Shown here: positions 1-64,000 of the stretch, piece after piece
Numbering within the stretch: the stretch's first letter is position 1
Layout: every line of letters begins with the position of its first letter
Source of the DNA: Antrihabitans stalactiti
GTDB lineage: Bacteria; Actinomycetota; Actinomycetes; Mycobacteriales; Mycobacteriaceae
Reading direction: 5' to 3'
NCBI RefSeq assembly: GCF_012932915.1
Contig: NZ_VCQU01000013.1
Span: forward strand, 1 to 64,000
Length of the DNA stretch: 64,000 nt
The notes under the pieces: model-generated
Told to the model about the DNA's origin: nothing
The model's input: the letters and a program-made list of their open reading frames with translations, nothing else
Databases searched by the model: none
Made by a program: the position numbers and the translations under genes

Positions 1-105
1 CTCCTCGCCCTCGCCCGCCGGCTCGTCGACGTCCTCTGGGCCCTGCTCCGCGACAGACGGGAATTCACCTCGGAAGTCCCAGCTCGACTCACAGCTGCGG
101 CTTGA
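1..105 (+). mobile_element. C-terminal tail of an IS110-family-like transposase, cut by window edge
   Basis: Frame 1 is open from the first base to a TGA at 103-105 and encodes 34 residues starting LLALARRLVDVLWALLRD. An LARRL-x-D-VLWALLRD block close to the stop is what I know from the C-terminus of IS110/IS1111-type (DEDD plus Transposase_20) transposases. Only the tail is visible, so whether the element is intact depends on sequence outside the window. It converges on the GntR gene and the two reading frames overlap by 17 bp, so the transposon end probably lies at or inside the 3' end of that gene. The identification rests on a short segment. Confidence 0.6.
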
Positions 106-877
106 CACGGTCATTGAGACTCCTTTCGATGGGACGGCCCAGCGCATGGGCGGTCACGGCATGCGCCGCGCGCTCTTCGACAACTTCGTACGACGCGCCG
201 ACGTGGTGGTGTAGTGCAGTGCGGGCTCGCTCGAGGTCGTCGGCCAGGATCAAGTCGACGATCTCCAGGTGTTCTTCGATGGTTTTCGTGACGCGCTCTT
301 CGGTGGCGTAGTCGTACATCCGGACCAGCCGGATCTGACCGTTCACCGCCTGTAACGCACGGGTGAGGGCGGGATTGCCTGCGGCTGCGGACAATCGGAG
401 ATGGAAGTCCTCGTCGAGGAGGACGACGTCCGGACCGGGTTCGGGCGGCGATGCCTTCAGACCGAGCCAGTCGTCACGCAACGTGGCTAACGCGTCGACG
501 TCGAACGTCAGGTGCGGGTTCTCGATCATCCGCGTAATTCCGCGGAGTTCTAACGTGATTCGCACTTCGTAGAGGTCTCGCACGCTCGCAAGGTCCGGGA
601 CGACGGGGTAGTAGCCGTCGGCCTCACGGGTCAGCATTCCGTCGGCATGCAATCGCACCATCGCCTCCCGGACCGGCGTTCGTGACGCCCCGATCAGTTC
701 GGCGACGCGGGCCTCGACGAGTCGGGTGCGGGCAGACAATTCACCAGCCAGGAGACGTCGTCGTAGCTCCCGATATGCCTGCTCGCGGAGGCTGTTCTTG
801 TCGGTTTTCGGTTCGGTATCCATCGCGGTATACCGTCGCGCCGGAGTGTTTCGCATCGAGACGTTGTCCGTAAACAA
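89..877 (-). CDS. GntR-family transcriptional regulator, FadR/FCD subfamily
   Basis: A 262-residue DNA-binding regulator. The winged helix is at about residues 28-95 (recognition region around GASRTPVREAMVRL) and the C-terminal all-helical FCD ligand domain covers about 100-235. Histidines at 159, 203 and 225 are in the right places to be the metal-binding set of FCD domains. Such proteins usually repress catabolic or transport genes and respond to small acids. Internal Met codons at residues 8 and 19 are possible alternative starts, so about 18 N-terminal residues are uncertain. The last residues overlap a transposase tail on the other strand and may be altered by that insertion. The nearest divergent gene is a small SRPBCC protein, with a hairpin repeat between them; the target genes are not evident. 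Confidence 0.85.
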   Translation of the reverse strand: MFTDNVSMRNTPARRYTAMDTEPKTDKNSLREQAYRELRRRLLAGELSARTRLVEARVAELIGASRTPVREAMVRLHADGMLTREADGYYPVVPDLASVRDLYEVRITLELRGITRMIENPHLTFDVDALATLRDDWLGLKASPPEPGPDVVLLDEDFHLRLSAAAGNPALTRALQAVNGQIRLVRMYDYATEERVTKTIEEHLEIVDLILADDLERARTALHHHVGASYEVVEERAAHAVTAHALGRPIERSLNDRVKPQL

Positions 878-900
878 TGCGTGAAGGACCCCTCACACCC

Positions 901-943
901 GTGCGCGTGTCTCACCCCCACAGGGGTGAAATTCACGCACAGT
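901..943. repeat. Hairpin repeat family A, copy 1
   Basis: Imperfect palindrome with outer arms GTGCGCGTG / TTCACGCAC and inner arms TCACCCC / GGGGTGA. It sits between the divergent GntR and SRPBCC genes and ends 13 bases before the SRPBCC start codon. Because both flanking genes point away from it, this copy cannot be serving as their terminator. Confidence 0.8.
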
Positions 944-956
944 CGATACTCACCAC

Positions 957-1445
957 GTGAGCATTCGCGCCGCCGCTACGGCCACTATTCCTGTGCGCAG
1001 GGATGTGTTGCTGCCGTGGCTGGTCGAGCCGGATCGACTGTGCAGGTGGGTGATCGGACTGCACACGATGACGGCGGTGGGGGACCAGTTCTCGGTGGAT
1101 CTCGGTATCACCGGCGCGGTCTACGCCCGCGGGACGCAACTGGTGGCCGAGGTTGCCGAGCACACGGCAGATCGCGTCGTTCGCCGCTACCGGTTGCCAT
1201 CGGCGGACGAATACAGCAGGACCGTGACGTATCACTTGACGTCCATCGGGGCAGGTACGCGGGTTGAGTGCGTCGCCGAAACGGTCGTGCCCGGACTCAG
1301 TCGATCGGTCGAGGGGCCGGCGCAGAGACGCGAATGCGCTTCGATCGCGGCATCGCTCCAACGTCTGTCGGCTGTCGTCACCGGTTCGCAGCGGAGCCTG
1401 CTCGCACGATGGCTCGACCGACGCAGAGTCGCCGTCGGGCTCTAG
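957..1445 (+). CDS. SRPBCC-family (polyketide cyclase/dehydrase-like) protein
   Basis: A 162-residue protein with a GTG start. The order of features fits the START/SRPBCC fold: an opening strand ending in ATIPVRRDVLLPWLVEPDRLCRW, a central TYHLTSIGAGTRVECVAETVVPG strand pair, and a long C-terminal helix. Members bind hydrophobic ligands in a central cavity; no ligand can be inferred here. No good Shine-Dalgarno sequence precedes the start, and a family A hairpin lies directly upstream. Another copy of the hairpin follows the stop, so the gene is bracketed by two repeats. Assignment is by fold pattern, not by a diagnostic motif. Confidence 0.6.
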   Translation: MSIRAAATATIPVRRDVLLPWLVEPDRLCRWVIGLHTMTAVGDQFSVDLGITGAVYARGTQLVAEVAEHTADRVVRRYRLPSADEYSRTVTYHLTSIGAGTRVECVAETVVPGLSRSVEGPAQRRECASIAASLQRLSAVVTGSQRSLLARWLDRRRVAVGL

Positions 1446-1446
1446 A

Positions 1447-1492
1447 ACTGTGCGTGAATTTGGCCCTCAGAGGGGCCAAACTCACGCACAGT
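1447..1492. repeat. Hairpin repeat family A, copy 2 (inner-stem variant)
   Basis: Arms ACTGTGCGTGAATTTGGCCC and GGGCCAAACTCACGCACAGT pair at nearly every position. Unlike the other copies, the inner stem reads TTTGGCCC/GGGCCAAA instead of TTTCACCC/GGGTGAAA. Both sides changed together, so pairing is kept. It lies between two tandem genes, directly after the SRPBCC stop and 12 bases before the next start. Confidence 0.85.
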
Positions 1493-1504
1493 TAGGGTCA
1501 GGTT

Positions 1505-3880
1505 GTGCCAGGTCAGCCGGTCGACGCCCTGCTCGCGTATCTGAAGTCGCTCGATGCTGCGCAATTGGCGACGGTCCTGCGCAATCGCAACGACGCGTTG
1601 AGCGTGCCGTGGCCGGCGCACATCTCGGACCTCGCGACTCGGCTGACCAGGTACGACTCCGTGATGGACGCCTACGCCCGGTTGACACTGCCGCACCTGG
1701 AGGTTCTCGGAGCCATCACGTTGGCGCGATCGCTCGGACCGTCGGTCGCCGTCGATGACGTCGCGAAGTGGCTCGGCAGCGACGTCGACGTGGTTCGGGG
1801 ATTCCTCACCGACCTCGCCGACTGCGCTCTTGCCTGGAGCGCTGCCGATGGCAACGTCGTCAACGCCTTCAGATTTCCACTGATCGGCACCCGGCTCGGC
1901 CCGCCATTGCGGACCGTTCTGGAAGGGGCAACGCTATCGGCTCTTCGGCTCGTTGCCGCGAAACTGAAGGTCAGGGGCGACGGGACCAAGCTGGAGGTGA
2001 TCGACCGGCTTGCGAAGTTCCTGGGGGACCGCAACGAGGTCATCGAACTTGTGGACGATGCTCCGCTGGATGCGCGGGATCTGATTCTCGACTGCGCCGA
2101 GCAGGGCGCCGACATCGAATACATGGACAGATCGGCATTCGGGGGGCGCCGGGCGCAGTTCACCATGCGTGGCGATTGGGCCGTCGACCGCGGACTGTTA
2201 TGGCCGGACGGGCAGGGTTCCGCGTCGATGCCGCTAGAAGTTGCGGTCGCGTTGCGGGGGACTGGCTGGCGACTGCCATTCCATCCGCAACCGCCTGCTA
2301 TCGCGGTGGCGCCGGTGTATGTGGAACACGTCGAGAGCGAGGCTGCGTCACGGCTGCTCCGCATGCTGGAAGTGACGTCGAATATCCTCGATGGTGCTGC
2401 AGCCGAACCGATTCCGTTGCTGAAGACTGAGCAGGTCGGAGTTCGCGCGGTGAAATTGTTGGCCAAAGATCTCGGCGCCGACGTCGAACAGGTCACTCTC
2501 GCTTTGCAATTGGCGACCGACGCTAGGCTTCTCGACCCGCTGCCGCCCGATCCGCCGAAGGGTCGCCGCCGCAAGTCCGCGCCCGAGCCGACCAGCACGG
2601 GACTTATTCCAGGTGAGTCGGCGCCTAGTTGGCTCGCGGCGGCGCCGGACGAACGGGCGACGAGGCTCCTCGACACATGGTGGGAAGCGAGCTCGACCCC
2701 ACTACTGGATGCAAAGATCGCCGCCGAGCTTCGCGACAGCACCGCACACGGCATGGTTCGGATACACCTGCTCGAGGAGTACGCCCGCGTCGAGCCGGGC
2801 ACCGGCTTCGCTGCGCCCTACGACCTGACCCCGTTGCTCTTGTGGCATGCACCGCTGGTCGAGACCGAGCACCTGGACCCCCTACTCGCCGGCGCAACCA
2901 AGGAGGCCGAGCTACTTGGTCTGCTTGCGTTCGGTACAGCAACATCGTTGGGGCGAAGCATGGTTGGTGGTGGACTCGATGAAGCTGTCGCCGAGCTCGT
3001 GTCGGGTGCGCATACGACGGCGGTCATCGGCGCGGACCTCACCGCGGTCGTGTTCGGTCCGCCGACACCCGAGCTTTCGCGATTGCTCGACCGCGTCGGG
3101 ACGCGCGAATCCGGTGGTACGGCGACGATGTGGCGCTTCACCCCGGACAGCGTCCGCTCTGCCTTCGACGACGGCGCCACGGCTGAGCAGCTGCTCGACG
3201 GTCTCCGGGTGATCGCGGAGTCGGAGATCCCGCAGGCCTTGGAATACCTGATCAACGACGTTGCTCGCACCCACGGGAAGTTGGGCGTCGTCGAGCTTGG
3301 GTGCGCAATTCTGTCCGATGACCCGACCGTCTTGCTCGAGTTGGTCGCTACCCGCAAGCTTGCGAAGTTGGAACTCGCGTCGCTCGCACCCACGGTGGTC
3401 GCGTCGAAAAGCAGCGCTGCAGAGGTTATTTCGGCCTTACGAGCCGCTGGCTACGCGCCCGTGCAGCGTCCTGCTGACGGAAGCGTGCAGGTCAATGCTC
3501 CAGCGGTCTCGTCGGAGTCCGCAGATTCATCAACGCTGACCGACGACACAATTGCCATAGTCGCCGACCCCGACCGCCACGCTCGCCACCTGATCGAGAC
3601 CGCAGACAGCGCTCCGCCGACGGCGGCGACAACGCACGATCTATTTCAAGCGTTGCGCGGGAAGGGCGAACCCCAAGCCATTTGGCATCTGCTCGAGGGC
3701 CGGCCGGCTCGCATCACTCACGACGGAACGACGCACGTGGTGCACAGTCCGAGTGTCAGCGGGCAGACATTGACCGCCTGGAGCGTGACCACCGACCGCT
3801 ACGAGGAGTTCCCGCTGGACGCCACAACTGTGAGTGAATTTCACCCCTCGGAGGGTGAGACGCGCGCACGGCGGGCGTAG
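1505..3880 (+). CDS. Helicase-associated domain protein (Helicase_C_3 type, XPB N-domain-like)
   Basis: A 791-residue protein resembling the large mycobacterial helicase-associated proteins that carry an XPB/Ssl2-like N-terminal damage-recognition-type domain but no ATPase motor; no Walker motifs are visible. The N-terminal half is built of winged-helix-like segments. The C-terminal third (about 510-680) contains the PQALEYLINDVARTHGKLGV segment typical of Helicase_C_3. In mycobacteria the homologue lies beside the XPB helicase gene; no XPB gene is nearby here. The start is GTG. The last 17 residues, beginning TVSEFHPSEGETRA, are encoded by a family A hairpin repeat, so the native C-terminus probably ended earlier or was extended by repeat insertion. 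It converges with the flavoprotein gene and overlaps it by 40 bp. Confidence 0.7.
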   Translation: MPGQPVDALLAYLKSLDAAQLATVLRNRNDALSVPWPAHISDLATRLTRYDSVMDAYARLTLPHLEVLGAITLARSLGPSVAVDDVAKWLGSDVDVVRGFLTDLADCALAWSAADGNVVNAFRFPLIGTRLGPPLRTVLEGATLSALRLVAAKLKVRGDGTKLEVIDRLAKFLGDRNEVIELVDDAPLDARDLILDCAEQGADIEYMDRSAFGGRRAQFTMRGDWAVDRGLLWPDGQGSASMPLEVAVALRGTGWRLPFHPQPPAIAVAPVYVEHVESEAASRLLRMLEVTSNILDGAAAEPIPLLKTEQVGVRAVKLLAKDLGADVEQVTLALQLATDARLLDPLPPDPPKGRRRKSAPEPTSTGLIPGESAPSWLAAAPDERATRLLDTWWEASSTPLLDAKIAAELRDSTAHGMVRIHLLEEYARVEPGTGFAAPYDLTPLLLWHAPLVETEHLDPLLAGATKEAELLGLLAFGTATSLGRSMVGGGLDEAVAELVSGAHTTAVIGADLTAVVFGPPTPELSRLLDRVGTRESGGTATMWRFTPDSVRSAFDDGATAEQLLDGLRVIAESEIPQALEYLINDVARTHGKLGVVELGCAILSDDPTVLLELVATRKLAKLELASLAPTVVASKSSAAEVISALRAAGYAPVQRPADGSVQVNAPAVSSESADSSTLTDDTIAIVADPDRHARHLIETADSAPPTAATTHDLFQALRGKGEPQAIWHLLEGRPARITHDGTTHVVHSPSVSGQTLTAWSVTTDRYEEFPLDATTVSEFHPSEGETRARRA
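3827..3871. repeat. Hairpin repeat family A, copy 3 (inside two convergent coding ends)
   Basis: ACTGTGAGTGAATTTCACCC pairs with GGGTGAGACGCGCGCACGG. On the plus strand it encodes the tail of the helicase-associated protein. On the minus strand it contributes the last seven residues (RVSPSEG) and the TGA stop of the flavoprotein. It would form a stem in either transcript and could act as a shared terminator of two convergent genes. Confidence 0.85.
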
Positions 3881-6525
3881 GCGCGGACATCGGAATCGGT
3901 GTCGTTCTCTGCGACCAGCAAACTGGCTTGTGCCGCAGCGTCATCGGGCCACACGCTGAGCGACAGGACCGCCGCCTTACGGACGTCCAGGTGTGGGTCC
4001 TCCAATGCGACGGTCAAGGGTGCGACGGCGATGTCTGGGCGCGCCCCGGCCAGACCGCGCGCCGCGCCTTGCCGCACCTGCCACGCCGATTCCTTCAGTG
4101 CGACAGCCACAATGGCGGCGTCGACGTCGTCGCAGCCGAGCGACGCGAACGCTGTCAAGGCTGCTGCCCGGACGAGGGGATCGCGGTCGTCGACCAACGC
4201 CCGGACCGTGTCGAGCCCGCCGGAACCGATCGTCGCCAGACCGTTCGCCACCGTCACGCGGACTTCGCGGTTGTCGTCACGTTGCGCCGAAGTCACTGTC
4301 TCCCAGTCGTTCAGCGATACCAGCGCCCGGACCGCTTCGATCCGTACCCGGTGATCGTTGTCGGTGAGAGCGGTCGCGAACTCTGCCGTCGAGCCGGCTT
4401 TCAATGCGCGTAAGAGGTCGACGACCGCAGCGCGGACCGTTGCGTCGTCGGAGCCCAGGTAGGCGCTGAGCCCGTCCGCCGACGGCAGCACCTCGACCAA
4501 CTCGCGAAGGCCCTCGGTGGCCTTTCGCCTGACTTCCGCGCCTGGATCGCCAAGCGCGCCGATCAGCGGAACGGCGAATCCGTCGGGCGTACCTTCGGTC
4601 AGAACCGAGACCGCTGTCGCGCGGACCTGCGGGTCGGCGTCGGTCAGGAATGGCGAAAGCTCCTCGACCGTAGGTGAATCCAATGCGAGGACCTCGACGA
4701 TCCGCGGCGACGAGAGCTGCGGACGTTCCTCCTTGAGGCGAGTCGGCGACTCCAGAGGTGCTCGGCCGCCGACCAATTCGGGCTGCTCGACCGCGATCAC
4801 GTCTCCCGTCGACGGCACACCGTCGAGACCGGGAACGGGTACGAAATACGGTGCGACGGGACGCTTCAGGAACTGCATCTCGCCGTCGTCGCCGCGTTTG
4901 AGGTTCAGGTGGTAGCGCCATTCGACGTCGTCGCGCTGCGGGATATCGGACCGCTCGTGGTAGAGCCCCCAGCGAGATTCGGTGCGCGTCAACGACGATC
5001 GCGACGCCATCTCGGCGCAGTCGCGGATGAACGACACCTCGGCGCAACGCATGAGCTCATGTGGTGTGGTCGCACCCATCTCGGCGATCTCGTTGCGCAT
5101 TCGCTCGAACGTTTCGACCGCGATCGACAGCTTGGTCGCCGTCTTCGGTGGGGCGACGTAGTCGTTGACGAAGCGTCGCAACTTGTACTCGACCTGCGGC
5201 TGCGGCGGACCGTCCGGGTGCTTGAGCGGTTCGTAGACGAGCTCGTGCGCTGCGGCGAGCTGGTCCGCGGGCAAGTCCGCCGGAGCCGACACATCCGCCA
5301 ACGTCGACGCGGCGTGCCCACCGGCGAGGTCGCCGTAGACGAACGCGCCGATCATGTAGTTGTGCGGCACACAGGCCAGGTCGCCGGCTGCGTACAACCC
5401 GGGAACTGTGGTGCGCGCGTGCTCGTCGACCCATACTCCGGATGCGGAATGCCCACTACAGAGCCCGATTTCGGAGATGTGCATCTCGATGTCGTGGGTT
5501 CGGTAGTCGTGGCCACGGTTCTCGTGGAAGGTGCCACGAGTCGGGCGCTCGGTGGTGTGGAGAATCCCTTCCAGCGTGCTCAATGTCTCGTCGGGCAGGT
5601 GCGACACCTTCAGATAGATCGGTCCGCGTGCAGACTCGATCTCGTCCTTCACTTCAGCCATCATCTGACCGGACCAGTAGTCGGAGTCGACGAATCGCTC
5701 ACCCTGGGCATTGACCTGGTAACCGCCGAACGGATTCGCGACGTACGCACACGCCGGACCGTTGTAGTCCTTGATCAGCGGATTGATCTGAAAGCACTCG
5801 ATCCCTGACAGCTCGGCACCGGCGTGATAGGCCATCGAGTAGCCGTCGCCCGCGTTCGTCGGGTTCTCGTACGTGCCGTAGAGATACCCGGATGCTGGAA
5901 GTCCGAGGCGACCGCACGGACCGGTTGCGAGGATGACGGCCTTCGCTCCGACGGCGACGAATTCGCCTGTGCGCGTGTGCAACGCGGCAGCACCGACTGC
6001 GCGACCATTCTCGGTCAGCACCCGGACCGGCATGAGGCGGTTCTCGATGGTGATCCGCTCACGCATCTTTCGTTGTCGCAGAACGCGATACAGCGCCTTC
6101 TTGACATCCTTGCCTTCGGGCATCGGCAGCACGTAGGAGCCGGACCGATGAACGCGGCGGACGGCATACTCGCCGTACTCGTCCTTCTCGAACTTGACGC
6201 CGTAACGCTCGAGCCGTTGCACCATCGCGAAGCCGCGGGTCGCCGTCTGATACACCGTGCGCTGGTTGACGATTCCGTCGTTGGCCCGCGTGATCTCTGC
6301 GACGTAGTCCTCCGGCACCGCCTTGCCGGGAATGACGGCGTTGTTGACGCCGTCCATGCCCATGGCGAGCGCGCCCGAGTGGCGGACGTGGGCCTTCTCG
6401 AGCAGCAGGACTTTCGCACCGTTCTCCGCGGCGGTCAGCGCGGCCATCGTGCCCGCGGTGCCACCGCCGATCACGAGTACGTCGCAGTCCATGCGGATCG
6501 TGTCGGCCAGGTCAGGTATCAACAT
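3841..6525 (-). CDS. Fumarate-reductase/APS-reductase-like FAD subunit fused to C-terminal HEAT repeats
   Basis: An 894-residue flavoprotein. Residues about 12-580 form the FAD-binding/capping domains of the succinate dehydrogenase-fumarate reductase-adenylylsulfate reductase superfamily: dinucleotide motif GGGTAG at 20-25, an SGALAMGMDG segment, ILATGPCGRLG, and the late FAD motif PGLYAAGDLACVPHNYMIGAFVYG. From about residue 610 to the end there are roughly eight HEAT-like helical repeats (units such as DPQVRATAVSVL, DPLVRAAALTAFASLG, HLDVRKAAVLSLSVW), which ordinary members lack. It ends a six-gene operon with an 8-Cys ferredoxin, as expected for an AprA/AprB-like pair, and its start overlaps the ATPase stop (TGATG). 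The substrate is unknown; the SsuA/TauA-like transporter suggests a small imported compound, possibly a sulfonate, but that is inference. The last seven residues come from a hairpin repeat. Confidence 0.8.
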   Translation of the reverse strand: MLIPDLADTIRMDCDVLVIGGGTAGTMAALTAAENGAKVLLLEKAHVRHSGALAMGMDGVNNAVIPGKAVPEDYVAEITRANDGIVNQRTVYQTATRGFAMVQRLERYGVKFEKDEYGEYAVRRVHRSGSYVLPMPEGKDVKKALYRVLRQRKMRERITIENRLMPVRVLTENGRAVGAAALHTRTGEFVAVGAKAVILATGPCGRLGLPASGYLYGTYENPTNAGDGYSMAYHAGAELSGIECFQINPLIKDYNGPACAYVANPFGGYQVNAQGERFVDSDYWSGQMMAEVKDEIESARGPIYLKVSHLPDETLSTLEGILHTTERPTRGTFHENRGHDYRTHDIEMHISEIGLCSGHSASGVWVDEHARTTVPGLYAAGDLACVPHNYMIGAFVYGDLAGGHAASTLADVSAPADLPADQLAAAHELVYEPLKHPDGPPQPQVEYKLRRFVNDYVAPPKTATKLSIAVETFERMRNEIAEMGATTPHELMRCAEVSFIRDCAEMASRSSLTRTESRWGLYHERSDIPQRDDVEWRYHLNLKRGDDGEMQFLKRPVAPYFVPVPGLDGVPSTGDVIAVEQPELVGGRAPLESPTRLKEERPQLSSPRIVEVLALDSPTVEELSPFLTDADPQVRATAVSVLTEGTPDGFAVPLIGALGDPGAEVRRKATEGLRELVEVLPSADGLSAYLGSDDATVRAAVVDLLRALKAGSTAEFATALTDNDHRVRIEAVRALVSLNDWETVTSAQRDDNREVRVTVANGLATIGSGGLDTVRALVDDRDPLVRAAALTAFASLGCDDVDAAIVAVALKESAWQVRQGAARGLAGARPDIAVAPLTVALEDPHLDVRKAAVLSLSVWPDDAAAQASLLVAENDTDSDVRAYARRARVSPSEG

Positions 6526-7280
6526 CAGTGGTCCAGAGCCCCAAGGATTTCGGTGCGAGCGGTGAGTGTGTCGGGCTGTGCAGCGGCCTTGCGATCGCGG
6601 GGGAGTGGCACGTCGACGATGGTGCGTAGTCCGGCGCCGGCGCGGCCGAGCACCGCGACGCGGTCGCCGAGGAACAGCGCTTCGTCGACGTCATGAGTGA
6701 CGAAGACGATGGTGGTCGGATGGGTCCGCCAAGTGTCGACGAGCAAGCGTTGCATCGTGGCGCGGGTCTGCGTGTCGAGGGCGCCGAACGGCTCGTCCAT
6801 GAGTACCGCCCGAGGTGACCCGGCGAGGCTGCGCGCCAACTGAACTCGCTGACGCATGCCGCCCGACAGGTCTCGCGGCAGGTACTTGTCGAAGCCGTGT
6901 AGCCCGACTTCTTCGATCCAGCGTTCGGCTGTCGAGCGGCGCCGACCACGGGGTATGCCTCGAAGCGCAAGGGCAAGTTCGATATTGGAGCGTACGGTGC
7001 GCCACGGGAGTAAGGCGTCGTCCTGGAACACGAGCGCACGGTCGGCGGCAGTTCCCGTCACTGGGTCGCCGTCGGCGAGGATCTGGCCGGCGGTCGGTTT
7101 GAGTAGCCCGGCGAGCGCGCGCAGCAAGGTCGACTTGCCGCAGCCGGACGGGCCCGTGAGGACGAGGATCTCGCCGGGAGTGGCTTCGAGGCTGAGGCTT
7201 TCGATAACGGTGTTGTCGCCGTAGCCGATTCGTACGTCCTCGACCTGCAGCGAAATCCCCGCGGTGATCGTGGCGGTCAT
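6525..7280 (-). CDS. ABC transporter ATPase, nitrate/sulfonate/taurine (SsuB/TauB) type
   Basis: A 251-residue nucleotide-binding subunit. Walker [10 protein letters not shown] is at 43-51, the Q-loop region FQDDALLPW at about 85-93, the signature LSGGMRQRV at 138-146, Walker B AVLMDEP at about 158-164, and the switch-loop VTHDVDEA follows. The DDALLPW context is characteristic of the SsuB/TauB/NrtD group. I take the start as the ATG that overlaps the permease stop (ATGA); a longer open frame upstream is only the shadow of the permease gene. It energises import together with the next two genes and is followed by the flavoprotein. Confidence 0.9.
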
Positions 7281-8134
7281 CGCGACAGTCCTTCCCGTGG
7301 TAGCCAGCGCGTCACGCGGCGGCCGAGCAGTTCGACCGCTCCGGAAGTCAGGAACCCGAGCACTCCGATCGTGATCATCCCGACGAAGACGCCCGGGTAG
7401 TCGACGATCGTGTACGCCTGCCACGTCCGGTAGCCGACGCCGAGACGTCCGGAGATCATCTCGGCGGAGATGACACAGATCCATGCCACACCGATGCCGA
7501 CGGACAATCCACTGAACACACCCGGCAGGATCCCCGGAATGATCACCCGGACAAGGGTGTCCAGCCGACCGCCGCCGAGAGTGCGGACCGCGTCCTCCCA
7601 GATGGTCGGCAGCGCACGGACCGCGTGGCGGGTGCTGACCATGATCGGGAAAAACGCGGCAGCGAAGGTGATGAAGACGATCCCCGACTCGTCGCTGGGG
7701 AAGAGCAAGATCGCGACGGGAACGAGGGCGATCGCGGGGATCGGGCGTGCCAGCTCGGTCAGCGGTCCGAGAATATCGGCGAACCACCGTGACCTTCCGA
7801 GAGCGATCCCGGCCGCGACACCGACGACCGCCGCCAGTCCGAACCCGCTGAGGATCCGGACCAACGACTGCGCGAGGTCCAGCCAATAGGTGCCGGTACC
7901 GAGTTGCTTGCCGAAGTTGCTAACGATCTCGGTGACCGTCGGCAAGGTGTCGAAGCGAAGCCACGCACGGACGTTGTGGGTTGTGAGGAACTGCCACAAC
8001 CCGATTGCGACTGCAACCGATGCCAGCCGAACGATTCGGGACCGCCACGGCGAGGGCCGCCGTACCGCCGGTCGGGCGGCTGGCACCGCGACCGGCTCGA
8101 CGGACTTCACGGCTGGCAGGGTTGCCGATGTCAT
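7277..8134 (-). CDS. ABC transporter permease, SsuC/TauC type
   Basis: A 285-residue inner-membrane subunit with about six hydrophobic segments. The EAA loop for docking the ATPase is visible as [23 protein letters not shown] at about 188-210. The N-terminus has a short proline/arginine-rich cytoplasmic tail before the first helix ([13 protein letters not shown]). It overlaps its neighbours by 4 bp on both sides (ATGA), so it is translationally coupled with the binding protein and ATPase. Confidence 0.9.
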
Positions 8135-9531
8135 TGCCGGACTTCCGTCACAGCTTGCTCGTAGGAGACGACGGTGGCCGTCGGGTGCTGGGTGCGGTAG
8201 CGGTCAGCGGCAGCGGTCGTCGTGAACGGCAGGTAGTTGTCGCCATCGTGGACCCAGATCGCCTTGTCCGCGAACCAGCGGGTGCCCAATTCGGCGTCCG
8301 GAACGTAGGCCGCGCGAACCTTCTTACCCTGTGCCTGAGCCTGTTTGACGGCGCGGAGGAGGGCGGTGGGGTTGGTGACCGGTTGGGCCTGCTTGTCGCC
8401 GTCGAACCACACGTCGCCGGCCAGTGCCGGGTCGCCCGGCAGCGCGCTCGGATTTGCGTTGTTGGCGAGCGCTGTGTCGTAGTTCAGTCCGGCTTCTTCG
8501 AAGGCCTCGCGGATCGGTCCGTCGTTGACGAACTGGTCGATGTCGAGGTCCGCGAAATCGCCGATCGACTTCAGGTATTGCACATCGCCTTTGAACGCGT
8601 CGATCAGCTTCGGCTTGAGCGTGGTATCGAACGACGTGCCACCCGGACCGTTGTAGAGGTACACGACCTCAGCTGGCAGTCCCGAGCCATCCGCGACGAG
8701 TTGTGCTGCATCCAGCGGGCTTTCGGTGATGAACTTCGTTGCATCCAGTTGTGCCTGCAGGAACGCGTCGACCACTTCGGGGTGGTCCTGGGTGTACGCC
8801 TTGCGCGCGACAACGCCGTGGAACGTCGGGACGTTGAGTTCGGCACCGTCGTAGAGGAGCTTGGCCTTGTTCTGGAACACGAGCAGCCCTGGCCACGCGA
8901 CGAACTGCGACAGCGCGCCCACCTGGCCGGATTCCAACGCGGACGCCCCGACCTGCGGCTGCTGGTTCAGCACCTCGACTCCGCTCGACGGATCGATTCC
9001 GTTGCGCGTCAGTGCCTGCACAAGCGTGCCGTGGCCGGCGGATCCGACACTGGCCGAGACCTTTTCGCCGGCGAGGTCTTTGATGCTCGTTGCAGTCGAA
9101 TCCGGCTTGACGACAACCATATTGAGCGCGCCCTTGGGGTTGTACCCGGTGACCGAGAGGAATTCGGTCTTGGAGCGCTCGTTGGCCTGGGTGCGGGATC
9201 CGTTGATCAGCAGCGGGTAATCGCCCATCGAACCGATGTCGATCTTCTCGGCCACCATCTGCGCCGTGATCGGAGCGCCGGTGTCGTAGTCCTGCCACTC
9301 GACCGTGTACTTCGCGCCGCCGCCATCCGTGATCTTCTGGAGGCGCTGCTCGAGGTAACCCTTGGCCTTGAGCAGTGTTCCGGCAGTGACGGTGTTGATG
9401 GTCTTCGACTGGTAGCCGATGACGACTTTCACTGCACCGGCTGGCGTGTCGTCGGACTTTTCGAGTGAGCAGCCAGCGGCAGTGACGGCGAGTGCTGCGG
9501 CGATGGCGATTGCCGAGAAACGGCGTTTCAT
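8131..9531 (-). CDS. Lipoprotein substrate-binding protein of the ABC importer
   Basis: A 466-residue extracellular solute-binding protein. It has a signal peptide with the lipobox VTAAGC, so Cys21 would be lipidated and the protein anchored to the outer face of the membrane. It belongs to the NMT1/SsuA-like group (periplasmic binding protein type 2), with segments such as SIGDYPLLINGSRTQ and LAGEKVSASVGSAGHG. At 466 residues it is clearly longer than typical SsuA or TauA proteins (about 320); the extra C-terminal portion (AAYVPDAELGTRWFADKAIW) resembles the longer SBPs found next to AprA-like flavoproteins, as I recall, but this needs checking. The ligand is not identifiable from sequence. 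Confidence 0.85.
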   Translation of the reverse strand: MKRRFSAIAIAAALAVTAAGCSLEKSDDTPAGAVKVVIGYQSKTINTVTAGTLLKAKGYLEQRLQKITDGGGAKYTVEWQDYDTGAPITAQMVAEKIDIGSMGDYPLLINGSRTQANERSKTEFLSVTGYNPKGALNMVVVKPDSTATSIKDLAGEKVSASVGSAGHGTLVQALTRNGIDPSSGVEVLNQQPQVGASALESGQVGALSQFVAWPGLLVFQNKAKLLYDGAELNVPTFHGVVARKAYTQDHPEVVDAFLQAQLDATKFITESPLDAAQLVADGSGLPAEVVYLYNGPGGTSFDTTLKPKLIDAFKGDVQYLKSIGDFADLDIDQFVNDGPIREAFEEAGLNYDTALANNANPSALPGDPALAGDVWFDGDKQAQPVTNPTALLRAVKQAQAQGKKVRAAYVPDAELGTRWFADKAIWVHDGDNYLPFTTTAAADRYRTQHPTATVVSYEQAVTEVRQ

Positions 9532-9549
9532 CCTGTGTTCCTTATTCTT

Positions 9550-9777
9550 TCAGCGGAGAAGGTAGGGCATGTTTACGGTGACGGCACCGGTTGGGCAGCG
9601 GGCTGCGCATGGGCCGCAATACCAGCACTCGTCGACGTGCATGAACGCCTTGCCGTTGTCGGGGTTGATGGCGAGCGAGTCGAGCGGGCAGATTTCGACA
9701 CACAGTGTGCAGCCCTTGATACAGAGCGATTCGTCGATCGTGACGGGCACGTCGGTGCGCTGATTGACCAGTGCCAT
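9550..9777 (-). CDS. Two-cluster ferredoxin (AprB-like 4Fe-4S protein)
   Basis: A 75-residue electron carrier with eight cysteines in two groups: Cys19, 23, 26, 30 and Cys51, 54, 57, 61, each followed by Pro at the fourth position (CP). This is the pattern of a 2[4Fe-4S] ferredoxin. No transmembrane segment or signal peptide is present, so it is cytosolic. It is the first enzyme gene after the regulator, overlaps the regulator stop by one base, and its likely partner is the flavoprotein at the far end of the operon, as AprB is for AprA. Confidence 0.9.
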   Translation of the reverse strand: MALVNQRTDVPVTIDESLCIKGCTLCVEICPLDSLAINPDNGKAFMHVDECWYCGPCAARCPTGAVTVNMPYLLR

Positions 9778-10538
9778 CAGGTGAGCTCCCAGCTGTTCGG
9801 GTCGGGTTGGCGGGTCAGGCTGCCGCGCATGGTGATTCGATCGCCACGCATGCGGATGTATTCGAGATCGACGGGGCGGCCGTCGTCGAGTTTGGTGAGC
9901 CGCTCCAACAGGAGCAGGGCTGCACCCTCGGGCATTTGAAGCGTTGCTGCAGAATGCGCGTCTGCGGTGATGGCTTCGAGCGCGAGGTCTGCCGAGCCGA
10001 GCGGTCCGCCGCTGATCTGCTCGATAAGGGCGAACACGTCGTTGGTCTCGAGGTCGCGTTCGAGGATTTCTGCGCCGATGTCCGGGACCAGGTAGGTCAG
10101 GTCGAGGCTGAGCGGCAGATCCCCGAGGTAGCGCAACCGCTCGATGTAAACGGCTTGCTCGCCGGGGTCGAGTTGCAGCCGGCGGGCGACGGCCGGCGGT
10201 GGCGTGACGAGGATGGCCGTGCGGACTTCGTTGCGCACGTCGCCGTGGCCTCGGAGTGTCTCCTTCAGACCCAGCAGCGCGTCGAGTCCGTGGTCGTATT
10301 TGCGTTGGGCGACGTGAGTGCCGACCTTCGGCGCGCGATCGATCAGTCCTTCGTCTTTGAGGAGCGCGAGGGCATCGCGAATCGTGTTTCGCGAGACATC
10401 GAACTCGGCTGCCAGTGCGCCTTCTTGCGGAAGCGCGCTTGTGAACGTGCCTGCGTGGATCTGCTGGCGCAAGATGTCGGCGACTTGGCGTGCCTGATCG
10501 GCGCGAGGTCGACGCAAGGGCGTTGGTTCGGGTGCCAT
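9777..10538 (-). CDS. GntR-family regulator with UTRA ligand domain (HutC type), first gene of the transporter-flavoprotein operon
   Basis: About 253 residues: an N-terminal winged helix (recognition region EGALAAEFDVSRNTIRDAL) and a C-terminal UTRA domain (IERLRYLGDLPLSLDLTYL and later ALLLLERLTKLDDGRPVDLEYIRMRGD). I place the start at the second of two in-frame Met codons because a strong AAAGGAGA sequence lies just before it; the earlier Met (five codons upstream) would bury that ribosome site in coding sequence. Being the first gene of the operon it probably autoregulates, sensing the transported substrate or a derivative. Confidence 0.88.
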   Translation of the reverse strand: MAPEPTPLRRPRADQARQVADILRQQIHAGTFTSALPQEGALAAEFDVSRNTIRDALALLKDEGLIDRAPKVGTHVAQRKYDHGLDALLGLKETLRGHGDVRNEVRTAILVTPPPAVARRLQLDPGEQAVYIERLRYLGDLPLSLDLTYLVPDIGAEILERDLETNDVFALIEQISGGPLGSADLALEAITADAHSAATLQMPEGAALLLLERLTKLDDGRPVDLEYIRMRGDRITMRGSLTRQPDPNSWELT

Positions 10539-10664
10539 TTCGTCTCCTTTCATGCCGCTGACCTGGTCGGATAGTTACGGTAGCGGCGTGCCGGCCGGTC
10601 TGATTCCGCCGTTGTCGTGCTTGGTGAACTGTCGATTTCTATGCGCCAGCTAACGAACGGCCTG

Positions 10665-10694
10665 TACCTGCGGAAAGGCGGCTGGCCGCAGGTA
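10665..10694. promoter_or_regulatory. Perfect 9-bp inverted repeat upstream of the GntR/UTRA operon
   Basis: TACCTGCGG, 12-base spacer, CCGCAGGTA. It is about 127 bases upstream of the chosen start of the GntR regulator. It could be an operator or a transcript hairpin; function is inferred only from symmetry and position. Confidence 0.4.
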
Positions 10695-10861
10695 TTACGC
10701 CACCGCCTGGGTTGGGGGTGGGGTTTTGATCAGGGTGATCGAAAGGCCCGATGGAACCGGATCGTTGTGCCCTGCGTCCAACGGGGCATGGGGAAGCGAG
10801 TTCGATGCACTGTCCGGCGACAGGGCGTCGGCTGCCGGGTGCGTGCGATTCGGCCGCAGAG

Positions 10862-10921
10862 TTTCGTACGAAAGTCCAGCGGACAGAAGTGAGATCTCGC
10901 CGCCGAGACTTCCGTACGAAA
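10862..10921. repeat. 15-bp inverted repeat, TTTCGTACGAAAGTC type
   Basis: TTTCGTACGAAAGTC at 10862-10876 pairs with GACTTCCGTACGAAA at 10907-10921 (14 of 15 positions), with a 30-base loop. It lies eight bases beyond the stop of the DUF4262-like gene on the minus strand, a position suited to a terminator, though the loop is long. Its sequence is unrelated to hairpin family A. Confidence 0.6.
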
Positions 10922-10928
10922 CGCCGAC

Positions 10929-12329
10929 TTATGCAGCGATTTCGCTGAGCGGTGCGTTCATCACCGCTTCGAGGTTGGGCAAGACCGCGCGCAGGGGTCC
11001 GCAAAATGTCAGGACGGCGTCCGCGCTGAACATTGCCCGCTCGGACAGCAGAGCGCTTGCACAGCAAAGAAATTCGGTAAGGAAGGCGTCGACGTCCGGA
11101 TCGCGCATCGCCGCGAAGCCGATTGGATGGCCGAAGAGGAGTTCCTTGGCCGGTAGGCACCCTCGCGCGCCCGTTATCGCTAAGCCGCGAAGCAGCGGAA
11201 CCAGGCTGCCTTCCCGCAGGTCACCCCATGCGGAGTGAAGGTCGCGAATCTGGTCGAGCTGGAGATCTATGACCGACGATCGGATGGCGTCGAGGATGTG
11301 GGGCGGTGCCCACCACTCCTTGTCAGGCGCGATCGTCGACGATTCACGTGCCGAACTCCACGGGCCCAGCGCTGCGAGGCGCGTCGACTCGTCGAGCTGA
11401 TCCTCGACCGTTGTGGCCACGAGCAGCGCGGACACTGCGTCGACCAGACAGCCCGACAGGCCACGGCGAATGCCGCCAGCGTCCTCGGCCTTGGTGAAGC
11501 CGGTCAGCTTCCGAATTGTTCGCCAAACGAGCGAGTTTCCGTCGCGTCCTCGCAGTAGCTTCACGAGGGTTACGGCCTGGGCGTCGGCGTTCCAAGCGGC
11601 GGGCAATCGACTTACCCGCTTGGCGTGCGCGTGTGCGACACCAAGTACCGCTCGCGGTCCGAAAGCCTGCTCAGCGTCGAGGCCCCGCAACAGAAGATCG
11701 GTCAGCATTTCGGGTGTCGCTTGGGAAATTGCGTAGATGCGCGCCTCGACCACGGGTGTCAACGGCCCGTACGTCTGGGTGCAGGAAAATGAAGTCTGGA
11801 TATAACGCGGTGCACGGAATCCTCTGAGTCCGCGTGGATTCGGCACAGTGTCGATTGCGGCTTGCATGAGCTCGGCGCGAAAGCGTGCCTCGTCTTCGAG
11901 AGCCAGATCTTGGAGCGGGGCGATATCGATAGGTCGCATCTCGGCATGAACGGGGACGACCTTGCAGGTTGGATCGGTGCAGTACACCTCGAGGTTGTCC
12001 CGGGCGGTCGGTTCGCCGGGCGTCCAGTCGAGGGTCGTGCACCCGCGGTCGTAGGTACGAACGATGGGCTTTCCGGCAACAAGCTCGCCGGCGAGCAGCA
12101 TTCTCGCGAACTTGTTCAGCTCGTGTGCGCAGTCCTGGCTGCTCAACGTCCAGGGCGAATCGCTGACCGCTTGTTTTGGCGTCGCCTCGATGTAGAGCTC
12201 CGGAAGTCCGCGCTCCGCGAGCCCCACGGTGTAGGCGAAGTCGTTGGTCAACGACTTGTCGGTGAAGACGAACTGCACCTTCCAAAAGACGTCGTCGGCG
12301 AGTGCTTCACGGGCGGGCTGTTCGAACAT
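10929..12329 (-). CDS. DUF4262-like N-terminal domain protein of unknown function
   Basis: A 466-residue cytosolic protein. The N-terminal 130 residues contain FAYTVGLAERGLPELYIEATP, the pattern of DUF4262 proteins, and a CTDPTCKVVPVH segment with two cysteines. The remaining 300 residues are helical and I recognise nothing in them. The start is well supported: AGAGGGGA lies six bases before the ATG. It is divergent from the EspG-like gene with about 100 bases between them, so the two may share a control region. No enzymatic motif is visible. Confidence 0.5.
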   Translation of the reverse strand: MFEQPAREALADDVFWKVQFVFTDKSLTNDFAYTVGLAERGLPELYIEATPKQAVSDSPWTLSSQDCAHELNKFARMLLAGELVAGKPIVRTYDRGCTTLDWTPGEPTARDNLEVYCTDPTCKVVPVHAEMRPIDIAPLQDLALEDEARFRAELMQAAIDTVPNPRGLRGFRAPRYIQTSFSCTQTYGPLTPVVEARIYAISQATPEMLTDLLLRGLDAEQAFGPRAVLGVAHAHAKRVSRLPAAWNADAQAVTLVKLLRGRDGNSLVWRTIRKLTGFTKAEDAGGIRRGLSGCLVDAVSALLVATTVEDQLDESTRLAALGPWSSARESSTIAPDKEWWAPPHILDAIRSSVIDLQLDQIRDLHSAWGDLREGSLVPLLRGLAITGARGCLPAKELLFGHPIGFAAMRDPDVDAFLTEFLCCASALLSERAMFSADAVLTFCGPLRAVLPNLEAVMNAPLSEIAA

Positions 12330-12433
12330 TTGTTCCCCTCTCTCGGATGTTGGAGAGGTTAGCGAGGGGGTCTGACACGGTTCGGGCGCCGCCGATAAGA
12401 TCGGTTCGAATTGCTGGCCAGGGGGGAACTGGA

Positions 12434-13144
12434 TTGCGAACGTGGACGTTGCCTGCGGAAGATTTCGCGGCCTTGTGGTTCGGACCCGCGAACGATCGGA
12501 TGCCGTTTCCGTTCCGATTCCTCAGTCGCTTCGCGCTTGCCGACGAGTACGAGGCGCACCGAACCAAGACTCGCGACACATTCTCGGCGGACAGGTTCGA
12601 GGATCTCCATCACGCGCTCCACATCATCGCCGAACCACGCGCACGGATCGAGGTGTACGGCCGTCGGGGGGAGCGGGAGGAGCTGCGAATCCTGGGTTGC
12701 ATCGACGGTCGCCCCGGTGTGGTCGCGTCGCAAAGGCGCGGGGGAGACATCACCCTGCAGCTGGTGAGCGCCGAAAAGGTTGCCGGCCTCGTCGTCGATC
12801 GGCTTCCCGAAGCCGGTCCGGGCAGCAAGCGGGTCCAGCGGTTCGCGACGTCAGCGCTCGCCGACGATGCGCCCTTCGTGATGCGGACCGACGGCGTCAG
12901 CGAGAAGGCTCGATACGCCAAGATCGTGAATGCGCCTCGCGCCAGCGAAGGAACGCTGAGCGTCTACGCCGGACCTCGCCACGGCGACCAACGCGTGACC
13001 GGCACTGTCCGCTGGTACGACCTCGTCGGTGACGGCCGATACCTGGAAACGCGTACGCGGGACACCATCGAGGTCAAGCCAGCAGCGCTAAACGACATCC
13101 TGGCTCGGATTCACAAAGCTCTGAAAGCCTCTGAAATGCACTGA
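12434..13144 (+). CDS. EspG-family ESX secretion-associated chaperone-like protein
   Basis: 236 residues from a TTG start preceded by AGGGGGGAAC. The opening WTLPAEDFAALWFG with nearby MPFPFRF, the central ARIEVYGRRGEREELRILG, and the GDITLQLVSAEKVAGLVV strand are the pattern of EspG proteins, cytosolic chaperones that bind PE/PPE or WxG100 substrates of type VII secretion. A longer open frame exists upstream, but the TTG with its ribosome site fits the family length best. No esx, PE/PPE or ecc genes are nearby, so it would be an orphan copy. The stop codon lies inside the following terminator stem. Confidence 0.7.
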   Translation: MRTWTLPAEDFAALWFGPANDRMPFPFRFLSRFALADEYEAHRTKTRDTFSADRFEDLHHALHIIAEPRARIEVYGRRGEREELRILGCIDGRPGVVASQRRGGDITLQLVSAEKVAGLVVDRLPEAGPGSKRVQRFATSALADDAPFVMRTDGVSEKARYAKIVNAPRASEGTLSVYAGPRHGDQRVTGTVRWYDLVGDGRYLETRTRDTIEVKPAALNDILARIHKALKASEMH

Positions 13145-13173
13145 CCCCCAGCGCCATCAGGTGCTGGGGGTCA
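13142..13173. terminator. Bidirectional terminator hairpin
   Basis: TGACCCCCAGC pairs perfectly with GCTGGGGGTCA around a 10-base loop. It follows the EspG-like gene, whose TGA stop is the first triplet of the stem, and faces the convergent cspA gene, so it can serve both. No U-tract follows. Confidence 0.75.
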
Positions 13174-13201
13174 GTGGAGATGCTCAGTTGGAGCGGAAGT
13201 C

Positions 13202-13405
13202 TCAGAGCGGACGAACGCCGGTGGCCTGCGGGCCCTTGGCGCCCTGGCCTACCTCGAACTCGACCTTCTGGTTCTCCTCCAGAGTACGGAAACCGTTGCT
13301 CTGGATCTCGGAGTAATGGACGAAAACGTCAGCGGAACCGTCCGCGGGAGCAATGAAGCCGAAGCCCTTTTCCGCGTTGAACCACTTGACCGTGCCCTGT
13401 GCCAT
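13202..13405 (-). CDS. cspA: Cold shock protein, CspA family
   Basis: A 67-residue single cold-shock (OB-fold) domain that binds single-stranded RNA and DNA. Both RNA-binding motifs are present: RNP1 KGFGFI at 13-18 and RNP2 VFVHY at 27-31. It begins with the usual [17 protein letters not shown] and ends TGVRPL, the standard actinobacterial length. The gene is convergent with the EspG-like gene and has a 260-base leader region containing a hairpin, so post-transcriptional control by temperature is plausible. Confidence 0.96.
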
Positions 13406-13433
13406 GCGAATTACTTTCTTTCTCTTACTGGTA

Positions 13434-13459
13434 CGACGGATGGCTCTTACTATCCGTCG
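13434..13459 (-). promoter_or_regulatory. Hairpin in the cspA leader
   Basis: CGACGGAT pairs perfectly with ATCCGTCG across a 10-base loop, 29 bases upstream of the cspA start codon. It may be a leader structure (cold-responsive fold or transcript stabiliser) or an operator. The leader also carries purine runs (AGAGAAAGAAAG) just before the start. Assignment is by structure and position only. Confidence 0.45.
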
Positions 13460-13665
13460 GGCCGGTTGCGCACGCGACTTCTCGCTGGGATTTCTCGAGG
13501 GACTCGAGGCGATCCGTTGAGACTGCCGGACGACCGCAACATGATCCTGAGCACGTCTTTACAACGAACACCGAAACTACGACCGAGGACAACACTAGCA
13601 AAACTAACGAAGGACCGACAGTGCAAAGCGAAATATCAACGTTTGCGATTTCAACTGTTGACTAA

Positions 13666-14808
13666 TTATCGGAACGCGAGCATCGGAACGAGCATCTCTG
13701 CCTCGGTGAGCGAACCGTGGTGACCGATCAACATCGTCTGCAACGGTTCGACCGCTGACCGAACTACTGCGCCTGATCCGAGCGACACGACGACCACGTC
13801 CCCGATTCGCGATTCGGCCGACGCGGAAACGATAGGACCGAACCAGCCATTGGCAATCACCTCGTCGCGGGTGAAGACACCGAACCCGTCACCGAGTGCC
13901 TCTTGCCACCGTTTCTGGACGTCCCGCGCCGCGCCCTGCTCGGTGTAGACGTGCCGGGCGCGCGGCTCGCCACCGAGATCTTTTACGCCCCTTTTCAACT
14001 CGTTGCGCTTGTCGAAATCGACGCGAGTGGTCACTTCGACCATCCCGTGGTCGGCGGTGACGATCAACATCGCGTCGGACGGGAGGCCCTCGGCGATCGT
14101 CTTCGCAACGAGGTCGACCTGCTGTAGTTCCATCGCCCACGCCTCCGAATGCGGGCCGCGCACGTGACCGGTGAGGTCGAGTTCGCCGTGATAGGCGTAC
14201 ACGAGGGACCGGTCGCCGGACCGCAGCGCCGTCAATGCGCCGTCGGCGAGGTCGCCCATCGAGAAGTTCGGCCGAAACTCCCCGCCGCGCAACGCGGCTC
14301 GCGACAGGCCCGACGAGCCCTGATACATCGGCGCGACCCGCGAGACCGAAATTCCCGCCGCTGTCGCGCGCTCGAACGCTGTGCCGATGGGCTGAAATTG
14401 CTCGGGAACGAGCTCTTTGAGCAGGTCTATGCGATCACCCGGACCGTGCAGTTTCCATTTGAGCGGGTTCATCAAACGCTCGTGCCCGGGCACCGCCAAT
14501 AAGTAGCCGACGATGCCGTGTTCACCAGGCGGGAGGCCGGACCCGAGCGAACTCAGGCTTGTCGCGGTCGTACTCGGGAAACCGACGGTGAGGATGGTCG
14601 GTGTGAGGCTGGAAAGAAACGGCGCGGCATCCGGCTGACCGGCGAGCAGCTGCGCGCCCATGCCGTCGACGAGAAAAATGCAGACTCGATTAATGCCCGT
14701 CAGGTCGAGTCCCAGCGCGTTGTTTTCGCCAGGAACGTCCAGCCCGGCAAGCACCGACGGGACGAGGTCTGCGAGCGAAGCCTGTCCGTATCGGGGGGCG
14801 ACCAGCAT
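13666..14808 (-). CDS. Alkaline-phosphatase-superfamily phosphodiesterase/nucleotide pyrophosphatase
   Basis: 380 residues from the ATG giving MLVAPRYGQ. Metal and nucleophile motifs of the type I phosphodiesterase/nucleotide pyrophosphatase family are visible: FLVDGMGAQLL (first Asp), PSTTATSLSSLGSG (nucleophile Thr region), HGELDLTGHVRGP (Asp/His), and IVTADHGMVEV (Asp-His). Members are two-zinc enzymes cutting phosphodiester or pyrophosphate bonds. There is no signal peptide, so it is probably cytosolic. It is divergent from the next gene, with about 140 bases between starts. Confidence 0.88.
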   Translation of the reverse strand: MLVAPRYGQASLADLVPSVLAGLDVPGENNALGLDLTGINRVCIFLVDGMGAQLLAGQPDAAPFLSSLTPTILTVGFPSTTATSLSSLGSGLPPGEHGIVGYLLAVPGHERLMNPLKWKLHGPGDRIDLLKELVPEQFQPIGTAFERATAAGISVSRVAPMYQGSSGLSRAALRGGEFRPNFSMGDLADGALTALRSGDRSLVYAYHGELDLTGHVRGPHSEAWAMELQQVDLVAKTIAEGLPSDAMLIVTADHGMVEVTTRVDFDKRNELKRGVKDLGGEPRARHVYTEQGAARDVQKRWQEALGDGFGVFTRDEVIANGWFGPIVSASAESRIGDVVVVSLGSGAVVRSAVEPLQTMLIGHHGSLTEAEMLVPMLAFR

Positions 14809-14950
14809 GTGCCCAGGGTAATGGCGGGCGCGGGTAGGGTTTCGCGCCGGTAGACTGGGGACGACATCGAGTTGTGCATTGATAGCCCGTCGCCACACTT
14901 CTCCTAGACGCGCACGGGGCGGAATCGATTCTGGATGGATCGCGCACACA

Positions 14951-15667
14951 ATGAAACAGATTGCCGCCCTTGGAGTTCAGGCGTTCATCAATGACGTTGT
15001 TCAGCGAGGCGGACGGGCCGAGCGGCTCGAAGTGTCAGGACGCACGGCGGTGAAGGTCTACGGAACGAACAACGAGTCGTGCGTCGTGCAGATCAAAGCC
15101 AAAGCGACCGGTTACTGGCACGCCAGCCGACGTGACGAGTCGGTGTCGGCGGACCCGTCGGGCGCCGCGTTCTGGGCTTTCATCGACCTCGGCGCCGACC
15201 CACGTCAAACGTTCATCATGCCCGCCGAAGAAATCGCCGCAGACATCCGCTGCGAGGTCGATGCGTGGATGGCCGATTCGCCAGGGCGCTCGCGGTCCGG
15301 ACATATCGGAATCACCCTGGACCGCGTCGCGCATCGTCGCAATCGGTGGGACTTGCTGGGCATTTCCAACACCGCGTCGGGTCCCGTCGAAGGAATCGTG
15401 CTCCCGCCCGTAGCGCTGCGATCGGTAGCCAAGGTGGCTGCCGCCGAGGTCGAAGAAGACCCACGTCCGCGACTGGTCGCCGACTACGAGGGCTACCGGA
15501 TCGTCGCCGCACTCGACGAAGAAACACGTGCAGTCGAGATCGTCGCCGGACCGATGCTAGGTCGGCGATTCGACGACTCGACCGTTGCCGCGACAGCCGT
15601 CGCCAGCTTCGTCAGCGGCGACGTCGAACGCCACGACGGCGCCACCTTCTGGCGAGCCCAAGCCTGA
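14951..15667 (+). CDS. Conserved actinobacterial protein of unknown function, possibly nuclease-like fold
   Basis: 238 residues from an ATG (MKQIAALGV); a TTG 72 bases earlier is an alternative. I do not recognise a named family with confidence. Residues about 32-55 read TAVKVYGTNNESCVVQIKAKATGYW, a strand-turn-strand ending in VQIKAK that resembles the V-Q-x-K core of PD-(D/E)XK nucleases, but an acidic pair in the right place is not clear. The rest is alpha/beta with an extended acidic C-terminal region. It converges with the YCII gene and nearly touches it. Confidence 0.5.
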   Translation: MKQIAALGVQAFINDVVQRGGRAERLEVSGRTAVKVYGTNNESCVVQIKAKATGYWHASRRDESVSADPSGAAFWAFIDLGADPRQTFIMPAEEIAADIRCEVDAWMADSPGRSRSGHIGITLDRVAHRRNRWDLLGISNTASGPVEGIVLPPVALRSVAKVAAAEVEEDPRPRLVADYEGYRIVAALDEETRAVEIVAGPMLGRRFDDSTVAATAVASFVSGDVERHDGATFWRAQA

Positions 15668-15668
15668 C

Positions 15669-16034
15669 CTACTCCGGTGGGAGCTGCGGCTCGTCGCCGA
15701 TCGGCCGGACCTCGCAGAAGTTGACTGCGGCGTCCGGAATGCGCGCACAGATCTCGATCGCCTCGTCGATGTCGGCGCAATCGACGACGTAGAAGCCGGC
15801 GAGGTGTTCCTTCGACTCGCTGAACGGTCCGTCGGTGGTGGAGACCAGCCCGTCCCGCACCCGGACCGTTTTGGTGTTGATCTCGTCCGACAAGCCCGCG
15901 CTGGCGACGTGTTTTCCGGCCGCGATCAGCGATTTGTTCAGCTCGGCGTGGCCGCGGCCGAGCTCGATCCGCTGCGCAGTAGACAGCCCGGCCCAACTTT
16001 CGGCGTTGCTGTAGATCAAGAGCATGTACTTCAC
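15669..16034 (-). CDS. YCII/DGPF-domain protein, partner of ECF42 sigma factor
   Basis: 121 residues from a GTG preceded by AAGAGGTG. It has KYMLLIYSN at the N-terminus and the hallmark DGPFSESKEHLAGFYVVD at about 69-86, which defines DGPF/YCII proteins. These small alpha/beta-barrel proteins are regularly encoded beside ECF42 sigma factors and are thought to modulate or be controlled by them. Here the sigma gene lies 0.5 kb away, in divergent orientation with a VOC gene between. Confidence 0.9.
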   Translation of the reverse strand: MKYMLLIYSNAESWAGLSTAQRIELGRGHAELNKSLIAAGKHVASAGLSDEINTKTVRVRDGLVSTTDGPFSESKEHLAGFYVVDCADIDEAIEICARIPDAAVNFCEVRPIGDEPQLPPE

Positions 16035-16170
16035 GGCGCCCACCTCTTTCTGATGTTTCCTGGAACGTCGCGGCGAGAATTTGTTTCTCGACATGTCGAG
16101 GACGGTTGGTTCGGTCCGACGTCTCAGTTGGCAGCAGCGTGCTGCGAACCTACAACGAAGGAGTTTCACG

Positions 16171-16557
16171 ATGTTCGAGAACACCAAGGCATTCAGCGGA
16201 TTTTCGGTCGACGACATCGGCGCAGCCAAAGCCTTCTACGGCGACACGTTGGGAATCCGCGTCACCGAAGAGGACATGGACATCCTCGCCCTGCACCTCG
16301 CGGGCGATAAGGACGTGCTCGTCTATCCCAAGCCGAACCATGTGCCCGCGACGTTCACGATCCTCAACTTCGAGGTCGACGACATCGACAAGTATGTCGA
16401 CGAGCTCGCCGCGCGTGGCGTGAAGTTCGAGCACTACGAGGGGATGAACCAGGACGACAAAGGAGTGGCGCGCGGGATCGCCGCAGGTATGGGACCTGAC
16501 ATTGCCTGGTTCACCGATCCGGCTGGAAACATCCTGTCTGTCCTGCAAGGCGCGTAA
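16171..16557 (+). CDS. VOC-family (glyoxalase/bleomycin-resistance-like) protein
   Basis: 128 residues, start ATG with GAAGGAG eight bases before it. The two beta-alpha-beta-beta-beta halves are visible: [21 protein letters not shown] and [23 protein letters not shown], ending in [14 protein letters not shown]. The family uses a metal ion for isomerase, dioxygenase or resistance functions; the ligand here is unknown. It sits between the YCII gene and the ECF42 sigma gene and is 10 bases upstream of the latter, so the two are likely cotranscribed. Confidence 0.88.
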
Positions 16558-16567
16558 CGCAGGCACA

Positions 16568-17815
16568 ATGAGGGTCGTGATCGCGGGCAGGGAGATCGAA
16601 GATCAGCTACGCGAGTTGGCGCCGCACGTGCTGGGTGCGCTCGTGCGGCGCTACGGCCACTTCGACATGGCAGAGGACGCGGTCCAGGAAGCCCTGCTCG
16701 CGGCCGCGCAGCAATGGCCGGAGCAGGGACAGCCGACGAATCCGCGGGCATGGCTGATCACTGTGGCGTCGCGCCGATTGACGGACCTGCTGCGCAGCGA
16801 CGAGGCACGTCGTAACCGGGAGACCACCGTCATCGCGCTCGACCGCCCTGAGGAGCTCCACGCGCCGCCGGTCGACGAACAGCCCAACGGCGGCGACGAC
16901 ACCCTCACGCTGCTGTTCCTGTGCTGCCATCCCGCCTTGACGCCGCCGTCGCAGATTGCGCTGACGCTGCGGGCCGTCGGCGGCTTGACGACCGATCAGA
17001 TTGCCCGCGCGTTTCTTGTGCCGGAAACGACGATGGCGCAACGGATCAGCCGTGCGAAACAGACGGTCAAGAAGGCGGGGGCGCGATTTCGGCTCCCGGC
17101 GACCGACGAATGGACCGACCGCCTCGACGCCGTACTGCATGTTCTGTATCTCGTGTTCAACGAGGGCTACACGGCGACGGCCGGCGACGACCTCCAGCGC
17201 CCGGACCTCACCGCCGAGGCGATCAGGTTGGCACGCAATGTCTTCCGGTTGCTGCCCGACAACGGCGAGGTCGCCGGACTGCTGGCGCTGATGCTGCTGA
17301 CCGACGCGCGACGTGGAGCGCGGACCACCGACGACGGTTCGCTGATACCGCTCGCCGAGCAAGACCGAACCCGGTGGGACACATCGTCGATCGATGAGGG
17401 AGTGGCCATCGTCAGCGACGCACTGGCGCGAGCGCCGTTGGGTCCGTATCAGATTCAGGCGGCGATCGCGGCGGTGCACGACGAGGCGTCGTCGACCGAC
17501 ACCACCGACTGGCCACAGATCGCCCAGCTGTACCGAGTGTTGGACCAGCTCGCGCCCGGACCGATGGTCACGCTGAACCGGGCGGTCGCCGTCGCGATGG
17601 TGGACGGTCCGAGGTCCGGCCTCGAGCTGCTCGCCACCCTCGACGGCGACCAACGGCTGGCCGAGCATCACCGGCTGAGCGCGGTCCGGGCGCATTTGCT
17701 GGAGATGGCGGGCGACACGATCGCCGCTCGGGACGCGTATCAAGACGCTGCGCGCCGCACCACCAGCACGCCCGAGCAGAACTACCTCCGGGCGCGGGCG
17801 GAGCGGCTTGCGTAG
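16568..17815 (+). CDS. RNA polymerase sigma factor, ECF42 group with C-terminal extension
   Basis: 415 residues. Sigma region 2 spans about 20-90 (GHFDMAEDAVQEALLAAAQQW, region 2.2-2.4) and region 4 about 125-190 (TTDQIARAFLVPETTMAQRISRAKQTV). From about 200 on there is a long helical, TPR-like extension (LHVLYLVFNEGYTATAGDDL, the conserved ECF42 segment, through YLRARAERLA), which replaces an anti-sigma factor in this group. Association with DGPF/YCII proteins, as here, is the group's known genomic signature. No anti-sigma gene is nearby. A GTG three codons downstream is an alternative start. Confidence 0.92.
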   Translation: MRVVIAGREIEDQLRELAPHVLGALVRRYGHFDMAEDAVQEALLAAAQQWPEQGQPTNPRAWLITVASRRLTDLLRSDEARRNRETTVIALDRPEELHAPPVDEQPNGGDDTLTLLFLCCHPALTPPSQIALTLRAVGGLTTDQIARAFLVPETTMAQRISRAKQTVKKAGARFRLPATDEWTDRLDAVLHVLYLVFNEGYTATAGDDLQRPDLTAEAIRLARNVFRLLPDNGEVAGLLALMLLTDARRGARTTDDGSLIPLAEQDRTRWDTSSIDEGVAIVSDALARAPLGPYQIQAAIAAVHDEASSTDTTDWPQIAQLYRVLDQLAPGPMVTLNRAVAVAMVDGPRSGLELLATLDGDQRLAEHHRLSAVRAHLLEMAGDTIAARDAYQDAARRTTSTPEQNYLRARAERLA

Positions 17816-17817
17816 AA

Positions 17818-17861
17818 CCGTGCGCGAATTTCACCCTCCCGCGGGTGAGAATCGCGCACGG
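17818..17861. repeat. Hairpin repeat family A, copy 4
   Basis: CCGTGCGCGAATTTCACCC pairs with GGGTGAGAATCGCGCACGG. It begins two bases after the sigma-factor stop and ends 15 bases before the next start, between two tandem genes. Confidence 0.85.
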
Positions 17862-17876
17862 GGTTAGCGTTTGCCT

Positions 17877-18155
17877 ATGAGTTCGCGCGTCACAATCCTC
17901 TACTGCACGCAGTGCCAGTGGCTGTTGCGGGCGTCGTGGATGGCACAGGAATTGCTGTCGACGTTCGGTCAAGAACTTGGTGAGGTCGCGTTGATCCCTG
18001 GCACCGGTGGCGTCTTCAGAATTGCTGTGGACGGCGAACAGATCTGGGACCGCAAGGAGCAAGACGGTTTTCCCGAGATCACTGTGCTCAAGCAACTGGT
18101 CCGCGACCGCGTTTCGCCGGACCGCGATCTGGGGCACTCGGATCGGAAGGCGTGA
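17877..18155 (+). CDS. SelT/SelW/SelH-family (Rdx) thioredoxin-like protein
   Basis: 92 residues. An N-terminal strand is followed by CTQC at residues 10-13, the redox motif that replaces the Cys-x-x-Sec of animal selenoproteins W, T and H. GEVALIPGTGGVFRIAVDGEQIWDRKEQDGFPEI matches the family's GTGGxF and the short strand pair after it. The function is probably thiol redox, with no defined partner. The last 68 bases overlap the 3' end of the thiamine-type ATPase gene on the opposite strand, an unusually long convergent overlap. Confidence 0.85.
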   Translation: MSSRVTILYCTQCQWLLRASWMAQELLSTFGQELGEVALIPGTGGVFRIAVDGEQIWDRKEQDGFPEITVLKQLVRDRVSPDRDLGHSDRKA

Positions 18156-18900
18156 CCTGCTGCATTTCCTCGTGCAGCAGCTCGATCAACTCGTGCTCGA
18201 TGGCGACGAATTCGGGTGACGTCAGCGCCGAAAGGTCGCGTGGGCGGGGGAGATCCACGACGAATTCGCGACGAACTCGGGCGGGCCGAGCGGTCAGCAC
18301 GACGACGCGGTCGGCGAGGTAGACCGCCTCACGGATGTCGTGGGTGATCATCAGCACCATCGAGCGATACTGCTGCCAGACCGACTGCAACCAGGACTGC
18401 ATCTCGGTGCGGGTGAGAGCGTCGAGCGCGCCGAACGGCTCGTCCAGCAGCAGAACCTCGCGGTCCTGGACGACGGTCCGCAGCATCGCCGCGCGTTGCC
18501 GCATACCGCCGGAAAGTTCGGAGGGACGAGCGGTTTCGAAGCCTGCCAATCCAAAAGTGTCGAACAAGGTCCGGGCGCGCTCGCGTGCTTGCCGCTTGGA
18601 CATGCCCTGGACTTCGAGGCCGAGCGTGGTGTTGTCGAGGACCGTGCGCCACGGAAACAGCAGGTCCTTCTGCGGCATGTAGGCGCAGTGGGAGCTAGTG
18701 GTCGGGTCGTCGCCGCCGACGCGAATGCTGCCGGACGACGGAGTATCGAGCCCGGCAATCAGATTGAACAACGTCGATTTGCCGCAGCCGCTAGGTCCGA
18801 TGACAGCGACGAACTCGCCGTCGGACACCTCGAGCGAGATGCCGTCCAGCACAAGGCGGTCCGCGAACGATTTCGTCAGCCCTGACACATCGACCTTCAT
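18088..18900 (-). CDS. thiZ: ABC transporter ATPase, thiamine-precursor (ThiZ) type
   Basis: 270 residues. Walker A is GPSGCGKST (about 34-42), Q-loop MPQKDLLFPW, signature LSGGMRQRA, Walker B VLLLDEP, and switch ITHDIREA. Context gives the role: the neighbouring permease, NMT1/THI5-like binding protein and TenA form a pyrimidine-salvage operon. It starts at an ATG overlapping the permease stop by 4 bp. The C-terminal 20 residues (after EEMQQV) look unstructured and overlap an opposite-strand gene. The symbol is given by context. Confidence 0.85.
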   Translation of the reverse strand: MKVDVSGLTKSFADRLVLDGISLEVSDGEFVAVIGPSGCGKSTLFNLIAGLDTPSSGSIRVGGDDPTTSSHCAYMPQKDLLFPWRTVLDNTTLGLEVQGMSKRQARERARTLFDTFGLAGFETARPSELSGGMRQRAAMLRTVVQDREVLLLDEPFGALDALTRTEMQSWLQSVWQQYRSMVLMITHDIREAVYLADRVVVLTARPARVRREFVVDLPRPRDLSALTSPEFVAIEHELIELLHEEMQQVTPSDPSAPDRGPAKRGRGPVA

Positions 18901-19667
18901 CGCTTCTGCCGTTCCTGCCGGGCCCACGGGGCGACCACGCGCTCGACCGCGTAGGTCGCGACGAACAGCAGGATGCTGATGACCGCGGTGACCACGACAG
19001 CAGCGAGGACCAGGTCGGTCCGGAACATCTGCTTCTGGCGGGCCATGTAGATGCCCAAACCGTTTTCCGCTCCGGCGTATTCGGCGAAGATCGCGCCGAC
19101 GACGGCGTACGTGACACCGATGCGTAGCGCGGTGAAGAACCGGGGGAGCGCGGTCGGGAGCCGGACGTAGCGGAACTGCTTCCACCGCGACGCCCCCATG
19201 CTCTGCAACAACGCGCCTGCCTCACGTTCTGTCGCCGCGAAGCCTTCGATGAGGCCGATCGCGAGGGGAAAGAACGTCACGAGTGCGACGAGCAGGACCT
19301 TCGGCAACAACCCGAAACCGAACCACGTGATCATCATCGGAGCGAGCACGATGATCGGAATCGTTTGGGAGGTAACGAACATCGGAAGCAGCGCCCGCCG
19401 AAGCCACCCGGAGAAGTCGACCGCGACCGCCAGGGTCCATGCGACGATCAGCGAGAACGCGAAGCCCACCAGCGTGACCTGAAGGGTGGCAACGGCGTTG
19501 GTGCCGATCACATCGCGATGGGACCAGCCTTGCGTAGCTACACGCCAGGGCGACGGCAGAATCTGCGGCTTGATGTGGCTGACCGACACGTAGGCCTGCC
19601 ACGCGCCGACGAGTACGACCGCGCCCACCAGTGCGGGCGCGAACCTACTGACCGCTGAGGTACTCAT
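18897..19667 (-). CDS. thiX: ABC transporter permease, thiamine-precursor (ThiX) type
   Basis: 256 residues with six predicted membrane segments and an EAA loop (EREAGALLQSMGASRWKQFRYVRLPTALP). It belongs to the SsuC/ThiX permease group. It overlaps the binding-protein gene by 23 bp at its start and the ATPase by 4 bp at its end, so the genes are translationally coupled. Confidence 0.87.
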   Translation of the reverse strand: MSTSAVSRFAPALVGAVVLVGAWQAYVSVSHIKPQILPSPWRVATQGWSHRDVIGTNAVATLQVTLVGFAFSLIVAWTLAVAVDFSGWLRRALLPMFVTSQTIPIIVLAPMMITWFGFGLLPKVLLVALVTFFPLAIGLIEGFAATEREAGALLQSMGASRWKQFRYVRLPTALPRFFTALRIGVTYAVVGAIFAEYAGAENGLGIYMARQKQMFRTDLVLAAVVVTAVISILLFVATYAVERVVAPWARQERQKR

Positions 19668-20676
19668 TGGTGAAGTACGTCGACCAATCCGGTTCGGTGG
19701 TAAGCGCTTTGCCGGAGCCGTCGGTCAGGACGCCGCGTTGGAACAGGAACCGTGAGTAGCCGGTCCACTGGTCGAGTGTCTGGTTCCCGACCCGGCCGGT
19801 CGAGTCCTTCATGTATTTCTCGGCGAGCATTTTCTGGCTCTCCCGCACCAGTGCCTCGTCGGTGAACGCTCCGGGGTTGGCGTCGAGCAGATCCTGCGCG
19901 CCCTTCGAGGGATCGTCGGCGGCAAGTTGGTAGCCCTTCTGCAGCGCCTGCACGAACTTTCGCGCCTCTTCCGGATGGTCCTTCAGCCACTTCTCACTGC
20001 CGTCGATGATGATCGCGTACGCGTCGGGGAAGCCGAAATCGGAGTAATGGAAGTACTTGAACGGAGTCCCGTGATGCTCGGCTTCGATGCCCTCCCAGGC
20101 GAAGTACGGCACGGTGAAGTCGGCCTGTCCGTCATAGACGGCCTCGTACGCCGACGTCCCCAGTGTCACGTTCTTGAAGTCACCAGTGCCACCGTCGTTG
20201 CGGATCACCTGCTTCAACGTCTCGACCTCGCCCGCGTCGCCGAAGCCCGCATAGGTCTTGCCGTCCAGCGTTTTCGGGCTGCTCAGGTCCGTGCGGTCCG
20301 CGCGGACGCCGATCCCCGTCGCCCAGTGTTGCAGCGGAGCCAGAACGGAGACGACGTCTGCGCCTGCAGCCTTGGCAAACGTGGCCGAGCTTTGGAAGCT
20401 GACGCCGAACTCGGCGTTGCCGGCATCGATCAAGGTGTCCGGCGACGCGGTGTTGTACGGCAGCACCTCGACGTCCAGGCCCGCGTCTTTGAAGAACCCC
20501 TCGCGCATCGCCACGAACAACCCGGTGTGGTTGGTGTTCGGAGTCCAGTCGAGAGCGAAGCGAATTTTGGTCGCGTCGGTCGTGCCGTTGTCGGCGCACG
20601 CCGTCGTCATCGAGGCAACCATTCCGATCGCGGCGAGTGCGATCAAGATGTGGCGCAACGGTGTGTGGGCCGTCAT
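19645..20676 (-). CDS. thiY: Thiamine-pyrimidine precursor binding lipoprotein (ThiY, NMT1/THI5-like)
   Basis: 343 residues. The signal peptide ends at TTAC, making Cys27 the lipidated residue. The opening KIRFALDWTPNTNHTGLFVAMREGFFKDAGLDVEV is the signature of NMT1/THI5-like proteins that bind formylaminopyrimidine or HMP. Placement directly after tenA supports capture of degraded thiamine pyrimidine from outside the cell. Confidence 0.9.
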   Translation of the reverse strand: MTAHTPLRHILIALAAIGMVASMTTACADNGTTDATKIRFALDWTPNTNHTGLFVAMREGFFKDAGLDVEVLPYNTASPDTLIDAGNAEFGVSFQSSATFAKAAGADVVSVLAPLQHWATGIGVRADRTDLSSPKTLDGKTYAGFGDAGEVETLKQVIRNDGGTGDFKNVTLGTSAYEAVYDGQADFTVPYFAWEGIEAEHHGTPFKYFHYSDFGFPDAYAIIIDGSEKWLKDHPEEARKFVQALQKGYQLAADDPSKGAQDLLDANPGAFTDEALVRESQKMLAEKYMKDSTGRVGNQTLDQWTGYSRFLFQRGVLTDGSGKALTTEPDWSTYFTNEYLSGQ

Positions 20677-21365
20677 TACGTCCTTTCGAGCGGCCAGGGC
20701 TGCGGATGCAGCGCGGTATCCCAGAACATCAGTTCATAGCGTGTGGCAACTGTGAATGCCGTGATCATGGCTTCTCGCTCGGCGTCCGTCGCGGCGGCGC
20801 CTGCGGCGTCGGCAAGCACACGGGCCTGCGCGACCTCCTCCTGGAACTCCGGACTGTCGTAGGTCGTCACCCATTTCGCGTAAGGGTGGTCCGGGTCGGC
20901 GGCGAGGACGTCCTTGGCGCTGACGGCGAGTTCGCGACCGACTTCGGCGTAGATCCAGAAGCAGGGCAGCACCGCGGCGACGGCGACCGGGTAGGGCTCG
21001 GTCGCTGCGGTGGCAATCAGGTACGAGATGTAGCCGAGGCACGCAGACGAGTACTCGGCGGGCCGCTCTGGTTCAGGTAGCGTCCCGCCTTCGAGCAGGC
21101 CTTGGTGCAGCGAAAGTTCCACGGTCGCAGCGGTCGCGGCGGCGGTCGCCCAGAACGCGGCGGTCACGGGATCGGGCGAGCGCGACGCAAGGAGCGCCAG
21201 TGCCTTCGCATAGCCGGCCAGATAGAGGGCGTCCTGCTCGATGTAGGTGCGGAAGACGTCGAGCGGCAACGAGCCGTCACCCAATCGGCGAAGAAACTCC
21301 AAGTCGTCGATCGCTGTCCGTAGCTGCTTGGTTTCGTCCCAGAGACGGTCGGTGAAGCGGTCCAT
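20676..21365 (-). CDS. tenA: Aminopyrimidine aminohydrolase / thiaminase II (TenA)
   Basis: 229 residues from the ATG at MDRFTDRLW. TenA hydrolyses formylaminopyrimidine/aminopyrimidine products to HMP for thiamine salvage. The catalytic cysteine is visible as PCFWIYAEVG at 134-143 (Cys135, the same number as in Bacillus TenA). Other expected active-site positions are Asp45 in QDALYLAGYAKAL and a late Glu in ATRYELMFWD. It is first in the tenA-thiY-X-Z operon and its stop overlaps the thiY start. No TPP riboswitch fits in the 40-base gap upstream. Confidence 0.93.
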   Translation of the reverse strand: MDRFTDRLWDETKQLRTAIDDLEFLRRLGDGSLPLDVFRTYIEQDALYLAGYAKALALLASRSPDPVTAAFWATAAATAATVELSLHQGLLEGGTLPEPERPAEYSSACLGYISYLIATAATEPYPVAVAAVLPCFWIYAEVGRELAVSAKDVLAADPDHPYAKWVTTYDSPEFQEEVAQARVLADAAGAAATDAEREAMITAFTVATRYELMFWDTALHPQPWPLERT

Positions 21366-21371
21366 CGCATT

Positions 21372-21402
21372 AGGGTATGCGGCTACCTTCAGCGCATACC
21401 CT
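21372..21402. promoter_or_regulatory. Perfect 10-bp inverted repeat between divergent tenA and esterase genes
   Basis: AGGGTATGCG, 11-base spacer, CGCATACCCT. It fills the gap between the tenA start (six bases away) and the esterase GTG (six bases away). As it nearly touches both start codons it could be an operator shared by both genes or a leader hairpin. The regulator is unknown. Confidence 0.55.
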
Positions 21403-21408
21403 GGAGCC

Positions 21409-22968
21409 GTGGTTACCGAAGTCGATGCATCGCCGGAGTCGCCCATCGTCATGACCGCGAGCGGAGCGGTCCGGGGGTTCGTCGACGACGACGTGCACGT
21501 GTGGCGAAGCATTCCGTACGCCGCCGCCCCGACCGGTGACCTTCGCTTTCGCAGCCCCCAACGCCCCGAGCCGTGGGACGGCGTTCGAGACTGCACGAAG
21601 TTCGGCAGCATCGCGCCGCAAGGCACCCTGACCAATCTGCCGATCGAGTCCGACCTGGAGCCCGGCGAGGACTGTCTCTGGCTCAACGTGTGGAGTACCG
21701 GCGTCGACGACACCGCGCGGCCGGTGCTGGTCTGGATTCACGGCGGTGGGTACTGCATCGGGTCGTCGGCGCAGGCGGTCTACGACGGACGCAACCTGGC
21801 CACGGTCGGCGATGCCGTGATCGTCACCATCAACTACCGGCTGGGTGCGCTCGGTTTCCTCGATCTCTCGTCATTATCGACCGACGAGCACGTCTTCGAG
21901 TCGAATCTCGGTTTGCGCGATCAGATCTCGGCGCTGGAATGGGTGCGGGACAATATTGCCGAGTTCGGCGGCGACCCAGGCAACGTCACCGTATTCGGGC
22001 AATCGTCCGGTGCCGGATCGATCACGACGCTGATGGTGTCGCCGCGCGCAGCCGGACTGTTCCACCGTGCGATTGCGCAAAGTCCGCCCGCGACATCGGT
22101 GTACGGCGCAGAGCGGGCGATCGGTGTCGCTCATCGGTTCCTGGAAATCCTGGAACTGACGCCCGATCGCGTCGGTGAACTGTGTGCGCTTCCCATCGAT
22201 CGGGTCATCGCCGCCAGCGACCAACTCGTCGACGAGGTCCCTGCGAAAACGCCCGGCACCCTTGCCATGGCGCCAGTCGTCGACGGTGACATCGTGCCGG
22301 GCTACCCGGTCGCAGCGTTCAGAAAGGGTCTGTCACATCGGATTCCGCTGATCATCGGCACGAACGAAGACGAGGCGTCGCTGTTTCGGTTGATTCGGTC
22401 CGCGATGATGCCGGTCACGCCTGGCGCGGTCAACGAGATGCTGAAGGGCATTGCGGCCGATCACCCTGATGCGTCGCACGAGAAGTTGGCGGAGATCATT
22501 TCGTCTTACCCTGACATTTCGAAGGCCAAAGCGGCGCTGGCGATCTCGCGCGATGCCGGATTTCGGATGCCGAGTCTGTGGATTGCGGAAGCGCATTCGC
22601 GGCACTCGCCGACCTGGTTGTACCGCTTCGACCAGGCGACGCCGATGCTCAAGGCTGCGCGGGTCGGCGCCACGCACGCGACCGACTTGCCGTACGTCTT
22701 CGGCAATTTCGGGACCATCAACTTCGACCCTACCTTCTGGCTCGGTGGTCGCAAGACGGCGATGGAAGTGTCGGGACGCATTCAGCGTCGCTGGCTCGCA
22801 TTCGCGACCCACGGCGTTCCCGCCGCCATCGATGGATCGAAGCACTGGCCGCCGTACGAGGAGACCAAGCGGCTGACCTTGATAATCGACTCGACCGACA
22901 CGGTCACCAGCGACCCGGACCGCGAACTCCGCGAAACCTGGGGCGACCGGGTGATGGGGTTCAGCTAG
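21409..22968 (+). CDS. Type B carboxylesterase (carboxylesterase/lipase family)
   Basis: 519 residues from a GTG chosen because anything earlier would run into tenA. Family landmarks in order: EDCLWLNVWS, oxyanion HGGGYCIG at about 110-117, GQSSGAGS at about 196-203 with Ser198 as nucleophile (the usual motif is GESAGA, so Q and S replace E and A), NEDEASLF with the acid, and GATHATDLPYVFGN with the catalytic His. No signal peptide, so intracellular. It hydrolyses carboxylic esters; the substrate is unknown. Confidence 0.9.
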   Translation: MVTEVDASPESPIVMTASGAVRGFVDDDVHVWRSIPYAAAPTGDLRFRSPQRPEPWDGVRDCTKFGSIAPQGTLTNLPIESDLEPGEDCLWLNVWSTGVDDTARPVLVWIHGGGYCIGSSAQAVYDGRNLATVGDAVIVTINYRLGALGFLDLSSLSTDEHVFESNLGLRDQISALEWVRDNIAEFGGDPGNVTVFGQSSGAGSITTLMVSPRAAGLFHRAIAQSPPATSVYGAERAIGVAHRFLEILELTPDRVGELCALPIDRVIAASDQLVDEVPAKTPGTLAMAPVVDGDIVPGYPVAAFRKGLSHRIPLIIGTNEDEASLFRLIRSAMMPVTPGAVNEMLKGIAADHPDASHEKLAEIISSYPDISKAKAALAISRDAGFRMPSLWIAEAHSRHSPTWLYRFDQATPMLKAARVGATHATDLPYVFGNFGTINFDPTFWLGGRKTAMEVSGRIQRRWLAFATHGVPAAIDGSKHWPPYEETKRLTLIIDSTDTVTSDPDRELRETWGDRVMGFS

Positions 22969-22972
22969 CGAA

Positions 22973-23016
22973 CCGTGCGCGCGTCTCACCCCTGGGAGGG
23001 TGAAAATCACGCACGG
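22973..23016. repeat. Hairpin repeat family A, copy 5
   Basis: CCGTGCGCGCGTCTCACCC pairs with GGGTGAAAATCACGCACGG. It lies between convergent genes: it starts four bases after the esterase stop and contains the TGA stop and last three codons of the PhoD gene. Confidence 0.85.
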
Positions 23017-24587
23017 GCGAGGGTTGGCGGGCCCTTTTCGAGAACGAAAGATGCCTTGGTCGAGATAGGCGCGCCAGGCCGCTGCACATAGGGCACCACC
23101 CGAAAATCGCTGCGCCACCTGTCCTGATCGACTTGAACGCTGACGTAACCACGCTGACCGTTGACGAATTCGAGGTCCGGGTTGGCGGCGAGAAGGTTGT
23201 GGCCTGCGTCGGAGAGGTCCACGCCGTCGCCGCCGCTGCTGATCGACGTGCCGACGAATTCCGTTCCCACGACTGGGGACTCGGGGTTGGCGAAGTCGGC
23301 GCGCAGGCTCGACGCGTAGTTCTGGTGACGGTCGCCGGTGATGACGACGAGGTTGTCGATACCTAGCTCCGCGGCCCGACCGAGGACCGCGTTGCGATCG
23401 GCGACGTAGCCGTCCCAGGCGTCCATCGAGACTTCGGTTGCGGGCCCGGCGTCGTAGTCGGTCTGCCCCATCGGGACCTGGTTGCCGATCACCTGCCAGC
23501 GAGCCGTCGAGGTCGACAGACCGGACAGCAACCAATCGCGTTGCTGCGGACCGAGAATCGTGCGGTCCGTGCGGAGGCGGTCCGCGCAGTTGGCGGTCTG
23601 GGAATCGCCGCACGCCTGGTCGTCGCGGTATTGGCGGGTGTCGAGCATGGTGAATTCGGCGAGGTCGCCGTAGCTGACCCGTCGATGCAGCCGCATGTCC
23701 GGACCGAGCGGCATTTGCCCCGACCGCAGCGGCTGGTGTTCGTACAGCGCCTGAAATGCCGCCGCCCTGCGTTGGCGGAACAGCGCCGGGATCACGTCGA
23801 CCTCGAGGTCGGCCTCGGAATGGTCTGCGGCCCAGTTGTCTTCGACTTCGTGATCGTCCATCGTGACCAGCCAGGGGAACTGCGAGTGGGCGGCCTGCAG
23901 CGACGGGTCCGACTTGTAGAGCGCGTACTGGTTGCGGTACCCGGCGAGGTCGTATGGCTCGTCGTAGAACTGGGGCTCCACGGCCGCGCCACGCTTGTTG
24001 CCGTCGACGCCGTATTCGTAGATGTAGTCGCCGAGATGGACGACGAGGTCGAGGTCTTCGGCGGCCATGTGGTCGTAAGCGGTGTAGAACCCGTCGTGCC
24101 AGGCCTGACACGATGCGAATGCGAAGCGCAGAGCGGCCTTTCGAGAACCGGGCAGGGGAGTGGTCCGTGTTCGCCCGACCGGGGATACGACGTCGTCAGT
24201 GCGAAATCGGTAGTAGTACACGCGGTCCGGCTCGAGACCGAATAGTTCCGGATGCACCGAGTAGCCCAATGCCCTTGTGGCCACAACGCTTCCACTGCGT
24301 GCCAGATTCGTGAAGCCTTCGTCGTGGCTGACCTCGTAGTGCACGGTGACGGGGTGGTCGGGCATGCCGCCGAGTCCGTCCGGGGCGAACGGGTCCGGGG
24401 CGAGTCGGGTCCACAGCACGAAGCCGTCGGGCGCCGGATCGCCGGACGCGACACCTAGCGAGAACGGGTCGCCTATGCGGCGAGGCGAGGCGTACGGCTT
24501 GACGCTCGACGCTGCTCCGGTGCCGAGCAACACGGCTGCAGCACCAGTCGCGCCGAGCCCGAACAGTCTGCGGCGGGAAATGCGCAC
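23007..24587 (-). CDS. phoD: PhoD-like alkaline phosphatase/phosphodiesterase with Tat signal
   Basis: 526 residues. The N-terminus SRRRLFGLGATGAAAV is a twin-arginine signal, so the folded metalloenzyme is exported. PhoD landmarks: FSLGVASGDPAPDGFVLWTRL, FAFASCQAWHDGFYTAYDHMA, LDLVVHLGDYIYEYG, WLVTMDDHEVEDNW and VVITGDRHQNYAS, which carry the Fe/Ca ligands. It releases phosphate from phosphodiesters and monoesters outside the membrane, typically under phosphate limitation; no Pho box was identified. Its stop and last three codons come from a family A hairpin. Confidence 0.93.
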   Translation of the reverse strand: MRISRRRLFGLGATGAAAVLLGTGAASSVKPYASPRRIGDPFSLGVASGDPAPDGFVLWTRLAPDPFAPDGLGGMPDHPVTVHYEVSHDEGFTNLARSGSVVATRALGYSVHPELFGLEPDRVYYYRFRTDDVVSPVGRTRTTPLPGSRKAALRFAFASCQAWHDGFYTAYDHMAAEDLDLVVHLGDYIYEYGVDGNKRGAAVEPQFYDEPYDLAGYRNQYALYKSDPSLQAAHSQFPWLVTMDDHEVEDNWAADHSEADLEVDVIPALFRQRRAAAFQALYEHQPLRSGQMPLGPDMRLHRRVSYGDLAEFTMLDTRQYRDDQACGDSQTANCADRLRTDRTILGPQQRDWLLSGLSTSTARWQVIGNQVPMGQTDYDAGPATEVSMDAWDGYVADRNAVLGRAAELGIDNLVVITGDRHQNYASSLRADFANPESPVVGTEFVGTSISSGGDGVDLSDAGHNLLAANPDLEFVNGQRGYVSVQVDQDRWRSDFRVVPYVQRPGAPISTKASFVLEKGPPTLARA

Positions 24588-24624
24588 ATCGGGATCATCG
24601 CCGGGCCCGATGGCCGCGTCGTGA

Positions 24625-24669
24625 ACTGTGCGCGAGTTTTACCCCTCTGGGGGTGAAACACGCGCACGG
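24625..24669. repeat. Hairpin repeat family A, copy 6
   Basis: ACTGTGCGCGAGTTTTACCCC pairs with GGGGTGAAACACGCGCACGG (one G-U type position). It lies between two minus-strand genes and supplies the stop codon and the last residues (RVSPPEG) of the GNAT gene. Confidence 0.85.
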
Positions 24670-24917
24670 GCGTTGATGAAGTCGTTCACATACCAACACG
24701 TCGGGACGATCTCGAAACCATCGGCTCGCGAGGAGTCCAGCGCGTATTCGACCACCTGAGCGGCCAGGCCATGACCGCGAAACTGCGGGTAGGTCAGGGT
24801 GTGGTTGAAATTCCGTACGCCGGGAGTTTCGTTGTACTCCGCATACCCGGCGAGCGTGTCGTCCAAGTAGATCTCGAACCGACTCTGCTGCGGGTTGTGC
24901 ATGATTTTGGTGGCCAC
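24639..24917 (-). CDS. Small GNAT-type N-acetyltransferase (NATD1/YjdJ-like)
   Basis: 92 residues, one of the short GNAT proteins. FEIYLDDTLAGYAEYNETPGVRNFNHTLTYPQFRGHGLAAQVVEYALDSSRADGFEIVPTCWYVNDFI is shown here only in outline: the acetyl-CoA loop is QFRGHGLA at about 45-52 and the closing PTCWYV at about 74-79. The substrate is unknown. The last nine or so residues (RARVSPPEG) and the stop are encoded by a family A hairpin, so the C-terminus has been rewritten compared with relatives, which normally end with a His-Pro stretch. Confidence 0.85.
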   Translation of the reverse strand: MATKIMHNPQQSRFEIYLDDTLAGYAEYNETPGVRNFNHTLTYPQFRGHGLAAQVVEYALDSSRADGFEIVPTCWYVNDFINARARVSPPEG

Positions 24918-25076
24918 AACACGACGTTACCGCGCAGTTCGAGGAAGCGCCGATCTAAGTAACATCTGTCCCAGCTGTAACTCTGTTACCAAATCGTGCG
25001 GGATGAGCAACTATTTTTTACGCATTGCGGGGCTAGCGTTTACGCCAGAACAATCTCGTTTCTGGAGGTCAGCGCC

Positions 25077-25397
25077 ATGAAGGTCGATAGCGGCATTGTC
25101 GGAGATCTGGTCTCTGCCATGTTTTCCTATGAGTTCCTCGACGGTGGCGTCTCGTACGACGCGATCGAGCGAATTCACCAGGGCAATGTCGACGATTGGG
25201 TGTCCGCGATCGCTCAGTCCGGGCTGCTGGGCAACGATGTGTGCGCCTCGATTCGCGACATGTGGCGCCGCGATCCGCAGACCCTCTTCGACCTATTGCT
25301 CGGTGACGCCGACGAGATGACCATCCGCCGCTGCCGGACCACGTGGGCCGCACTCGACCGCTTGGCTCCACTCGCCCCGCTTGCCGATATCGGCTGA
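25077..25397 (+). CDS. Small acidic protein of unknown function
   Basis: 106 residues, ATG preceded by TGGAGG eight bases upstream. The composition is acidic and helical (VSAMFSYEFLDGGVSYDAIERI, DPQTLFDLLLGDADEMTIRRC). I recognise no domain, signal peptide or membrane segment. An unusually AT-rich stretch lies upstream (around 25010-25030), which is where a promoter would be. It converges with the peptidase E-like gene, leaving one base between stops. Confidence 0.6.
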   Translation: MKVDSGIVGDLVSAMFSYEFLDGGVSYDAIERIHQGNVDDWVSAIAQSGLLGNDVCASIRDMWRRDPQTLFDLLLGDADEMTIRRCRTTWAALDRLAPLAPLADIG

Positions 25398-25398
25398 G

Positions 25399-26037
25399 CT
25401 AGAGCCGTTCGACCCTCTCGCCGTCGACGACGATCGCCTGGTCGTCGGTCAGCGTCCAATACGACATCTCGGCGATCTCGAAACATTCGATAGCCCGCTG
25501 CGACAACGCCGAATCTCCCATCGGCGAATCCCAATGCGGCAGGATCGCGTGGTCGACGAGGCCGAGGCCGTCCCACCTGGCGTCGATTCCGCAAGTCGGC
25601 GCAACCTCGGCCGGATCGTCGAATAGTTCGATGCCCTGCAGCGACGGCGTCATGACGCACGCGCCCGCGCTGTAACCGGCGTAGGTCAGCGCTCCACTCT
25701 TGACAAGCTCCGGCAGCACAACGTCGGCGCCGCTTCGAGCGAATTGCGCACGCAGGACGAAGGTGTTGCCACCGCGGACCCACACCAACGGGAACTTGCT
25801 CAAGGCGGTCCGCAGCGCGTCGGGTGTGCCCACGAAGTCACGCAGATCGAGCTCGGACGGCGTGAAGCCCAGCCTGCGAAGTGGGGCGATGTCACTCGTG
25901 ACAGTCGACTCCCGCGCCGACCGCGGCCAGGAATCGGCCGCGTTGGCGATGACTGCGACCGGTCCGGGTTTGCCGACGAGCGCGAGCAGCCGATCCGCGT
26001 GCTGACCGAAACGATAGGACGACAGGAATAGTCGCAC
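25399..26037 (-). CDS. Peptidase E-like protein (S51, type 1 glutamine-amidotransferase-like fold)
   Basis: 212 residues. The nucleophile elbow is GYSAGACVM at about 120-128 (Ser122), with VWVRGGNTFVLRAQF before it and LVDHAILPHWD after it providing the candidate His/Asp. Peptidase E enzymes cut Asp-x dipeptides; many bacterial relatives are uncharacterised hydrolases. It is followed upstream by the mycothiol-type enzyme gene on the same strand, six bases apart, and may be in that operon. Confidence 0.85.
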   Translation of the reverse strand: MRLFLSSYRFGQHADRLLALVGKPGPVAVIANAADSWPRSARESTVTSDIAPLRRLGFTPSELDLRDFVGTPDALRTALSKFPLVWVRGGNTFVLRAQFARSGADVVLPELVKSGALTYAGYSAGACVMTPSLQGIELFDDPAEVAPTCGIDARWDGLGLVDHAILPHWDSPMGDSALSQRAIECFEIAEMSYWTLTDDQAIVVDGERVERL

Positions 26038-26043
26038 CCGAGC

Positions 26044-26856
26044 TCAGACCACGAAACCGATGTTGTCCACAATCCGCTGACCGACCTCGGCGTCGCCCTC
26101 GATCTCGATCTCAGCGGCATGCTCGGCGGCGGTGGTCCGGCCGCCGGCAAGTCGAGTGAACAGTCGAGAGTCCAGGCGCAGCAGCGAGGTTGGCGGTCCG
26201 TCGATCGCGGGCACACGCTTTGCGCGCCCGTCGACCGCCACGTAGAGCGTCCGCGCAAGCGGGCCGGTCAGCTCGATGGCGATCCGAGAACCGTCCGGTG
26301 CTTTGCCGAGTTTGCCGACCGCGTAGCCGAGCGCGTCCTCGATGTCGCGGATCGCCAGCTCGCCGCGCGGTCCGCCTTCATCGCCGGGCCGGTCGACGGC
26401 GTCGCGGATGTCGTGTTCGTGCATCCAGCAGTCGAAGATGCGGACTCGCATGAAGCGCCCGTACGGAACCATGCCCACCGGCGACGGCGTCGGAGCGTCC
26501 CAGGCTTCCTGCGACATCTCCGTCAGCGCCGACCGGCGCGTAGCGGTGATCTCGCGGAATCGCGCCAGCATCGCCGCGCCCGGCAGATCGCGCAGACCAA
26601 TTGCCCAACTCTCGTTGAGCACCGCGACGTCGTTGTTGACGTGGGGGAGGGTCTTTACGTCGACATCGACCGCCGGCGCAGGAATGCCCGCGAGAAACGA
26701 CTCGGTGCCGATGAGATGTGCGACAACGTCGTGGACGGTCCAGTTCGGGAGCGCTGTCGGTCTGCTCCAGAGCGATTCGTCGAGGTCCGCGAGGAGATCG
26801 GCGATGACGCTCCACTCGTCGAAGAGTGCTGACGTGATGGACTGTCTGTCGTTCAT
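26044..26856 (-). CDS. Maleylpyruvate-isomerase-family, mycothiol-dependent-type enzyme
   Basis: 270 residues. N-terminal DinB-like four-helix metal-binding domain: NWTVHDVVAHLIGTESF (His47) and RIFDCWMHEHDIRDAVDRP give the metal-binding His/Glu/Asp residues; a C-terminal SCP2-like domain (GSRIAIELTGPLARTLYVAVDG) follows. This MDMPI family uses mycothiol as cofactor, consistent with an actinobacterial host. The reaction here is not known. The start overlaps the stop of the HIT gene by 4 bp. Confidence 0.88.
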   Translation of the reverse strand: MNDRQSITSALFDEWSVIADLLADLDESLWSRPTALPNWTVHDVVAHLIGTESFLAGIPAPAVDVDVKTLPHVNNDVAVLNESWAIGLRDLPGAAMLARFREITATRRSALTEMSQEAWDAPTPSPVGMVPYGRFMRVRIFDCWMHEHDIRDAVDRPGDEGGPRGELAIRDIEDALGYAVGKLGKAPDGSRIAIELTGPLARTLYVAVDGRAKRVPAIDGPPTSLLRLDSRLFTRLAGGRTTAAEHAAEIEIEGDAEVGQRIVDNIGFVV

Positions 26857-27284
26857 TCCTGCTCCAGTCGATCCATGCCCGCGCGGATGGCTGCTGCTGT
26901 CGCTGCGGGGTCCTTGCTTCGGCGCAGTACCAGGCCCGAGGCAAACCGGAGTTTGTCGCCGGACTGCCTGGGCACGACGTGCAGATGCACGTGAGCGACC
27001 GTTTGGAATGCCGACTTGCCGTCGTTCATGACGAGGTTGGCGCCGTCGGAACCGAGGTCCGACCGCCGGACTGCCAAGGCCAACCCGTGCCCGACGCGGA
27101 AGATGCGCGAACCGAGGTCCGGGTCGAGATCCTCGAGTTCGGCGGCGTGAACTTTGGGGATCACGAGCGCGTGGCCGCGGGTGATCGGGCGGATGTCGAG
27201 GAACGCCATTACGTCGTCATCCTCGTACAACATCGTGGCCGGAGCCTCGCCTCGGACGATCATGCAGAAGATGCATTCGCGCAT
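26853..27284 (-). CDS. HIT-family nucleotide hydrolase
   Basis: 143 residues. The zinc-binding-type N-terminus ECIFCMIVRGE is followed by YEDDDVMAFLDIRPITRGHALVIPK and the catalytic histidine triad HVHLHVVP near residue 101. HIT hydrolases of this Hint/HinT branch split adenosine phosphoramidates. I take the ATG giving MRECIFC as start. It is translationally coupled to the mycothiol-type enzyme gene and lies five bases after the sirtuin stop on the same strand. Confidence 0.92.
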   Translation of the reverse strand: MRECIFCMIVRGEAPATMLYEDDDVMAFLDIRPITRGHALVIPKVHAAELEDLDPDLGSRIFRVGHGLALAVRRSDLGSDGANLVMNDGKSAFQTVAHVHLHVVPRQSGDKLRFASGLVLRRSKDPAATAAAIRAGMDRLEQE

Positions 27285-27289
27285 GGCGA

Positions 27290-28030
27290 TCAGACTATGC
27301 CTGCGATCAACGCGGGCAGCCCGAGTGCCGCCGTAGTACGCCACGAGAAGTCGACTTGGTCGGTCAGCTCGGTCGCGACGGGGTTGATTTCGATCACATT
27401 TACGCCTGCGCCGCGAGCGACCGACGGCAACCCGGCGGCCGGGTACACGACGCCCGATGTCCCGACGACAAGAAGGACATCGCAGCTCTCGACCGCGTCG
27501 ATCGCGGCGAGCCATGGGGCTTCAGGCAGCGACTCACCGAACCAGACGACCCCCGGGCGAACTGGACTCGCGCAGTCCGTGCATGACGGTGGAGGGATGC
27601 GCTCGGTGGGTTCGCTCACGGGATCGACCTCGGCCGGCTTGCCGCACTCGCTACAGCGTGGAGCGAACAGGCTCCCATGCAAGTGTTCGACGTTTGTGCT
27701 GCCCGCACGTTCATGCAGGTCGTCGACGTTTTGGGTGATGATCCGAACGTTTGCATCGCACCCTGCGAGCGCGATGTGCCCGGCATTGGGCTTCGCAGCG
27801 CGGACCAGTTCGGCTCGCCACTGATACCAAGCCCACACCAAATCAGCGTCTGCTGCCCACGCATCCGGAGTCGCGAGCGCGGCGGCGTCGTAGCGCTGCC
27901 ACAGTCCTGTCTGCGCGTCGCGGAACGTCGGTACCCCGCTCTCCGCCGACATACCCGCCCCGGTCAGGACTGTGACGTTTTTCGCAGTACGGGTCGCGTC
28001 AGTGATTTCGGGGGGCACATCAGGGATCAT
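27290..28030 (-). CDS. cobB: NAD-dependent protein deacylase, Sir2 family (class III, CobB-like)
   Basis: 246 residues. NAD motif GAGMSAESGVPTFRD at 24-38, TQNVDDLH at 99-106, catalytic His118 in EHLHGS, zinc cysteines 126, 129, 150 and 153, and GTSGVVYPAAGLP. Tyr69 and Arg72 (WYQWR) match the Tyr-x-x-Arg pair that lets SIRT5 and CobB remove succinyl/malonyl groups, so desuccinylation is likely in addition to deacetylation. It heads a minus-strand group with the HIT and mycothiol-type genes. Confidence 0.93.
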   Translation of the reverse strand: MIPDVPPEITDATRTAKNVTVLTGAGMSAESGVPTFRDAQTGLWQRYDAAALATPDAWAADADLVWAWYQWRAELVRAAKPNAGHIALAGCDANVRIITQNVDDLHERAGSTNVEHLHGSLFAPRCSECGKPAEVDPVSEPTERIPPPSCTDCASPVRPGVVWFGESLPEAPWLAAIDAVESCDVLLVVGTSGVVYPAAGLPSVARGAGVNVIEINPVATELTDQVDFSWRTTAALGLPALIAGIV

Positions 28031-28126
28031 GAGACTCCACGCTAGCGGCGGGCGATAACGGCCTGGACGTGGTTCTCGGTTAGGCTCGCCCCCGGCCTTT
28101 CGAACGCGTGAGCAACCGAAATGCGT

Positions 28127-28146
28127 AACTTACTTTGCAGTAAGTT
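28127..28146. promoter_or_regulatory. Perfect 8-bp palindrome upstream of the transhydrogenase operon
   Basis: AACTTACT TTGC AGTAAGTT, perfectly symmetric, 54 bases before the pntAA start and in the AT-rich gap between divergent sirtuin and pnt genes. Size and spacing suit a dimeric repressor (TetR- or MarR-like) operator. The binding protein is not identifiable. Confidence 0.55.
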
Positions 28147-28199
28147 CTGTATCTGTTTTAGTTGCGTACGCGTCCAAATTAGAAGGAAGTGTCTGGAAG

Positions 28200-29300
28200 T
28201 TGGAGACATCGCAGAGTGGCGAGCGACCGACCATCGGCGTCGTTCGTGAGACCAACGACGGCGAACGCCGCGTTGCCATCGTGCCGAAGACCATTCCATC
28301 CTTGATTGCGAAAGGTGTCGACATCATCGTCGAGGCCGACGCAGGATCGGGCGCGCTGATTCCCGACGAGCTCTTCGTCGATGCAGGCGCGACAATCGGC
28401 GATCCCTGGTCTGCCGACGTGGTGGTGAAGGTGGCTCCGCCGAACGAGAGCGAAGTCGCCAAGCTGTCGAAGGGCCAGACCCTCATCGGATTCCTCGCAC
28501 CGCGCAACGCCGACAACAAGATCGACGCCCTGCGTGACGCGGGCGTGCAGGCCTTCGCTGTCGAGGCGATCCCGCGCATCTCCCGCGCACAGGTGATGGA
28601 TGCGTTGTCGTCGCAGGCGAACGTTGCCGGCTACAAGGCAGTCCTCCTTGCGGCGTCGGAGTCCACGCGCTTCTTCCCGATGCTCACCACCGCGGCAGGC
28701 ACGGTGAAGCCAGCGACCGTGCTGATCCTCGGCGTCGGTGTCGCAGGCCTTCAGGCCTTAGCCACGGCCAAGCGCCTCGGCGGCCGACCCACCGGATACG
28801 ACGTGCGACCCGAGGTTGCCGACCAGGTGCGGTCCGTCGGTGCGCAATGGCTCGACCTCGGCATCGACGCTGCCGGTGAAGGTGGCTACGCCCGCGAGCT
28901 GACCGACGACGAGCGTGCCAAGCAGCAGCAGGCGCTCGAAAACGCGATCAAGGGTTTCGACGTCGTCATCACGACCGCGCTGGTCCCGGGCCGTCCCGCG
29001 CCGCGCTTGGTCACCGCAGCAGCAGTCGAAGGCATGAAGCCGGGCAGCGTCGTCGTCGACCTCGCCGGCGAGACCGGCGGCAACTGCGAACTGACCGAAC
29101 CGGGCAAGACGGTCGTCAAGCATGGCGTCACCATCGCGTCGCCATTGAACCTGCCCGCCACGATGCCTGAGCACGCAAGCGAGCTGTACTCCAAGAACGT
29201 GTCTGCGTTGCTCGAGTTGATGTTGGTCGACGGCAAGCTTGCGCCTGATTTCGAAGACCAGGTTCTCGCCGATTCGTGCGTTACCCGAGAGGTGAGCTAG
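28200..29300 (+). CDS. pntAA: NAD(P) transhydrogenase subunit alpha, part 1
   Basis: 366 residues, TTG start with AGAAGGAAGTG upstream. This is the NAD(H)-binding domain I of the proton-translocating transhydrogenase: RETNDGERRVAIVPKTI at the N-terminus, RISRAQVMDALSSQANVAGYKAV at about 126-148 and the nucleotide motif LGVGVAGLQALATAKRLGG. The enzyme couples hydride transfer from NADH to NADP+ with proton influx. The three-gene split (domain I separate) is the usual form outside enterobacteria. Confidence 0.95.
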   Translation: METSQSGERPTIGVVRETNDGERRVAIVPKTIPSLIAKGVDIIVEADAGSGALIPDELFVDAGATIGDPWSADVVVKVAPPNESEVAKLSKGQTLIGFLAPRNADNKIDALRDAGVQAFAVEAIPRISRAQVMDALSSQANVAGYKAVLLAASESTRFFPMLTTAAGTVKPATVLILGVGVAGLQALATAKRLGGRPTGYDVRPEVADQVRSVGAQWLDLGIDAAGEGGYARELTDDERAKQQQALENAIKGFDVVITTALVPGRPAPRLVTAAAVEGMKPGSVVVDLAGETGGNCELTEPGKTVVKHGVTIASPLNLPATMPEHASELYSKNVSALLELMLVDGKLAPDFEDQVLADSCVTREVS

Positions 29301-29621
29301 ATGTACACCGAGCTACTTTCCAATATCGCGATCCTGGTGTTGTCCGGGTTCGTCGGTTTCGCGGTCATCTCCAAGGTGCCGAACACGCTGCACACGCCGC
29401 TGATGTCGGGCACTAACGCCATTCACGGCATCGTCGTCCTCGGCGCGCTTGTGGTCCTCGGCCGGATCGAGAACCCGTCGGTCGCCGTGCAGATCATCCT
29501 GTTCGTCGCAGTCGTGTTCGGAACGCTGAACGTAATCGGTGGCTTCGTTGTCACCGACCGGATGCTGGGCATGTTCAAGAGCAAGCCTGCTCCGGCAAAG
29601 ACGAGTGGGGCTGACAAGTAA
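29301..29621 (+). CDS. pntAB: NAD(P) transhydrogenase subunit alpha, part 2 (membrane)
   Basis: 106 residues. Three membrane helices (ILVLSGFVGFAVI, GIVVLGALVVLG, IILFVAVVFGTLNVIGGFVV) form the N-terminal part of the proton channel; the conserved TLHTPLMSGTNAIHGIV segment and FVVTDRML are visible. Starts directly after the pntAA stop. Confidence 0.94.
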   Translation: MYTELLSNIAILVLSGFVGFAVISKVPNTLHTPLMSGTNAIHGIVVLGALVVLGRIENPSVAVQIILFVAVVFGTLNVIGGFVVTDRMLGMFKSKPAPAKTSGADK

Positions 29622-31033
29622 TGGACAACCTCGTAACAGTGCTCTACATCATCGCTTTCGCGATGTTCATCTATGGCCTCATGGGTTTGACGGGGCCGAA
29701 GACTGCCGTGCGCGGCAACCAGATCGCGGCCGTCGGTATGGCGCTCGCCGTCATCGCAACGCTGATCGCGGTCCGTGACACGACCAACTGGATCCTTATC
29801 GTCGCCGGCCTCGTCGTCGGTGTGGCCCTCGGCGTCCCGCCCGCACGCTTCACGAAGATGACCGCGATGCCGCAGTTGGTCGCGTTCTTCAACGGCGTCG
29901 GTGGTGGCACAGTCGCATTGATCGCATGGGCCGAGTTCATCAACAGCAGCGGCTTCTCCGTGCTGCACGACCCGCTGACCATCCCCGTCATCGTCGGCTC
30001 GCTGTTTGCCGCGATCATCGGTTCCATCTCGTTCTGGGGCTCGCTGATCGCCTTCGGCAAGCTGCAGGAAATCTTGCCCGGTAGCCCGATCACGCTCGGT
30101 CGTTTGCAGCAGCCGTTCAACGCACTGCTCCTGATCGGCGCGGTCGCGTCAGCGGTCGTCATCGGTTTGGGTGCGTCCGACGGTGGCGTCTCGCAATGGT
30201 GGATGATCGCCCTGTTGGTGCTGGCCGGTGTCCTCGGTCTGGCCGTCGTCCTGCCCATCGGTGGCGCGGACATGCCCGTCGTGATCTCGCTGCTGAACGC
30301 GCTGACCGGACTCTCGGCTGCCGCAGCAGGCTTGGCGCTCAACAACACGGCGATGATCGTCGCGGGCATGATCGTCGGCGCGTCCGGCTCGATCCTGACC
30401 AACCTGATGGCCAAGGCCATGAACCGCTCGATCCCCGCGATCGTGGCCGGTGGCTTCGGTGGCGGCGGTGTCGCACTCGCTTCGGGCGATGGCGTCGAGC
30501 GGACCGTGAAGTCGACGTCGCCTGCCGACGCGGCCATCATGATGGCCTACGCCAACCAGGTCATCGTGGTGCCCGGCTACGGCATGGCCGTCGCCCAGGC
30601 ACAGCACGCTGTCAAGGAAATGGCCGAGATGCTGGAGAAGCGTGGCGTCGAGGTCAAGTACGCCATCCATCCAGTCGCCGGTCGCATGCCTGGCCACATG
30701 AACGTCCTTCTCGCCGAAGCTGAGGTCAGCTACGACGCGCTCAAGGAAATGGACGACATCAACGGCGAGTTCCAGCGCACCGACGTCACCCTCGTCATCG
30801 GCGCCAACGACGTCACCAACCCAGCCGCTCGCAACGACCCGAGCAGCCCGATCCACGGCATGCCGATCCTCAACGTCGACCAATCCAAAGCGGTCATCGT
30901 GCTCAAGCGCTCGATGAACAGCGGATTCGCCGGCATCGAGAACCCCCTCTTCTACGCCGACACCACTTCGATGTTGTTCGGTGATGCCAAGAAGTCGGTC
31001 GGCGCGGTCACTGAGGAATTGAAGTCGCTTTAG
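29621..31033 (+). CDS. pntB: NAD(P) transhydrogenase subunit beta
   Basis: 470 residues. The first 280 are membrane helices completing the proton channel. The last 180 form the NADP(H)-binding domain III, with IVPGYGMAVAQAQHAVKEMAEML, GRMPGHMNVLLAEAEVSYD, and VIGANDVTNPAARNDPSSPIHGMPIL. The start overlaps the pntAB stop by one base. A family B hairpin six bases downstream looks like the operon terminator. Confidence 0.95.
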   Translation: MDNLVTVLYIIAFAMFIYGLMGLTGPKTAVRGNQIAAVGMALAVIATLIAVRDTTNWILIVAGLVVGVALGVPPARFTKMTAMPQLVAFFNGVGGGTVALIAWAEFINSSGFSVLHDPLTIPVIVGSLFAAIIGSISFWGSLIAFGKLQEILPGSPITLGRLQQPFNALLLIGAVASAVVIGLGASDGGVSQWWMIALLVLAGVLGLAVVLPIGGADMPVVISLLNALTGLSAAAAGLALNNTAMIVAGMIVGASGSILTNLMAKAMNRSIPAIVAGGFGGGGVALASGDGVERTVKSTSPADAAIMMAYANQVIVVPGYGMAVAQAQHAVKEMAEMLEKRGVEVKYAIHPVAGRMPGHMNVLLAEAEVSYDALKEMDDINGEFQRTDVTLVIGANDVTNPAARNDPSSPIHGMPILNVDQSKAVIVLKRSMNSGFAGIENPLFYADTTSMLFGDAKKSVGAVTEELKSL

Positions 31034-31038
31034 TTCTC

Positions 31039-31102
31039 CGTCGAGCGCATAGTTTTGGTGGCAAATCAGCCTTTTAAAGCCACCATTTCTATGCGCTCGA
31101 CG
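31039..31102. repeat. Hairpin repeat family B, copy 1
   Basis: 24-base arms, 31039-31062 and 31079-31102, pairing at 21 of 24 positions around a 16-base loop; the outer part reads CGTCGAGCGCATAG and the inner part GGTGGC. It starts six bases after pntB. The right arm is repeated exactly (24 of 24) at 32145-32168 beyond the DUF559-like gene. Confidence 0.85.
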
Positions 31103-31194
31103 TTTATCCACAGGGCCTGGGCTATCCACAGGGCAATCTGTTTCCCCAGGTCGCTGCAATTTGGGTAGGTAGGCCGTGATGCAGGGTGGTCCAC

Positions 31195-32118
31195 ATGCGG
31201 CCAAACCTGCAGCAGATCAGAAACCGGCAACACGGAGTGTTCACGGTTCAACAAGCGCTCACCGAGTACACCCGCGCAGAGATCCGCACGCTCCTTTCGT
31301 GCGGTGAGTGGACGCGCGTCTTTCAGGGCGTGTTTCGCGAGACATCGACGCCAATCTCGCCATCCCTCTCAGTCGAAGCCGCGAGGCAGTCGATGGGGGC
31401 TACCGAAGTCGCAGCGTGCTACGAGACCGCTGCGGCACTCCACACGTTCCCAGTATTGGACGAACCGGCAACTCACGTGCTGTCTGCTGATGCGCGAATG
31501 ACGCGCCGGTCAGGGTTGGTCGTGCATCGCGACGCATTCGAACCCGAGGACCTGTGCCGCATAGACGGAACTCTCGCGACCAGTGCTGCCCGGACCGCGA
31601 TCGATCTCGCACGGACCAGTAGCCGGCTCGACGCGATCGCAACGCTCGACCTCGCGTGGCGTCGAAACGTTCTCAGTCGCGGGCGGCAGGGTGCGAGTAT
31701 CGATGAGCTGAAGGCCGAGGCAGATCGTCAGGCTGGTAGGCGGGGGATTCGACAGGCGATAGAACTGCTCGGGCTCGCGAATTGGAAGGCTGAGTCGCCC
31801 ATGGAGTCGAGGACGCGGCTGCAGTGCATCGACGGCGGCCTGCCGCATCCAGAACCACAGGTGATCGTGTGGCAGAACGGTATCGAGCGTCGAATCGATC
31901 TGGGCTGGCCTGAGTGGAAAATCGGCTTGGACTACGAAAGCGGACTCTGGCACACAGGCGACGCGGCGGCCTCGCGGGACAATCCACGGCACAACTGGCT
32001 CATCGACTACGTCTGGCTGATGTTCTACGCCGTCGCCCCGCAGGTGTATTGCCGCCCATTCGAGTTCGTCGATCCGATTAGGCGGGCAATCGATAAGCGG
32101 ATCCGCGCGAGTGCATAG
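31195..32118 (+). CDS. DUF559-type protein with AbiEi-like N-terminal domain
   Basis: About 307 residues from the ATG at MRPNLQQIRN (a GTG three codons earlier is possible). The N-terminal 45 residues (QHGVFTVQQALTEYTRAEIRTLLSCGEWTRVFQGVFR) resemble the winged helix of AbiEi-type antitoxin proteins. The C-terminus (RRIDLGWPEWKIGLDYESGLWH... RHNWLIDYVW) has the D-x(n)-E-x-x pattern of the DUF559/Vsr-like endonuclease fold. Such single-gene proteins are common in mycobacteria and Gordonia and are of unknown function; no AbiEii toxin partner is present. Hairpins with identical arms flank both sides, and the stop codon lies in the downstream hairpin. Confidence 0.65.
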   Translation: MRPNLQQIRNRQHGVFTVQQALTEYTRAEIRTLLSCGEWTRVFQGVFRETSTPISPSLSVEAARQSMGATEVAACYETAAALHTFPVLDEPATHVLSADARMTRRSGLVVHRDAFEPEDLCRIDGTLATSAARTAIDLARTSSRLDAIATLDLAWRRNVLSRGRQGASIDELKAEADRQAGRRGIRQAIELLGLANWKAESPMESRTRLQCIDGGLPHPEPQVIVWQNGIERRIDLGWPEWKIGLDYESGLWHTGDAAASRDNPRHNWLIDYVWLMFYAVAPQVYCRPFEFVDPIRRAIDKRIRASA

Positions 32119-32168
32119 AAATGGTGGCTCAAAGGAATGAAATTGCCACCATTTCTATGCGCTCGACG
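32113..32168. repeat. Hairpin repeat family B, copy 2 (bidirectional terminator-like)
   Basis: GCATAGAAATGGTGGC and GCCACCATTTCTATGC pair perfectly over 16 bp with a 16-base loop, followed by GCTCGACG as in copy 1. It sits between two convergent genes; its left arm holds the TAG stop of the DUF559-like gene and its right arm the TAG stop of the MFS gene on the other strand. Confidence 0.85.
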
Positions 32169-33318
32169 CCGACGGCGCCCGGACCGCTCCGGCGAGAAGG
32201 GTGGCGGCGAGGACGCAGATCAGGGGGACTGCCATCGCGGTGGTGAGGGGGACGACTTTGGTGAGCCAGCCGATGAGGCTGGGTCCGGCGAGGAAGCCGA
32301 GGTAACCGATGCCGAATACCCGCGACATGATCGCGCCGGTCGAGGCGGTGCTGAGGTTGCCGGCTGCAGTGAAGATCTGGGGCACGCCGCCTGCGAGTCC
32401 GATGCCGAACAGGGTCCAGCCGACCAGGTTGAGGGATGTCCACGGTGACACCATCACCAGCGCCATGCCACCAGCGGCCAGCATGGTGCCGAAACGCAGC
32501 ACGGCGACCGGACCGAATGCGCCCGCGACGCGGTCGGCGCCGAATCGGCCGATTGTCATCGCGATCGAGAAGGCGCCGAACGCCAGCGCAGCGACCGCGT
32601 CGGTGGAGCCGAGGCGGTCTTGCATTTGGAGCGCACTCCAATCGTTGGCCACGCCTTCGCTGAGCAGCAACGCGAACGCCAATACGCCGAGCAATACGAC
32701 CTTGCCAGTGACGTGTGTGCGACCGCCCGGCTCGGCGCGGTCACGCCCGACCTTGGGAAGCAGCACCCGGCTACACAACACTGTGGCCACGACGCCGATA
32801 CCGGACGCGAGGGCGAGTGTGTACCGGATATCCCATTGCGCCGCGAGGGTTGCCGACCCGAACAGTGCGCCGACGAATCCGCCGCACGAGAACAGCGCAT
32901 GAAATGCCGCCAAGATCGGCCGACCGTACAGTCGCTCGACGTAGACCGCCTGCGTGTTCATCGACACGTCCATGACCCCATTGGCGAAGCCGAAGACAGC
33001 CAGCGCGATCGCGAGTTGCACGACCGTTGTGGCGAACCCAGGGCCCAACACCGTGATGCATAGCAACACCGCACCGATGGTGATCAGATTCTTGCTGCCG
33101 AAGCGGTCGGCGAGCGGGCCGGCGACCTGCATGCCTGCCAGTGCGCCCGGCGCCAGGATGAGAATCATCAGTCCGAGCGTCGCCTTCGAAATACCGGTCT
33201 GGTCGGTGATTGTCGGGATATGGACGACCCACATCGAGAGTAGGAACCCGTTGAGGCCGAAGATGCCGAAGACGCCGGCTCGCGCGGCCCGCGGTGGTGC
33301 TGCGATATCGGTGGCCAT
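32155..33318 (-). CDS. MFS transporter, 12-TM (FucP/YfmO-like)
   Basis: 387 residues of strongly hydrophobic sequence with about 12 membrane helices. The loop-2/3 MFS motif is present as GPLADRFGSKNLITIG at about 66-81, and a weaker copy after helix 8. The substrate cannot be read from sequence. The N-terminal segment FGIFGLNGFLLSMWVVHIPTITDQTG is typical of actinobacterial members annotated as sugar or drug transporters. The stop codon is in a family B hairpin. It lies 10 bases beyond the E2 stop on the same strand, so it may be read before or with the dehydrogenase genes. Confidence 0.88.
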   Translation of the reverse strand: MATDIAAPPRAARAGVFGIFGLNGFLLSMWVVHIPTITDQTGISKATLGLMILILAPGALAGMQVAGPLADRFGSKNLITIGAVLLCITVLGPGFATTVVQLAIALAVFGFANGVMDVSMNTQAVYVERLYGRPILAAFHALFSCGGFVGALFGSATLAAQWDIRYTLALASGIGVVATVLCSRVLLPKVGRDRAEPGGRTHVTGKVVLLGVLAFALLLSEGVANDWSALQMQDRLGSTDAVAALAFGAFSIAMTIGRFGADRVAGAFGPVAVLRFGTMLAAGGMALVMVSPWTSLNLVGWTLFGIGLAGGVPQIFTAAGNLSTASTGAIMSRVFGIGYLGFLAGPSLIGWLTKVVPLTTAMAVPLICVLAATLLAGAVRAPSASSA

Positions 33319-33327
33319 GAACCCAAA

Positions 33328-34518
33328 CTACAGGCGGCCGAGTAAGCCGAGCGGATCCTCCATCATCGCAGCAACATCGGCGAGGAACTTGGAGCCCTGT
33401 TCGCCGTCGACGAGGCGATGGTCGAACGACAGCCCGAGCGTCGTCACCCACCGGACCGCTACCTCGCCCTGAAAGACCCACGGCCGCTGCCGAATTGCAC
33501 CGAGGCAGAGGATTGCGGCCTCGCCGGGATTGATGATCGGGGTACCCGTGTCGATTCCGAATACGCCGATGTTGGTGATCGAGAAGGTACCGCCGCGCAG
33601 GTCCGCGGGTGTGGCCGCGCCTGATCGAGCGGTGGCCGCGAGTGTTCCTATGGCCGCACACAATTCGGGCAGGCTGAGCTGCTCGGCGTCTTTCACGCTC
33701 GGCACAAGCAAGCCACGCGGTGACGCGACCGCAATGCCGAGGTTGACGTAGTGCTTGGTGACGATCTCCTGGTGCTCTTCGTCCCAGGCCGAATTCAACG
33801 TCGGGTGGTCCCGCAGCGCGGCCAACACGACCTTTGCGACGAGCGCAAGCGGCGTCACCTTGAGATCGCGGAATGCGGGCAGCGTCTTCAGGTGGTCGAT
33901 CAGTTCGACGGACGCAGTCGCATCGATCGTGACGAATTCGGTGACGTGTGGGATCGTCCGCGCGCTCGTGACCATCGCCTCAGCGGTGAATTTGCGGACG
34001 CCGGAAATCTTGGTCCGTGTCTCACAGTCGTTCGCCGTTGCCGGAACAGCTTGTGCACGTACATCTTCGACGGTGACAGGTCCGGTCGATGCCACTGCAG
34101 CGAGGTCCACACCGAGTTCGCGTGCGAGCTTGCGAGCCGACGGCTTCGCATCCGGCCGGCCGCCCTCGGCGGAGGGAGTTTCGACAACACTGATTAAGCG
34201 CTTGCCCCTGCGGCTTTCGGCAGCCGCGCCCGGACCGTACCCAACCAGGACCTCCTGGCGTTCGGGCGCTTCGTCGCCTTCGGTGGCGATGCGAATGATC
34301 GGCGTCCCCACGAGGACCGTCGCGCCGGGTTCGGCCAGCAACGCGCTGACCGTCCCGGCGTACGGCGATGGCAACTCCACCAATGCTTTTGCGGTCTCGA
34401 CTTCAGCGATCGTTTGGTTGAGCTCGACCTGGTCGCCGACCGCGACCGACCACGAAACGAGGTCGGCCTCGGTCAGCCCTTCGCCGAGATCGGGGAGCCG
34501 AAACTCTTGGAGGGTCAT
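33328..34518 (-). CDS. bkdC: Branched-chain 2-oxoacid dehydrogenase E2 (dihydrolipoyl acyltransferase)
   Basis: 396 residues. Lipoyl domain at 1-80 with DLGEGL and the lipoylated Lys44 in EVETAKALVELP; a hinge; peripheral subunit-binding domain at about 125-160 (PSARKLARELGVDL); catalytic domain to the end, with the active-site DHRLVDG near residue 367. It transfers the acyl group made by E1 to CoA. Only one lipoyl domain is present. It follows E1 beta with a 4-bp overlap. No E3 gene is nearby. Pyruvate-type specificity cannot be excluded, but operon form and a nearby valine pathway favour branched-chain acids. Confidence 0.9.
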   Translation of the reverse strand: MTLQEFRLPDLGEGLTEADLVSWSVAVGDQVELNQTIAEVETAKALVELPSPYAGTVSALLAEPGATVLVGTPIIRIATEGDEAPERQEVLVGYGPGAAAESRRGKRLISVVETPSAEGGRPDAKPSARKLARELGVDLAAVASTGPVTVEDVRAQAVPATANDCETRTKISGVRKFTAEAMVTSARTIPHVTEFVTIDATASVELIDHLKTLPAFRDLKVTPLALVAKVVLAALRDHPTLNSAWDEEHQEIVTKHYVNLGIAVASPRGLLVPSVKDAEQLSLPELCAAIGTLAATARSGAATPADLRGGTFSITNIGVFGIDTGTPIINPGEAAILCLGAIRQRPWVFQGEVAVRWVTTLGLSFDHRLVDGEQGSKFLADVAAMMEDPLGLLGRL

Positions 34519-35486
34519 GCCGCCAACGTCCGGTCCACCGCGTGCAGGATGCGGTCGGGATCGGGCAGGTGGTGCGATTCGAGTTTGGCTGGGGGATAGG
34601 GAATGTCGAAGCCACCCACCCGCAGTACCGGCGACTCCAGTTGGTAGAAGCAGCGTTCGGAGATGCGTGCCGCGATCTCCGCGCCGAGTCCGAGGAATAC
34701 CGGTGCCTCGTGCACGATCACGAGTCGCCCGGTCTTGCGGACCGAGGCTTCGATGGTGTCGAAGTCGATGGGTGACAACGACCGCAGGTCGATGACCTCG
34801 ATCGAATGACCCTCCTCGCCAGCTATTTTCGCTGCCGCAACGGCGGTGGGGACCATCGTTCCGTATGCGACGATCGTCGCATCGGTGCCTGCACACACGA
34901 CCCGCGCCTTGTCCAACGCCAACGACGGCTCAGCCTCGAGATCGACCTCGGCTTTGTCCCAGTACCGCCGCTTCGGCTCGAAGAAGATCACCGGGTCGTC
35001 GAGCTTGATCGCCTGCTGAATCATCGCGTAGGCATCTTGTGGATTGCTCGGTGCCACGACGCGCAGTCCCGCGGTGTGTGCGAAGTAGGCCTCCGGCGAT
35101 TCGGAGTGGTGCTCGACCGCGCCGATGCCGCCGCCGTACGGAATCCGAATCGTCAGCGGCGCCTTGACTTTCCCGCCGGTGCGATAGTGGATCTTCGCGA
35201 CCTGCGAGACGATCTGATCGAACGCCGGATAAACGAAACCGTCGAACTGGATCTCGCACACGGGTCGGTAGCCGCGTAATGCGAGCCCGAAAGCCGTTCC
35301 GATCACACCGGATTCGGCCAGGGGCGTGTCTATGACCCGGTTGTCGCCGAAATCCTTTTGCAGCGAGTCGGTTACGCGGAACACGCCGCCGAGCTTGCCG
35401 ATATCCTCGCCCATGAGGACGACTTTCGGATCGTCCTCCAATGCCCGCCTGAGGCCGGCGTTGAGGGCTGCGCCCAAGGTGATCAT
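34515..35486 (-). CDS. bkdB: 2-oxoacid dehydrogenase E1 component, beta subunit
   Basis: 323 residues. Family landmarks: VVLMGEDIGKLGGVFRVTDSL, VIDTPLAESGVIGTAFGLAL, FDGFVYPAFDQIVSQVAKIHYRTGG, IPYGGGIGAVEHHSESPEAYFAH and the C-terminal transketolase domain. Together with the alpha subunit it forms the thiamine-diphosphate-dependent decarboxylase. Start ATG has GGAGG upstream. It overlaps E1 alpha and E2 genes by 4 bp each. Confidence 0.93.
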   Translation of the reverse strand: MITLGAALNAGLRRALEDDPKVVLMGEDIGKLGGVFRVTDSLQKDFGDNRVIDTPLAESGVIGTAFGLALRGYRPVCEIQFDGFVYPAFDQIVSQVAKIHYRTGGKVKAPLTIRIPYGGGIGAVEHHSESPEAYFAHTAGLRVVAPSNPQDAYAMIQQAIKLDDPVIFFEPKRRYWDKAEVDLEAEPSLALDKARVVCAGTDATIVAYGTMVPTAVAAAKIAGEEGHSIEVIDLRSLSPIDFDTIEASVRKTGRLVIVHEAPVFLGLGAEIAARISERCFYQLESPVLRVGGFDIPYPPAKLESHHLPDPDRILHAVDRTLAA

Positions 35487-36568
35487 GATGCCTCCTCGAA
35501 TCCAGCGAGGTACGCGGCGTATTCGCGGCGTTCCTCGTCGAGCATGGGATGTGGTGTGGCGTAGACGTTGTCGAACAGCGCGGACGGTGCCGGATCGACC
35601 ATGCCGATCGTCGCGGACCGGATCCGCGCGGCGACCTCGTCGGCTCGGCGCGCGACGCGAGCCAGGAATTCGTCGTCGAGCAGCCCTTCGCGTTCGAGCA
35701 GCCGATACATGCGGTCCAGCGGGTCGCGCGAGCGCCACAGCTCCGTTTCGGCGGCCGACCGGTAGCGGGTGGGATCGTCGGACGTCGTATGCGGACCCAT
35801 CCGGTAGGTGATCGCCTCGATGAACGACGGACCGCCACCTTCGCGGGCACGTTTGATCGCCTGCCGCGTGACAGCCATGACCGCGAGCACGTCGTTGCCG
35901 TCGACCTGAACTCCGGGAATGCCATATCCATAGGCGCGCCGCACAATTGGCGTCGCGCTCTGCAGCCGAACCGGCTCGCTGATGGCCCATTGGTTGTTCT
36001 GGCAGAAGAAGACGACGGGTGCGCTCCAGGAACTTGCGAACCCGAGCGCTTCGGCGATGTCGCCTTGGCTGGATGCGCCGTCCCCGAAGTAGGCGATGGT
36101 CGCAATCTCGGCGCCGTCCAGATGCGAGCCGAGCGCATAACCAGTTGCGTGAAGCCCTTGCGCGCCAACGATGATCGCGGGATTGGTCATGTTCACGGCA
36201 TCGGGATCCCAGCCGGAATGCGCGACGCCGCGCCACATCCGAGTAAGGACGGCGGGGTCGACGCCGCGACAGTAGGCGACTGCGTGCTCGCGGTAGCTCG
36301 TGAAGATGTAGTCGTCGGGGTGCAGTGCGCGTGCGGACCCGACCTGCGCGGCTTCCTGCCCGAGCATCGGGGCCCACAGGCCGAGTTCGCCCTGGCGTTG
36401 CAGCGCGGTTGCTTCGGCGTCGATTCGGCGTACGACGACGAGGTCTTCGTACAGCGCGCGGAGCTGCTCCGGACCGATGTCGGCGACGACGGCCGCGTGT
36501 TCGCGGTCGAGTACTCGACGGCCGTCGGGTTGGACCAACTGGACGGGGTAGGCCGGTTTCTCAGCCAT
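35483..36568 (-). CDS. bkdA: 2-oxoacid dehydrogenase E1 component, alpha subunit
   Basis: 361 residues from the ATG at MAEKPAYP, which has AGGAGG six bases before it. The thiamine-diphosphate motif GDG...N is visible (AYFGDGASSQGDIAEALGFASSW ... FFCQNNQWAIS, about 163-200). It also has YRMGPHTTSDDPTRYR, the phosphorylation-loop region seen in E1 alpha proteins. It is first in the bkdABC operon and divergent from an Lrp-type regulator. Confidence 0.93.
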   Translation of the reverse strand: MAEKPAYPVQLVQPDGRRVLDREHAAVVADIGPEQLRALYEDLVVVRRIDAEATALQRQGELGLWAPMLGQEAAQVGSARALHPDDYIFTSYREHAVAYCRGVDPAVLTRMWRGVAHSGWDPDAVNMTNPAIIVGAQGLHATGYALGSHLDGAEIATIAYFGDGASSQGDIAEALGFASSWSAPVVFFCQNNQWAISEPVRLQSATPIVRRAYGYGIPGVQVDGNDVLAVMAVTRQAIKRAREGGGPSFIEAITYRMGPHTTSDDPTRYRSAAETELWRSRDPLDRMYRLLEREGLLDDEFLARVARRADEVAARIRSATIGMVDPAPSALFDNVYATPHPMLDEERREYAAYLAGFEEAS

Positions 36569-36620
36569 GGCAACCTCCTGCGGCGACATTGTGTGTCGTA
36601 CTTCACAGGATCCACGATTA

Positions 36621-36663
36621 TGCGCACTGCGCAAGTGGAAGCAAATCAACTGCGCACTGTGCA
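36621..36663. promoter_or_regulatory. Two operator-like palindromes 30 bp apart between bkdA and the Lrp gene
   Basis: TGCGCACTGCGCA at 36621-36633 is a perfect TGCGCA-N-TGCGCA palindrome; TGCGCACTGTGCA at 36651-36663 matches it at 12 of 13 positions. Start-to-start spacing is exactly 30 bases, about three helical turns, so both sites face the same side of DNA. This is what cooperative Lrp/AsnC binding needs. They lie in the divergent gap, nearly midway between the two start codons. Confidence 0.75.
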
Positions 36664-36700
36664 TGGTTTATGACCGGCGCGGCGTGTCATACTGCGCTAC

Positions 36701-37177
36701 ATGACCAGTTTGGACGCGACAGACGCGAAACTGCTGTTGCAGCTGCAAACCAACCCGCGCGCGACAGGAGTCGAGCTCGCCGCCCGGCTCGGATTGTCAC
36801 GCAATACCGTGCAGGCGCGGCTTGCCAAATGGGACGAAGAGGACGTGCTTGCGCCGTTCGATCGACGTGTCGATCCGCGCAATCTCGGCTATCCGCTGTC
36901 GGCGCTCGTGGCGATCGTGTGCGACCAACATCAGCTCGATCCGGTGGTCGACGCACTTGCCGAGATCGCGGAGGTGGTCGAGGTCCACGGGATATCCGGC
37001 CTCACGGACCTGTCGGTCAAGGTGGTCGGCCGCGACGCAGACGACCTCTACCGGATAGCCGGTCAGATCCTGCGTATACCAGGGGTCGAACGAACGAACA
37101 TGGCACTGATCATGCGGGAGTTGGTCGGGCTACGGATGGCCCCGCTGCTGAAGCGGTTGGCGGATCAAGGGCGCTGA
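36701..37177 (+). CDS. Lrp/AsnC-family transcriptional regulator (BkdR-like)
   Basis: 158 residues. N-terminal helix-turn-helix DATDAKLLLQLQTNPRATGVELAARLGLSRNTVQARLAKW at 5-44 and a C-terminal RAM ligand domain (about 65-140, GISGLTDLSVKVVGRDADDLY). Divergence from the E1/E2 operon and the twin palindromes in between make it the likely regulator, responding to branched-chain amino acids or keto acids. Converges with the DoxX gene, one base apart. Confidence 0.92.
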   Translation: MTSLDATDAKLLLQLQTNPRATGVELAARLGLSRNTVQARLAKWDEEDVLAPFDRRVDPRNLGYPLSALVAIVCDQHQLDPVVDALAEIAEVVEVHGISGLTDLSVKVVGRDADDLYRIAGQILRIPGVERTNMALIMRELVGLRMAPLLKRLADQGR

Positions 37178-37178
37178 G

Positions 37179-37553
37179 TCAGGTGCCTGTCCGCGTGATG
37201 ACGAAGACGAGGGTCAGGATGCTGAGCAGCAAGAATCCCAACGGCAGTAGGGCATTGATACGCATGTCGGGATTGCCGTAATCGCCGTAGACGACGCGTT
37301 GGCCGGTCGCCCAGATGAACACGAGCCCCAAAATGATGCAGCCGATGAGGCCGAGTAGCGGAACCCAGTAGCCGACGATCAGTCCGGTACCGCCGACGAT
37401 CTCTGCACCGCCGATGCTTCGCGCCAAATTCTCCGAGATCCCACGACTCCGGTACAGCCGCCATAGCGGGCCCCGCAACTGTGTCAGTGGTATCCCGAAC
37501 GTGAACGCGCCGGCCGCCAGTGCGACCGAACAGACAATGGCGGCGATCTCCAT
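37179..37553 (-). CDS. DoxX-like integral membrane protein
   Basis: 124 residues with four membrane helices. ENLARSIGGAEIVGGTGLIVGYWVPLLGLIGCIILG matches the DoxX/DoxD core (G-x-x-E-x-x-G-G-x-x-L). Mycobacterial DoxX takes part in a membrane oxidoreductase complex with SseA and SodA; whether this copy does is unknown. A rhodanese gene (SseA-like) lies 3.4 kb away, but not in an operon with it. Confidence 0.8.
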   Translation of the reverse strand: MEIAAIVCSVALAAGAFTFGIPLTQLRGPLWRLYRSRGISENLARSIGGAEIVGGTGLIVGYWVPLLGLIGCIILGLVFIWATGQRVVYGDYGNPDMRINALLPLGFLLLSILTLVFVITRTGT

Positions 37554-37640
37554 AGGTGGTTCCTATCACCCCACGGCGCCCCGATGGGCGGCTTTGCCCG
37601 CCGCGCCTGCCAGGTCGGTGTACTGGCCTACGATGCAGCC

Positions 37641-38519
37641 GTGGACATAGCAGGCAAAGTAGCCATTGTCACCGGTGGCGGCGCTGGCATAGGCGAGGCC
37701 ATTGCACGGCGCATCGCTCTCGGTGGCGGCAAGGTCGTTGTCGCCGACCTCAACGAAGCCGGTGCCAACCGGGTCGCCGAATCCATCGGCGCGAGTGCGC
37801 TCGCGGTGGCGGGCGACGTCTCCGACGAATCCGTACTTCGCGCGATGATCGAGCGCGCGGAGTCCGAATTCGGTCCGGTGGACATCTTTTTCGCCAACGC
37901 GGGGATCGGTGGCGGGCTCGGTCTGGAAAGTACCGACGAGCAATGGGACCTCGCCCTCGAAGTCAACGTGCTCGCTCACGTACGCGCCGCGCGGCTGCTC
38001 GTCCCGAAATGGCTGGAGCGGGGAACCGGCTACTTCGTGTCGACCGCATCGGCGGCCGGGTTGCTGACCCAACTCGGATCGGTGCCGTACGCCGTCACCA
38101 AGCACGCTGCCGTCGGGTTTGCGGAGTGGCTGTCGGTGACTTATGGCAACCGCGGCATCGGCGTCAGCTGCCTGTGCCCCATGGGCGTCAACACCGCACT
38201 GTTGAATGCGGGCTTCGAAACAGGCGACTCCGCAGGGGCTTTGGCGTCCAAAGCGGTCCGAACCGCCGGTGCCGTTCTCGAGCCTGCAGAGGTTGCGGAC
38301 CTGGTGATCGAGGCCATCGGGGTAGGTCACTTCTTGATCCTGCCGCACCCTCAGGTGCTCGACATGTACCGCTACAAGGGCGCCGACTACGACCGTTGGA
38401 TCGCCGGAATGCGGCGGTTCCAAGACGCTTTGCTGGGCCGTGTCTCTCATCCTTCGAGACCCGCCCCAGGTGTTGTCGGGGCCGCTCCGCAAGCTCCGCG
38501 GCCAGGGTCGCCAGAATGA
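37641..38519 (+). CDS. Short-chain dehydrogenase/reductase
   Basis: 292 residues from a GTG giving VDIAGKVAIVTGG. Cofactor motif TGGGAGIG at about 10-17, NAG at about 86-88, catalytic Ser in VSTASAAG (about 139-146) and YAVTKHA (Tyr and Lys, about 155-161). NAD(P)-dependent oxidoreductase of unknown substrate. The last 24 residues or so (from SHPSRPAPG) are proline- and glycine-rich and not part of the fold; they look like a translated dispersed repeat. The stop overlaps the phosphotransferase start (ATGA), so the pair is cotranscribed. Confidence 0.88.
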   Translation: MDIAGKVAIVTGGGAGIGEAIARRIALGGGKVVVADLNEAGANRVAESIGASALAVAGDVSDESVLRAMIERAESEFGPVDIFFANAGIGGGLGLESTDEQWDLALEVNVLAHVRAARLLVPKWLERGTGYFVSTASAAGLLTQLGSVPYAVTKHAAVGFAEWLSVTYGNRGIGVSCLCPMGVNTALLNAGFETGDSAGALASKAVRTAGAVLEPAEVADLVIEAIGVGHFLILPHPQVLDMYRYKGADYDRWIAGMRRFQDALLGRVSHPSRPAPGVVGAAPQAPRPGSPE

Positions 38520-39538
38520 CGGTTGTCGGGCTCGACGAGGCTGCAGTAACGGCGTGGATCACCGAGCTCGGCGTGGGTGCGATCCCGCCGTTGCGGTTCG
38601 AACGGATCGGGAACGGTCGCTCCAACCTCACTTTCTCGGTCCGTGATTCGGGCGGAGCGCGGTGGGTGCTGCGGCGGCCTCCGCTCGGCACGTTGCTCGC
38701 GTCGGCGCACGATGTCGTCCGCGAACACAAGATCCTCACCGGACTGCAGGGCACGGACGTTCCGGTGCCGAAAGTGCTTGGGCTGACCGAAGACCCAGCC
38801 GTCACCGACACTCCGCTGCTGTTGATGAGCTATGTCGGCGGCATCGTCGTCGACGACGTTGCTGTGGGTGAGACGCTGAGTGTGGAGCGCCGCGCGAAAA
38901 TCGGCGCGTCGCTCACCGACACCCTCGCCAGCATCCACGCCGTAGACTTGGAAAGTGCCGGCTTGAACGATCTGGCGAGTCACAAGCCTTATGCCGAGCG
39001 TCAACTCAAGCGGTGGGCGGGCCAGTGGGAGAAGTCGAAAACCCGTGAGCACCCGGGCGTCGACGAACTTGCAGCGCGGTTGCACCGCTCGGTCCCAGCG
39101 CAGGTGGAGACGCGCCTTGTGCACGGCGACTTCCACCTCAGTAACGTGATCACCTCTGCAGAAGACGGCCACATCGTCGCCGTACTGGACTGGGAGTTGT
39201 GCACCCTGGGCGACCCGCTCGCCGATATCGGCGCCCTGCTTGCGTATTGGCCGCAAGCGGGCGACGCCTTCGCCGGTCCCTTCATGGCGTCCACGCTCGA
39301 GGGTTTCCCGAGTCGGCAAGAACTTGCCGCGGCCTACTTCGCGGCGACGGGGAGAGATGCTGCGGCTCTTGGCTTTTGGCACACCCTGGCGCTCTGGAAG
39401 ATCGGCATCATCGCGGAGGGGATTCTGCGTCGGGTGATGAACGATCCGCGCAACGCAGGCAAGACGCCACCGTCGAGCAAGTTGGTGGACGACATCATCG
39501 AACGTGCGCTTGCGGTCGCCGACGAGGCAGGCCTTTAA
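38516..39538 (+). CDS. Phosphotransferase family protein (ACAD10/APH-like kinase)
   Basis: 340 residues from the ATG overlapping the SDR stop. Protein-kinase-like aminoglycoside-phosphotransferase fold: GNGRSNLTFSV and VLRRPP (Lys/Arg-type ATP-binding strand), catalytic HGDFHLSNVI at about 202-211 and metal-binding VLDWELCTLGDPLADIG at about 221-237. Proteins of this type are found with acyl-CoA dehydrogenases and SDRs and are thought to phosphorylate hydroxyacyl substrates before elimination. Linkage to an SDR here fits a small fatty-acid or hydroxyacid pathway. Confidence 0.88.
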   Translation: MTVVGLDEAAVTAWITELGVGAIPPLRFERIGNGRSNLTFSVRDSGGARWVLRRPPLGTLLASAHDVVREHKILTGLQGTDVPVPKVLGLTEDPAVTDTPLLLMSYVGGIVVDDVAVGETLSVERRAKIGASLTDTLASIHAVDLESAGLNDLASHKPYAERQLKRWAGQWEKSKTREHPGVDELAARLHRSVPAQVETRLVHGDFHLSNVITSAEDGHIVAVLDWELCTLGDPLADIGALLAYWPQAGDAFAGPFMASTLEGFPSRQELAAAYFAATGRDAAALGFWHTLALWKIGIIAEGILRRVMNDPRNAGKTPPSSKLVDDIIERALAVADEAGL

Positions 39539-39546
39539 ATCCGTGC

Positions 39547-39581
39547 ATAGCCAACCAATGCATTTCCAATGACTTGGCTAT
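39547..39581. terminator. Possible terminator hairpin after the phosphotransferase gene
   Basis: ATAGCCAA and TTGGCTAT, perfect over 8 bp, 19-base loop, starting nine bases after the stop. AT-rich and without a U-tract; a regulatory role for the next gene is equally possible. Confidence 0.4.
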
Positions 39582-39625
39582 ACGCTGCTCCGGATGTGTG
39601 TGGCACACCAACAGGAGACCAATCT

Positions 39626-40363
39626 ATGAAAATCTCGACGAGACGAACCACGGCGATTGCGGCCACCCTGATCGCAGTGACTTTGTCACTGGTCGGCTGC
39701 AGCAAGGACGACTCGTCGTCGTCCTCGAAGGACACAACAACAACCTCGGCGGCGGCCAGCTCGTCGAAGACCTCGGCAGCGAAGTCGTCCAAGCCGAAGG
39801 CTTCTCCGCGCACGACCGACACGTCGAAGCCGGGCGCGAACAAGACGATCGCCGATTACATTGCTTCGAACAACATCAAGGAAACGCCCGTCAAGCACGG
39901 CGACCCCAATTCGCCGACCATCGACCTTCCGGTTCCGGACGGCTGGGAAGTAGCAGGCGACAACGCGCCTGACTACGCCTACGGCGCGATCATCTACACC
40001 GGACCAGAAGCCACCGACTACGTTCCGAGCGTCATCGCGATCCTGTCGAAGCTCGAGGGCGGCAACGTCAACGCGAAGGACCTGCTTGCCGTCGCCGAGG
40101 GCGAGTTGAAGAACCTCCCCGGCTACAAGGAACTCGGCCCGGGCGAAAACGTGACGTTGAGCAGTTTCCCCGCCTACGACTACGCCGGACTGTTCACCGA
40201 CGAGGGGCAGTCGAAGGTTGTCGCACAGAAGACCGTCGTGATCACCGGGGCTGACGGCTCCCTCTACGTGCTGCAGCTGAATGCCGATGGGCTCGAGGCG
40301 CAGGCCGAAATCGTCGGCACCGCTCTCGAGGCGATCGACAAGGAAACGACGATCACTCCCTGA
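39626..40363 (+). CDS. LpqN/LpqT-type secreted lipoprotein
   Basis: 245 residues, ATG with AGGAG before it. Lipoprotein signal with lipobox LVGC (Cys25), then a low-complexity Ser/Lys/Thr linker at about 26-70 that may span the cell wall, then a compact domain (IDLPVPDGWEVAGDNAPDYAYGAIIYTG ... SFPAYDYAGLFTDEGQSKVVAQKTVVI) with the PDGW start typical of LpqN/LpqT. In mycobacteria these are surface lipoproteins tied to mycolate metabolism; the role here is inferred from family. Confidence 0.87.
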   Translation: MKISTRRTTAIAATLIAVTLSLVGCSKDDSSSSSKDTTTTSAAASSSKTSAAKSSKPKASPRTTDTSKPGANKTIADYIASNNIKETPVKHGDPNSPTIDLPVPDGWEVAGDNAPDYAYGAIIYTGPEATDYVPSVIAILSKLEGGNVNAKDLLAVAEGELKNLPGYKELGPGENVTLSSFPAYDYAGLFTDEGQSKVVAQKTVVITGADGSLYVLQLNADGLEAQAEIVGTALEAIDKETTITP

Positions 40364-40393
40364 CGCTCGCCGCTATACCTAGATTCCACAATT

Positions 40394-40425
40394 GTCCGCA
40401 CGTAGGTCCCCGCCTACGTGCGGAC
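40394..40425 (+). terminator. Perfect 13-bp hairpin between the lipoprotein and macrodomain genes
   Basis: GTCCGCACGTAGG pairs with CCTACGTGCGGAC around a 6-base loop, 30 bases after the lipoprotein stop and 19 before the next start. Strong stem without a U-tract, the normal form in high-GC actinobacteria. Confidence 0.7.
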
Positions 40426-40444
40426 AGCTGTGCATGATGGGTAG

Positions 40445-40960
40445 GTGACCAAAATCGAAGTGGTCGAAGGCGATATAACGGACATTCAGGTTGATGCCAT
40501 CGTCAATGCGGCGAATTCGTCGCTGCTCGGCGGGGGTGGTGTGGACGGTGCCATCCACCGCGCAGGCGGTCCGGCGATTCTCGCCGAATGCAGGCAGTTG
40601 CGAGCGACCGTCTTACCCGATGGCTTGCCGCGAGGCGATGCAGTGGCAACCACGGCTGGAAAGCTGCGTGCTCGCTGGGTGATTCACACAGTCGGTCCGG
40701 TGTACTCACGGACCGAAGATCTGTCGCACGTGCTGCGGTCGGCGTACACGCGAAGCCTCGAGGTCGCCGATGAATTGGGCGCTCGCACGGTCGCATTCCC
40801 ACTGATCTCCGCGGGTGTCTACGGCTGGCCTGCCGACGACGCTGTTCGCCAAGCGGTCGGTGCTGTGCGGAGCGCGAACACTGCAGTCGAGCACGTGACC
40901 TTCGTTGCGTTCGGCTCGGCCATGGCGCGGCTGCTGCGATCGGAAGTAGGTCCGTCATGA
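40445..40960 (+). CDS. Macrodomain protein, O-acetyl-ADP-ribose deacetylase type (YmdB-like)
   Basis: 171 residues with a GTG start. Signature strings DAIVNAANSSLLGGGGVDGAIH at about 17-38 and LISAGVYGWPADDA at about 120-133 define MacroD-type hydrolases that remove ADP-ribose or deacetylate O-acetyl-ADP-ribose. The latter is the product of sirtuin reactions, and a sirtuin gene is present 13 kb away. The stop overlaps the rhodanese start by 4 bp. Confidence 0.92.
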   Translation: MTKIEVVEGDITDIQVDAIVNAANSSLLGGGGVDGAIHRAGGPAILAECRQLRATVLPDGLPRGDAVATTAGKLRARWVIHTVGPVYSRTEDLSHVLRSAYTRSLEVADELGARTVAFPLISAGVYGWPADDAVRQAVGAVRSANTAVEHVTFVAFGSAMARLLRSEVGPS

Positions 40961-41767
40961 CCGATGTACTGATCTCGGTCGAGGAGTTGGCCTCGTCGAT
41001 CGACGAGGTCGTGCTGCTCGACGTGCGGTGGGCACTCGGCGACCCCGACGGCTATCGCCACTATCTCGAAGCGCACATCCCGGGCGCGGTCTTTGTGGAC
41101 CTCGAAACCGAGCTGGCCGACCCACCTTCGCCGGCGGCCGGGCGGCACCCCCTGCCGTCGTTGGACGCGTTGCAGGCGAGTGCGCGCGAGTGGGGGATCA
41201 ACGACGGTGATGCGGTCGTCGTGTACGACGCGACAGGCGGGATGGCAGCCGCACGCGCGTGGTGGTTGTTGCGGTGGGGAGGCCAGGCCGACGTACGCAT
41301 CCTCGACGGTGGGCTGCCTGCGTGGATTGCTGCCGGCAACCCCACTGGCGCTGGCGTGCAAGGACTTCCAGCGGTCGGCAACGTGACGCTCGAGGGTAGC
41401 GGCATGCCGACGATCGATGCAGACGGCGCGCAGTCGTGGCAAGGCGTGCTGCTGGACGCGCGGGGGGGGCGAGCGGTACCGCGGCGAGGTCGAACCGGTC
41501 GATCCCAAAGCCGGTCACATCCCTGGTGCCCGCAGCGCTCCGACCACTCAGAACATCGACAACTCAGGCAGATTCAAGTCCGAGGCGGCGCTGCGCGAAC
41601 GGTTCGCCGACATCGCCGGACCCGTAGCGGTGTATTGCGGGTCCGGCGTCACCGCGGCGCACGAAATCGCGGCGCTCGCCATCGTCGGCATCGACGCTGC
41701 GCTGTATCCGGGTTCGTGGTCGCAATGGAGCAACGACCCGACTCGGGATGTTGCGATCGGCCCTTAG
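40957..41767 (+). pseudogene. sseA: Thiosulfate/3-mercaptopyruvate sulfurtransferase, frameshifted at a G8 tract
   Basis: Two rhodanese domains. The first (residues 1-130: LLDVRWALGDPDG, GAVFVDLETELADP, GINDGDAVVVYD) reads in frame 1 from the ATG at 40957. At 41462-41469 there is a run of eight Gs; beyond it the coding frame switches. With one G fewer the protein continues [27 protein letters not shown] and ends normally with the active-site loop VAVYCGSGVTAAHE and a stop at 41765-41767, giving about 269 residues, normal for SseA. As written, the frame runs on into antisense of the next gene. Either a sequencing error, a real null allele, or slippage control. It is coupled to the macrodomain gene. 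Confidence 0.85.
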
Positions 41768-42588
41768 GCCTGCCGGGAATACGCGGACGCTCGGGAAATC
41801 TGGTCGGGGGTGGGTCGAACTCCGGTGTAGAGGTCGAATTGCTCGGCGGCCTGCAGGGCGATCACTTCGGCTCCGGTGATCACCACCTTGCTGCGCTGGA
41901 GGGCGGCAAGTACGAGCGGCGTATTCGATGGTTTGGCGACGACGTCGAACACGACTTCGGCCGCGTCGATTGCATTCTCGGTGAAGGGCCGGGCAGTCGA
42001 TTCGGGGCCGCCCTCCATGCCGATCGGCGTGGCATTGACGAGTAGCTGTGCGGGTGTGGTGAGCGACTGCGCCCACGACGCACCGTACTGCTCCGCGAGC
42101 GCTCGGCCCGCGGCGGCGTTGCGGGCAATGACCGTGCCGTTGGTGAATCCGGAGTCGTGCAGCGCCGCCACTACCGCCTTGGCCATGCCGCCGCTGCCCG
42201 CGACCGCATAGGAGAGTCCGGTGTCGACTGCGTTCTCCTGCAACAGATTCACGACAGCCTGGTAATCCGTGTTGTAGGCATGCAGCTCACCGTCTTCGTT
42301 CACGATGGTGTTGACCGACGCGATAGCGGATGCCGACGGATGCATCACGTCGAGGTATTGGATGCACTCTTCCTTGAAGGGCATCGACACCGAACAGCCA
42401 CGAATACCGAGGGCTTTCACACCGCCGATCGCTGCAGCGAGGTCGGTCGTCGTGAACGCCTTGTACAAGAAATCGAGGTCGAGTTCGTTGTACAGGTAAT
42501 TGTGAAATCGAGTGCCGATATTGCTCGGTCGCGCGGCCAGCGAGATGCACAGGGTGGTGTCTTTACCGATCAATCGGGAGTGGTCCAC
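41764..42588 (-). CDS. Shikimate 5-dehydrogenase-like protein (AroE paralogue)
   Basis: 274 residues from a GTG (VDHSRLIGKDTTLCISLAARPSNIGTRFHNYLYNELDLDFLYKA, outline only). Substrate-binding N-domain and NADP-binding C-domain with AVAGSGGMAKAVVAAL at about 140-155 and NATPIGM. The catalytic Lys of AroE is visible in SVSMPFKEECIQ. The N-terminal SLAARPSN replaces the Ser-x-Ser pocket of true AroE, so it may be the HI0607-like paralogue with reduced shikimate activity. No other aromatic-pathway genes are near. Its stop overlaps the rhodanese stop (convergent). Confidence 0.85.
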   Translation of the reverse strand: MDHSRLIGKDTTLCISLAARPSNIGTRFHNYLYNELDLDFLYKAFTTTDLAAAIGGVKALGIRGCSVSMPFKEECIQYLDVMHPSASAIASVNTIVNEDGELHAYNTDYQAVVNLLQENAVDTGLSYAVAGSGGMAKAVVAALHDSGFTNGTVIARNAAAGRALAEQYGASWAQSLTTPAQLLVNATPIGMEGGPESTARPFTENAIDAAEVVFDVVAKPSNTPLVLAALQRSKVVITGAEVIALQAAEQFDLYTGVRPTPDQISRASAYSRQA

Positions 42589-42602
42589 GTCCCTACGGTA
42601 GT

Positions 42603-43316
42603 TCAGCTGCAGCCCTTTGCAATGCGGGTGAGTACCCGCCGGTCGTCCGACGTGATCGGCAGTTGGTACTGGACTGCGACGGTCAGATACTTCCCAGCGT
42701 AAAAGCAGTGGTAGGCGCCGGCGGGCGGCAGCCAATCAGCAGGTGTGCGATCGCCTTTCGCCTGGTTGATCGCGCCCGAGACCGCTAGCAAGTTGTACTG
42801 GACATCGTTCGCGAACCGCATTCTGCGGTCCAACGGCCAGGTGGACGCGCCCATGTCCCAGGCCGCAGCAAGCGGATAGACGTGGTCGATCTGGACGTCG
42901 CCGGCGCTGGCTTTGGCGAACTGTGCGTTTTCGCCCGAGTACGGGTCGGCGAGCTTGCCTGCGAGGACGACGCAGTTGTGCGTGCCCGGCCGAAATTCGA
43001 CCGCGGTGAGTTGTGCGGCAAGAACGTTGTTGCGGGTGTCGCAGCCGTCGTGACCGCCTGGGGCATCGGTGTCGTCGGTCCATGCCGGACCGAATACGCA
43101 GCTCTTCCCGCTCTGGCAGCTGCGTTCGTAGCCGCCGGGGTGCGGACGTTTGGGGACTTCGGTGACACGGGTGAGCAACTCCTCCAGCTGCGCACGCAGC
43201 GGACTGCCTGGGGCGGGTGGTTCGACGCGCCGTGCAATGACCGTGCAACCGCCGAATACGAGCAGCAGAACGCACCAACCCGCGATCCACATTCGACGCT
43301 TCGACGCGTCCCTCAT
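42603..43316 (-). CDS. Secreted HNH-type nuclease (DUF1524 family)
   Basis: 237 residues. The N-terminus IAGWCVLLLVFGGCTVI is a lipoprotein-type signal with possible lipidation at Cys24, so the protein is outside the membrane. The catalytic core reads VQIDHVYPLAAAWDMG at about 143-158 followed by FANDVQYNLLAVSGAINQAKGD, the HNH/beta-beta-alpha-metal order of DUF1524 (D-H ... N ... N-x-x-K). Several Cys pairs (CQSGKSC, CDTRNNV) suggest disulfides, as expected for an exported enzyme. It may scavenge DNA or act on competitors. A Met 18 codons upstream is an alternative start. Divergent from the SNF2 gene. Confidence 0.8.
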   Translation of the reverse strand: MRDASKRRMWIAGWCVLLLVFGGCTVIARRVEPPAPGSPLRAQLEELLTRVTEVPKRPHPGGYERSCQSGKSCVFGPAWTDDTDAPGGHDGCDTRNNVLAAQLTAVEFRPGTHNCVVLAGKLADPYSGENAQFAKASAGDVQIDHVYPLAAAWDMGASTWPLDRRMRFANDVQYNLLAVSGAINQAKGDRTPADWLPPAGAYHCFYAGKYLTVAVQYQLPITSDDRRVLTRIAKGCS

Positions 43317-43335
43317 CGGCTGAGCCCCCTTTGCA

Positions 43336-46185
43336 GTGAGCACAGTCTGCATGACGCCACCGACAGGCTCTGGGCGAGCGTGGTTGGATGGTTCGATGCT
43401 GCATGGGCTCTGGTCACCGGGGGCCGGCCTGCTGCTGTGGCGCGACGAAGTCGACGACATCGTTGCAGACCGAGCGCTCGCGCACATTTCACGAACGGGC
43501 AAGTTTCGCCGCCGTATCGATGTGCTGCGGCCAACCGCGGACGGTGTGACGACGGTCGGCATGTTGGCGCAGGCATGTGCGCCTGCATCGGCTGCGGACC
43601 TGCTCTTGGCGTCGCATTCGGACGGCGGACTCGCGGGCGATCTGCGCTATCTACGCCACGTCGCCCGCGGCATCGACAGATGGGTCCGGGCTGGGCGGAT
43701 GGTGCCCGAGGTCTATCGCGCCGAAGGGGAGTGGTGGCCGCGCTGGCGCCTTCTCGGCGGCGAGCGACAGCGCGCGTGGCTTGCCGAGTTGGCTGCGGCG
43801 ATGCCGTCGGTACAGCGTGCTCAGGGGCCCGCAGCGAAGGTCCTTGCGGATATGGTCGCCGAACTCACCGACCCGATTGCGCGGCTGGCCCTCGGACCGG
43901 CCGACGGGTCGACGCCGTTGGTCGAGGCGCTGCTGTCCGGGGATTCGCTCGACCAGGGCTCCCAGAAGCTCTCGAACGTCCTCGAAGAATGGCGCGGCTC
44001 ACTGACCGTCGAAGAACCGGAGCTCGTGCTGCGCCTGCTCGAACCCGACGACGACGAACTCGTCGACTCGACGGAAGCGTTGTGGCGCCTCGAGGTCTGC
44101 CTGCGGCCCGAAGGTGAAGCCCCGAAACCGGTTCCGGTCAATCGCGTCGATCCGAACCTCCTGCGGATCGGCATACGAAAACTGGGTGAGGCGATGGCCG
44201 CGTACCCGCGGCTGCGCGACGTACCCACGGACCCACAGACTCTCGACCTCTTGCTGCCCACCGAAGTGGTGACCGACCTCGTCGCGCACGGTGCTGCCGA
44301 GCTGGCGGCGAAAGGCTTCAGCCTGCTGCTGCCCCGGGCCTGGAGTGTGGCGGCGCCCTCGCTGCGGTTGTCCGTGAGCGCTCCGGTTGCGGTCGGTGCG
44401 ACGCATTCGTCGGTCGGCATGAACGAACTCGTCTCCTACAAATGGGAACTCGCCCTCGGTGATGCCGTGCTCACCGCTGAGGAGATGGCCCGGCTCTCGC
44501 GTGCGAAAGGCGACCTCGTCCGGCTGCGGGGACATTGGGTCCAGGCCGATCATCGTGCCCTGGTCAAGGCCGCGAAATACGTTGCCGTGCATTCCGTCGA
44601 AGACGGGACGCTCGGTGACCTTTTCGCCGCGTTCGGCTCGTCGGAGCCACCACCCGTGCCAGTCGAAGAGATTTCTGCGACGGGATGGGTTGGGGTGCTG
44701 CTGGATTCGACGGCCAGCCCGGTCGAGATTCCGGTGCCAGACGGACTCGATGCGACGCTGCGGCCATACCAGCGCCGCGGCCTGGACTGGCTTGCCTTCA
44801 TGAGCCGGCTCGGCCTCGGGGCCGTGCTCGCCGACGATATGGGCCTCGGCAAGACCGTCCAGGTGCTGTCGCTGCTCGCGCATGAGAAGGCAACGACCCC
44901 AACGTTGTTGGTGTGCCCCATGTCGGTCGTCGGTAACTGGCAACGTGAGGCGGCGAGGTTCGTCCCAGGGCTGCGGGTGTTGGTCCACCACGGTCCGAGC
45001 AGGCTGTCCGGAGCCGCCTTGAAGGAGGTGGTCGCAGCATCGGACCTGGTGGTGACCACCTATGCTCTGCTTGCGAAAGACAATGCTCAACTGAGCGAAA
45101 TGAGCTGGGACCGAGTCGTTCTCGACGAGGCGCAGCACATCAAGAATTCGGCGACCGCGCAGGCCAGGGCCGCGCGGGCTGTGCCTGCGCGGCATCGGAT
45201 CGCGTTGACCGGCACACCGGTCGAGAATCGGCTCGAGGAGTTGCGGTCGATCCTCGACTTCGCCAATCACAAGATGCTCGGCACACCGCAACAGTTTCGC
45301 GCACGCTTCGCTGTGCCGATCGAACGCGAACACGACGAGGCCGCTGCGTCGCGATTGCGCACGATCGCAGCGCCTTTCGTGTTGCGACGGGTCAAGACCG
45401 ATCCGTCGGTGATCTCGGATCTGCCCGAGAAGTTCGAGATGACGGTCCGGGCGAATCTGAGCGCCGAGCAAGCGTCGCTCTACAAGGCGGTCGTCGACGA
45501 GATGTTGCGCCAGATCGACGAGTCGGAGGGAATCGGTCGCAAGGGCGCTGTCCTTGCCGCGCTCACGCGGTTGAAGCAGGTCTGCAACCATCCCGCGCAC
45601 TTCCTTGCCGACGGATCTGGCGTTCTGCGACGCGGGCAGCATCGGTCCGGCAAGCTCGGCTTGGTCGAGGACATTCTGGACACTGTCATCGCCGATGACG
45701 AGAAAGCGTTGCTGTTCACCCAGTTTCGGGCGTTCGGTGAGCTGGTCGCGCCGTATCTGCGCGAGCGGTTCGGCGCCGAGGTGCCGTTCCTACACGGCGG
45801 GGTACCGAAGTCCGCGCGCGACCGCATGGTCGACGAGTTTCAGGGCGACGGCGGCCCGCCGCTGATGTTGTTGTCGCTCAAGGCCGGTGGTACTGGGCTC
45901 AACCTCACCGCCGCGAACCACGTTGTGCACCTGGACCGGTGGTGGAACCCCGCGGTGGAGAACCAAGCCACGGACCGTGCCTTCAGGATCGGGCAACGCA
46001 AGAATGTGCAGGTCCGCAAGCTGGTCTGCGTCGGGACTGTCGAGGAGCGGATCGACGCGATGCTGACCAGCAAGAAGGAACTCGCCGACCTTGCTGTCGG
46101 AACGGGCGAGAATTGGGTGACCGAAATGAGCACCGACCAACTGCGTGAGTTGCTGAGTCTCGGCGATGAGGCGGTGGGCGAATGA
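43336..46185 (+). CDS. SNF2-family DEAD/DEAH helicase (HelZ-like)
   Basis: 949 residues from a GTG; an ATG at residue 21 (MLHGLWSPG) matches the start I know from relatives and may be right. The N-terminal 450 residues hold the bacterial SNF2-associated region. The motor follows: Walker A DDMGLGKT at about 499-506, DEAQ box as LDEAQHIKN at about 596-604, TGTPVENRLEEL, then the second half with FTQFRAFGEL, LSLKAGGTGLNLTAANHVVHLDRWWNPA and QATDRAFRIGQ. It is an ATP-driven DNA translocase. The SWIM-domain gene follows with a 4-bp overlap. Confidence 0.93.
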   Translation: MSTVCMTPPTGSGRAWLDGSMLHGLWSPGAGLLLWRDEVDDIVADRALAHISRTGKFRRRIDVLRPTADGVTTVGMLAQACAPASAADLLLASHSDGGLAGDLRYLRHVARGIDRWVRAGRMVPEVYRAEGEWWPRWRLLGGERQRAWLAELAAAMPSVQRAQGPAAKVLADMVAELTDPIARLALGPADGSTPLVEALLSGDSLDQGSQKLSNVLEEWRGSLTVEEPELVLRLLEPDDDELVDSTEALWRLEVCLRPEGEAPKPVPVNRVDPNLLRIGIRKLGEAMAAYPRLRDVPTDPQTLDLLLPTEVVTDLVAHGAAELAAKGFSLLLPRAWSVAAPSLRLSVSAPVAVGATHSSVGMNELVSYKWELALGDAVLTAEEMARLSRAKGDLVRLRGHWVQADHRALVKAAKYVAVHSVEDGTLGDLFAAFGSSEPPPVPVEEISATGWVGVLLDSTASPVEIPVPDGLDATLRPYQRRGLDWLAFMSRLGLGAVLADDMGLGKTVQVLSLLAHEKATTPTLLVCPMSVVGNWQREAARFVPGLRVLVHHGPSRLSGAALKEVVAASDLVVTTYALLAKDNAQLSEMSWDRVVLDEAQHIKNSATAQARAARAVPARHRIALTGTPVENRLEELRSILDFANHKMLGTPQQFRARFAVPIEREHDEAAASRLRTIAAPFVLRRVKTDPSVISDLPEKFEMTVRANLSAEQASLYKAVVDEMLRQIDESEGIGRKGAVLAALTRLKQVCNHPAHFLADGSGVLRRGQHRSGKLGLVEDILDTVIADDEKALLFTQFRAFGELVAPYLRERFGAEVPFLHGGVPKSARDRMVDEFQGDGGPPLMLLSLKAGGTGLNLTAANHVVHLDRWWNPAVENQATDRAFRIGQRKNVQVRKLVCVGTVEERIDAMLTSKKELADLAVGTGENWVTEMSTDQLRELLSLGDEAVGE

Positions 46186-46955
46186 GTCCGGGCCGCGGGC
46201 GTAATTTTCGCCAGTACGGGCAACGTCGTCCCGTCATCGGCGGTGTCGAGGCACGCACTCGCCGTGGCGCATTCGGCAAGACGTGGTGGGGTCGTGCGTT
46301 GATCGACTCGGTCGAGGCGCTGGCGGATGCGGGCCGACTGACCCGCGGTCGGACGTATGCGCGTGCGGGGCAGGTCGTGTCGTTCCAGGTCGGGGCGGGC
46401 GAGGTCAACGCTGAGGTGCAAGGTAGCCAGCCGCAACCGTTTTCGTCGACGTTCGTCATTACACCGCTCGATGCTGACGCGGTCCGCGAGGTGGTCGACA
46501 CGATCCGCGCGACGCCAGGCATGCTCGCGGAGATCGTCTCCGGTTCGGTGCCGAAGGAACTGGGTCCGTTGCTGTTGCCGCAGCGCGCGAGTGAGCTCGA
46601 CTTCGAATGCACCTGCCCCGATTCGGGTTGGCCGTGCAAGCACGTCGCTGCCGTCGCGTACCTGACCGCCGAGCATCTCGACGAGCGCCCCCTCGATATT
46701 CTGCTGTTGCGTGGCATCGAACTCGACGCGTTGATCAGCGGAGTCGAAAGCGAACCAGCTTGGGATGCAAGCGATCTCTACGGCGACCGCATCGAGCTGC
46801 CAGCGCTACCGACGGTCGAGCGGCGACCGGCGATCGACGACCTCGACACAATGCTGCTGCGCCGCGCAATGCGGTTGGTGTCGGAGGACGAAAAGGTCGT
46901 CGCTCAGGCGGTCCGCGAGTTGACGAGGCTCTACGACGGTCTCACCCAGTCGTGA
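46182..46955 (+). CDS. SWIM zinc-finger protein, partner of the SNF2 helicase
   Basis: 257 residues. FGKTWWGRALIDSVEALADAGRLTRGRTYARAGQV starts the conserved region, and the SWIM motif C-x-C-x(n)-C-x-H is present as CTCPDSGWPCKHVAA at about 144-158. SWIM domains bind DNA or proteins and are regularly encoded next to bacterial SNF2 helicases. Overlap with the helicase stop (ATGA) supports a joint complex. The stop codon lies inside a 19-bp perfect hairpin. Confidence 0.9.
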   Translation: MSPGRGRNFRQYGQRRPVIGGVEARTRRGAFGKTWWGRALIDSVEALADAGRLTRGRTYARAGQVVSFQVGAGEVNAEVQGSQPQPFSSTFVITPLDADAVREVVDTIRATPGMLAEIVSGSVPKELGPLLLPQRASELDFECTCPDSGWPCKHVAAVAYLTAEHLDERPLDILLLRGIELDALISGVESEPAWDASDLYGDRIELPALPTVERRPAIDDLDTMLLRRAMRLVSEDEKVVAQAVRELTRLYDGLTQS

Positions 46956-46992
46956 GTCTTTTAGGAGTCTATGGACTCCTAAAAGACTCACG
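46951..46992. terminator. Perfect 19-bp bidirectional terminator hairpin carrying both stop codons
   Basis: Left arm 46951-46969 (CGTGAGTCTTTTAGGAGTC) and right arm 46974-46992 pair at all 19 positions around a TATG loop. The TGA stop of the SWIM gene is at 46953-46955 and, by symmetry, the TGA stop of the convergent metallo-hydrolase gene is at 46988-46990. The TTTT/AAAA within the stem gives AT-rich steps on both strands. Confidence 0.85.
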
Positions 46993-47770
46993 AGGAAATG
47001 TGCAGCGGTTCGCCTGCGACCAGCCAATGGACGCGATCGCCGATACCGGCATCCGCGAATTCGGCCTCCGCGACATCGCGGCCTTGGCGGAAGTGTGTCC
47101 AGCCCTCGTAGTGGACGGGAAGGATCGTCTTCAGGTCGAATTCCCTTGCAACGCGGACGGCTTCGGCTGCGTTCATGGTGTAACGGATCGGTCCCGAGAG
47201 GTACGGGAAACGCACGCCGCCGATGTGGAGCAAGGCGGTTCCGATGTTGTAGCGCGTCGCGATTTCGGAGACCCCGTCGAAATAGACGGTGTCGCCGGTG
47301 ATCCACACCGGACCGTGTTCTTGGCCGTCCCATTCGAGCAGGAATCCGATGACCTGCCCGACGATCGGTCTGCTCAGGGGCGGTCCGTGCCTGCCGGGCG
47401 TTGCGGTGATGCGGACCTGTGTGCCTGCGTTGTCGACCGTCGTCGTCGCCCACGGTTCGAGTCCGACCGCATTGCCGCCCAGACGTTTTGCGGCAGAAGT
47501 GGTCGTGACGACCTTGCCCGCGGCTGGTAGGACGGTCCGGCCCACGTCGTCGAGATTGTCGGCATGGCCGTCGTGACTGAGCAGAACGGCATCGATCCGC
47601 CCGATGTCGCCCACTGCGATTGCCGGAGCCACCACTTTGCGCGAAAACGTTCCCCAGCCGAAGTGATACAGCTTGCCCGGTGGATCGAACGTCGGGTCGG
47701 TGAGAATGCGGACCCCGCCGATTTCGAGCAGCGCGGTCGGTCCGCCGATGTGAGTCACGGAGAAGTCCAT
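46988..47770 (-). CDS. MBL-fold metallo-hydrolase (UlaG-like)
   Basis: 260 residues. N-terminal THIGGPTALLEIGGVRILTDPTFD is the UlaG-type opening. The metal motif reads SHDGHADNLDD at about 65-75, where the last His of the common H-x-H-x-D-H is Asn, so one metal site may be altered. Later ligands: TPGRHGPP, WITGDTVYFDG and LPVHYEGWTHF. Substrate unknown; relatives include lactonases and phosphodiesterases. No signal peptide. Confidence 0.87.
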   Translation of the reverse strand: MDFSVTHIGGPTALLEIGGVRILTDPTFDPPGKLYHFGWGTFSRKVVAPAIAVGDIGRIDAVLLSHDGHADNLDDVGRTVLPAAGKVVTTTSAAKRLGGNAVGLEPWATTTVDNAGTQVRITATPGRHGPPLSRPIVGQVIGFLLEWDGQEHGPVWITGDTVYFDGVSEIATRYNIGTALLHIGGVRFPYLSGPIRYTMNAAEAVRVAREFDLKTILPVHYEGWTHFRQGRDVAEAEFADAGIGDRVHWLVAGEPLHISS

Positions 47771-47786
47771 GCCGCCAGTATCACAG

Positions 47787-48845
47787 TCAGGGGAAGGGGG
47801 TCTTCGGTATTCCAGCGACTTCCATTGGACTGGGGGAGACGTCGTTGTGTGCGGGCTCGTCGGTCGACCGGTTTCCCAGCATCAGTCCGGCAATCGTGGC
47901 GGCGAGGACGCCGGTGACGGCGACGGCAGCGAAGATCTTGCGGCGCGAGACCGCTGTGCCTGGCGGCGCTGACGCTCCGATGGCACGAGCGACTCGGATC
48001 ACTCGGGCTGGGCGATCGCCGGCGAGGGCGACGGCGCCGCGAGCCGAGACGACTTCGGGATCGGCCTCGCTGATCGTCGGGAGATCCAGTGTGGAATTTA
48101 GCCATTCCTCGACGAGAGGGTTGCGTGTGCAGCCACCGAGGAGCACGACGGCTTCGGGGGTATCGCCGGACTCTTCCAGCAAGTGCCGGACGAACGACGC
48201 GGAGTCGTGGATCCCGGCCGATTGTAGATAGGCGATGTCGCTGCGGGTCAACACCATTCGGTTGCCGGTCACCGGATCTGCTGCGGTGATGATGCGATCG
48301 GAACTGAGTGCCTCTTTGTGCTGCCGGCAGGTCGCGACGTCGGAGGCGATGCCGACGTGAGCGAGGTGGTGGTGAATCTGGGCGTCGTACTCGTCGCCGC
48401 CTAGGACCGTACTGCGCCGGGTTCGGATCGGCGTTCCAGAGACGCAATCGGCAAGTGTGAGAGTGAGTCCCGAGCTGCCGAGGTCGTAGAGGACGACGGT
48501 CCCGGCTTTCGGGAGCCGGCCCGTAAAGCGCAGATAGCGCATCTGCGCGGTCGATTCCTTCACCAGACGGGTTGGGGTTGCGCCGGGTATCGGCACCGAC
48601 GACTTGATCGACTCGGCATGCATGTCACAGCGGTAGGTGACTGCGATGGCAGTGATCAACTCGCCACGTTCGGCGGCCGCGGAGTGCATCGCATCGATTA
48701 CCGCAGCGACCGGTTCGCCGACCGATGCGCCGGGCCGGCGCGCGACGACGCACTGGTCGATCGGATGCTGATGAGGCTGATCCGAGTGGGCGAGGATCGC
48801 GCGGGCGCCGCTCGAGCCCGCTGAAACGCCCAGCACCAGCACCAT
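47787..48845 (-). CDS. Hsp70-like (actin-fold) protein with C-terminal membrane anchor
   Basis: 352 residues. Actin/Hsp70 ATPase motifs: VLGVSAGSSGARAI (phosphate 1), TVVLYDLGSSGLTLTL (phosphate 2) and AVVLLGGCTRNPLVEEWL (adenosine). It lacks the DnaK peptide-binding domain. After the ATPase domain a single membrane helix at about 303-324 (FAAVAVTGVLAATIAGLML) and a short Ser/Pro tail follow, so the ATPase sits in the cytosol and the tail outside. Such proteins are frequent in mycobacteria; their role is unknown. Confidence 0.78.
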   Translation of the reverse strand: MVLVLGVSAGSSGARAILAHSDQPHQHPIDQCVVARRPGASVGEPVAAVIDAMHSAAAERGELITAIAVTYRCDMHAESIKSSVPIPGATPTRLVKESTAQMRYLRFTGRLPKAGTVVLYDLGSSGLTLTLADCVSGTPIRTRRSTVLGGDEYDAQIHHHLAHVGIASDVATCRQHKEALSSDRIITAADPVTGNRMVLTRSDIAYLQSAGIHDSASFVRHLLEESGDTPEAVVLLGGCTRNPLVEEWLNSTLDLPTISEADPEVVSARGAVALAGDRPARVIRVARAIGASAPPGTAVSRRKIFAAVAVTGVLAATIAGLMLGNRSTDEPAHNDVSPSPMEVAGIPKTPFP

Positions 48846-49093
48846 GGGTCAGATTGTGAACCTTCCGGTCCGAGAATCCAAGACACGAACGATCTCGAGG
48901 ACGCCTGGCTGGACACCATCAGTCACACCAGTCACACTCGTCACAGCTGAGATTTGCTAACAGATCGGTAAGGAGTCGGTATCAGTGTCATGTCCGGGGG
49001 AACTACTTCCATGTAATTCCGAATAGCATTCCCCCGTACCCAGCACGAAAACCTGTTCCTGCCCGTCTGATTCGCCACTATCGGAAAGATACG

Positions 49094-49978
49094 ATGACCA
49101 ATAATGAGAGAAGGGCGCTGCGCCCCCTCGTGCGAATTGCTGCTATCGCCTTCGTCGGCGTCGGTATGTCCTTCACCTCCGGGGGATTGGCGGCCGCAGA
49201 CGGCGGGCAGAACGTTGCACCCGCGCCAGTTGCGCCCATGCCAGTACAGACCTACGCCTGCGCGGCGGCCGAGGAGTCGGCCAAGGCGGCGGACGCTGCA
49301 CAGATAGCGAAGAACACCGCAGACCAGAAGGCCACCGAAGCTGCGAGGAATGCCACCGCGACGCGGACTGCCGCAACCAGCGGGTTGGCCGAGCACGTCC
49401 CGTACGAGAAGCAAGCCGTCCTCGACGCGGCTGCGACCAAGGCGTGGAACGAAAATCAGGCTGCGATCGAGACCGCGCGGACCGCGACCGACAACTTGAA
49501 CGCTGCCAACATCAAGGCCGCGGAACTCAAGTCGTGCGCACCGGCTGGGCCGTACTCGATCCCGGCCCTCGCTCCGGTCGGTGTCTTGCCGCCCGCGGTC
49601 GCGGCATTGGCACCACTCGTGCCTGCCCTCGCACCCGTTGTGCCCGCCGTCCCGGCCGCGATTCCCGCGACTGTTCCCGACGTTCCGATGGTCGGCGGAC
49701 TAGGCAACCAGACGGACACGCCCGTCGCAGGTCTCGGTTCGGCGAAGGCGGGTGTCGATACTCCGGCCGCTGAAGTGCTCACCGGACGCAATCCGAGCGA
49801 TGTATTGATCGGCGCGACAACCGAATTGCTGCGCTGGGCAGTAGGCATCGGCGGAATTCTCTTGGTCGTGTTCGGCACCCAGTGGGCACTCGTGCGGCGA
49901 CGCGCGGTGGCTTCGGGTGAGGCGCCGTCAACCGACTTGCTGGGAGCCGTGCGCCACTGGCTTGGACGGCGTGGGTAA
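49094..49978 (+). CDS. Secreted, membrane-anchored coiled-coil surface protein
   Basis: 294 residues. Signal peptide at about 10-35 (VRIAAIAFVGVGMSFTSGGLAAADG). Residues about 52-148 form a long Ala-rich coiled coil (heptads such as EESAKAADAAQIAKNTADQKATEAARNA, outline), bounded by Cys55 and a Cys in AAELKSCAP that could close a disulfide. Then a Pro/Val-rich spacer (about 150-200) and a C-terminal membrane helix at about 252-270 (WAVGIGGILLVVFGTQWAL) followed by a basic tail VRRR. No LPxTG is present before the helix. It overlaps the downstream sortase gene by 8 bp, so it is the obvious sortase partner. Confidence 0.8.
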   Translation: MTNNERRALRPLVRIAAIAFVGVGMSFTSGGLAAADGGQNVAPAPVAPMPVQTYACAAAEESAKAADAAQIAKNTADQKATEAARNATATRTAATSGLAEHVPYEKQAVLDAAATKAWNENQAAIETARTATDNLNAANIKAAELKSCAPAGPYSIPALAPVGVLPPAVAALAPLVPALAPVVPAVPAAIPATVPDVPMVGGLGNQTDTPVAGLGSAKAGVDTPAAEVLTGRNPSDVLIGATTELLRWAVGIGGILLVVFGTQWALVRRRAVASGEAPSTDLLGAVRHWLGRRG

Positions 49979-50567
49979 GCCACTCGCCGCGATTGTCTTG
50001 GGAGTGCTGCTGATCGGTACCTGGTTCGCCCAGCCGATCAGCAGCACTTCTGCGTTGACGCCCCGGCGAGCTGCGGTGCAGTACACGCCGCCGGGCATGG
50101 TTACCGAAGGTGTTGTGCCCCAAGCTGCTCCGACCTGGATTGCCATCGAACCCGGCGTATTGGCCAGGACGATGCTCGATCCTGCGGGCGTCCGGGCTGT
50201 CAACGGTGTGGTGGTCCCGGCAGACAACCGGCCGGTGTTTCGAACCGACAGCAACGAACCCGGTACCGATTCGCCGGGAACGTCGTTCATCGTCGGCCAC
50301 AACTACGTCGACCAGTCGGGCGAGTTCATTCCGTTCTCGGCGCTCGAGAAGGTTGCCGTCGGCCAGTCGATCGTTCTCGGTACGCCGAACGGGACCCTGG
50401 TTTATGCAGTGCGACAGGTGATTCGGGTGCCGAAAACTCAGCTGGACGCGCGGACCGACCTGGTCGAGAACGTGCCGGGACGACTCATCTTGGCAACCTG
50501 CGACACCACGGCCGATGGTCGTGACACGACGGACAATCTGGTGGTCATTGCCGCTCTTGCTACCTGA
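49971..50567 (+). CDS. Sortase (class E/F-like)
   Basis: 198 residues from a GTG. The N-terminal membrane anchor (AIVLGVLLIGTWFA) is followed by the sortase domain with catalytic His110 in IVGHNYVD, Cys177 in RLILATCDT and Arg184 in DGRD. The TC-motif and short length suit the class E/F sortases of actinobacteria. The enzyme would anchor or cross-link the coiled-coil protein encoded just before it on the outer face of the membrane. Converges with the MarR gene. Confidence 0.9.
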   Translation: MGKPLAAIVLGVLLIGTWFAQPISSTSALTPRRAAVQYTPPGMVTEGVVPQAAPTWIAIEPGVLARTMLDPAGVRAVNGVVVPADNRPVFRTDSNEPGTDSPGTSFIVGHNYVDQSGEFIPFSALEKVAVGQSIVLGTPNGTLVYAVRQVIRVPKTQLDARTDLVENVPGRLILATCDTTADGRDTTDNLVVIAALAT

Positions 50568-50570
50568 CGA

Positions 50571-51098
50571 TCACGCCGGTGGCCAGCCGCCCGAGGCGAA
50601 ATCGCCGGCGGCAAGCCGCAACTCGGCCAGGATCCGCACCAGCTCACTGAGCTTCTCGGCGTCGAGCCCGGGCTGACCGAAGACCTTAGCATTGAGTTGT
50701 TCGGTCGCCTCCAGCGCCAACGCCCTTCCAGCTTCGGTGATTTCGATCAGTGTGGCTCGCCGGTCGCTTGGATGGGGCACGCGCTTGACCAGACTCGCAG
50801 CTTCGAGGCGGTCGACGGCGTTGGTGACGCTCGTCGGGTGAACCTGCAGCCGTGCACTCGCTTTCGCCATAGGCAGCGCGCCGGTCCGGCTGAAGCTCAA
50901 CAGAGTCAGCAACTCGTACCGCGCAAACGTGAGGCCGGTGGGCTTCAGCACCTCGTCGACTCGCGCCATCATGATCTGCTGTGCTCGCATCACCGAGGTC
51001 ACCGCTGCCATGCCGTCGGCGACCGCGCCCCAGCCGTGGTCGGTCCACTGGCGGTGGGCCTCCTCGATCGGATCGCGGGGCAACGGGGTCGGCGGCAT
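50571..51098 (-). CDS. MarR-family transcriptional regulator
   Basis: 175 residues from the ATG at MPPTPLPRD. Winged helix at about 60-125 with TGALPMAKASARLQVHPTSVTNAVDRLEAASLVKRVPHPSDRRATLIEIT, the standard MarR wing DRR. Long N- and C-terminal helices form the dimer interface. It is divergent from the mmsA operon with 160 bases between, so control of valine/isobutyrate catabolism is a reasonable inference. Confidence 0.9.
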   Translation of the reverse strand: MPPTPLPRDPIEEAHRQWTDHGWGAVADGMAAVTSVMRAQQIMMARVDEVLKPTGLTFARYELLTLLSFSRTGALPMAKASARLQVHPTSVTNAVDRLEAASLVKRVPHPSDRRATLIEITEAGRALALEATEQLNAKVFGQPGLDAEKLSELVRILAELRLAAGDFASGGWPPA

Positions 51099-51258
51099 TC
51101 TTGCATGATCGCACGTGCGCCCGGAAGGTCGTGATTTTCGGCCGCAGACGGAGAACAATGAAGTCTGGCTGGATCGGGCATCTAGACATACATGGACATC
51201 CAACTATAGGATGACAACGGATAATAGCTGGTAGTCGAGAGGGAACGGGTACGAGGAC

Positions 51259-52761
51259 ATGGCACGTGAGTTGACGCACTTCATCGGTGGAGAGCATGTT
51301 GCAGGAACGTCGGGCAAGTTCGGAGATGTGTACGACCCGAACACCGGGCAGGTCCAGGCGCGTGTGCCGCTGGCCACGAAGGCGGAGGTCGAGGCAGTAA
51401 TCGCCAACGCCGAAGAGGCGCAGAAAGAGTGGGCGACCTGGAACCCGCAGCGCCGCGCTCGCGTACTCATGAAGTTCCTTGCCCTCGTGCAGGACGAAAT
51501 GGACTCGCTTGCCGCGCTGCTCTCCTCCGAGCACGGCAAGACGATCCCGGACGCCAAGGGCGACATCCAGCGCGGCCTCGAGGTAGTCGAGTTCGCCGTC
51601 GGCATCCCGCATCTGCTCAAGGGTGAATACACCGAAAGCGCTGGTGGTGGCATCGATGTCTACTCGATGCGGCAGCCGCTCGGCGTGGTCGCCGGCATCA
51701 CCCCGTTCAACTTCCCGGCCATGATTCCGCTCTGGAAGGCTGCTCCCGCGATCGCCTGCGGCAACGCATTCGTCCTCAAGCCGTCGGAGCGCGACCCCTC
51801 GGTCCCGCTGCGCCTCGCTGAGCTGTTCCTGCAGGCAGGGCTGCCCGCCGGCGTCTTCAACGTCGTCAACGGCGACAAGGAGTCGGTCGACGCGCTCCTC
51901 CACGACCCGCGCGTCAAGGCCGTCGGTTTCGTCGGCTCGACCCCGATCGCGCAGTACATCTACGAAACCGCAACCGCCAACGGCAAGCGCGCACAGTGCT
52001 TCGGCGGCGCCAAGAACCATGCAATCGTCATGCCGGATGCGGACCTCGACGACGTCGCGGATCAGCTCGTCGGCGCTGGTTACGGCTCGGCAGGCGAGCG
52101 CTGCATGGCGATCTCGGTCGCCGTTCCGGTCGGTCAGGAGACCGCTGACCGCCTGGTCTCGAAGCTGACCGAGCGCGTCGGCAAGCTCAACGTCGGCCGC
52201 TCGGACGAGAAGGGCGTCGACTTCGGACCGCTCGTCGGCTCCGACGCACTCAAGCGCGTCAACGATTACGTCCAGATCGGTGTCGACGAAGGCGCAACGG
52301 CCGTCGTGGACGGGCGTGGCTTCAAGCTCGAAGGGTCCGAAGACGGCTTCTTCGCCGGTGCGACGTTGTTCGACAACGTCACCAAGGAGATGCGGATCTA
52401 CAAGGAAGAGATCTTCGGCCCGGTGCTGATGGTCGTTCGCGCACACGATTACGAAGAGGCGCTTGCCCTTCCGTCGGATCACGAATACGGCAACGGCGTC
52501 GCGATCTTCACCCGCGACGGTGACACCGCGCGCGATTTCGCCACCCGGGTTCAGGTCGGCATGGTCGGCATCAACGTGCCGATCCCTGTTCCGATCGCGT
52601 ACCACACCTTCGGTGGCTGGAAGCGTTCCGGTTTCGGCGATCTCAACCAGCACGGTCCGGATTCGGTGCGCTTCTACACCAAGACCAAGACGGTCACGCA
52701 GCGGTGGCCGAAGGGCTTGAAGGAGAACGCCGACCACTTCGTCATTCCGACGATGGACTGA
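51259..52761 (+). CDS. mmsA: CoA-acylating methylmalonate-semialdehyde dehydrogenase
   Basis: 500 residues. Aldehyde dehydrogenase with Asn152 (PFNFPAM), catalytic Cys282 in GSAGERCMAI and the MmsA-specific opening THFIGGEHVAGTSGK. It converts (methyl)malonate semialdehyde with CoA and NAD+ to propionyl- or acetyl-CoA, the last step of valine breakdown. First gene of a five-gene operon. Confidence 0.95.
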   Translation: MARELTHFIGGEHVAGTSGKFGDVYDPNTGQVQARVPLATKAEVEAVIANAEEAQKEWATWNPQRRARVLMKFLALVQDEMDSLAALLSSEHGKTIPDAKGDIQRGLEVVEFAVGIPHLLKGEYTESAGGGIDVYSMRQPLGVVAGITPFNFPAMIPLWKAAPAIACGNAFVLKPSERDPSVPLRLAELFLQAGLPAGVFNVVNGDKESVDALLHDPRVKAVGFVGSTPIAQYIYETATANGKRAQCFGGAKNHAIVMPDADLDDVADQLVGAGYGSAGERCMAISVAVPVGQETADRLVSKLTERVGKLNVGRSDEKGVDFGPLVGSDALKRVNDYVQIGVDEGATAVVDGRGFKLEGSEDGFFAGATLFDNVTKEMRIYKEEIFGPVLMVVRAHDYEEALALPSDHEYGNGVAIFTRDGDTARDFATRVQVGMVGINVPIPVPIAYHTFGGWKRSGFGDLNQHGPDSVRFYTKTKTVTQRWPKGLKENADHFVIPTMD

Positions 52762-52762
52762 C

Positions 52763-53905
52763 ATGTTCACACTGTCCGACGACGAGCAGGCAATCGTCGA
52801 AACTGCTCGTGACTTTGCCCTGGAGTTTTTGGCGCCCAACGCAATCGAGTGGGATCAGAACAAGCACTTCCCGACGGACGTCCTCCGCAAGGCGGGCGCC
52901 CTCGGGATGGGCGGGATCTACATTCGAGAAGAAGTCGGCGGCTCGGAACTGACAAGGCTCGACGCGGTCCGGATCTTCGAGCAGCTTGCATACGGCTGCC
53001 CGACGATCTCGGCGTACATCTCGATCCACAACATGGCCACGTGGATGATCGACAAGTTCGGCTCCGACGAGCAACGCCACGAATGGGTGCCTGCGCTCGC
53101 GTCGATGGAACACCTCGCGAGCTATTGCCTCACCGAGCCCGGTGCGGGCTCAGACGCGGCAGCCTTGAGTACCAAAGCTGTTCGCCACGAGGACGAGTAT
53201 GTTCTCAACGGCGTCAAGCAGTTCATCTCGGGCGCCGGGTCAGCGGACGTCTACGTCGTCATGGCTCGTACGGGAGACGCTGGACCCAAGGGGATTTCGG
53301 CGTTCATCGTTCCGAAGGACACGCCAGGTCTGTCGTTCGGTGCGAACGAGAAGAAGATGGGCTGGAACGCGCAGCCCACTCGCCAGGTGATCATGGAGGA
53401 TGCGCGGATTCCCGCGGCGAACCTGATCGGCAGCGAGGGCAACGGCTTTCGGATTGCGATGGCAGGGCTCAACGGTGGTCGGCTGAACATCGCAGCAGCG
53501 TCGGTCGGCGGCGCGCACGCGGCGTTCGACAAGGCGGTGTCCTACCTTGCCGAGCGAAAGGCGTTCGGCGCCAGGCTGCTCGATTCGCAGGCGCTGCAGT
53601 TCAAGCTCGCCGACATGCGGACCGAACTCGAAGCTGCCCGAACCCTGCTGTGGCGTGCCGCCGCCGCGCTGGATGCCGGCGATGCCGACGTCGTCGAACT
53701 GTGCGCCATGGCAAAGCGATTCGGCACGGACGGCGGATTCAACGTGGCGAACGATGCACTGCAGTTGCTCGGTGGGTACGGCTATCTTGCCGAGTACGGC
53801 GTGGAGAAAATAGTCCGCGACCTGCGGGTACATCAGATTCTCGAAGGGACGAACGAAATCATGCGAGTGGTGATTGCCCGGTCGATCGTGGGCTCCGTCA
53901 AATGA
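52763..53905 (+). CDS. Acyl-CoA dehydrogenase, isobutyryl-CoA dehydrogenase type
   Basis: 380 residues. FAD and substrate motifs CLTEPGAGSDAAA at about 117-129, FISGAGSADVYVV, and the C-terminal catalytic Glu in HQILEGTNEIMRVV. Family size and operon position between mmsA and the hydroxyisobutyryl-CoA hydrolase point to isobutyryl-CoA to methacrylyl-CoA. Starts one base after mmsA. Confidence 0.92.
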   Translation: MFTLSDDEQAIVETARDFALEFLAPNAIEWDQNKHFPTDVLRKAGALGMGGIYIREEVGGSELTRLDAVRIFEQLAYGCPTISAYISIHNMATWMIDKFGSDEQRHEWVPALASMEHLASYCLTEPGAGSDAAALSTKAVRHEDEYVLNGVKQFISGAGSADVYVVMARTGDAGPKGISAFIVPKDTPGLSFGANEKKMGWNAQPTRQVIMEDARIPAANLIGSEGNGFRIAMAGLNGGRLNIAAASVGGAHAAFDKAVSYLAERKAFGARLLDSQALQFKLADMRTELEAARTLLWRAAAALDAGDADVVELCAMAKRFGTDGGFNVANDALQLLGGYGYLAEYGVEKIVRDLRVHQILEGTNEIMRVVIARSIVGSVK

Positions 53906-54942
53906 CAGACGATGTTCTGATCGAGAAGCGCGACGGCCTCGGTCTTCTGCATCTCAACCGGCCGAAAGCGATCAACGCGCTCAATCATGCGATGGTGTTG
54001 GCGATTACACCTGCTCTGCGCGGCTGGATCGACGACGAAGAAGTGAGTGCCGTTGTCATCACCGGTGCTGGCGAACGTGGGTTGTGCGCAGGTGGTGACA
54101 TCGTGCCGATCTACCACGATGCGCAGGGCAGTGGTAAAGCGACGCAGGACTTCTGGCGCGACGAATACATCCTCAACGCGTTGATCGCGAACTACCCGAA
54201 GCCGTATGTCGCCGTGATGGACGGCATCGTGATGGGTGGCGGTGTCGGGATTTCCGCGCATGGCAGCGTGCGTATCGTGACCGAGCGATCCAAGGTCGGA
54301 ATGCCGGAGGTCGGGATCGGGTTGGTGCCCGATGTCGGCGGCACCTATCTGCTCCCGCGAGCACCGGGGGAGTTGGGCACTCACATCGCGCTGACCACCG
54401 GCAGGCTCGGCGCAGGCGACGCGATCGCCACCGGTTTCGCCGACCACTTCGTGCCGTCGTCGGATCTGCCGTCCTTCTTGGAGGCGTTGCACACGTCGTC
54501 GATCGAGGACGCGCTCGACAAGTTCGCTTCGGCAGCACCCGAATCTGAGCTGCTGGCTCAACAGGGCTGGATCGACGAGTGCTACTCAGCCGACACCGTC
54601 GAGGAGATCGTGGCTCGGCTGCAGGCGCACAGCGCGCCCGAAGCGGCAGCGGCGGCGGAGCAGATCCTGTCGAAGTCGCCGATCGCGGTGAAGGTCGCGC
54701 TGGAGTCGCTGCGGCGGGCGCGGAGGCTCACGACGATCGAAGAGGTGCTGAACGACGAGTATCGAGTGTCGCTGAGCTGCTTGAAGTCTCACGATCTCGT
54801 CGAAGGCATCCGCGCTCAGGTGATAGACAAAGATCGAAATCCACAGTGGCAGCCAGCGACCCTCGAAGCGGTCACGCCCGACCAGGTTGCCGCGTACTTC
54901 GCCGATCTCGGCGAACTCGAACTCGGATTGAAAGGTAAGTGA
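53902..54942 (+). CDS. 3-hydroxyisobutyryl-CoA hydrolase
   Basis: 346 residues. Crotonase fold with oxyanion loops GLCAGGDIVPIYHDA at about 55-69 and VMDGIVMGGGVGISAHG at about 100-116, then MPEVGIGLVPDVGGTYLLPR with the Glu/Asp of hydrolases. Longer than enoyl-CoA hydratases because of the C-terminal HIBCH extension (SLSCLKSHDLVEGIRAQVID). Frees 3-hydroxyisobutyrate, so the pathway can leave CoA-bound intermediates. The start overlaps the previous stop by 4 bp. Confidence 0.93.
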   Translation: MTDDVLIEKRDGLGLLHLNRPKAINALNHAMVLAITPALRGWIDDEEVSAVVITGAGERGLCAGGDIVPIYHDAQGSGKATQDFWRDEYILNALIANYPKPYVAVMDGIVMGGGVGISAHGSVRIVTERSKVGMPEVGIGLVPDVGGTYLLPRAPGELGTHIALTTGRLGAGDAIATGFADHFVPSSDLPSFLEALHTSSIEDALDKFASAAPESELLAQQGWIDECYSADTVEEIVARLQAHSAPEAAAAAEQILSKSPIAVKVALESLRRARRLTTIEEVLNDEYRVSLSCLKSHDLVEGIRAQVIDKDRNPQWQPATLEAVTPDQVAAYFADLGELELGLKGK

Positions 54943-55847
54943 TGAGCACACCCAGCAACGTCACAGTCGGCTTCGTCGGACTCGGCCACATGGGCGGACC
55001 GATGGCCGCCAACCTCGCCAAAGCCGGATATCAGGTGCTCGGATTCGACCTGGTCCCCGCCGCGCTCGAGCAGGCCGCCAAGGACGGCATAACTGTCGTC
55101 TCCTCGTCCGACGACGCCGCGAAAGCAGATGTCGTCATCACGATGCTGCCCAGCGGTAAGCACGTCCTGGATCTGTACAGCGGCGGCTTGCTCGCGGCAG
55201 CAAAGCCCGGCACGTTGTTCATCGATTCGTCGACGATCGACGTGGCAGATGCCAAGGCTGCCAACGAGTTAGCGGTCGCCGCTGGTCACCGTGCGGTCGA
55301 CGCCCCCGTCTCCGGTGGTGTGGCGGGAGCTGCCGCCGGAACCCTCGCCTTCATGGTCGGCGGCGAGGCGGAGGACTTCGAAGCCGCCAAGCCGCTGCTC
55401 GACGTGATGGGTGCCAAGATCGTCCACTGCGGCGGTGCCGGTGTCGGTCAGGCCGCGAAGATCTGCAACAACATGATTCTCGGCGTTTCGATGATCGCCG
55501 TCAGCGAAGCATTCGTCCTCGGCGAGAAGTTGGGGCTGACCAACCAGGCCATGTTCGATGTCGTCTCCAATGCGTCGGGTCAGTGCTGGTCTTTGACGTC
55601 GTACTGCCCGGTCCCCGGACCCGTGCCTGCCAGCCCGGCCAACAAGGACTACCAGCCCGGCTTTGCCACCGCGTTGATGCACAAGGACCTCGGGCTCGCG
55701 GCAAATGCGTTGCGGGCCAACGGCGTCGACGGGCTGCTCGGTCTGCAGGCCGAAGAGATCTACAAACGCTTCAAGGACGAAACGGGCGGTGGGCTAGACT
55801 TCTCGGCCATCGTGACCGACATCCGTAAGCGTTCTGGAGAGGCCTGA
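54942..55847 (+). CDS. mmsB: 3-hydroxyisobutyrate dehydrogenase
   Basis: 301 residues from the ATG overlapping the hydrolase stop; a GTG one codon earlier is equally possible. NAD-binding GFVGLGHMGGPMAANL at about 10-25, substrate loop DAPVSGGVAGA at about 120-130 and catalytic Lys in GQAAKICNNM at about 168-177. Oxidises 3-hydroxyisobutyrate to methylmalonate semialdehyde, the substrate of MmsA. Confidence 0.95.
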   Translation: MSTPSNVTVGFVGLGHMGGPMAANLAKAGYQVLGFDLVPAALEQAAKDGITVVSSSDDAAKADVVITMLPSGKHVLDLYSGGLLAAAKPGTLFIDSSTIDVADAKAANELAVAAGHRAVDAPVSGGVAGAAAGTLAFMVGGEAEDFEAAKPLLDVMGAKIVHCGGAGVGQAAKICNNMILGVSMIAVSEAFVLGEKLGLTNQAMFDVVSNASGQCWSLTSYCPVPGPVPASPANKDYQPGFATALMHKDLGLAANALRANGVDGLLGLQAEEIYKRFKDETGGGLDFSAIVTDIRKRSGEA

Positions 55848-55850
55848 TCA

Positions 55851-56627
55851 GTGACTGATTTCGAGACGATTCTGCTCGAACGCAAGGGCAGGGTCGGCGT
55901 CATCACGCTGAACCGGCCGAAGGCACTCAACGCGCTGAATTCGCAGGTGCTGAAAGACCTGATCGTCGCGCTCGACGAACTCGAAGCCGACTCTGGGATC
56001 GGCGCGATCGTTCTGACGGGGTCCGAGCGGGCGTTCGCAGCCGGCGCGGACATCAAGGAGATGCAGCCGCAGTCGTACATGGACATGTTCATGAGCGACT
56101 TCTTCTCCGGCTGGGATCGCCTCGCGTCGGCACGCAAGCCCACGATTGCCGCGGTCGCCGGCTACGCGCTCGGTGGCGGTTGTGAGATCGCCATGATGTG
56201 CGACATCCTGCTCGCCGCCGACACCGCCAAGTTCGGTCAGCCGGAAATCACCCTGGGCGTGATTCCGGGAATCGGCGGGTCGCAACGACTTACCCGCGCG
56301 GTCGGCAAGGCAAAGGCGATGGATCTGGTCCTCACCGGCCGGACCATCGACGCCGAAGAAGCCGAGCGTGCCGGACTGGTCTCACGCATCGTCCCCGCCG
56401 CTGAGCTCCTCGACGAGGCGCTGAAGGTGGGGGAGAAGATCGCGTCCATGTCGCTCCCTGTCGCCATGGTGGCGAAGGAAGCGGTCAATCGGTCGTTCGA
56501 GACCACACTGTCCGAAGGAATCCGCTTCGAGCGCAGGGTTTTCCATTCGCTGTTCGCGACCGAAGATCAGACCGAAGGCATGACGGCGTTCGTCGAGAAG
56601 CGCAAGCCGAACTTCAACCACCGCTAG
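55851..56627 (+). CDS. Enoyl-CoA hydratase
   Basis: 258 residues, GTG start. Crotonase with [10 protein letters not shown] at about 63-72, [16 protein letters not shown] at about 105-120 and [20 protein letters not shown] at about 129-148; both catalytic Glu residues are in place. It would hydrate methacrylyl-CoA and completes the valine route. It lies three bases after mmsB, last gene of the operon. Confidence 0.94.
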
Positions 56628-56716
56628 CCACTCACGAGCAGATCGGGGACTTTCGGCGATCGAAACGGGCCCAAATGCCCGCGTTCGCCGACCCGGACCA
56701 AATCTAGTGTGACCCC

Positions 56717-57160
56717 ATGGCCGTCAAGGGAACTCGCGAGTTCGATGTCGCTGCAACGCCCGCAGCGATCATCGACGCGCTCGCTGATATCGAAGATCTG
56801 CCGACTTGGTCGGGACCGCACCGTGCCGCGAAAGTCGAATCGCGGTATCCGGACGGACGACCGGATCTTGTTCGTTCGCAAGTGAAGATCGTGGGCATCA
56901 CCGACAACCAAGTGACCGAGTACACCTGGGACGGCGACAAGTCCATGGGTTGGAAACTTGTCGAGAGCAGCCAGCAGGCGAAGCAGGTCGGCTCCTACCA
57001 GCTGACCCCGTCCGCCAAGGGCACTCACATCGTGTTCGATCTCGAAATCGCTTTGAAGATTCCGCTGCCAGGCTTTCTGCAGCGCCAGATCCTCAACATC
57101 GCCATGGATACGGCGAGCAAGGATCTTTCGAAGTTCGTTCAGCGTCGCGCTGTCGCGTAA
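56717..57160 (+). CDS. SRPBCC-family (cyclase/dehydrase-like) protein
   Basis: 147 residues. KGTREFDVAATPAAIIDALADIEDLPTWSGPHRAAKVESRYPDGRPD, in outline, is the START-like opening with the conserved trailing LVRSQVKIVGITDNQVTEYTW; the C-terminal helix is QILNIAMDTASKDLSKFVQR. Mycobacterial relatives of this length are annotated cyclase/dehydrase; ligand unknown. Not clearly part of the valine operon (about 90 bases after it). Confidence 0.82.
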   Translation: MAVKGTREFDVAATPAAIIDALADIEDLPTWSGPHRAAKVESRYPDGRPDLVRSQVKIVGITDNQVTEYTWDGDKSMGWKLVESSQQAKQVGSYQLTPSAKGTHIVFDLEIALKIPLPGFLQRQILNIAMDTASKDLSKFVQRRAVA

Positions 57161-57230
57161 TCGCCGTTCGACTCACAATGATTTCAAGGGTGGGCACGGA
57201 CCCGCCGGTGCGGCAAAGTCATTCACCGAT

Positions 57231-57301
57231 GCGGGTGTGGCTGAGTGGCAAGGCACCGGCCTGCAAAGCCGTTCACACGGGTTCGAATCCCGTCACTCGC
57301 T
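57231..57301 (+). tRNA. tRNA-Cys (GCA anticodon)
   Basis: 71-base cloverleaf: acceptor GCGGGTG/CACTCGC (one G-U), D-arm GGCTGAGTGGCAAGGC, anticodon loop CTGCAAA with anticodon GCA, T-arm ACGGG-TTCGAAT-CCCGT and discriminator base U, as expected for Cys. The first anticodon-stem pair is C opposite T (mismatch). CCA is not encoded. Confidence 0.95.
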
Positions 57302-57305
57302 CTAG

Positions 57306-57346
57306 CGAAAGCCCTGGTCAGCGCAGTTTGCTGGTCAGGGCTTTCG
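57306..57346 (+). terminator. Terminator hairpin after tRNA-Cys
   Basis: CGAAAGCCCTGGTCAGC and GCTGGTCAGGGCTTTCG form an extended stem (11 outer pairs perfect, a few mismatches inside) with a 7-base loop, five bases after the tRNA. Confidence 0.75.
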
Positions 57347-57402
57347 TCTCGAAATTTCCGAGTTCTCGCTACACTGCCCCGGGGGATCGACGAGGGGGCC
57401 AC

Positions 57403-58335
57403 ATGGCGAAGCAGCTGCTGACACTACCGAAGGACTTTCGGGAGAGAGGCGAGCCCTACACGCTCGGGGAGCTGCAGGAGATCTTCGCGACGCGATCGGT
57501 CGACGCGCGCGGCGGGTACAGCAAAGAAGTCGCGCTCGCGATGCGTACCGTCCGCGCCGACGGCGTGCGTTGGTTGCTGGACCAGGGTGCCGACATCGAG
57601 GCCGAGAGCAACTTCGGACGCACGCCGTTGACCAGTCGGATCTCCCACAAAGATGTGGAGGTGGTCCGGCTTCTTCTCGAGCGTGGCGCCGATCCGGTGG
57701 ATTCCGCGCACAAGGACACCCCACTGGGTGAAGCCGCGACCACCCATCAACTGGAGATCGTCGAACTGCTTCTCGCTGCCGGCGCCGACGTCCACGCCAC
57801 CGACACGATGGGCTGGACGCCGCTGGACCTCGCCGTGCTCCGAACAGACCCGCACAACGGCCCCAATGCGCTGCCGGTCATCCGTCTGCTGGCTTCTCGT
57901 CACGCCAGACTCAACGATCAGGTGCCGCCATACCTGCGCCGTGCGATGGCCAACCTCTACCGGTTCGAGGCCGCAGGCAACGTGACTGTCGACATGCGCG
58001 AGGCTCTCAACGAAGTGCTTGCCATGTTCGACGTCACGCCTCCGGCGCGCCCGCGTGTGCTCGCCGACGGCGAACCGATCGTCGTCTCCTCGACCGACTG
58101 GAGGAAGCAGTTCTCCGAGTTATGGGGGATGCTCGTCCCGAACGGCGGCGCCGCGGCGAGCGTTCAGGGCGAAGTTGTGCGCATCGCGGGTCGTATCGGC
58201 CACGATTATGTGGACAAGTCCGGTCGGTCAAGCCTTGGGCCGCTCTTGGTTCGAATCGACCAGGCAGCCGAACTGGCGGAAGTGAGTGGCGGCTGCCGCG
58301 GCCGATATCTCCATGGACGAAGCGCACAAGCGTAG
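57403..58335 (+). CDS. Ankyrin-repeat protein
   Basis: 310 residues from the ATG after GGGGGCC. At least three ankyrin repeats at about 55-150: GVRWLLDQGADIEAESNFGRTPL, DVEVVRLLLERGADPVDSAHKDTPL, QLEIVELLLAAGADVHATDTMGWTPLDLAV. A conserved C-terminal segment follows (STDWRKQFSELWGMLVPNGGAAASVQGEVVRIAGRIGHDYVD). It is a protein-interaction module with no enzyme motif. The final residues are Gly/Arg/Ala-rich and end one base short of the SDR stop on the other strand. Confidence 0.85.
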   Translation: MAKQLLTLPKDFRERGEPYTLGELQEIFATRSVDARGGYSKEVALAMRTVRADGVRWLLDQGADIEAESNFGRTPLTSRISHKDVEVVRLLLERGADPVDSAHKDTPLGEAATTHQLEIVELLLAAGADVHATDTMGWTPLDLAVLRTDPHNGPNALPVIRLLASRHARLNDQVPPYLRRAMANLYRFEAAGNVTVDMREALNEVLAMFDVTPPARPRVLADGEPIVVSSTDWRKQFSELWGMLVPNGGAAASVQGEVVRIAGRIGHDYVDKSGRSSLGPLLVRIDQAAELAEVSGGCRGRYLHGRSAQA

Positions 58336-58336
58336 T

Positions 58337-59173
58337 TCAACTAGCGATTCGTTCGATGACACCGAGCGCGCGAGTGAACGCCCCTGGCGCGAGTCGCTTG
58401 AGCTGCCACGCAACTTTTGCGTCCAGTTGTGGCATGACATGAAGTTGGCCGCGATCGTGGGCGTCGAGTGTGGTCTGGGCGATCGATTGCGGCGACGATC
58501 CGATCCATTTCATGAGCGTGTCCGCGAGCTGGGCAGCTGATTCGGTAATCGCGGTGTTGTCGTTGATGTTGGTTTTGACCAGTGTGGGGCAGAGCACGGT
58601 AATCGTCACACCAGTTCCGCTGAGTTCTGCTGCGAGCGTCTCGGATAGCGACAACACGCCGGCTTTGCTGACGTTGTATGCGGCCATGCGTGGGCCAGCA
58701 CCGAAGCTGGCGGCCGATGCCACGTTGATGATGCCTCCGCTGCCTCGTTCGCGCAGGCGAGGCGCGAGAACGTGGCAGCCGTGGATGACGCCCCAGAGGT
58801 TGACCTCGATTGTGCGGTACCAGTCGTCGAGCGGGGTTTCGCCGACGACGGTGCCTCCCGTCCCGATTCCGGCGTTGTTGATCATCAAGCTTACCGAGTT
58901 GCCGAACCAGCCTTCGGCGACGTTTGCGAGGTCGAGCACTTGGCGTGCGTCGGCGACGTCGCACTGTATGGCTATCGCGTCTCCGCCTTTGCTCGTAATC
59001 AGGGTGCTGGTCTGTTGCGCGCTGCCGATGTCGATGTCGGCGCAGACGACGCGGCCATCCCGTCGGCTGAGTTCGATGGCGAAGGCGCGGCCGATTCCGC
59101 TGCCCGCGCCGGTGACGACTGCGTCAGCGCCGTAGGTGCGTCGATCGCGCCGGGCGAACGGCCATACATTCAT
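58337..59173 (-). CDS. Short-chain dehydrogenase/reductase
   Basis: 278 residues. Cofactor motif TGAGSGIG at about 21-28, NNAG at about 98-101, catalytic Ser in NVASAASFGAG and YNVSKAG (Tyr/Lys), with ADI after strand 2 favouring NAD(H). Substrate unknown. Neighbouring genes on the right (SRPBCC, acyl-CoA dehydrogenase, hydrolase, Mce-associated) point to lipid or steroid handling; this is inference. Confidence 0.9.
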   Translation of the reverse strand: MNVWPFARRDRRTYGADAVVTGAGSGIGRAFAIELSRRDGRVVCADIDIGSAQQTSTLITSKGGDAIAIQCDVADARQVLDLANVAEGWFGNSVSLMINNAGIGTGGTVVGETPLDDWYRTIEVNLWGVIHGCHVLAPRLRERGSGGIINVASAASFGAGPRMAAYNVSKAGVLSLSETLAAELSGTGVTITVLCPTLVKTNINDNTAITESAAQLADTLMKWIGSSPQSIAQTTLDAHDRGQLHVMPQLDAKVAWQLKRLAPGAFTRALGVIERIAS

Positions 59174-59247
59174 GAGAGCCCCTGTGAGAGTTGATGTTTC
59201 GAAACTGGATGGTGACTTGGTTGGGCGAGCGGTCTGTCAGCAGCGTG

Positions 59248-59446
59248 CTACTTCACAGGGAGCGCGCCGTCCATGCCGCCGACGTCGGTGACCAGTCGTT
59301 GTTTTGTCGATGGTGACGTTCTAGGTGACGGTGGTTTGTGCCCGTGGAAGGTTGGGCGCTCGTGGAGATCCCGTTGAGGAACACCTTCACCGAGTAGAGT
59401 CCGCCGGTTTCGGAGGCAACGGCGGCATCGATCGGTGCTGCGCTCG
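59248..59446 (-). pseudogene. Decayed 3' fragment of an Mce-associated protein gene
   Basis: The 199 bases align closely with 63501-63706, the 3' end of the intact Mce-associated gene. In frame they encode APIDAAVASETGGLYSVKVFL... and MDGALPVK-stop, against APIDATIASETGG-like and MDGALPGK-stop in the intact copy. Small indels and an in-frame TAG break the reading frame between these two blocks. Similarity ends abruptly at 59446, where SRPBCC coding sequence begins. Confidence 0.85.
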
Positions 59447-59896
59447 CATGGTGTACGTGTCTTCGATTTGCTCGCGCAAATGCTTTTCTACGTAGCGGAT
59501 CGCCGCTTTGCTGAAGGCGAGCAGTGCGACGTCGATGGCCTTGGCGGTGAGTCCGGATCCGACTGTGTAGTCGCAGGTGACGCTGAGTTGTGTCGATTCG
59601 GCGCGAAGGCTGTCGAGTTGCATACAGGTGGTTGCTTCCATCTTCTTTGCGTTGCACCGCAACGTTATCCGGCTGTCGTTCACCCATTCGAGAACCGAAA
59701 GATGTAGGTCGAGTTTCATTGGGCCGATGTCCAGTGTGCTGGTGAATTCTGCCCCGACGCCGCGAGTTTGCGTTCCAGTCGGTTCGAATCGTTCGAGTCC
59801 CAGCATGTATTTCTCGATGTTGCGATAGTCCGAGATATAGGCGAACGTGTGATCGGCAGTAGCGTTGACCTCTGCGGAATTCGCGACGTGACCCAC
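59387..59896 (-). CDS. SRPBCC-family protein with a C-terminus replaced by Mce-gene fragment
   Basis: 169 residues. Opening ANSAEVNATADHTFAYISDYRNIEKYMLGLERFEPTG is typical of START-like lipid-binding proteins, followed by the long C-terminal helix AFSKAAIRYVEKHLREQIEDTYT at about 128-150. After that, the last 20 residues (from RAQHRSMPPLPP) are an out-of-frame translation of the decayed Mce-associated fragment, so the native tail is lost. The core fold appears complete, so the protein may still work. Confidence 0.8.
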   Translation of the reverse strand: MGHVANSAEVNATADHTFAYISDYRNIEKYMLGLERFEPTGTQTRGVGAEFTSTLDIGPMKLDLHLSVLEWVNDSRITLRCNAKKMEATTCMQLDSLRAESTQLSVTCDYTVGSGLTAKAIDVALLAFSKAAIRYVEKHLREQIEDTYTMRAQHRSMPPLPPKPADSTR

Positions 59897-60156
59897 CTTA
59901 TTTCTCCTTATTTGATGACGGGTAGGAATTGGTCTCGATTCGAATCTCCGGGCTACGCGGTCGCTGCCCGCGCCGCATTGGCATCACCGTCGGTCGTGGA
60001 GCCGCAGCGACGATCGTGGGCTGGTGTAGCGCGCGGTGAAGCGGCCAGTTCCGGCACCGATCAGGGGTCGGCGCGCCACGGCCACCGGGGTGGCCGAATG
60101 GATCTGCAGGAGCAGGCCCGAAGGTGCCCCGACACCGCTTCACCGAGCTGTGGGGA
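59897..60156. other. Gene-free spacer, 260 bases
   Basis: No convincing gene, RNA or repeat seen between the SRPBCC start and the acyl-CoA dehydrogenase stop, both on the minus strand. A GGAGAAATAAGGTG stretch (minus strand) just upstream of the SRPBCC start is its ribosome site. Confidence 0.5.
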
Positions 60157-61302
60157 TCACAACGATCGAGCGATGATTTCCTTCATGATTTCGGTGGTAC
60201 CGGCATAGATTTTTTGAACACGCTGGTCGACCCACATCCGGGCGATGGGGTACTCGGTCATGTAGCCGTACCCGCCGTGCAGCTGGAGGCATTCGTCGGC
60301 GGCGACCATGGCTCGTTCCGTGGTCCACCATTTCGCCATCGCAACTGTCGGGATGTCGAGTTCACCACGCAGATGTTTGGCGATGCAGTCGTCGATGAAG
60401 ATTCGCGCAATCGTGGCGTCGGTGGCGACCTCGGCGAGCTTGAACTTGGTGTTCTGAAATGCAAACAGCGGTTTGCCGAATGCGTGCCGTTCTTTGGTGT
60501 AGCGCAACGTGTGCTTGAGTGCGGATTCGATAGCAGCGACCGCGCCGATCGCAATGATCAGTCGCTCTTGCGGTAGTTGCTGCATCAACTGGAGAAAGCC
60601 TTGCCCCTCGGCGGTGCCGAGCAGGTTCGAGACCGGGACGCGGACGTCCTCGAAGAAAAGTTCGGCGGTGTCCTGGCCCTTCTGCCCCAGCTTGTCGAGC
60701 AGCCGGCCGCGACGGAACCCGGCCCGGTCGGCCTCGACGAGCAGAAGAGAGATGCCGCTCGCGCCAGCGCTGGTGTCGGTCTTCGCCGCGACGACGATCA
60801 AGTCGGCCTGTCCGCCGTTGGTGATGAATGTTTTGGACCCGTTCACCACATACTCGTCGCCATCGCGAACTGCCTTGGTTTTGACAGCTTGCAGGTCCGA
60901 GCCGGTGCCGGGTTCGGTCATCGCGATCGCACCGACCGTCTCACCGTTGGCCATCTTGGGGAGCCACGTTCTTTTCTGTTCTTCGGTTCCATAGGTGAGC
61001 ACGTAGTGCGCGACGATCGTCGAGTGCACGCTGACACCCCACGCGGTGTCGCCGACGCGGGCCTGCTCTTCCATCAGGACGGCCTCGTGGGCGAAATTGC
61101 CGCCTCCGCCGCCGTATTCTTCGGGCACCGACATGCAGAGCAGTCCCAGCTCACCGGCCTTGTTCCACAAATCGCGGTCGACGGAATGCTGCTCGATGAA
61201 CTTCTCGGTGTTTGGTTCGAGCTCCTGTTCGCAGAACGAACGTGCGAGATCGCGTAGCGCGTGCAGGTCGTCGTCCATCCACTTGGAGCGGTGTGCGGTC
61301 AT
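60157..61302 (-). CDS. Acyl-CoA dehydrogenase (FadE type)
   Basis: 381 residues from the ATG at MTAHRSKWM; an upstream frame extension would run through the operators and is rejected. Motifs: AIAMTEPGTGSDLQAVKTKA at about 117-136, TFITNGGQADLIVVAA, and the C-terminal QKIYAGTTEIMKEII, where Ala takes the place of the Glu used by short-chain enzymes. This is the pattern of LCAD/IVD-like enzymes with the base elsewhere. Oxidises an acyl-CoA at the alpha-beta bond; substrate unknown. Divergent from a TetR gene with two operators between. Confidence 0.92.
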   Translation of the reverse strand: MTAHRSKWMDDDLHALRDLARSFCEQELEPNTEKFIEQHSVDRDLWNKAGELGLLCMSVPEEYGGGGGNFAHEAVLMEEQARVGDTAWGVSVHSTIVAHYVLTYGTEEQKRTWLPKMANGETVGAIAMTEPGTGSDLQAVKTKAVRDGDEYVVNGSKTFITNGGQADLIVVAAKTDTSAGASGISLLLVEADRAGFRRGRLLDKLGQKGQDTAELFFEDVRVPVSNLLGTAEGQGFLQLMQQLPQERLIIAIGAVAAIESALKHTLRYTKERHAFGKPLFAFQNTKFKLAEVATDATIARIFIDDCIAKHLRGELDIPTVAMAKWWTTERAMVAADECLQLHGGYGYMTEYPIARMWVDQRVQKIYAGTTEIMKEIIARSL

Positions 61303-61331
61303 AGCGGCGTCGATGCCTTCCAGATCGGTTT

Positions 61332-61371
61332 GGGTACACGCTGTACCATCGTCTGGGTACGGACTGTACCC
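61332..61371. promoter_or_regulatory. Two tandem palindromic operators between acyl-CoA dehydrogenase and TetR genes
   Basis: Site 1, GGGTACACGCTGTACCA (61332-61348), and site 2, GGGTACGGACTGTACCC (61355-61371), share the pattern GGGTAC-N5-GTACCC; site 2 is perfect and site 1 has one end mismatch. Centres are 23 bases apart. They lie 30 bases from each start codon, so the TetR protein probably represses both genes. Confidence 0.75.
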
Positions 61372-61402
61372 GAGACTGCGATCGGACGATAGTGTGACAG
61401 TC

Positions 61403-62089
61403 ATGACAAAGCCCAGCCCAGATTCCACAGCGGCTCGCCGCGCCGCGGCCGGCGGCCCGGGCCGCGATCGACGCCGAGGGCTGATCATCGATGCCGCCAT
61501 CGCTGCGATCGAGGCGGATGGACCACAAGCGTTGACCGAACAGATCGCCGACCGCGCGGGCCTGGCCCGCACGCATGTCTACCGGCACTTCGCAAGCAAG
61601 GAGGAACTCGACTTTGCGGTCGCCCGACGAGCCCATCGCGACCTCACGGAACGGATCCGCGCCAATCTGGAGGTCGAGGGCACCCCGTTCGAGATCATTC
61701 GGCAACCTCTGGCCCAGCATGTGATCTGGGCGGACGAGCATCCCAATCTGTACCGGTTTCTGATCCGTCGCGAGTACCGCCGGGGCCCTGAGCAGGAACG
61801 GGTCGGAGGCGGCGCGTTCACGGCCGAAGTTGCCGCTGCGATGGTGCGCTACATTCCGCAGTTGGCCGACACCGACCTGATCGACGCGACGATCGTGGCC
61901 GTGCATGGTCTCGTCGATGCTTCGGTGTCGTGGTGGCTCGACCACCGACGCACCAGCCGGGACGAGATCATCGATCGGCTGACCAGCCAATGCTGGTTGC
62001 TGTTCGACCATCGCTTACGTGAACTCGGTATTCGACTCGACCCCACTAGTGCGCCGTCAGGCGCCGCGCGGGGCGCGAATTCGGCGTGA
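61403..62089 (+). CDS. TetR-family transcriptional regulator
   Basis: 228 residues from the ATG at MTKPSPDST. HTH at about 27-75 (IIDAAIAAIEADGPQALTEQIADRAGLARTHVYRHFASKEEL, outline); the C-terminal ligand domain is helical (WADEHPNLYRFLIRREY ... VHGLVDASVSWWL), as in fatty-acid-sensing members. Divergent from the acyl-CoA dehydrogenase gene and adjacent to the twin palindromes it most likely binds. Converges with the hydrolase gene (145-base gap, nothing seen in it). Confidence 0.92.
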   Translation: MTKPSPDSTAARRAAAGGPGRDRRRGLIIDAAIAAIEADGPQALTEQIADRAGLARTHVYRHFASKEELDFAVARRAHRDLTERIRANLEVEGTPFEIIRQPLAQHVIWADEHPNLYRFLIRREYRRGPEQERVGGGAFTAEVAAAMVRYIPQLADTDLIDATIVAVHGLVDASVSWWLDHRRTSRDEIIDRLTSQCWLLFDHRLRELGIRLDPTSAPSGAARGANSA

Positions 62090-62234
62090 CCGACGGGGTG
62101 GTGCAACATCAGCGGAGGCAGGTGCCGCTCTGACCGCGCCGCGGTGCTAGCCGGGGGAGACCGCGACCGGTGATGCCGACTGGCGAAGGTCGTGCGACCG
62201 TCGGGCGATCGGACCACGGTGTCCGCCGATCACA

Positions 62235-63416
62235 TCATGGAGCCATCTGCTCTGGAATCACTGGTCGAGTCGCGGCGGAATCGAAAGCCGCAGGTGGCGC
62301 GACGGGATACGTGAGATCGCCGCAGTTCACGGTGGCAGAGATTCTGCCGTGGATGAAGTGGGCCGCGGCGTCGAGGGCGGCGCGACTTTCCGGCATGTCA
62401 GGAAACAACGTCGTGAAAGCGTGAATCTGGTCGTGCCAGATATGCACCACGCAGGGCACACCCGCGTTAGCGAGCCGACCGGCCATCAGTTCGGAATCGA
62501 TGCGCACGACCTCCGACTCCGCGGCGATGAGCAGGACCGGTGGAAGCGCAGCCAGGTCGTCGGTCGTCGGGGACAGGGCTGAATTCGGCGTAACGGGATC
62601 GTAGCCACCGATCCTGCTCACGGTGGCAAGCAGTTCCGCCGGCAGATACGCGTCGGTGGTTCGGTTCGGATGGGCGAGTTTGGTCGTGCAGTCGAGGTCT
62701 AGCCATGGCGAGAACCCGATGAGTCCCGCCGGCCGGGGCATTCCTGCGTGCGCGGCCGCGACGGCTGTGGCGAAGGCGAGGAACCCGCCTGCGGAGTCAC
62801 CGGCGAACACCACGGTCGCGGGATCTGCTCCCTGGTCGAGCAGCCAGCGGTAGGTCGTTGTGCAGTCGTCGATCGAACCCGTGATCGGTGTCCTCGGCAG
62901 TTGCCGGTAGGCGACATGGATTACGGGTAGTCCGGTGCGCCGAGCGAGTGCGGCCACAACCGGCCGGTGCGAGTTGAGCCCACCGATCAGGAAGGCGCCG
63001 CCGTGAAAATACAACACGGCCCCTTCCGCCAGGTTCGAGCGGGGGATGCAAGGCCGCACGATCTCGGCGTCGAACCCGGCGAAGTGCACCTTTTCGGCGG
63101 TCACACCCGTGGGGGTAGGGATGACCTTCGCGGCCAAGTCGACCGCGAACGCGACAGACATCGGCCAGGCAGTGATCGGAATGCGCCGCACGAGTGGGCT
63201 GATCACGGCGCGGAACACGAGGCCGACTATGCGGGATTGCGTACTCGACGGCACGTCGATCGGTGTGGACAGCACCGATGTCGGCGCAGTGACGCCGACA
63301 CCCCCCGCTGCCCTGGGCGAGGGTGACGTCCGGGGCGTCAACTCTGCCGGTATCGGTGGCCGCAGCGCCGACCTGACGGCCGTCGCGGCGTGGCCTACCG
63401 AATCACCCATGCGCAT
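62235..63416 (-). CDS. Alpha/beta hydrolase, hormone-sensitive-lipase type (Lip family)
   Basis: 393 residues from the ATG at MRMGDSVGH; another Met two codons later is possible. Oxyanion motif YFHGGAFLIGG at about 140-150, nucleophile VFAGDSAGGFLAFA at about 205-218 (Ser210), and late Asp/His in ...ESEVVRIDSELMA and HDQIHAFTTLFPD. The HGG plus GDSAGG pair defines the HSL/LipR-N group. The last 35 residues (after HFIHGR) form an unusual Pro/Ala-rich tail. Likely an esterase on short-chain or lipid esters. Confidence 0.9.
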   Translation of the reverse strand: MRMGDSVGHAATAVRSALRPPIPAELTPRTSPSPRAAGGVGVTAPTSVLSTPIDVPSSTQSRIVGLVFRAVISPLVRRIPITAWPMSVAFAVDLAAKVIPTPTGVTAEKVHFAGFDAEIVRPCIPRSNLAEGAVLYFHGGAFLIGGLNSHRPVVAALARRTGLPVIHVAYRQLPRTPITGSIDDCTTTYRWLLDQGADPATVVFAGDSAGGFLAFATAVAAAHAGMPRPAGLIGFSPWLDLDCTTKLAHPNRTTDAYLPAELLATVSRIGGYDPVTPNSALSPTTDDLAALPPVLLIAAESEVVRIDSELMAGRLANAGVPCVVHIWHDQIHAFTTLFPDMPESRAALDAAAHFIHGRISATVNCGDLTYPVAPPAAFDSAATRPVIPEQMAP

Positions 63417-63500
63417 ACCACTCCTGGTTGGGGGCTGACAACGAGGCCGCCGCCGGACCGACCACCACCGATAGTGAGACGTGATTGCATTGGGTTGCAA

Positions 63501-64000
63501 CTATTTCCCGGGCAGTGCGCCGTCCATGCCGCCGACGTCGGTGATTTTCCAGTCGTTGTTCGCATCGACGGTGACGTTGTAGGTGACGGTGGTTTGCGCG
63601 CCGGTGGGGGTCTGAGCGCTGGTCGATGTGACGTTGAGGAAGACGTTGACTCTGTAGATTCCGCCGGTTTCGGAGGCGATCGTGGCGTCGATCGGTGTTG
63701 CGCTCGACGTCCACTGCAACGGAACGAGCAGTTCCTGGAGCTTGGGCGCGGTGGCATCGAATTTGTTCGCCAGTTCCGGGCTCGTGTTGGCTTTCAGTCG
63801 CCCAACCCAGGCGTTGGCGTCCTTGAAGTCGATGTTGGAGGCGCCGACGGCGTAGTCGGTGGCCACGTGCTCGGCGTGCTGGTCGGCGGCGGCGGCGTCG
63901 TCGCGCTCACGCAGCTCTCTGTTGGCCGACCACAGCATGGCGCCGGTCACGGCGAGGGCGACGACGAGAGCAACGACGAGAGCGCCGAATGCTGCGGTGG
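63501..64000 (-). CDS. Mce-associated membrane protein, N-terminus beyond window edge
   Basis: About 166 residues visible; the frame is open to the right edge, so the start is outside. A membrane helix (AFGALVVALVVALAVTGAMLW) lies near the edge, then an alpha-helical stretch (RELRERDDAAAADQHAEHVATDYAVGAS) and a cystatin-like beta region ending VTVDANNDWKITDVGGMDGALPGK. This is the architecture of Mce-associated proteins, which sit outside the membrane with mammalian-cell-entry transporter complexes that import lipids or steroids. Mce genes probably follow to the right. A decayed copy of its 3' end is present at 59248-59446. Confidence 0.88.
   Translation of the reverse strand, partial: TAAFGALVVALVVALAVTGAMLWSANRELRERDDAAAADQHAEHVATDYAVGASNIDFKDANAWVGRLKANTSPELANKFDATAPKLQELLVPLQWTSSATPIDATIASETGGIYRVNVFLNVTSTSAQTPTGAQTTVTYNVTVDANNDWKITDVGGMDGALPGK

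Follow-up and report, generated by a model that had tools for sequence, protein, structure and literature searches.

For aerobes that draw on the sulfur of sulfate esters or sulfonates, the well-known routes run through hydrolytic sulfatases or oxygenases. The available text on the asfRABC genes (PMC4267179) describes a reductase and a ferredoxin paired with a binding protein, and reports asfA in Rhodococcus. According to the accessible part of a second paper, the reductase of Methanothermococcus thermolithotrophicus, MtPAPSR, acts on PAPS and had no measurable reverse reaction, whereas the dissimilatory APS reductase is reversible (PMC10322725). Here we describe an operon in Antrihabitans stalactiti that combines an APS-reductase-like flavoprotein with a ferredoxin and an importer. 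We regard it as an even call whether its function is the reductive release of sulfite from an imported sulfur oxyanion, the larger share of that likelihood falling to a sulfate ester and the smaller to a sulfonate.

The window, a stretch of 64,000 nucleotides from the start of contig NZ_VCQU01000013.1, contained all six genes of the operon on the minus strand between positions 3841 and 10553 (Table 1). The intergenic gaps in the order of transcription were -1, 18, -4, -4 and -1, in agreement with the tight packing described in the first-pass annotation, which placed the end of the operon at 10538; a start codon at 10538 does give that end, while the GntR gene is here taken to extend to 10553. 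To count gene orders, we used 80 related loci and excluded 8 with less than 5 kb of upstream sequence. The order GntR, ferredoxin, substrate-binding protein (SBP), permease, ATPase and flavoprotein was exactly kept in 71 of the 72 testable actinobacterial loci, and the six-gene cluster is therefore more than a chance association. The gene set is widespread among bacteria: it was present in 33 of 298 genomes of the host's order, and at least 572 relatives were identified in one scan, with members of the flavoprotein family seen in Actinomycetota, Pseudomonadota and Cyanobacteriota. A model for the flavoprotein already exists at NCBI. No description of the set was found in the open-access literature searched, in line with the first-pass annotation, which knew of no characterised pathway of this exact composition.

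Table 1. Positions of the genes and other features of the operon in the window.
Feature	Position	Strand	Evidence
GntR/UTRA (HutC-type) regulator	9777..10553	-	Pfam GntR 5.6e-17, UTRA 1.5e-31
Ferredoxin, 75 aa, two 4Fe-4S motifs	9550..9777	-	Pfam Fer4 families
SsuA/TauA-type substrate-binding lipoprotein (SBP), 466 aa, long form	8131..9531	-	NMT1 4.5e-13
SBP extra C-terminal domain, ~residues 372-463	8143..8418	-	well-modelled
ABC permease	7277..8134	-	BPD_transp_1 1.9e-21
ABC ATPase	6525..7280	-	ABC_tran 2e-33
AprA-superfamily FAD flavoprotein, 894 aa, C-terminal HEAT repeats	3841..6525	-	NF010374
Flavoprotein HEAT-repeat part, ~residues 610-888	3862..4698	-	HEAT_2 6e-27
Candidate control element GGTGGCGTAAT upstream of GntR gene	10694..10704	-	TGGCGYAA enrichment

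The flavoprotein matched NCBIfam model NF010374 (PRK13800.1), which carries a name without a tested function, with 1722.7 bits over residues 1 to 888 (cut-off 1196). The NCBI name for the family is still fumarate reductase. In a tree for which the program warned of long branches, the flavoprotein formed a clade with AprA and the methanogen PAPS reductase with support values of 99/98, while SdhA, FrdA, NadB and the AsfA-like proteins were placed outside it. The comparison with AprA, SdhA and FrdA proposed in the first-pass annotation thus upheld the suggested likeness to APS reductase for the flavoprotein, and it did not assign the protein to any characterised family with a known substrate, the outcome that the first-pass annotation had named as refuting. 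MtPAPSR (PDB 8a8o) was the closest solved flavoprotein (E-value 3.4e-82 with the family profile). The scores against the aprA model TIGR02061 (128.1, cut-off 641.75) and the Frd/Sdh model TIGR01812 (148.8, cut-off 567.3) were below the thresholds, and in all 12 relatives examined the position of the FrdA His45 that binds FAD covalently was a Gly and the HYxMGG motif was absent.

The clade with AprA and PAPS reductase argues for sulfite release, as do two residues conserved in 12 of 12 relatives, the counterparts of Asn74 in AprA and of the His at position 346 in MtPAPSR. Other APS-site residues, which the first-pass annotation had also proposed to check, were lost. The position of AprA Arg265 was a Leu in the same 12 proteins, so that binding of the sulfur group must take place in another way, a point that counts against sulfite release; Trp234 was changed as were Glu141 and Gln145, around which the register of the alignment is uncertain. 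We take Arg265, Glu141 and Gln145 to be substrate residues. An ordinary CysH, scoring above its cut-off, is encoded elsewhere in the genome next to a CysN-like ORF named by eye, and the previously noted lack of sulfate activation genes consequently applies to the window and not to the genome. Because of the Arg265 to Leu change and the genomic CysH, the flavoprotein is probably not an APS reductase, and this function was rejected. The last third of the protein consists of HEAT repeats, a feature beyond the first-pass annotation, which are encoded by a gene of their own in annotated relatives from other phyla; any role of this part in the reaction would be conjectural. The AlphaFold model of the flavoprotein had a mean pLDDT of 50.3 and was therefore kept out of fold searching.

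The ferredoxin contained eight cysteines and a Trp52 that were invariant in 12 of 12 relatives. Polyferredoxins were better matches than AprB, and its likeness to an APS reductase subunit, also suggested in the first-pass annotation, is generic rather than AprB-specific. The set was followed by genes for FdxA and ferredoxin-NADP reductase in M. radiotolerans, in support of sulfite release, and the reductive direction is favoured because ferredoxin reductase genes adjoined the set in two loci other than that of the window. Of 17 loci that were annotated or scanned in addition to the 80 used for gene order, 4 had genes for TauE/SafE or YeiH exporters close to the set, which is likewise supportive; the rarity of such genes in the 72 actinobacterial loci (TauE in none, YeiH in one) counts against it.

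The best NCBIfam matches of the SBP, permease and ATPase were to sulfonate/taurine or nitrate models, all under the cut-offs: the SBP scored 121.6 against SsuA_fam (cut-off 163.5) and 79.6 against the taurine model (cut-off 304.25), and the ATPase was most similar to taurine/sulfonate-type ATPases. The SBP model (pLDDT 85.6) was closest in fold to TauA and SsuA, which accounted for the best eight among the matches listed, and the sulfonate-type importer of the first-pass annotation is supported. Its extra C-terminal domain, which the first-pass annotation did not mention, matched NosL weakly in an Acinetobacter relative (9.3e-5, 23.2 bits, cut-off 24) and in a Cupriavidus relative (0.0079), with no NosL match in the window's own copy.

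Sister operons consist of genes for a GntR protein, a long SBP, a permease, an ATPase and an arylsulfatase, usually with a formylglycine-generating enzyme and SulP, so that a cytosolic formylglycine sulfatase is located where the window has the flavoprotein and ferredoxin. The sulfatase was combined with the same importer type in 4 of 5 paralogue loci retrieved from the 298-genome sample and on two plasmids. In the SBP tree, sulfatase and flavoprotein/ferredoxin were swapped at two separate places, and in 6 of 6 sister operons the sulfatase had a CTPTR motif and, by eye, lacked a signal peptide. The shared importer, the swaps and these sulfatases all support sulfite release, and the shared importer type favours a sulfate ester as the substrate, by which the probable organosulfur substrate suspected in the first-pass annotation is supported and narrowed to a favoured class. 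The SBPs of the two operon types were only 48% to 50% identical in actinobacteria and the ligands may therefore differ, which counts against sulfite release, as does the sulfonate-binder-like fold of the SBP. Arylsulfatase matches near two flavoprotein loci were distant (25% to 32%) and were discounted.

The GntR protein was 45% to 48% identical to those of four sister sulfatase operons. The upstream element TGGCG(T/C)AA was common to both operon types in actinobacteria, adding support for sulfite release; TGGCGYAA was present in 56 of 74 upstream regions versus 37 of 1460 random windows. A genome-wide regulon was rejected, since GGTGGCGYAAY had 32 matches versus 24 for the reversed control and, among the 30 such loci that were retrieved, a match to the reference proteins (ATPase hits excluded) came from that of the window alone. 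The element seems to be a local feature of the operon.

We tentatively propose that the flavoprotein is a reductive sulfatase, a ferredoxin-dependent enzyme that would convert imported organic sulfate esters to an alcohol or phenol and sulfite. In the favoured reading the operon would serve to scavenge sulfur. The organic sulfur oxyanion taken up by the SsuABC-type importer would most likely be a sulfate monoester, R-O-SO3(-), and electrons would probably flow from NADPH via a ferredoxin reductase and the neighbouring ferredoxin to the flavoprotein, the FAD of which would cleave the compound into sulfite and the desulfated organic part, in parallel to APS and PAPS reductases. The sulfite would be reduced and built into cysteine in the ordinary way, control of the operon probably lies with the GntR/UTRA protein acting via the upstream element, and the route is perhaps independent of O2. 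Reduction of an ester should be harder than that of APS, which was counted against sulfite release.

As a variant of the sulfite-release reading, reductive cleavage of the C-S bond of an imported sulfonate to sulfite by the flavoprotein would agree with the importer models and the TauA and SsuA folds. We consider it somewhat unlikely, the model scores being under the cut-offs and the exchange with sulfatases being more in keeping with esters, as C-S bonds are not cut by these enzymes. It is rather unlikely that the flavoprotein and ferredoxin merely relay electrons to a monooxygenase encoded elsewhere, as in an asf-type arylsulfonate system. The published asfRABC pairing and the asfA of Rhodococcus (both from the available text of PMC4267179), a genomic SsuD-like protein (438 bits, under the cut-off of 518) and luciferase-type monooxygenase genes in the neighbourhood of three plasmid-borne copies of the set, genes that fit an oxygenase route and count against sulfite release, are set against a regulator of the GntR rather than LysR type, a separate AsfA/AsfB-like pair in the genome (C25:329300-330832) and the rejection of a joint clade with AsfA-like proteins (p-AU 0.0079), a test in which AsfA was represented by a C. 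metallidurans protein of inferred identity rather than by the published Rhodococcus sequence. The comparison with C. metallidurans and the tree led us to reject an identification of the operon as an asf system. The Psychrobacter slf operon, as far as its available description goes, and Gordonia alkanivorans 135, represented by a reference match only, looked close and were rejected as having other genes. Reduction of an imported compound without sulfur, for instance an aromatic or an unsaturated acid, is distinctly improbable: the wider superfamily contains fumarate reductases and SBP relatives bind other small molecules, among them bicarbonate, nitrate and PQQ, but the flavoprotein lacks the active-site His motif of SdhA/FrdA, the clade is AprA-type and the importer has been exchanged with sulfatases. 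Oxidation of sulfite onto an organic acceptor is highly improbable, given that the dedicated importer and the exchange with hydrolytic sulfatases suit scavenging and that MtPAPSR has no measurable reverse reaction, although dissimilatory APS reductase is reversible (both from the accessible part of PMC10322725).

If true, the reductive route would add another type beside the hydrolytic and oxygenase ones, deliver ester sulfur at the sulfite level, skip ATP-dependent sulfate activation and save that ATP, and give a function to a family named fumarate reductase. The sister sulfatase operons provide a concrete and testable substrate class.

MtPAPSR shares with the window system an FAD enzyme, a two-cluster ferredoxin-type partner and the compared Asn and His, but has an Arg at the AprA 265 position, and the window system adds the HEAT repeats and the importer. 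Dissimilatory AprAB belongs to the same superclade and likewise pairs an FAD enzyme with an 8-Cys ferredoxin, whereas the window flavoprotein is under the aprA cut-off and has lost Arg265, Trp234, Glu141 and Gln145, and its ferredoxin is half the length of AprB. The asfRABC arylsulfonate system of Pseudomonas putida S-313, Rhodococcus and others resembles the locus in its reductase, ferredoxin, SsuA-type binding protein and probable role in sulfur scavenging, but the window has a flavoprotein of another clade, a HEAT part, a long binding protein and a GntR/UTRA regulator in place of the LysR-type AsfR. SsuABC and TauABC have the same importer fold and gene types, although the window importer is under the family cut-offs and its SBP carries an extra C-terminal domain. 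The sister sulfatase operons of actinobacteria share the importer type, regulator type and upstream element, and differ in that a hydrolytic sulfatase replaces the flavoprotein and ferredoxin.

Six adjoining or overlapping genes, described in the first-pass annotation, were present on the minus strand of the window and were separated, in the order of transcription, by gaps of -1, 18, -4, -4 and -1 bases. The Pfam and NCBIfam assignments were a GntR regulator with a UTRA domain, a two-cluster ferredoxin, a long binding protein of the NMT1/SsuA type, a permease, an ATPase and an FAD flavoprotein with terminal HEAT repeats. A scan with the family alignment yielded at least 597 matching stretches, at least 572 of which encode relatives; the best 80 of these were retained, all from Actinomycetota according to their titles. 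Antrihabitans was the nearest named relative among the matches listed (87%). After 8 of the 80 loci with less than 5 kb upstream had been dropped, the exact order regulator, ferredoxin, binding protein, permease, ATPase, flavoprotein was observed in 71 of the 72 remaining actinobacterial loci. The flavoprotein (above the cut-off) and the binding protein (at E 1e-40) were each identified in 33 of 298 sampled genomes of the order; 32 genomes contained both, while G248 contained the flavoprotein alone and G034 the binding protein alone.

The flavoprotein exceeded the cut-offs of two NCBIfam models titled fumarate reductase/succinate dehydrogenase flavoprotein subunit, NF010374 (1722.7 bits vs. 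1196) and NF006131 (870.6 vs. 587). Among the 25 NCBIfam models shown, it fell under every cut-off of the aprA, SdhA, FrdA and NadB models. A search of PDB sequences with the family profile (limit 1e-40) retrieved three distinct sequences. The alpha subunit of the PAPS reductase of Methanothermococcus thermolithotrophicus (MtPAPSR) matched at 3.4e-82; the other two, at about 1e-58, are APS reductase entries from A. fulgidus. A maximum-likelihood tree, for which the program warned of long branches, was inferred from 20 proteins, including 12 family members, AprA, PAPSR, SdhA, FrdA and NadB from E. coli and three AsfA-like proteins. The family members shared one side of a branch with AprA and PAPSR (99/98), apart from SdhA, FrdA, NadB and the AsfA-like proteins, and the separation of the family from AprA had 76/94 support. 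The AprA likeness noted in the first-pass annotation was thus confirmed by both the PDB matches and the phylogeny. That annotation had likened the ferredoxin, too, to an APS reductase subunit. This protein is 75 residues long, and all 12 relatives compared retain its eight cysteines and Trp52; polyferredoxins match it better than AprB does, so the likeness to AprB is generic.

AprA Asn74 was conserved in 12 of 12 family members, as was a histidine at MtPAPSR position 346, and Arg265 and Trp234 of AprA were replaced by leucine and tyrosine, respectively, in all 12. Glu141 and Gln145 were absent at the aligned positions, where the register is uncertain, and the AprA piece used in the residue comparison lacked its own His region. 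In part, the roles assigned to the compared AprA residues follow section 9 of PMC10322725. By its clade and residues, the flavoprotein is of the AprA type, yet it probably reduces neither APS nor PAPS. For archaea, a passage of PMC7174415 mentions proteins that resemble AprA but lack its conserved residues. Elsewhere, the genome encodes a CysH-type APS reductase barely above the cut-off (238.4 vs. 235.3), adjoined by an ORF named CysN-like by eye, and three additional matches to the PAPS_reduct family.

Outside flavoprotein operons, binding proteins like that in the window were found next to genes for GntR, an arylsulfatase and the formylglycine-generating enzyme, once on Gordonia amicalis pCP113 and once on a plasmid of Paraburkholderia. 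Five paralogs with 48% to 50% identity were fetched from the 298-genome sample, four of which shared an operon with genes for GntR, an arylsulfatase and SulP (the formylglycine-generating enzyme was found in three of these operons), while the fifth, in G214, belonged to a flavoprotein operon. The sulfatases of all six sister operons contained CTPTR, with the catalytic domain at the start and, by eye, no signal peptide. In a binding-protein tree of 26 rows, the sulfatase-context proteins were located in two separate places, with starred branches to flavoprotein-context neighbors (99/96 and 96/91). From 60 plasmid records listed of 470, a cut by identity and coverage selected 44 that encode the long binding protein (rows H106 to H149). 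A flavoprotein was located within 8 kb of it in 39 of the 44, and a sulfatase operon was present in 2; in three A. caldus records no flavoprotein was found within 8 kb, and on one of these plasmids, NC_010600, it was located about 12 kb away. In another of the three, A. caldus SM-1 pLAtc3 (L162:8869-11039), the binding protein was shortened to 332 amino acids and ended at an ISL3-type transposase gene, with GntR beyond and no flavoprotein annotated in the stretch.

In some bacteria one importer type is paired with a cytosolic sulfatase, in others with the flavoprotein and ferredoxin. This shared importer points to a sulfate ester as the imported substrate, although at 48% to 50% binding-protein identity the ligands of the two operon types could differ. 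The substrate may instead be a sulfonate, as the modeled binding protein (pLDDT 85.6) is nearest in fold to TauA and SsuA.

The extra C-terminal domain of the long binding protein showed a weak match to NosL (copper chaperone-like) in two proteobacterial relatives and none in the window's own protein. Each of the five actinobacterial sulfatase operons examined, including one carried by a plasmid, contained a GyrB-like gene, which was not found in the Paraburkholderia sulfatase operon; the Gordonia copy (L118) scored above the NCBIfam gyrB cut-off. SulP in the Gordonia operon (L118:6258-7678) matched as three separate pieces, so that the gene may be broken.

Coordinates of the operon, the extra binding-protein domain and the GyrB-like genes (L numbers denote loci)
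Feature	Location	Strand	Remarks
Six-gene operon	window 3841-10553	minus	Pfam and NCBIfam identities
Extra C-terminal domain of binding protein	window 8143-8418; L014:9821-10348; L009:10895-11416		
GyrB-like gene copies	L118:1552-3486; L152:10415-12328; L153:4109-6010; L155:5412-7313; L156:1457-3367		74-100% identical to L118 copy

In annotated plasmid loci outside Actinomycetota, the flavoprotein and ferredoxin were accompanied by HEAT repeats encoded as a separate gene, and the importer was close in most. Regulators of the GntR/UTRA type accompanied the set in Cupriavidus, Acinetobacter, Aquabacterium, Paraburkholderia and Acidithiobacillus, Crp/Fnr regulators in rhizobia and Methylobacterium, and LysR and Crp/Fnr in two cyanobacteria. 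Genes for DUF971 or Mrp/NBP35, which are tied to Fe-S assembly, often adjoined the non-actinobacterial sets. Beyond the 80-locus set, 18 flavoprotein loci were collected (L009, L010, L012 to L014, L101 to L110, L154, L160 and L161), and neighbors were counted in 17 of them, leaving out L160, which had no annotation. TauE/SafE was located near the set in L101, L104 and L107 and YeiH in L101, L107 and L154, together 4 of the 17 loci; in the 72 actinobacterial loci, TauE occurred in none and YeiH in one. Luciferase-type monooxygenase genes were located in the retrieved flanks of the set in Cupriavidus, Paraburkholderia and S. fredii, which argues for a possible link to oxygenases. Further sulfur context adjoined the Paraburkholderia set (L109:16441-17698), with genes annotated as 3-mercaptopropionate dioxygenase and a rhodanese-related sulfurtransferase. 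FdxA and a ferredoxin-NADP reductase followed the importer genes in M. radiotolerans, and an apparent NADPH-ferredoxin reductase, with a weak NCBIfam placement nearest to glutamate-synthase small subunits, was encoded close to the set in G214.

These ferredoxin-reductase neighbors in two loci argue for a reductive direction. Most likely, the importer would bring in a sulfate ester; the ferredoxin would pass reduction to the flavoprotein, the flavin of which would then attack the substrate sulfur, in line with the mechanism that section 9 of PMC10322725 puts forward for PAPS reductase, and sulfite would be released by the flavoprotein. The flavin step, sulfite as the product and the part played by the HEAT repeats are inferences.

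Of 74 regions preceding the GntR gene (from 73 loci and the window), 56 contained the candidate control element TGGCGYAA, with 64 sites in one orientation and zero in the other, compared with 37 of 1460 random windows from the same loci. As the loci are related, these are not independent counts, and some of the random windows cover coding sequence. The motif also preceded GntR in five of six sulfatase operons and in G214, and was present in 0 of 5 proteobacterial loci checked. Genome-wide, a longer pattern showed no clear enrichment (32 vs. 24 in the control).

No description of the six-gene set was found in the open-access papers searched. The arylsulfonate system asf is treated in passages of PMC4267179, PMC9694294 and PMC2864759; the last names Rmet_4334/5 as AsfA/AsfB, and a passage of the first cites a published study on Rhodococcus asfAB. 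We infer that the pair in L019, a record without a gene table, corresponds to Rmet_4334/5; it is the sole one of three P0001 matches on the replicon with an adjoining 8-Cys ferredoxin and ABC permease. The window's genome contains an AsfA/AsfB-like flavoprotein-ferredoxin pair (C25:329300-330832; L176, L208), the members of which share 57% and 48% identity with their counterparts in C. metallidurans, and the importer references had no match in the 12 kb fetched around it. An AsfA-like flavoprotein was identified in 4 of the 41 genomes searched. The set in the window differs from asf in the clade of its flavoprotein: a single clade uniting the family with the AsfA-like proteins, the AsfA reference being the presumed one, was rejected (p-AU 0.0079).
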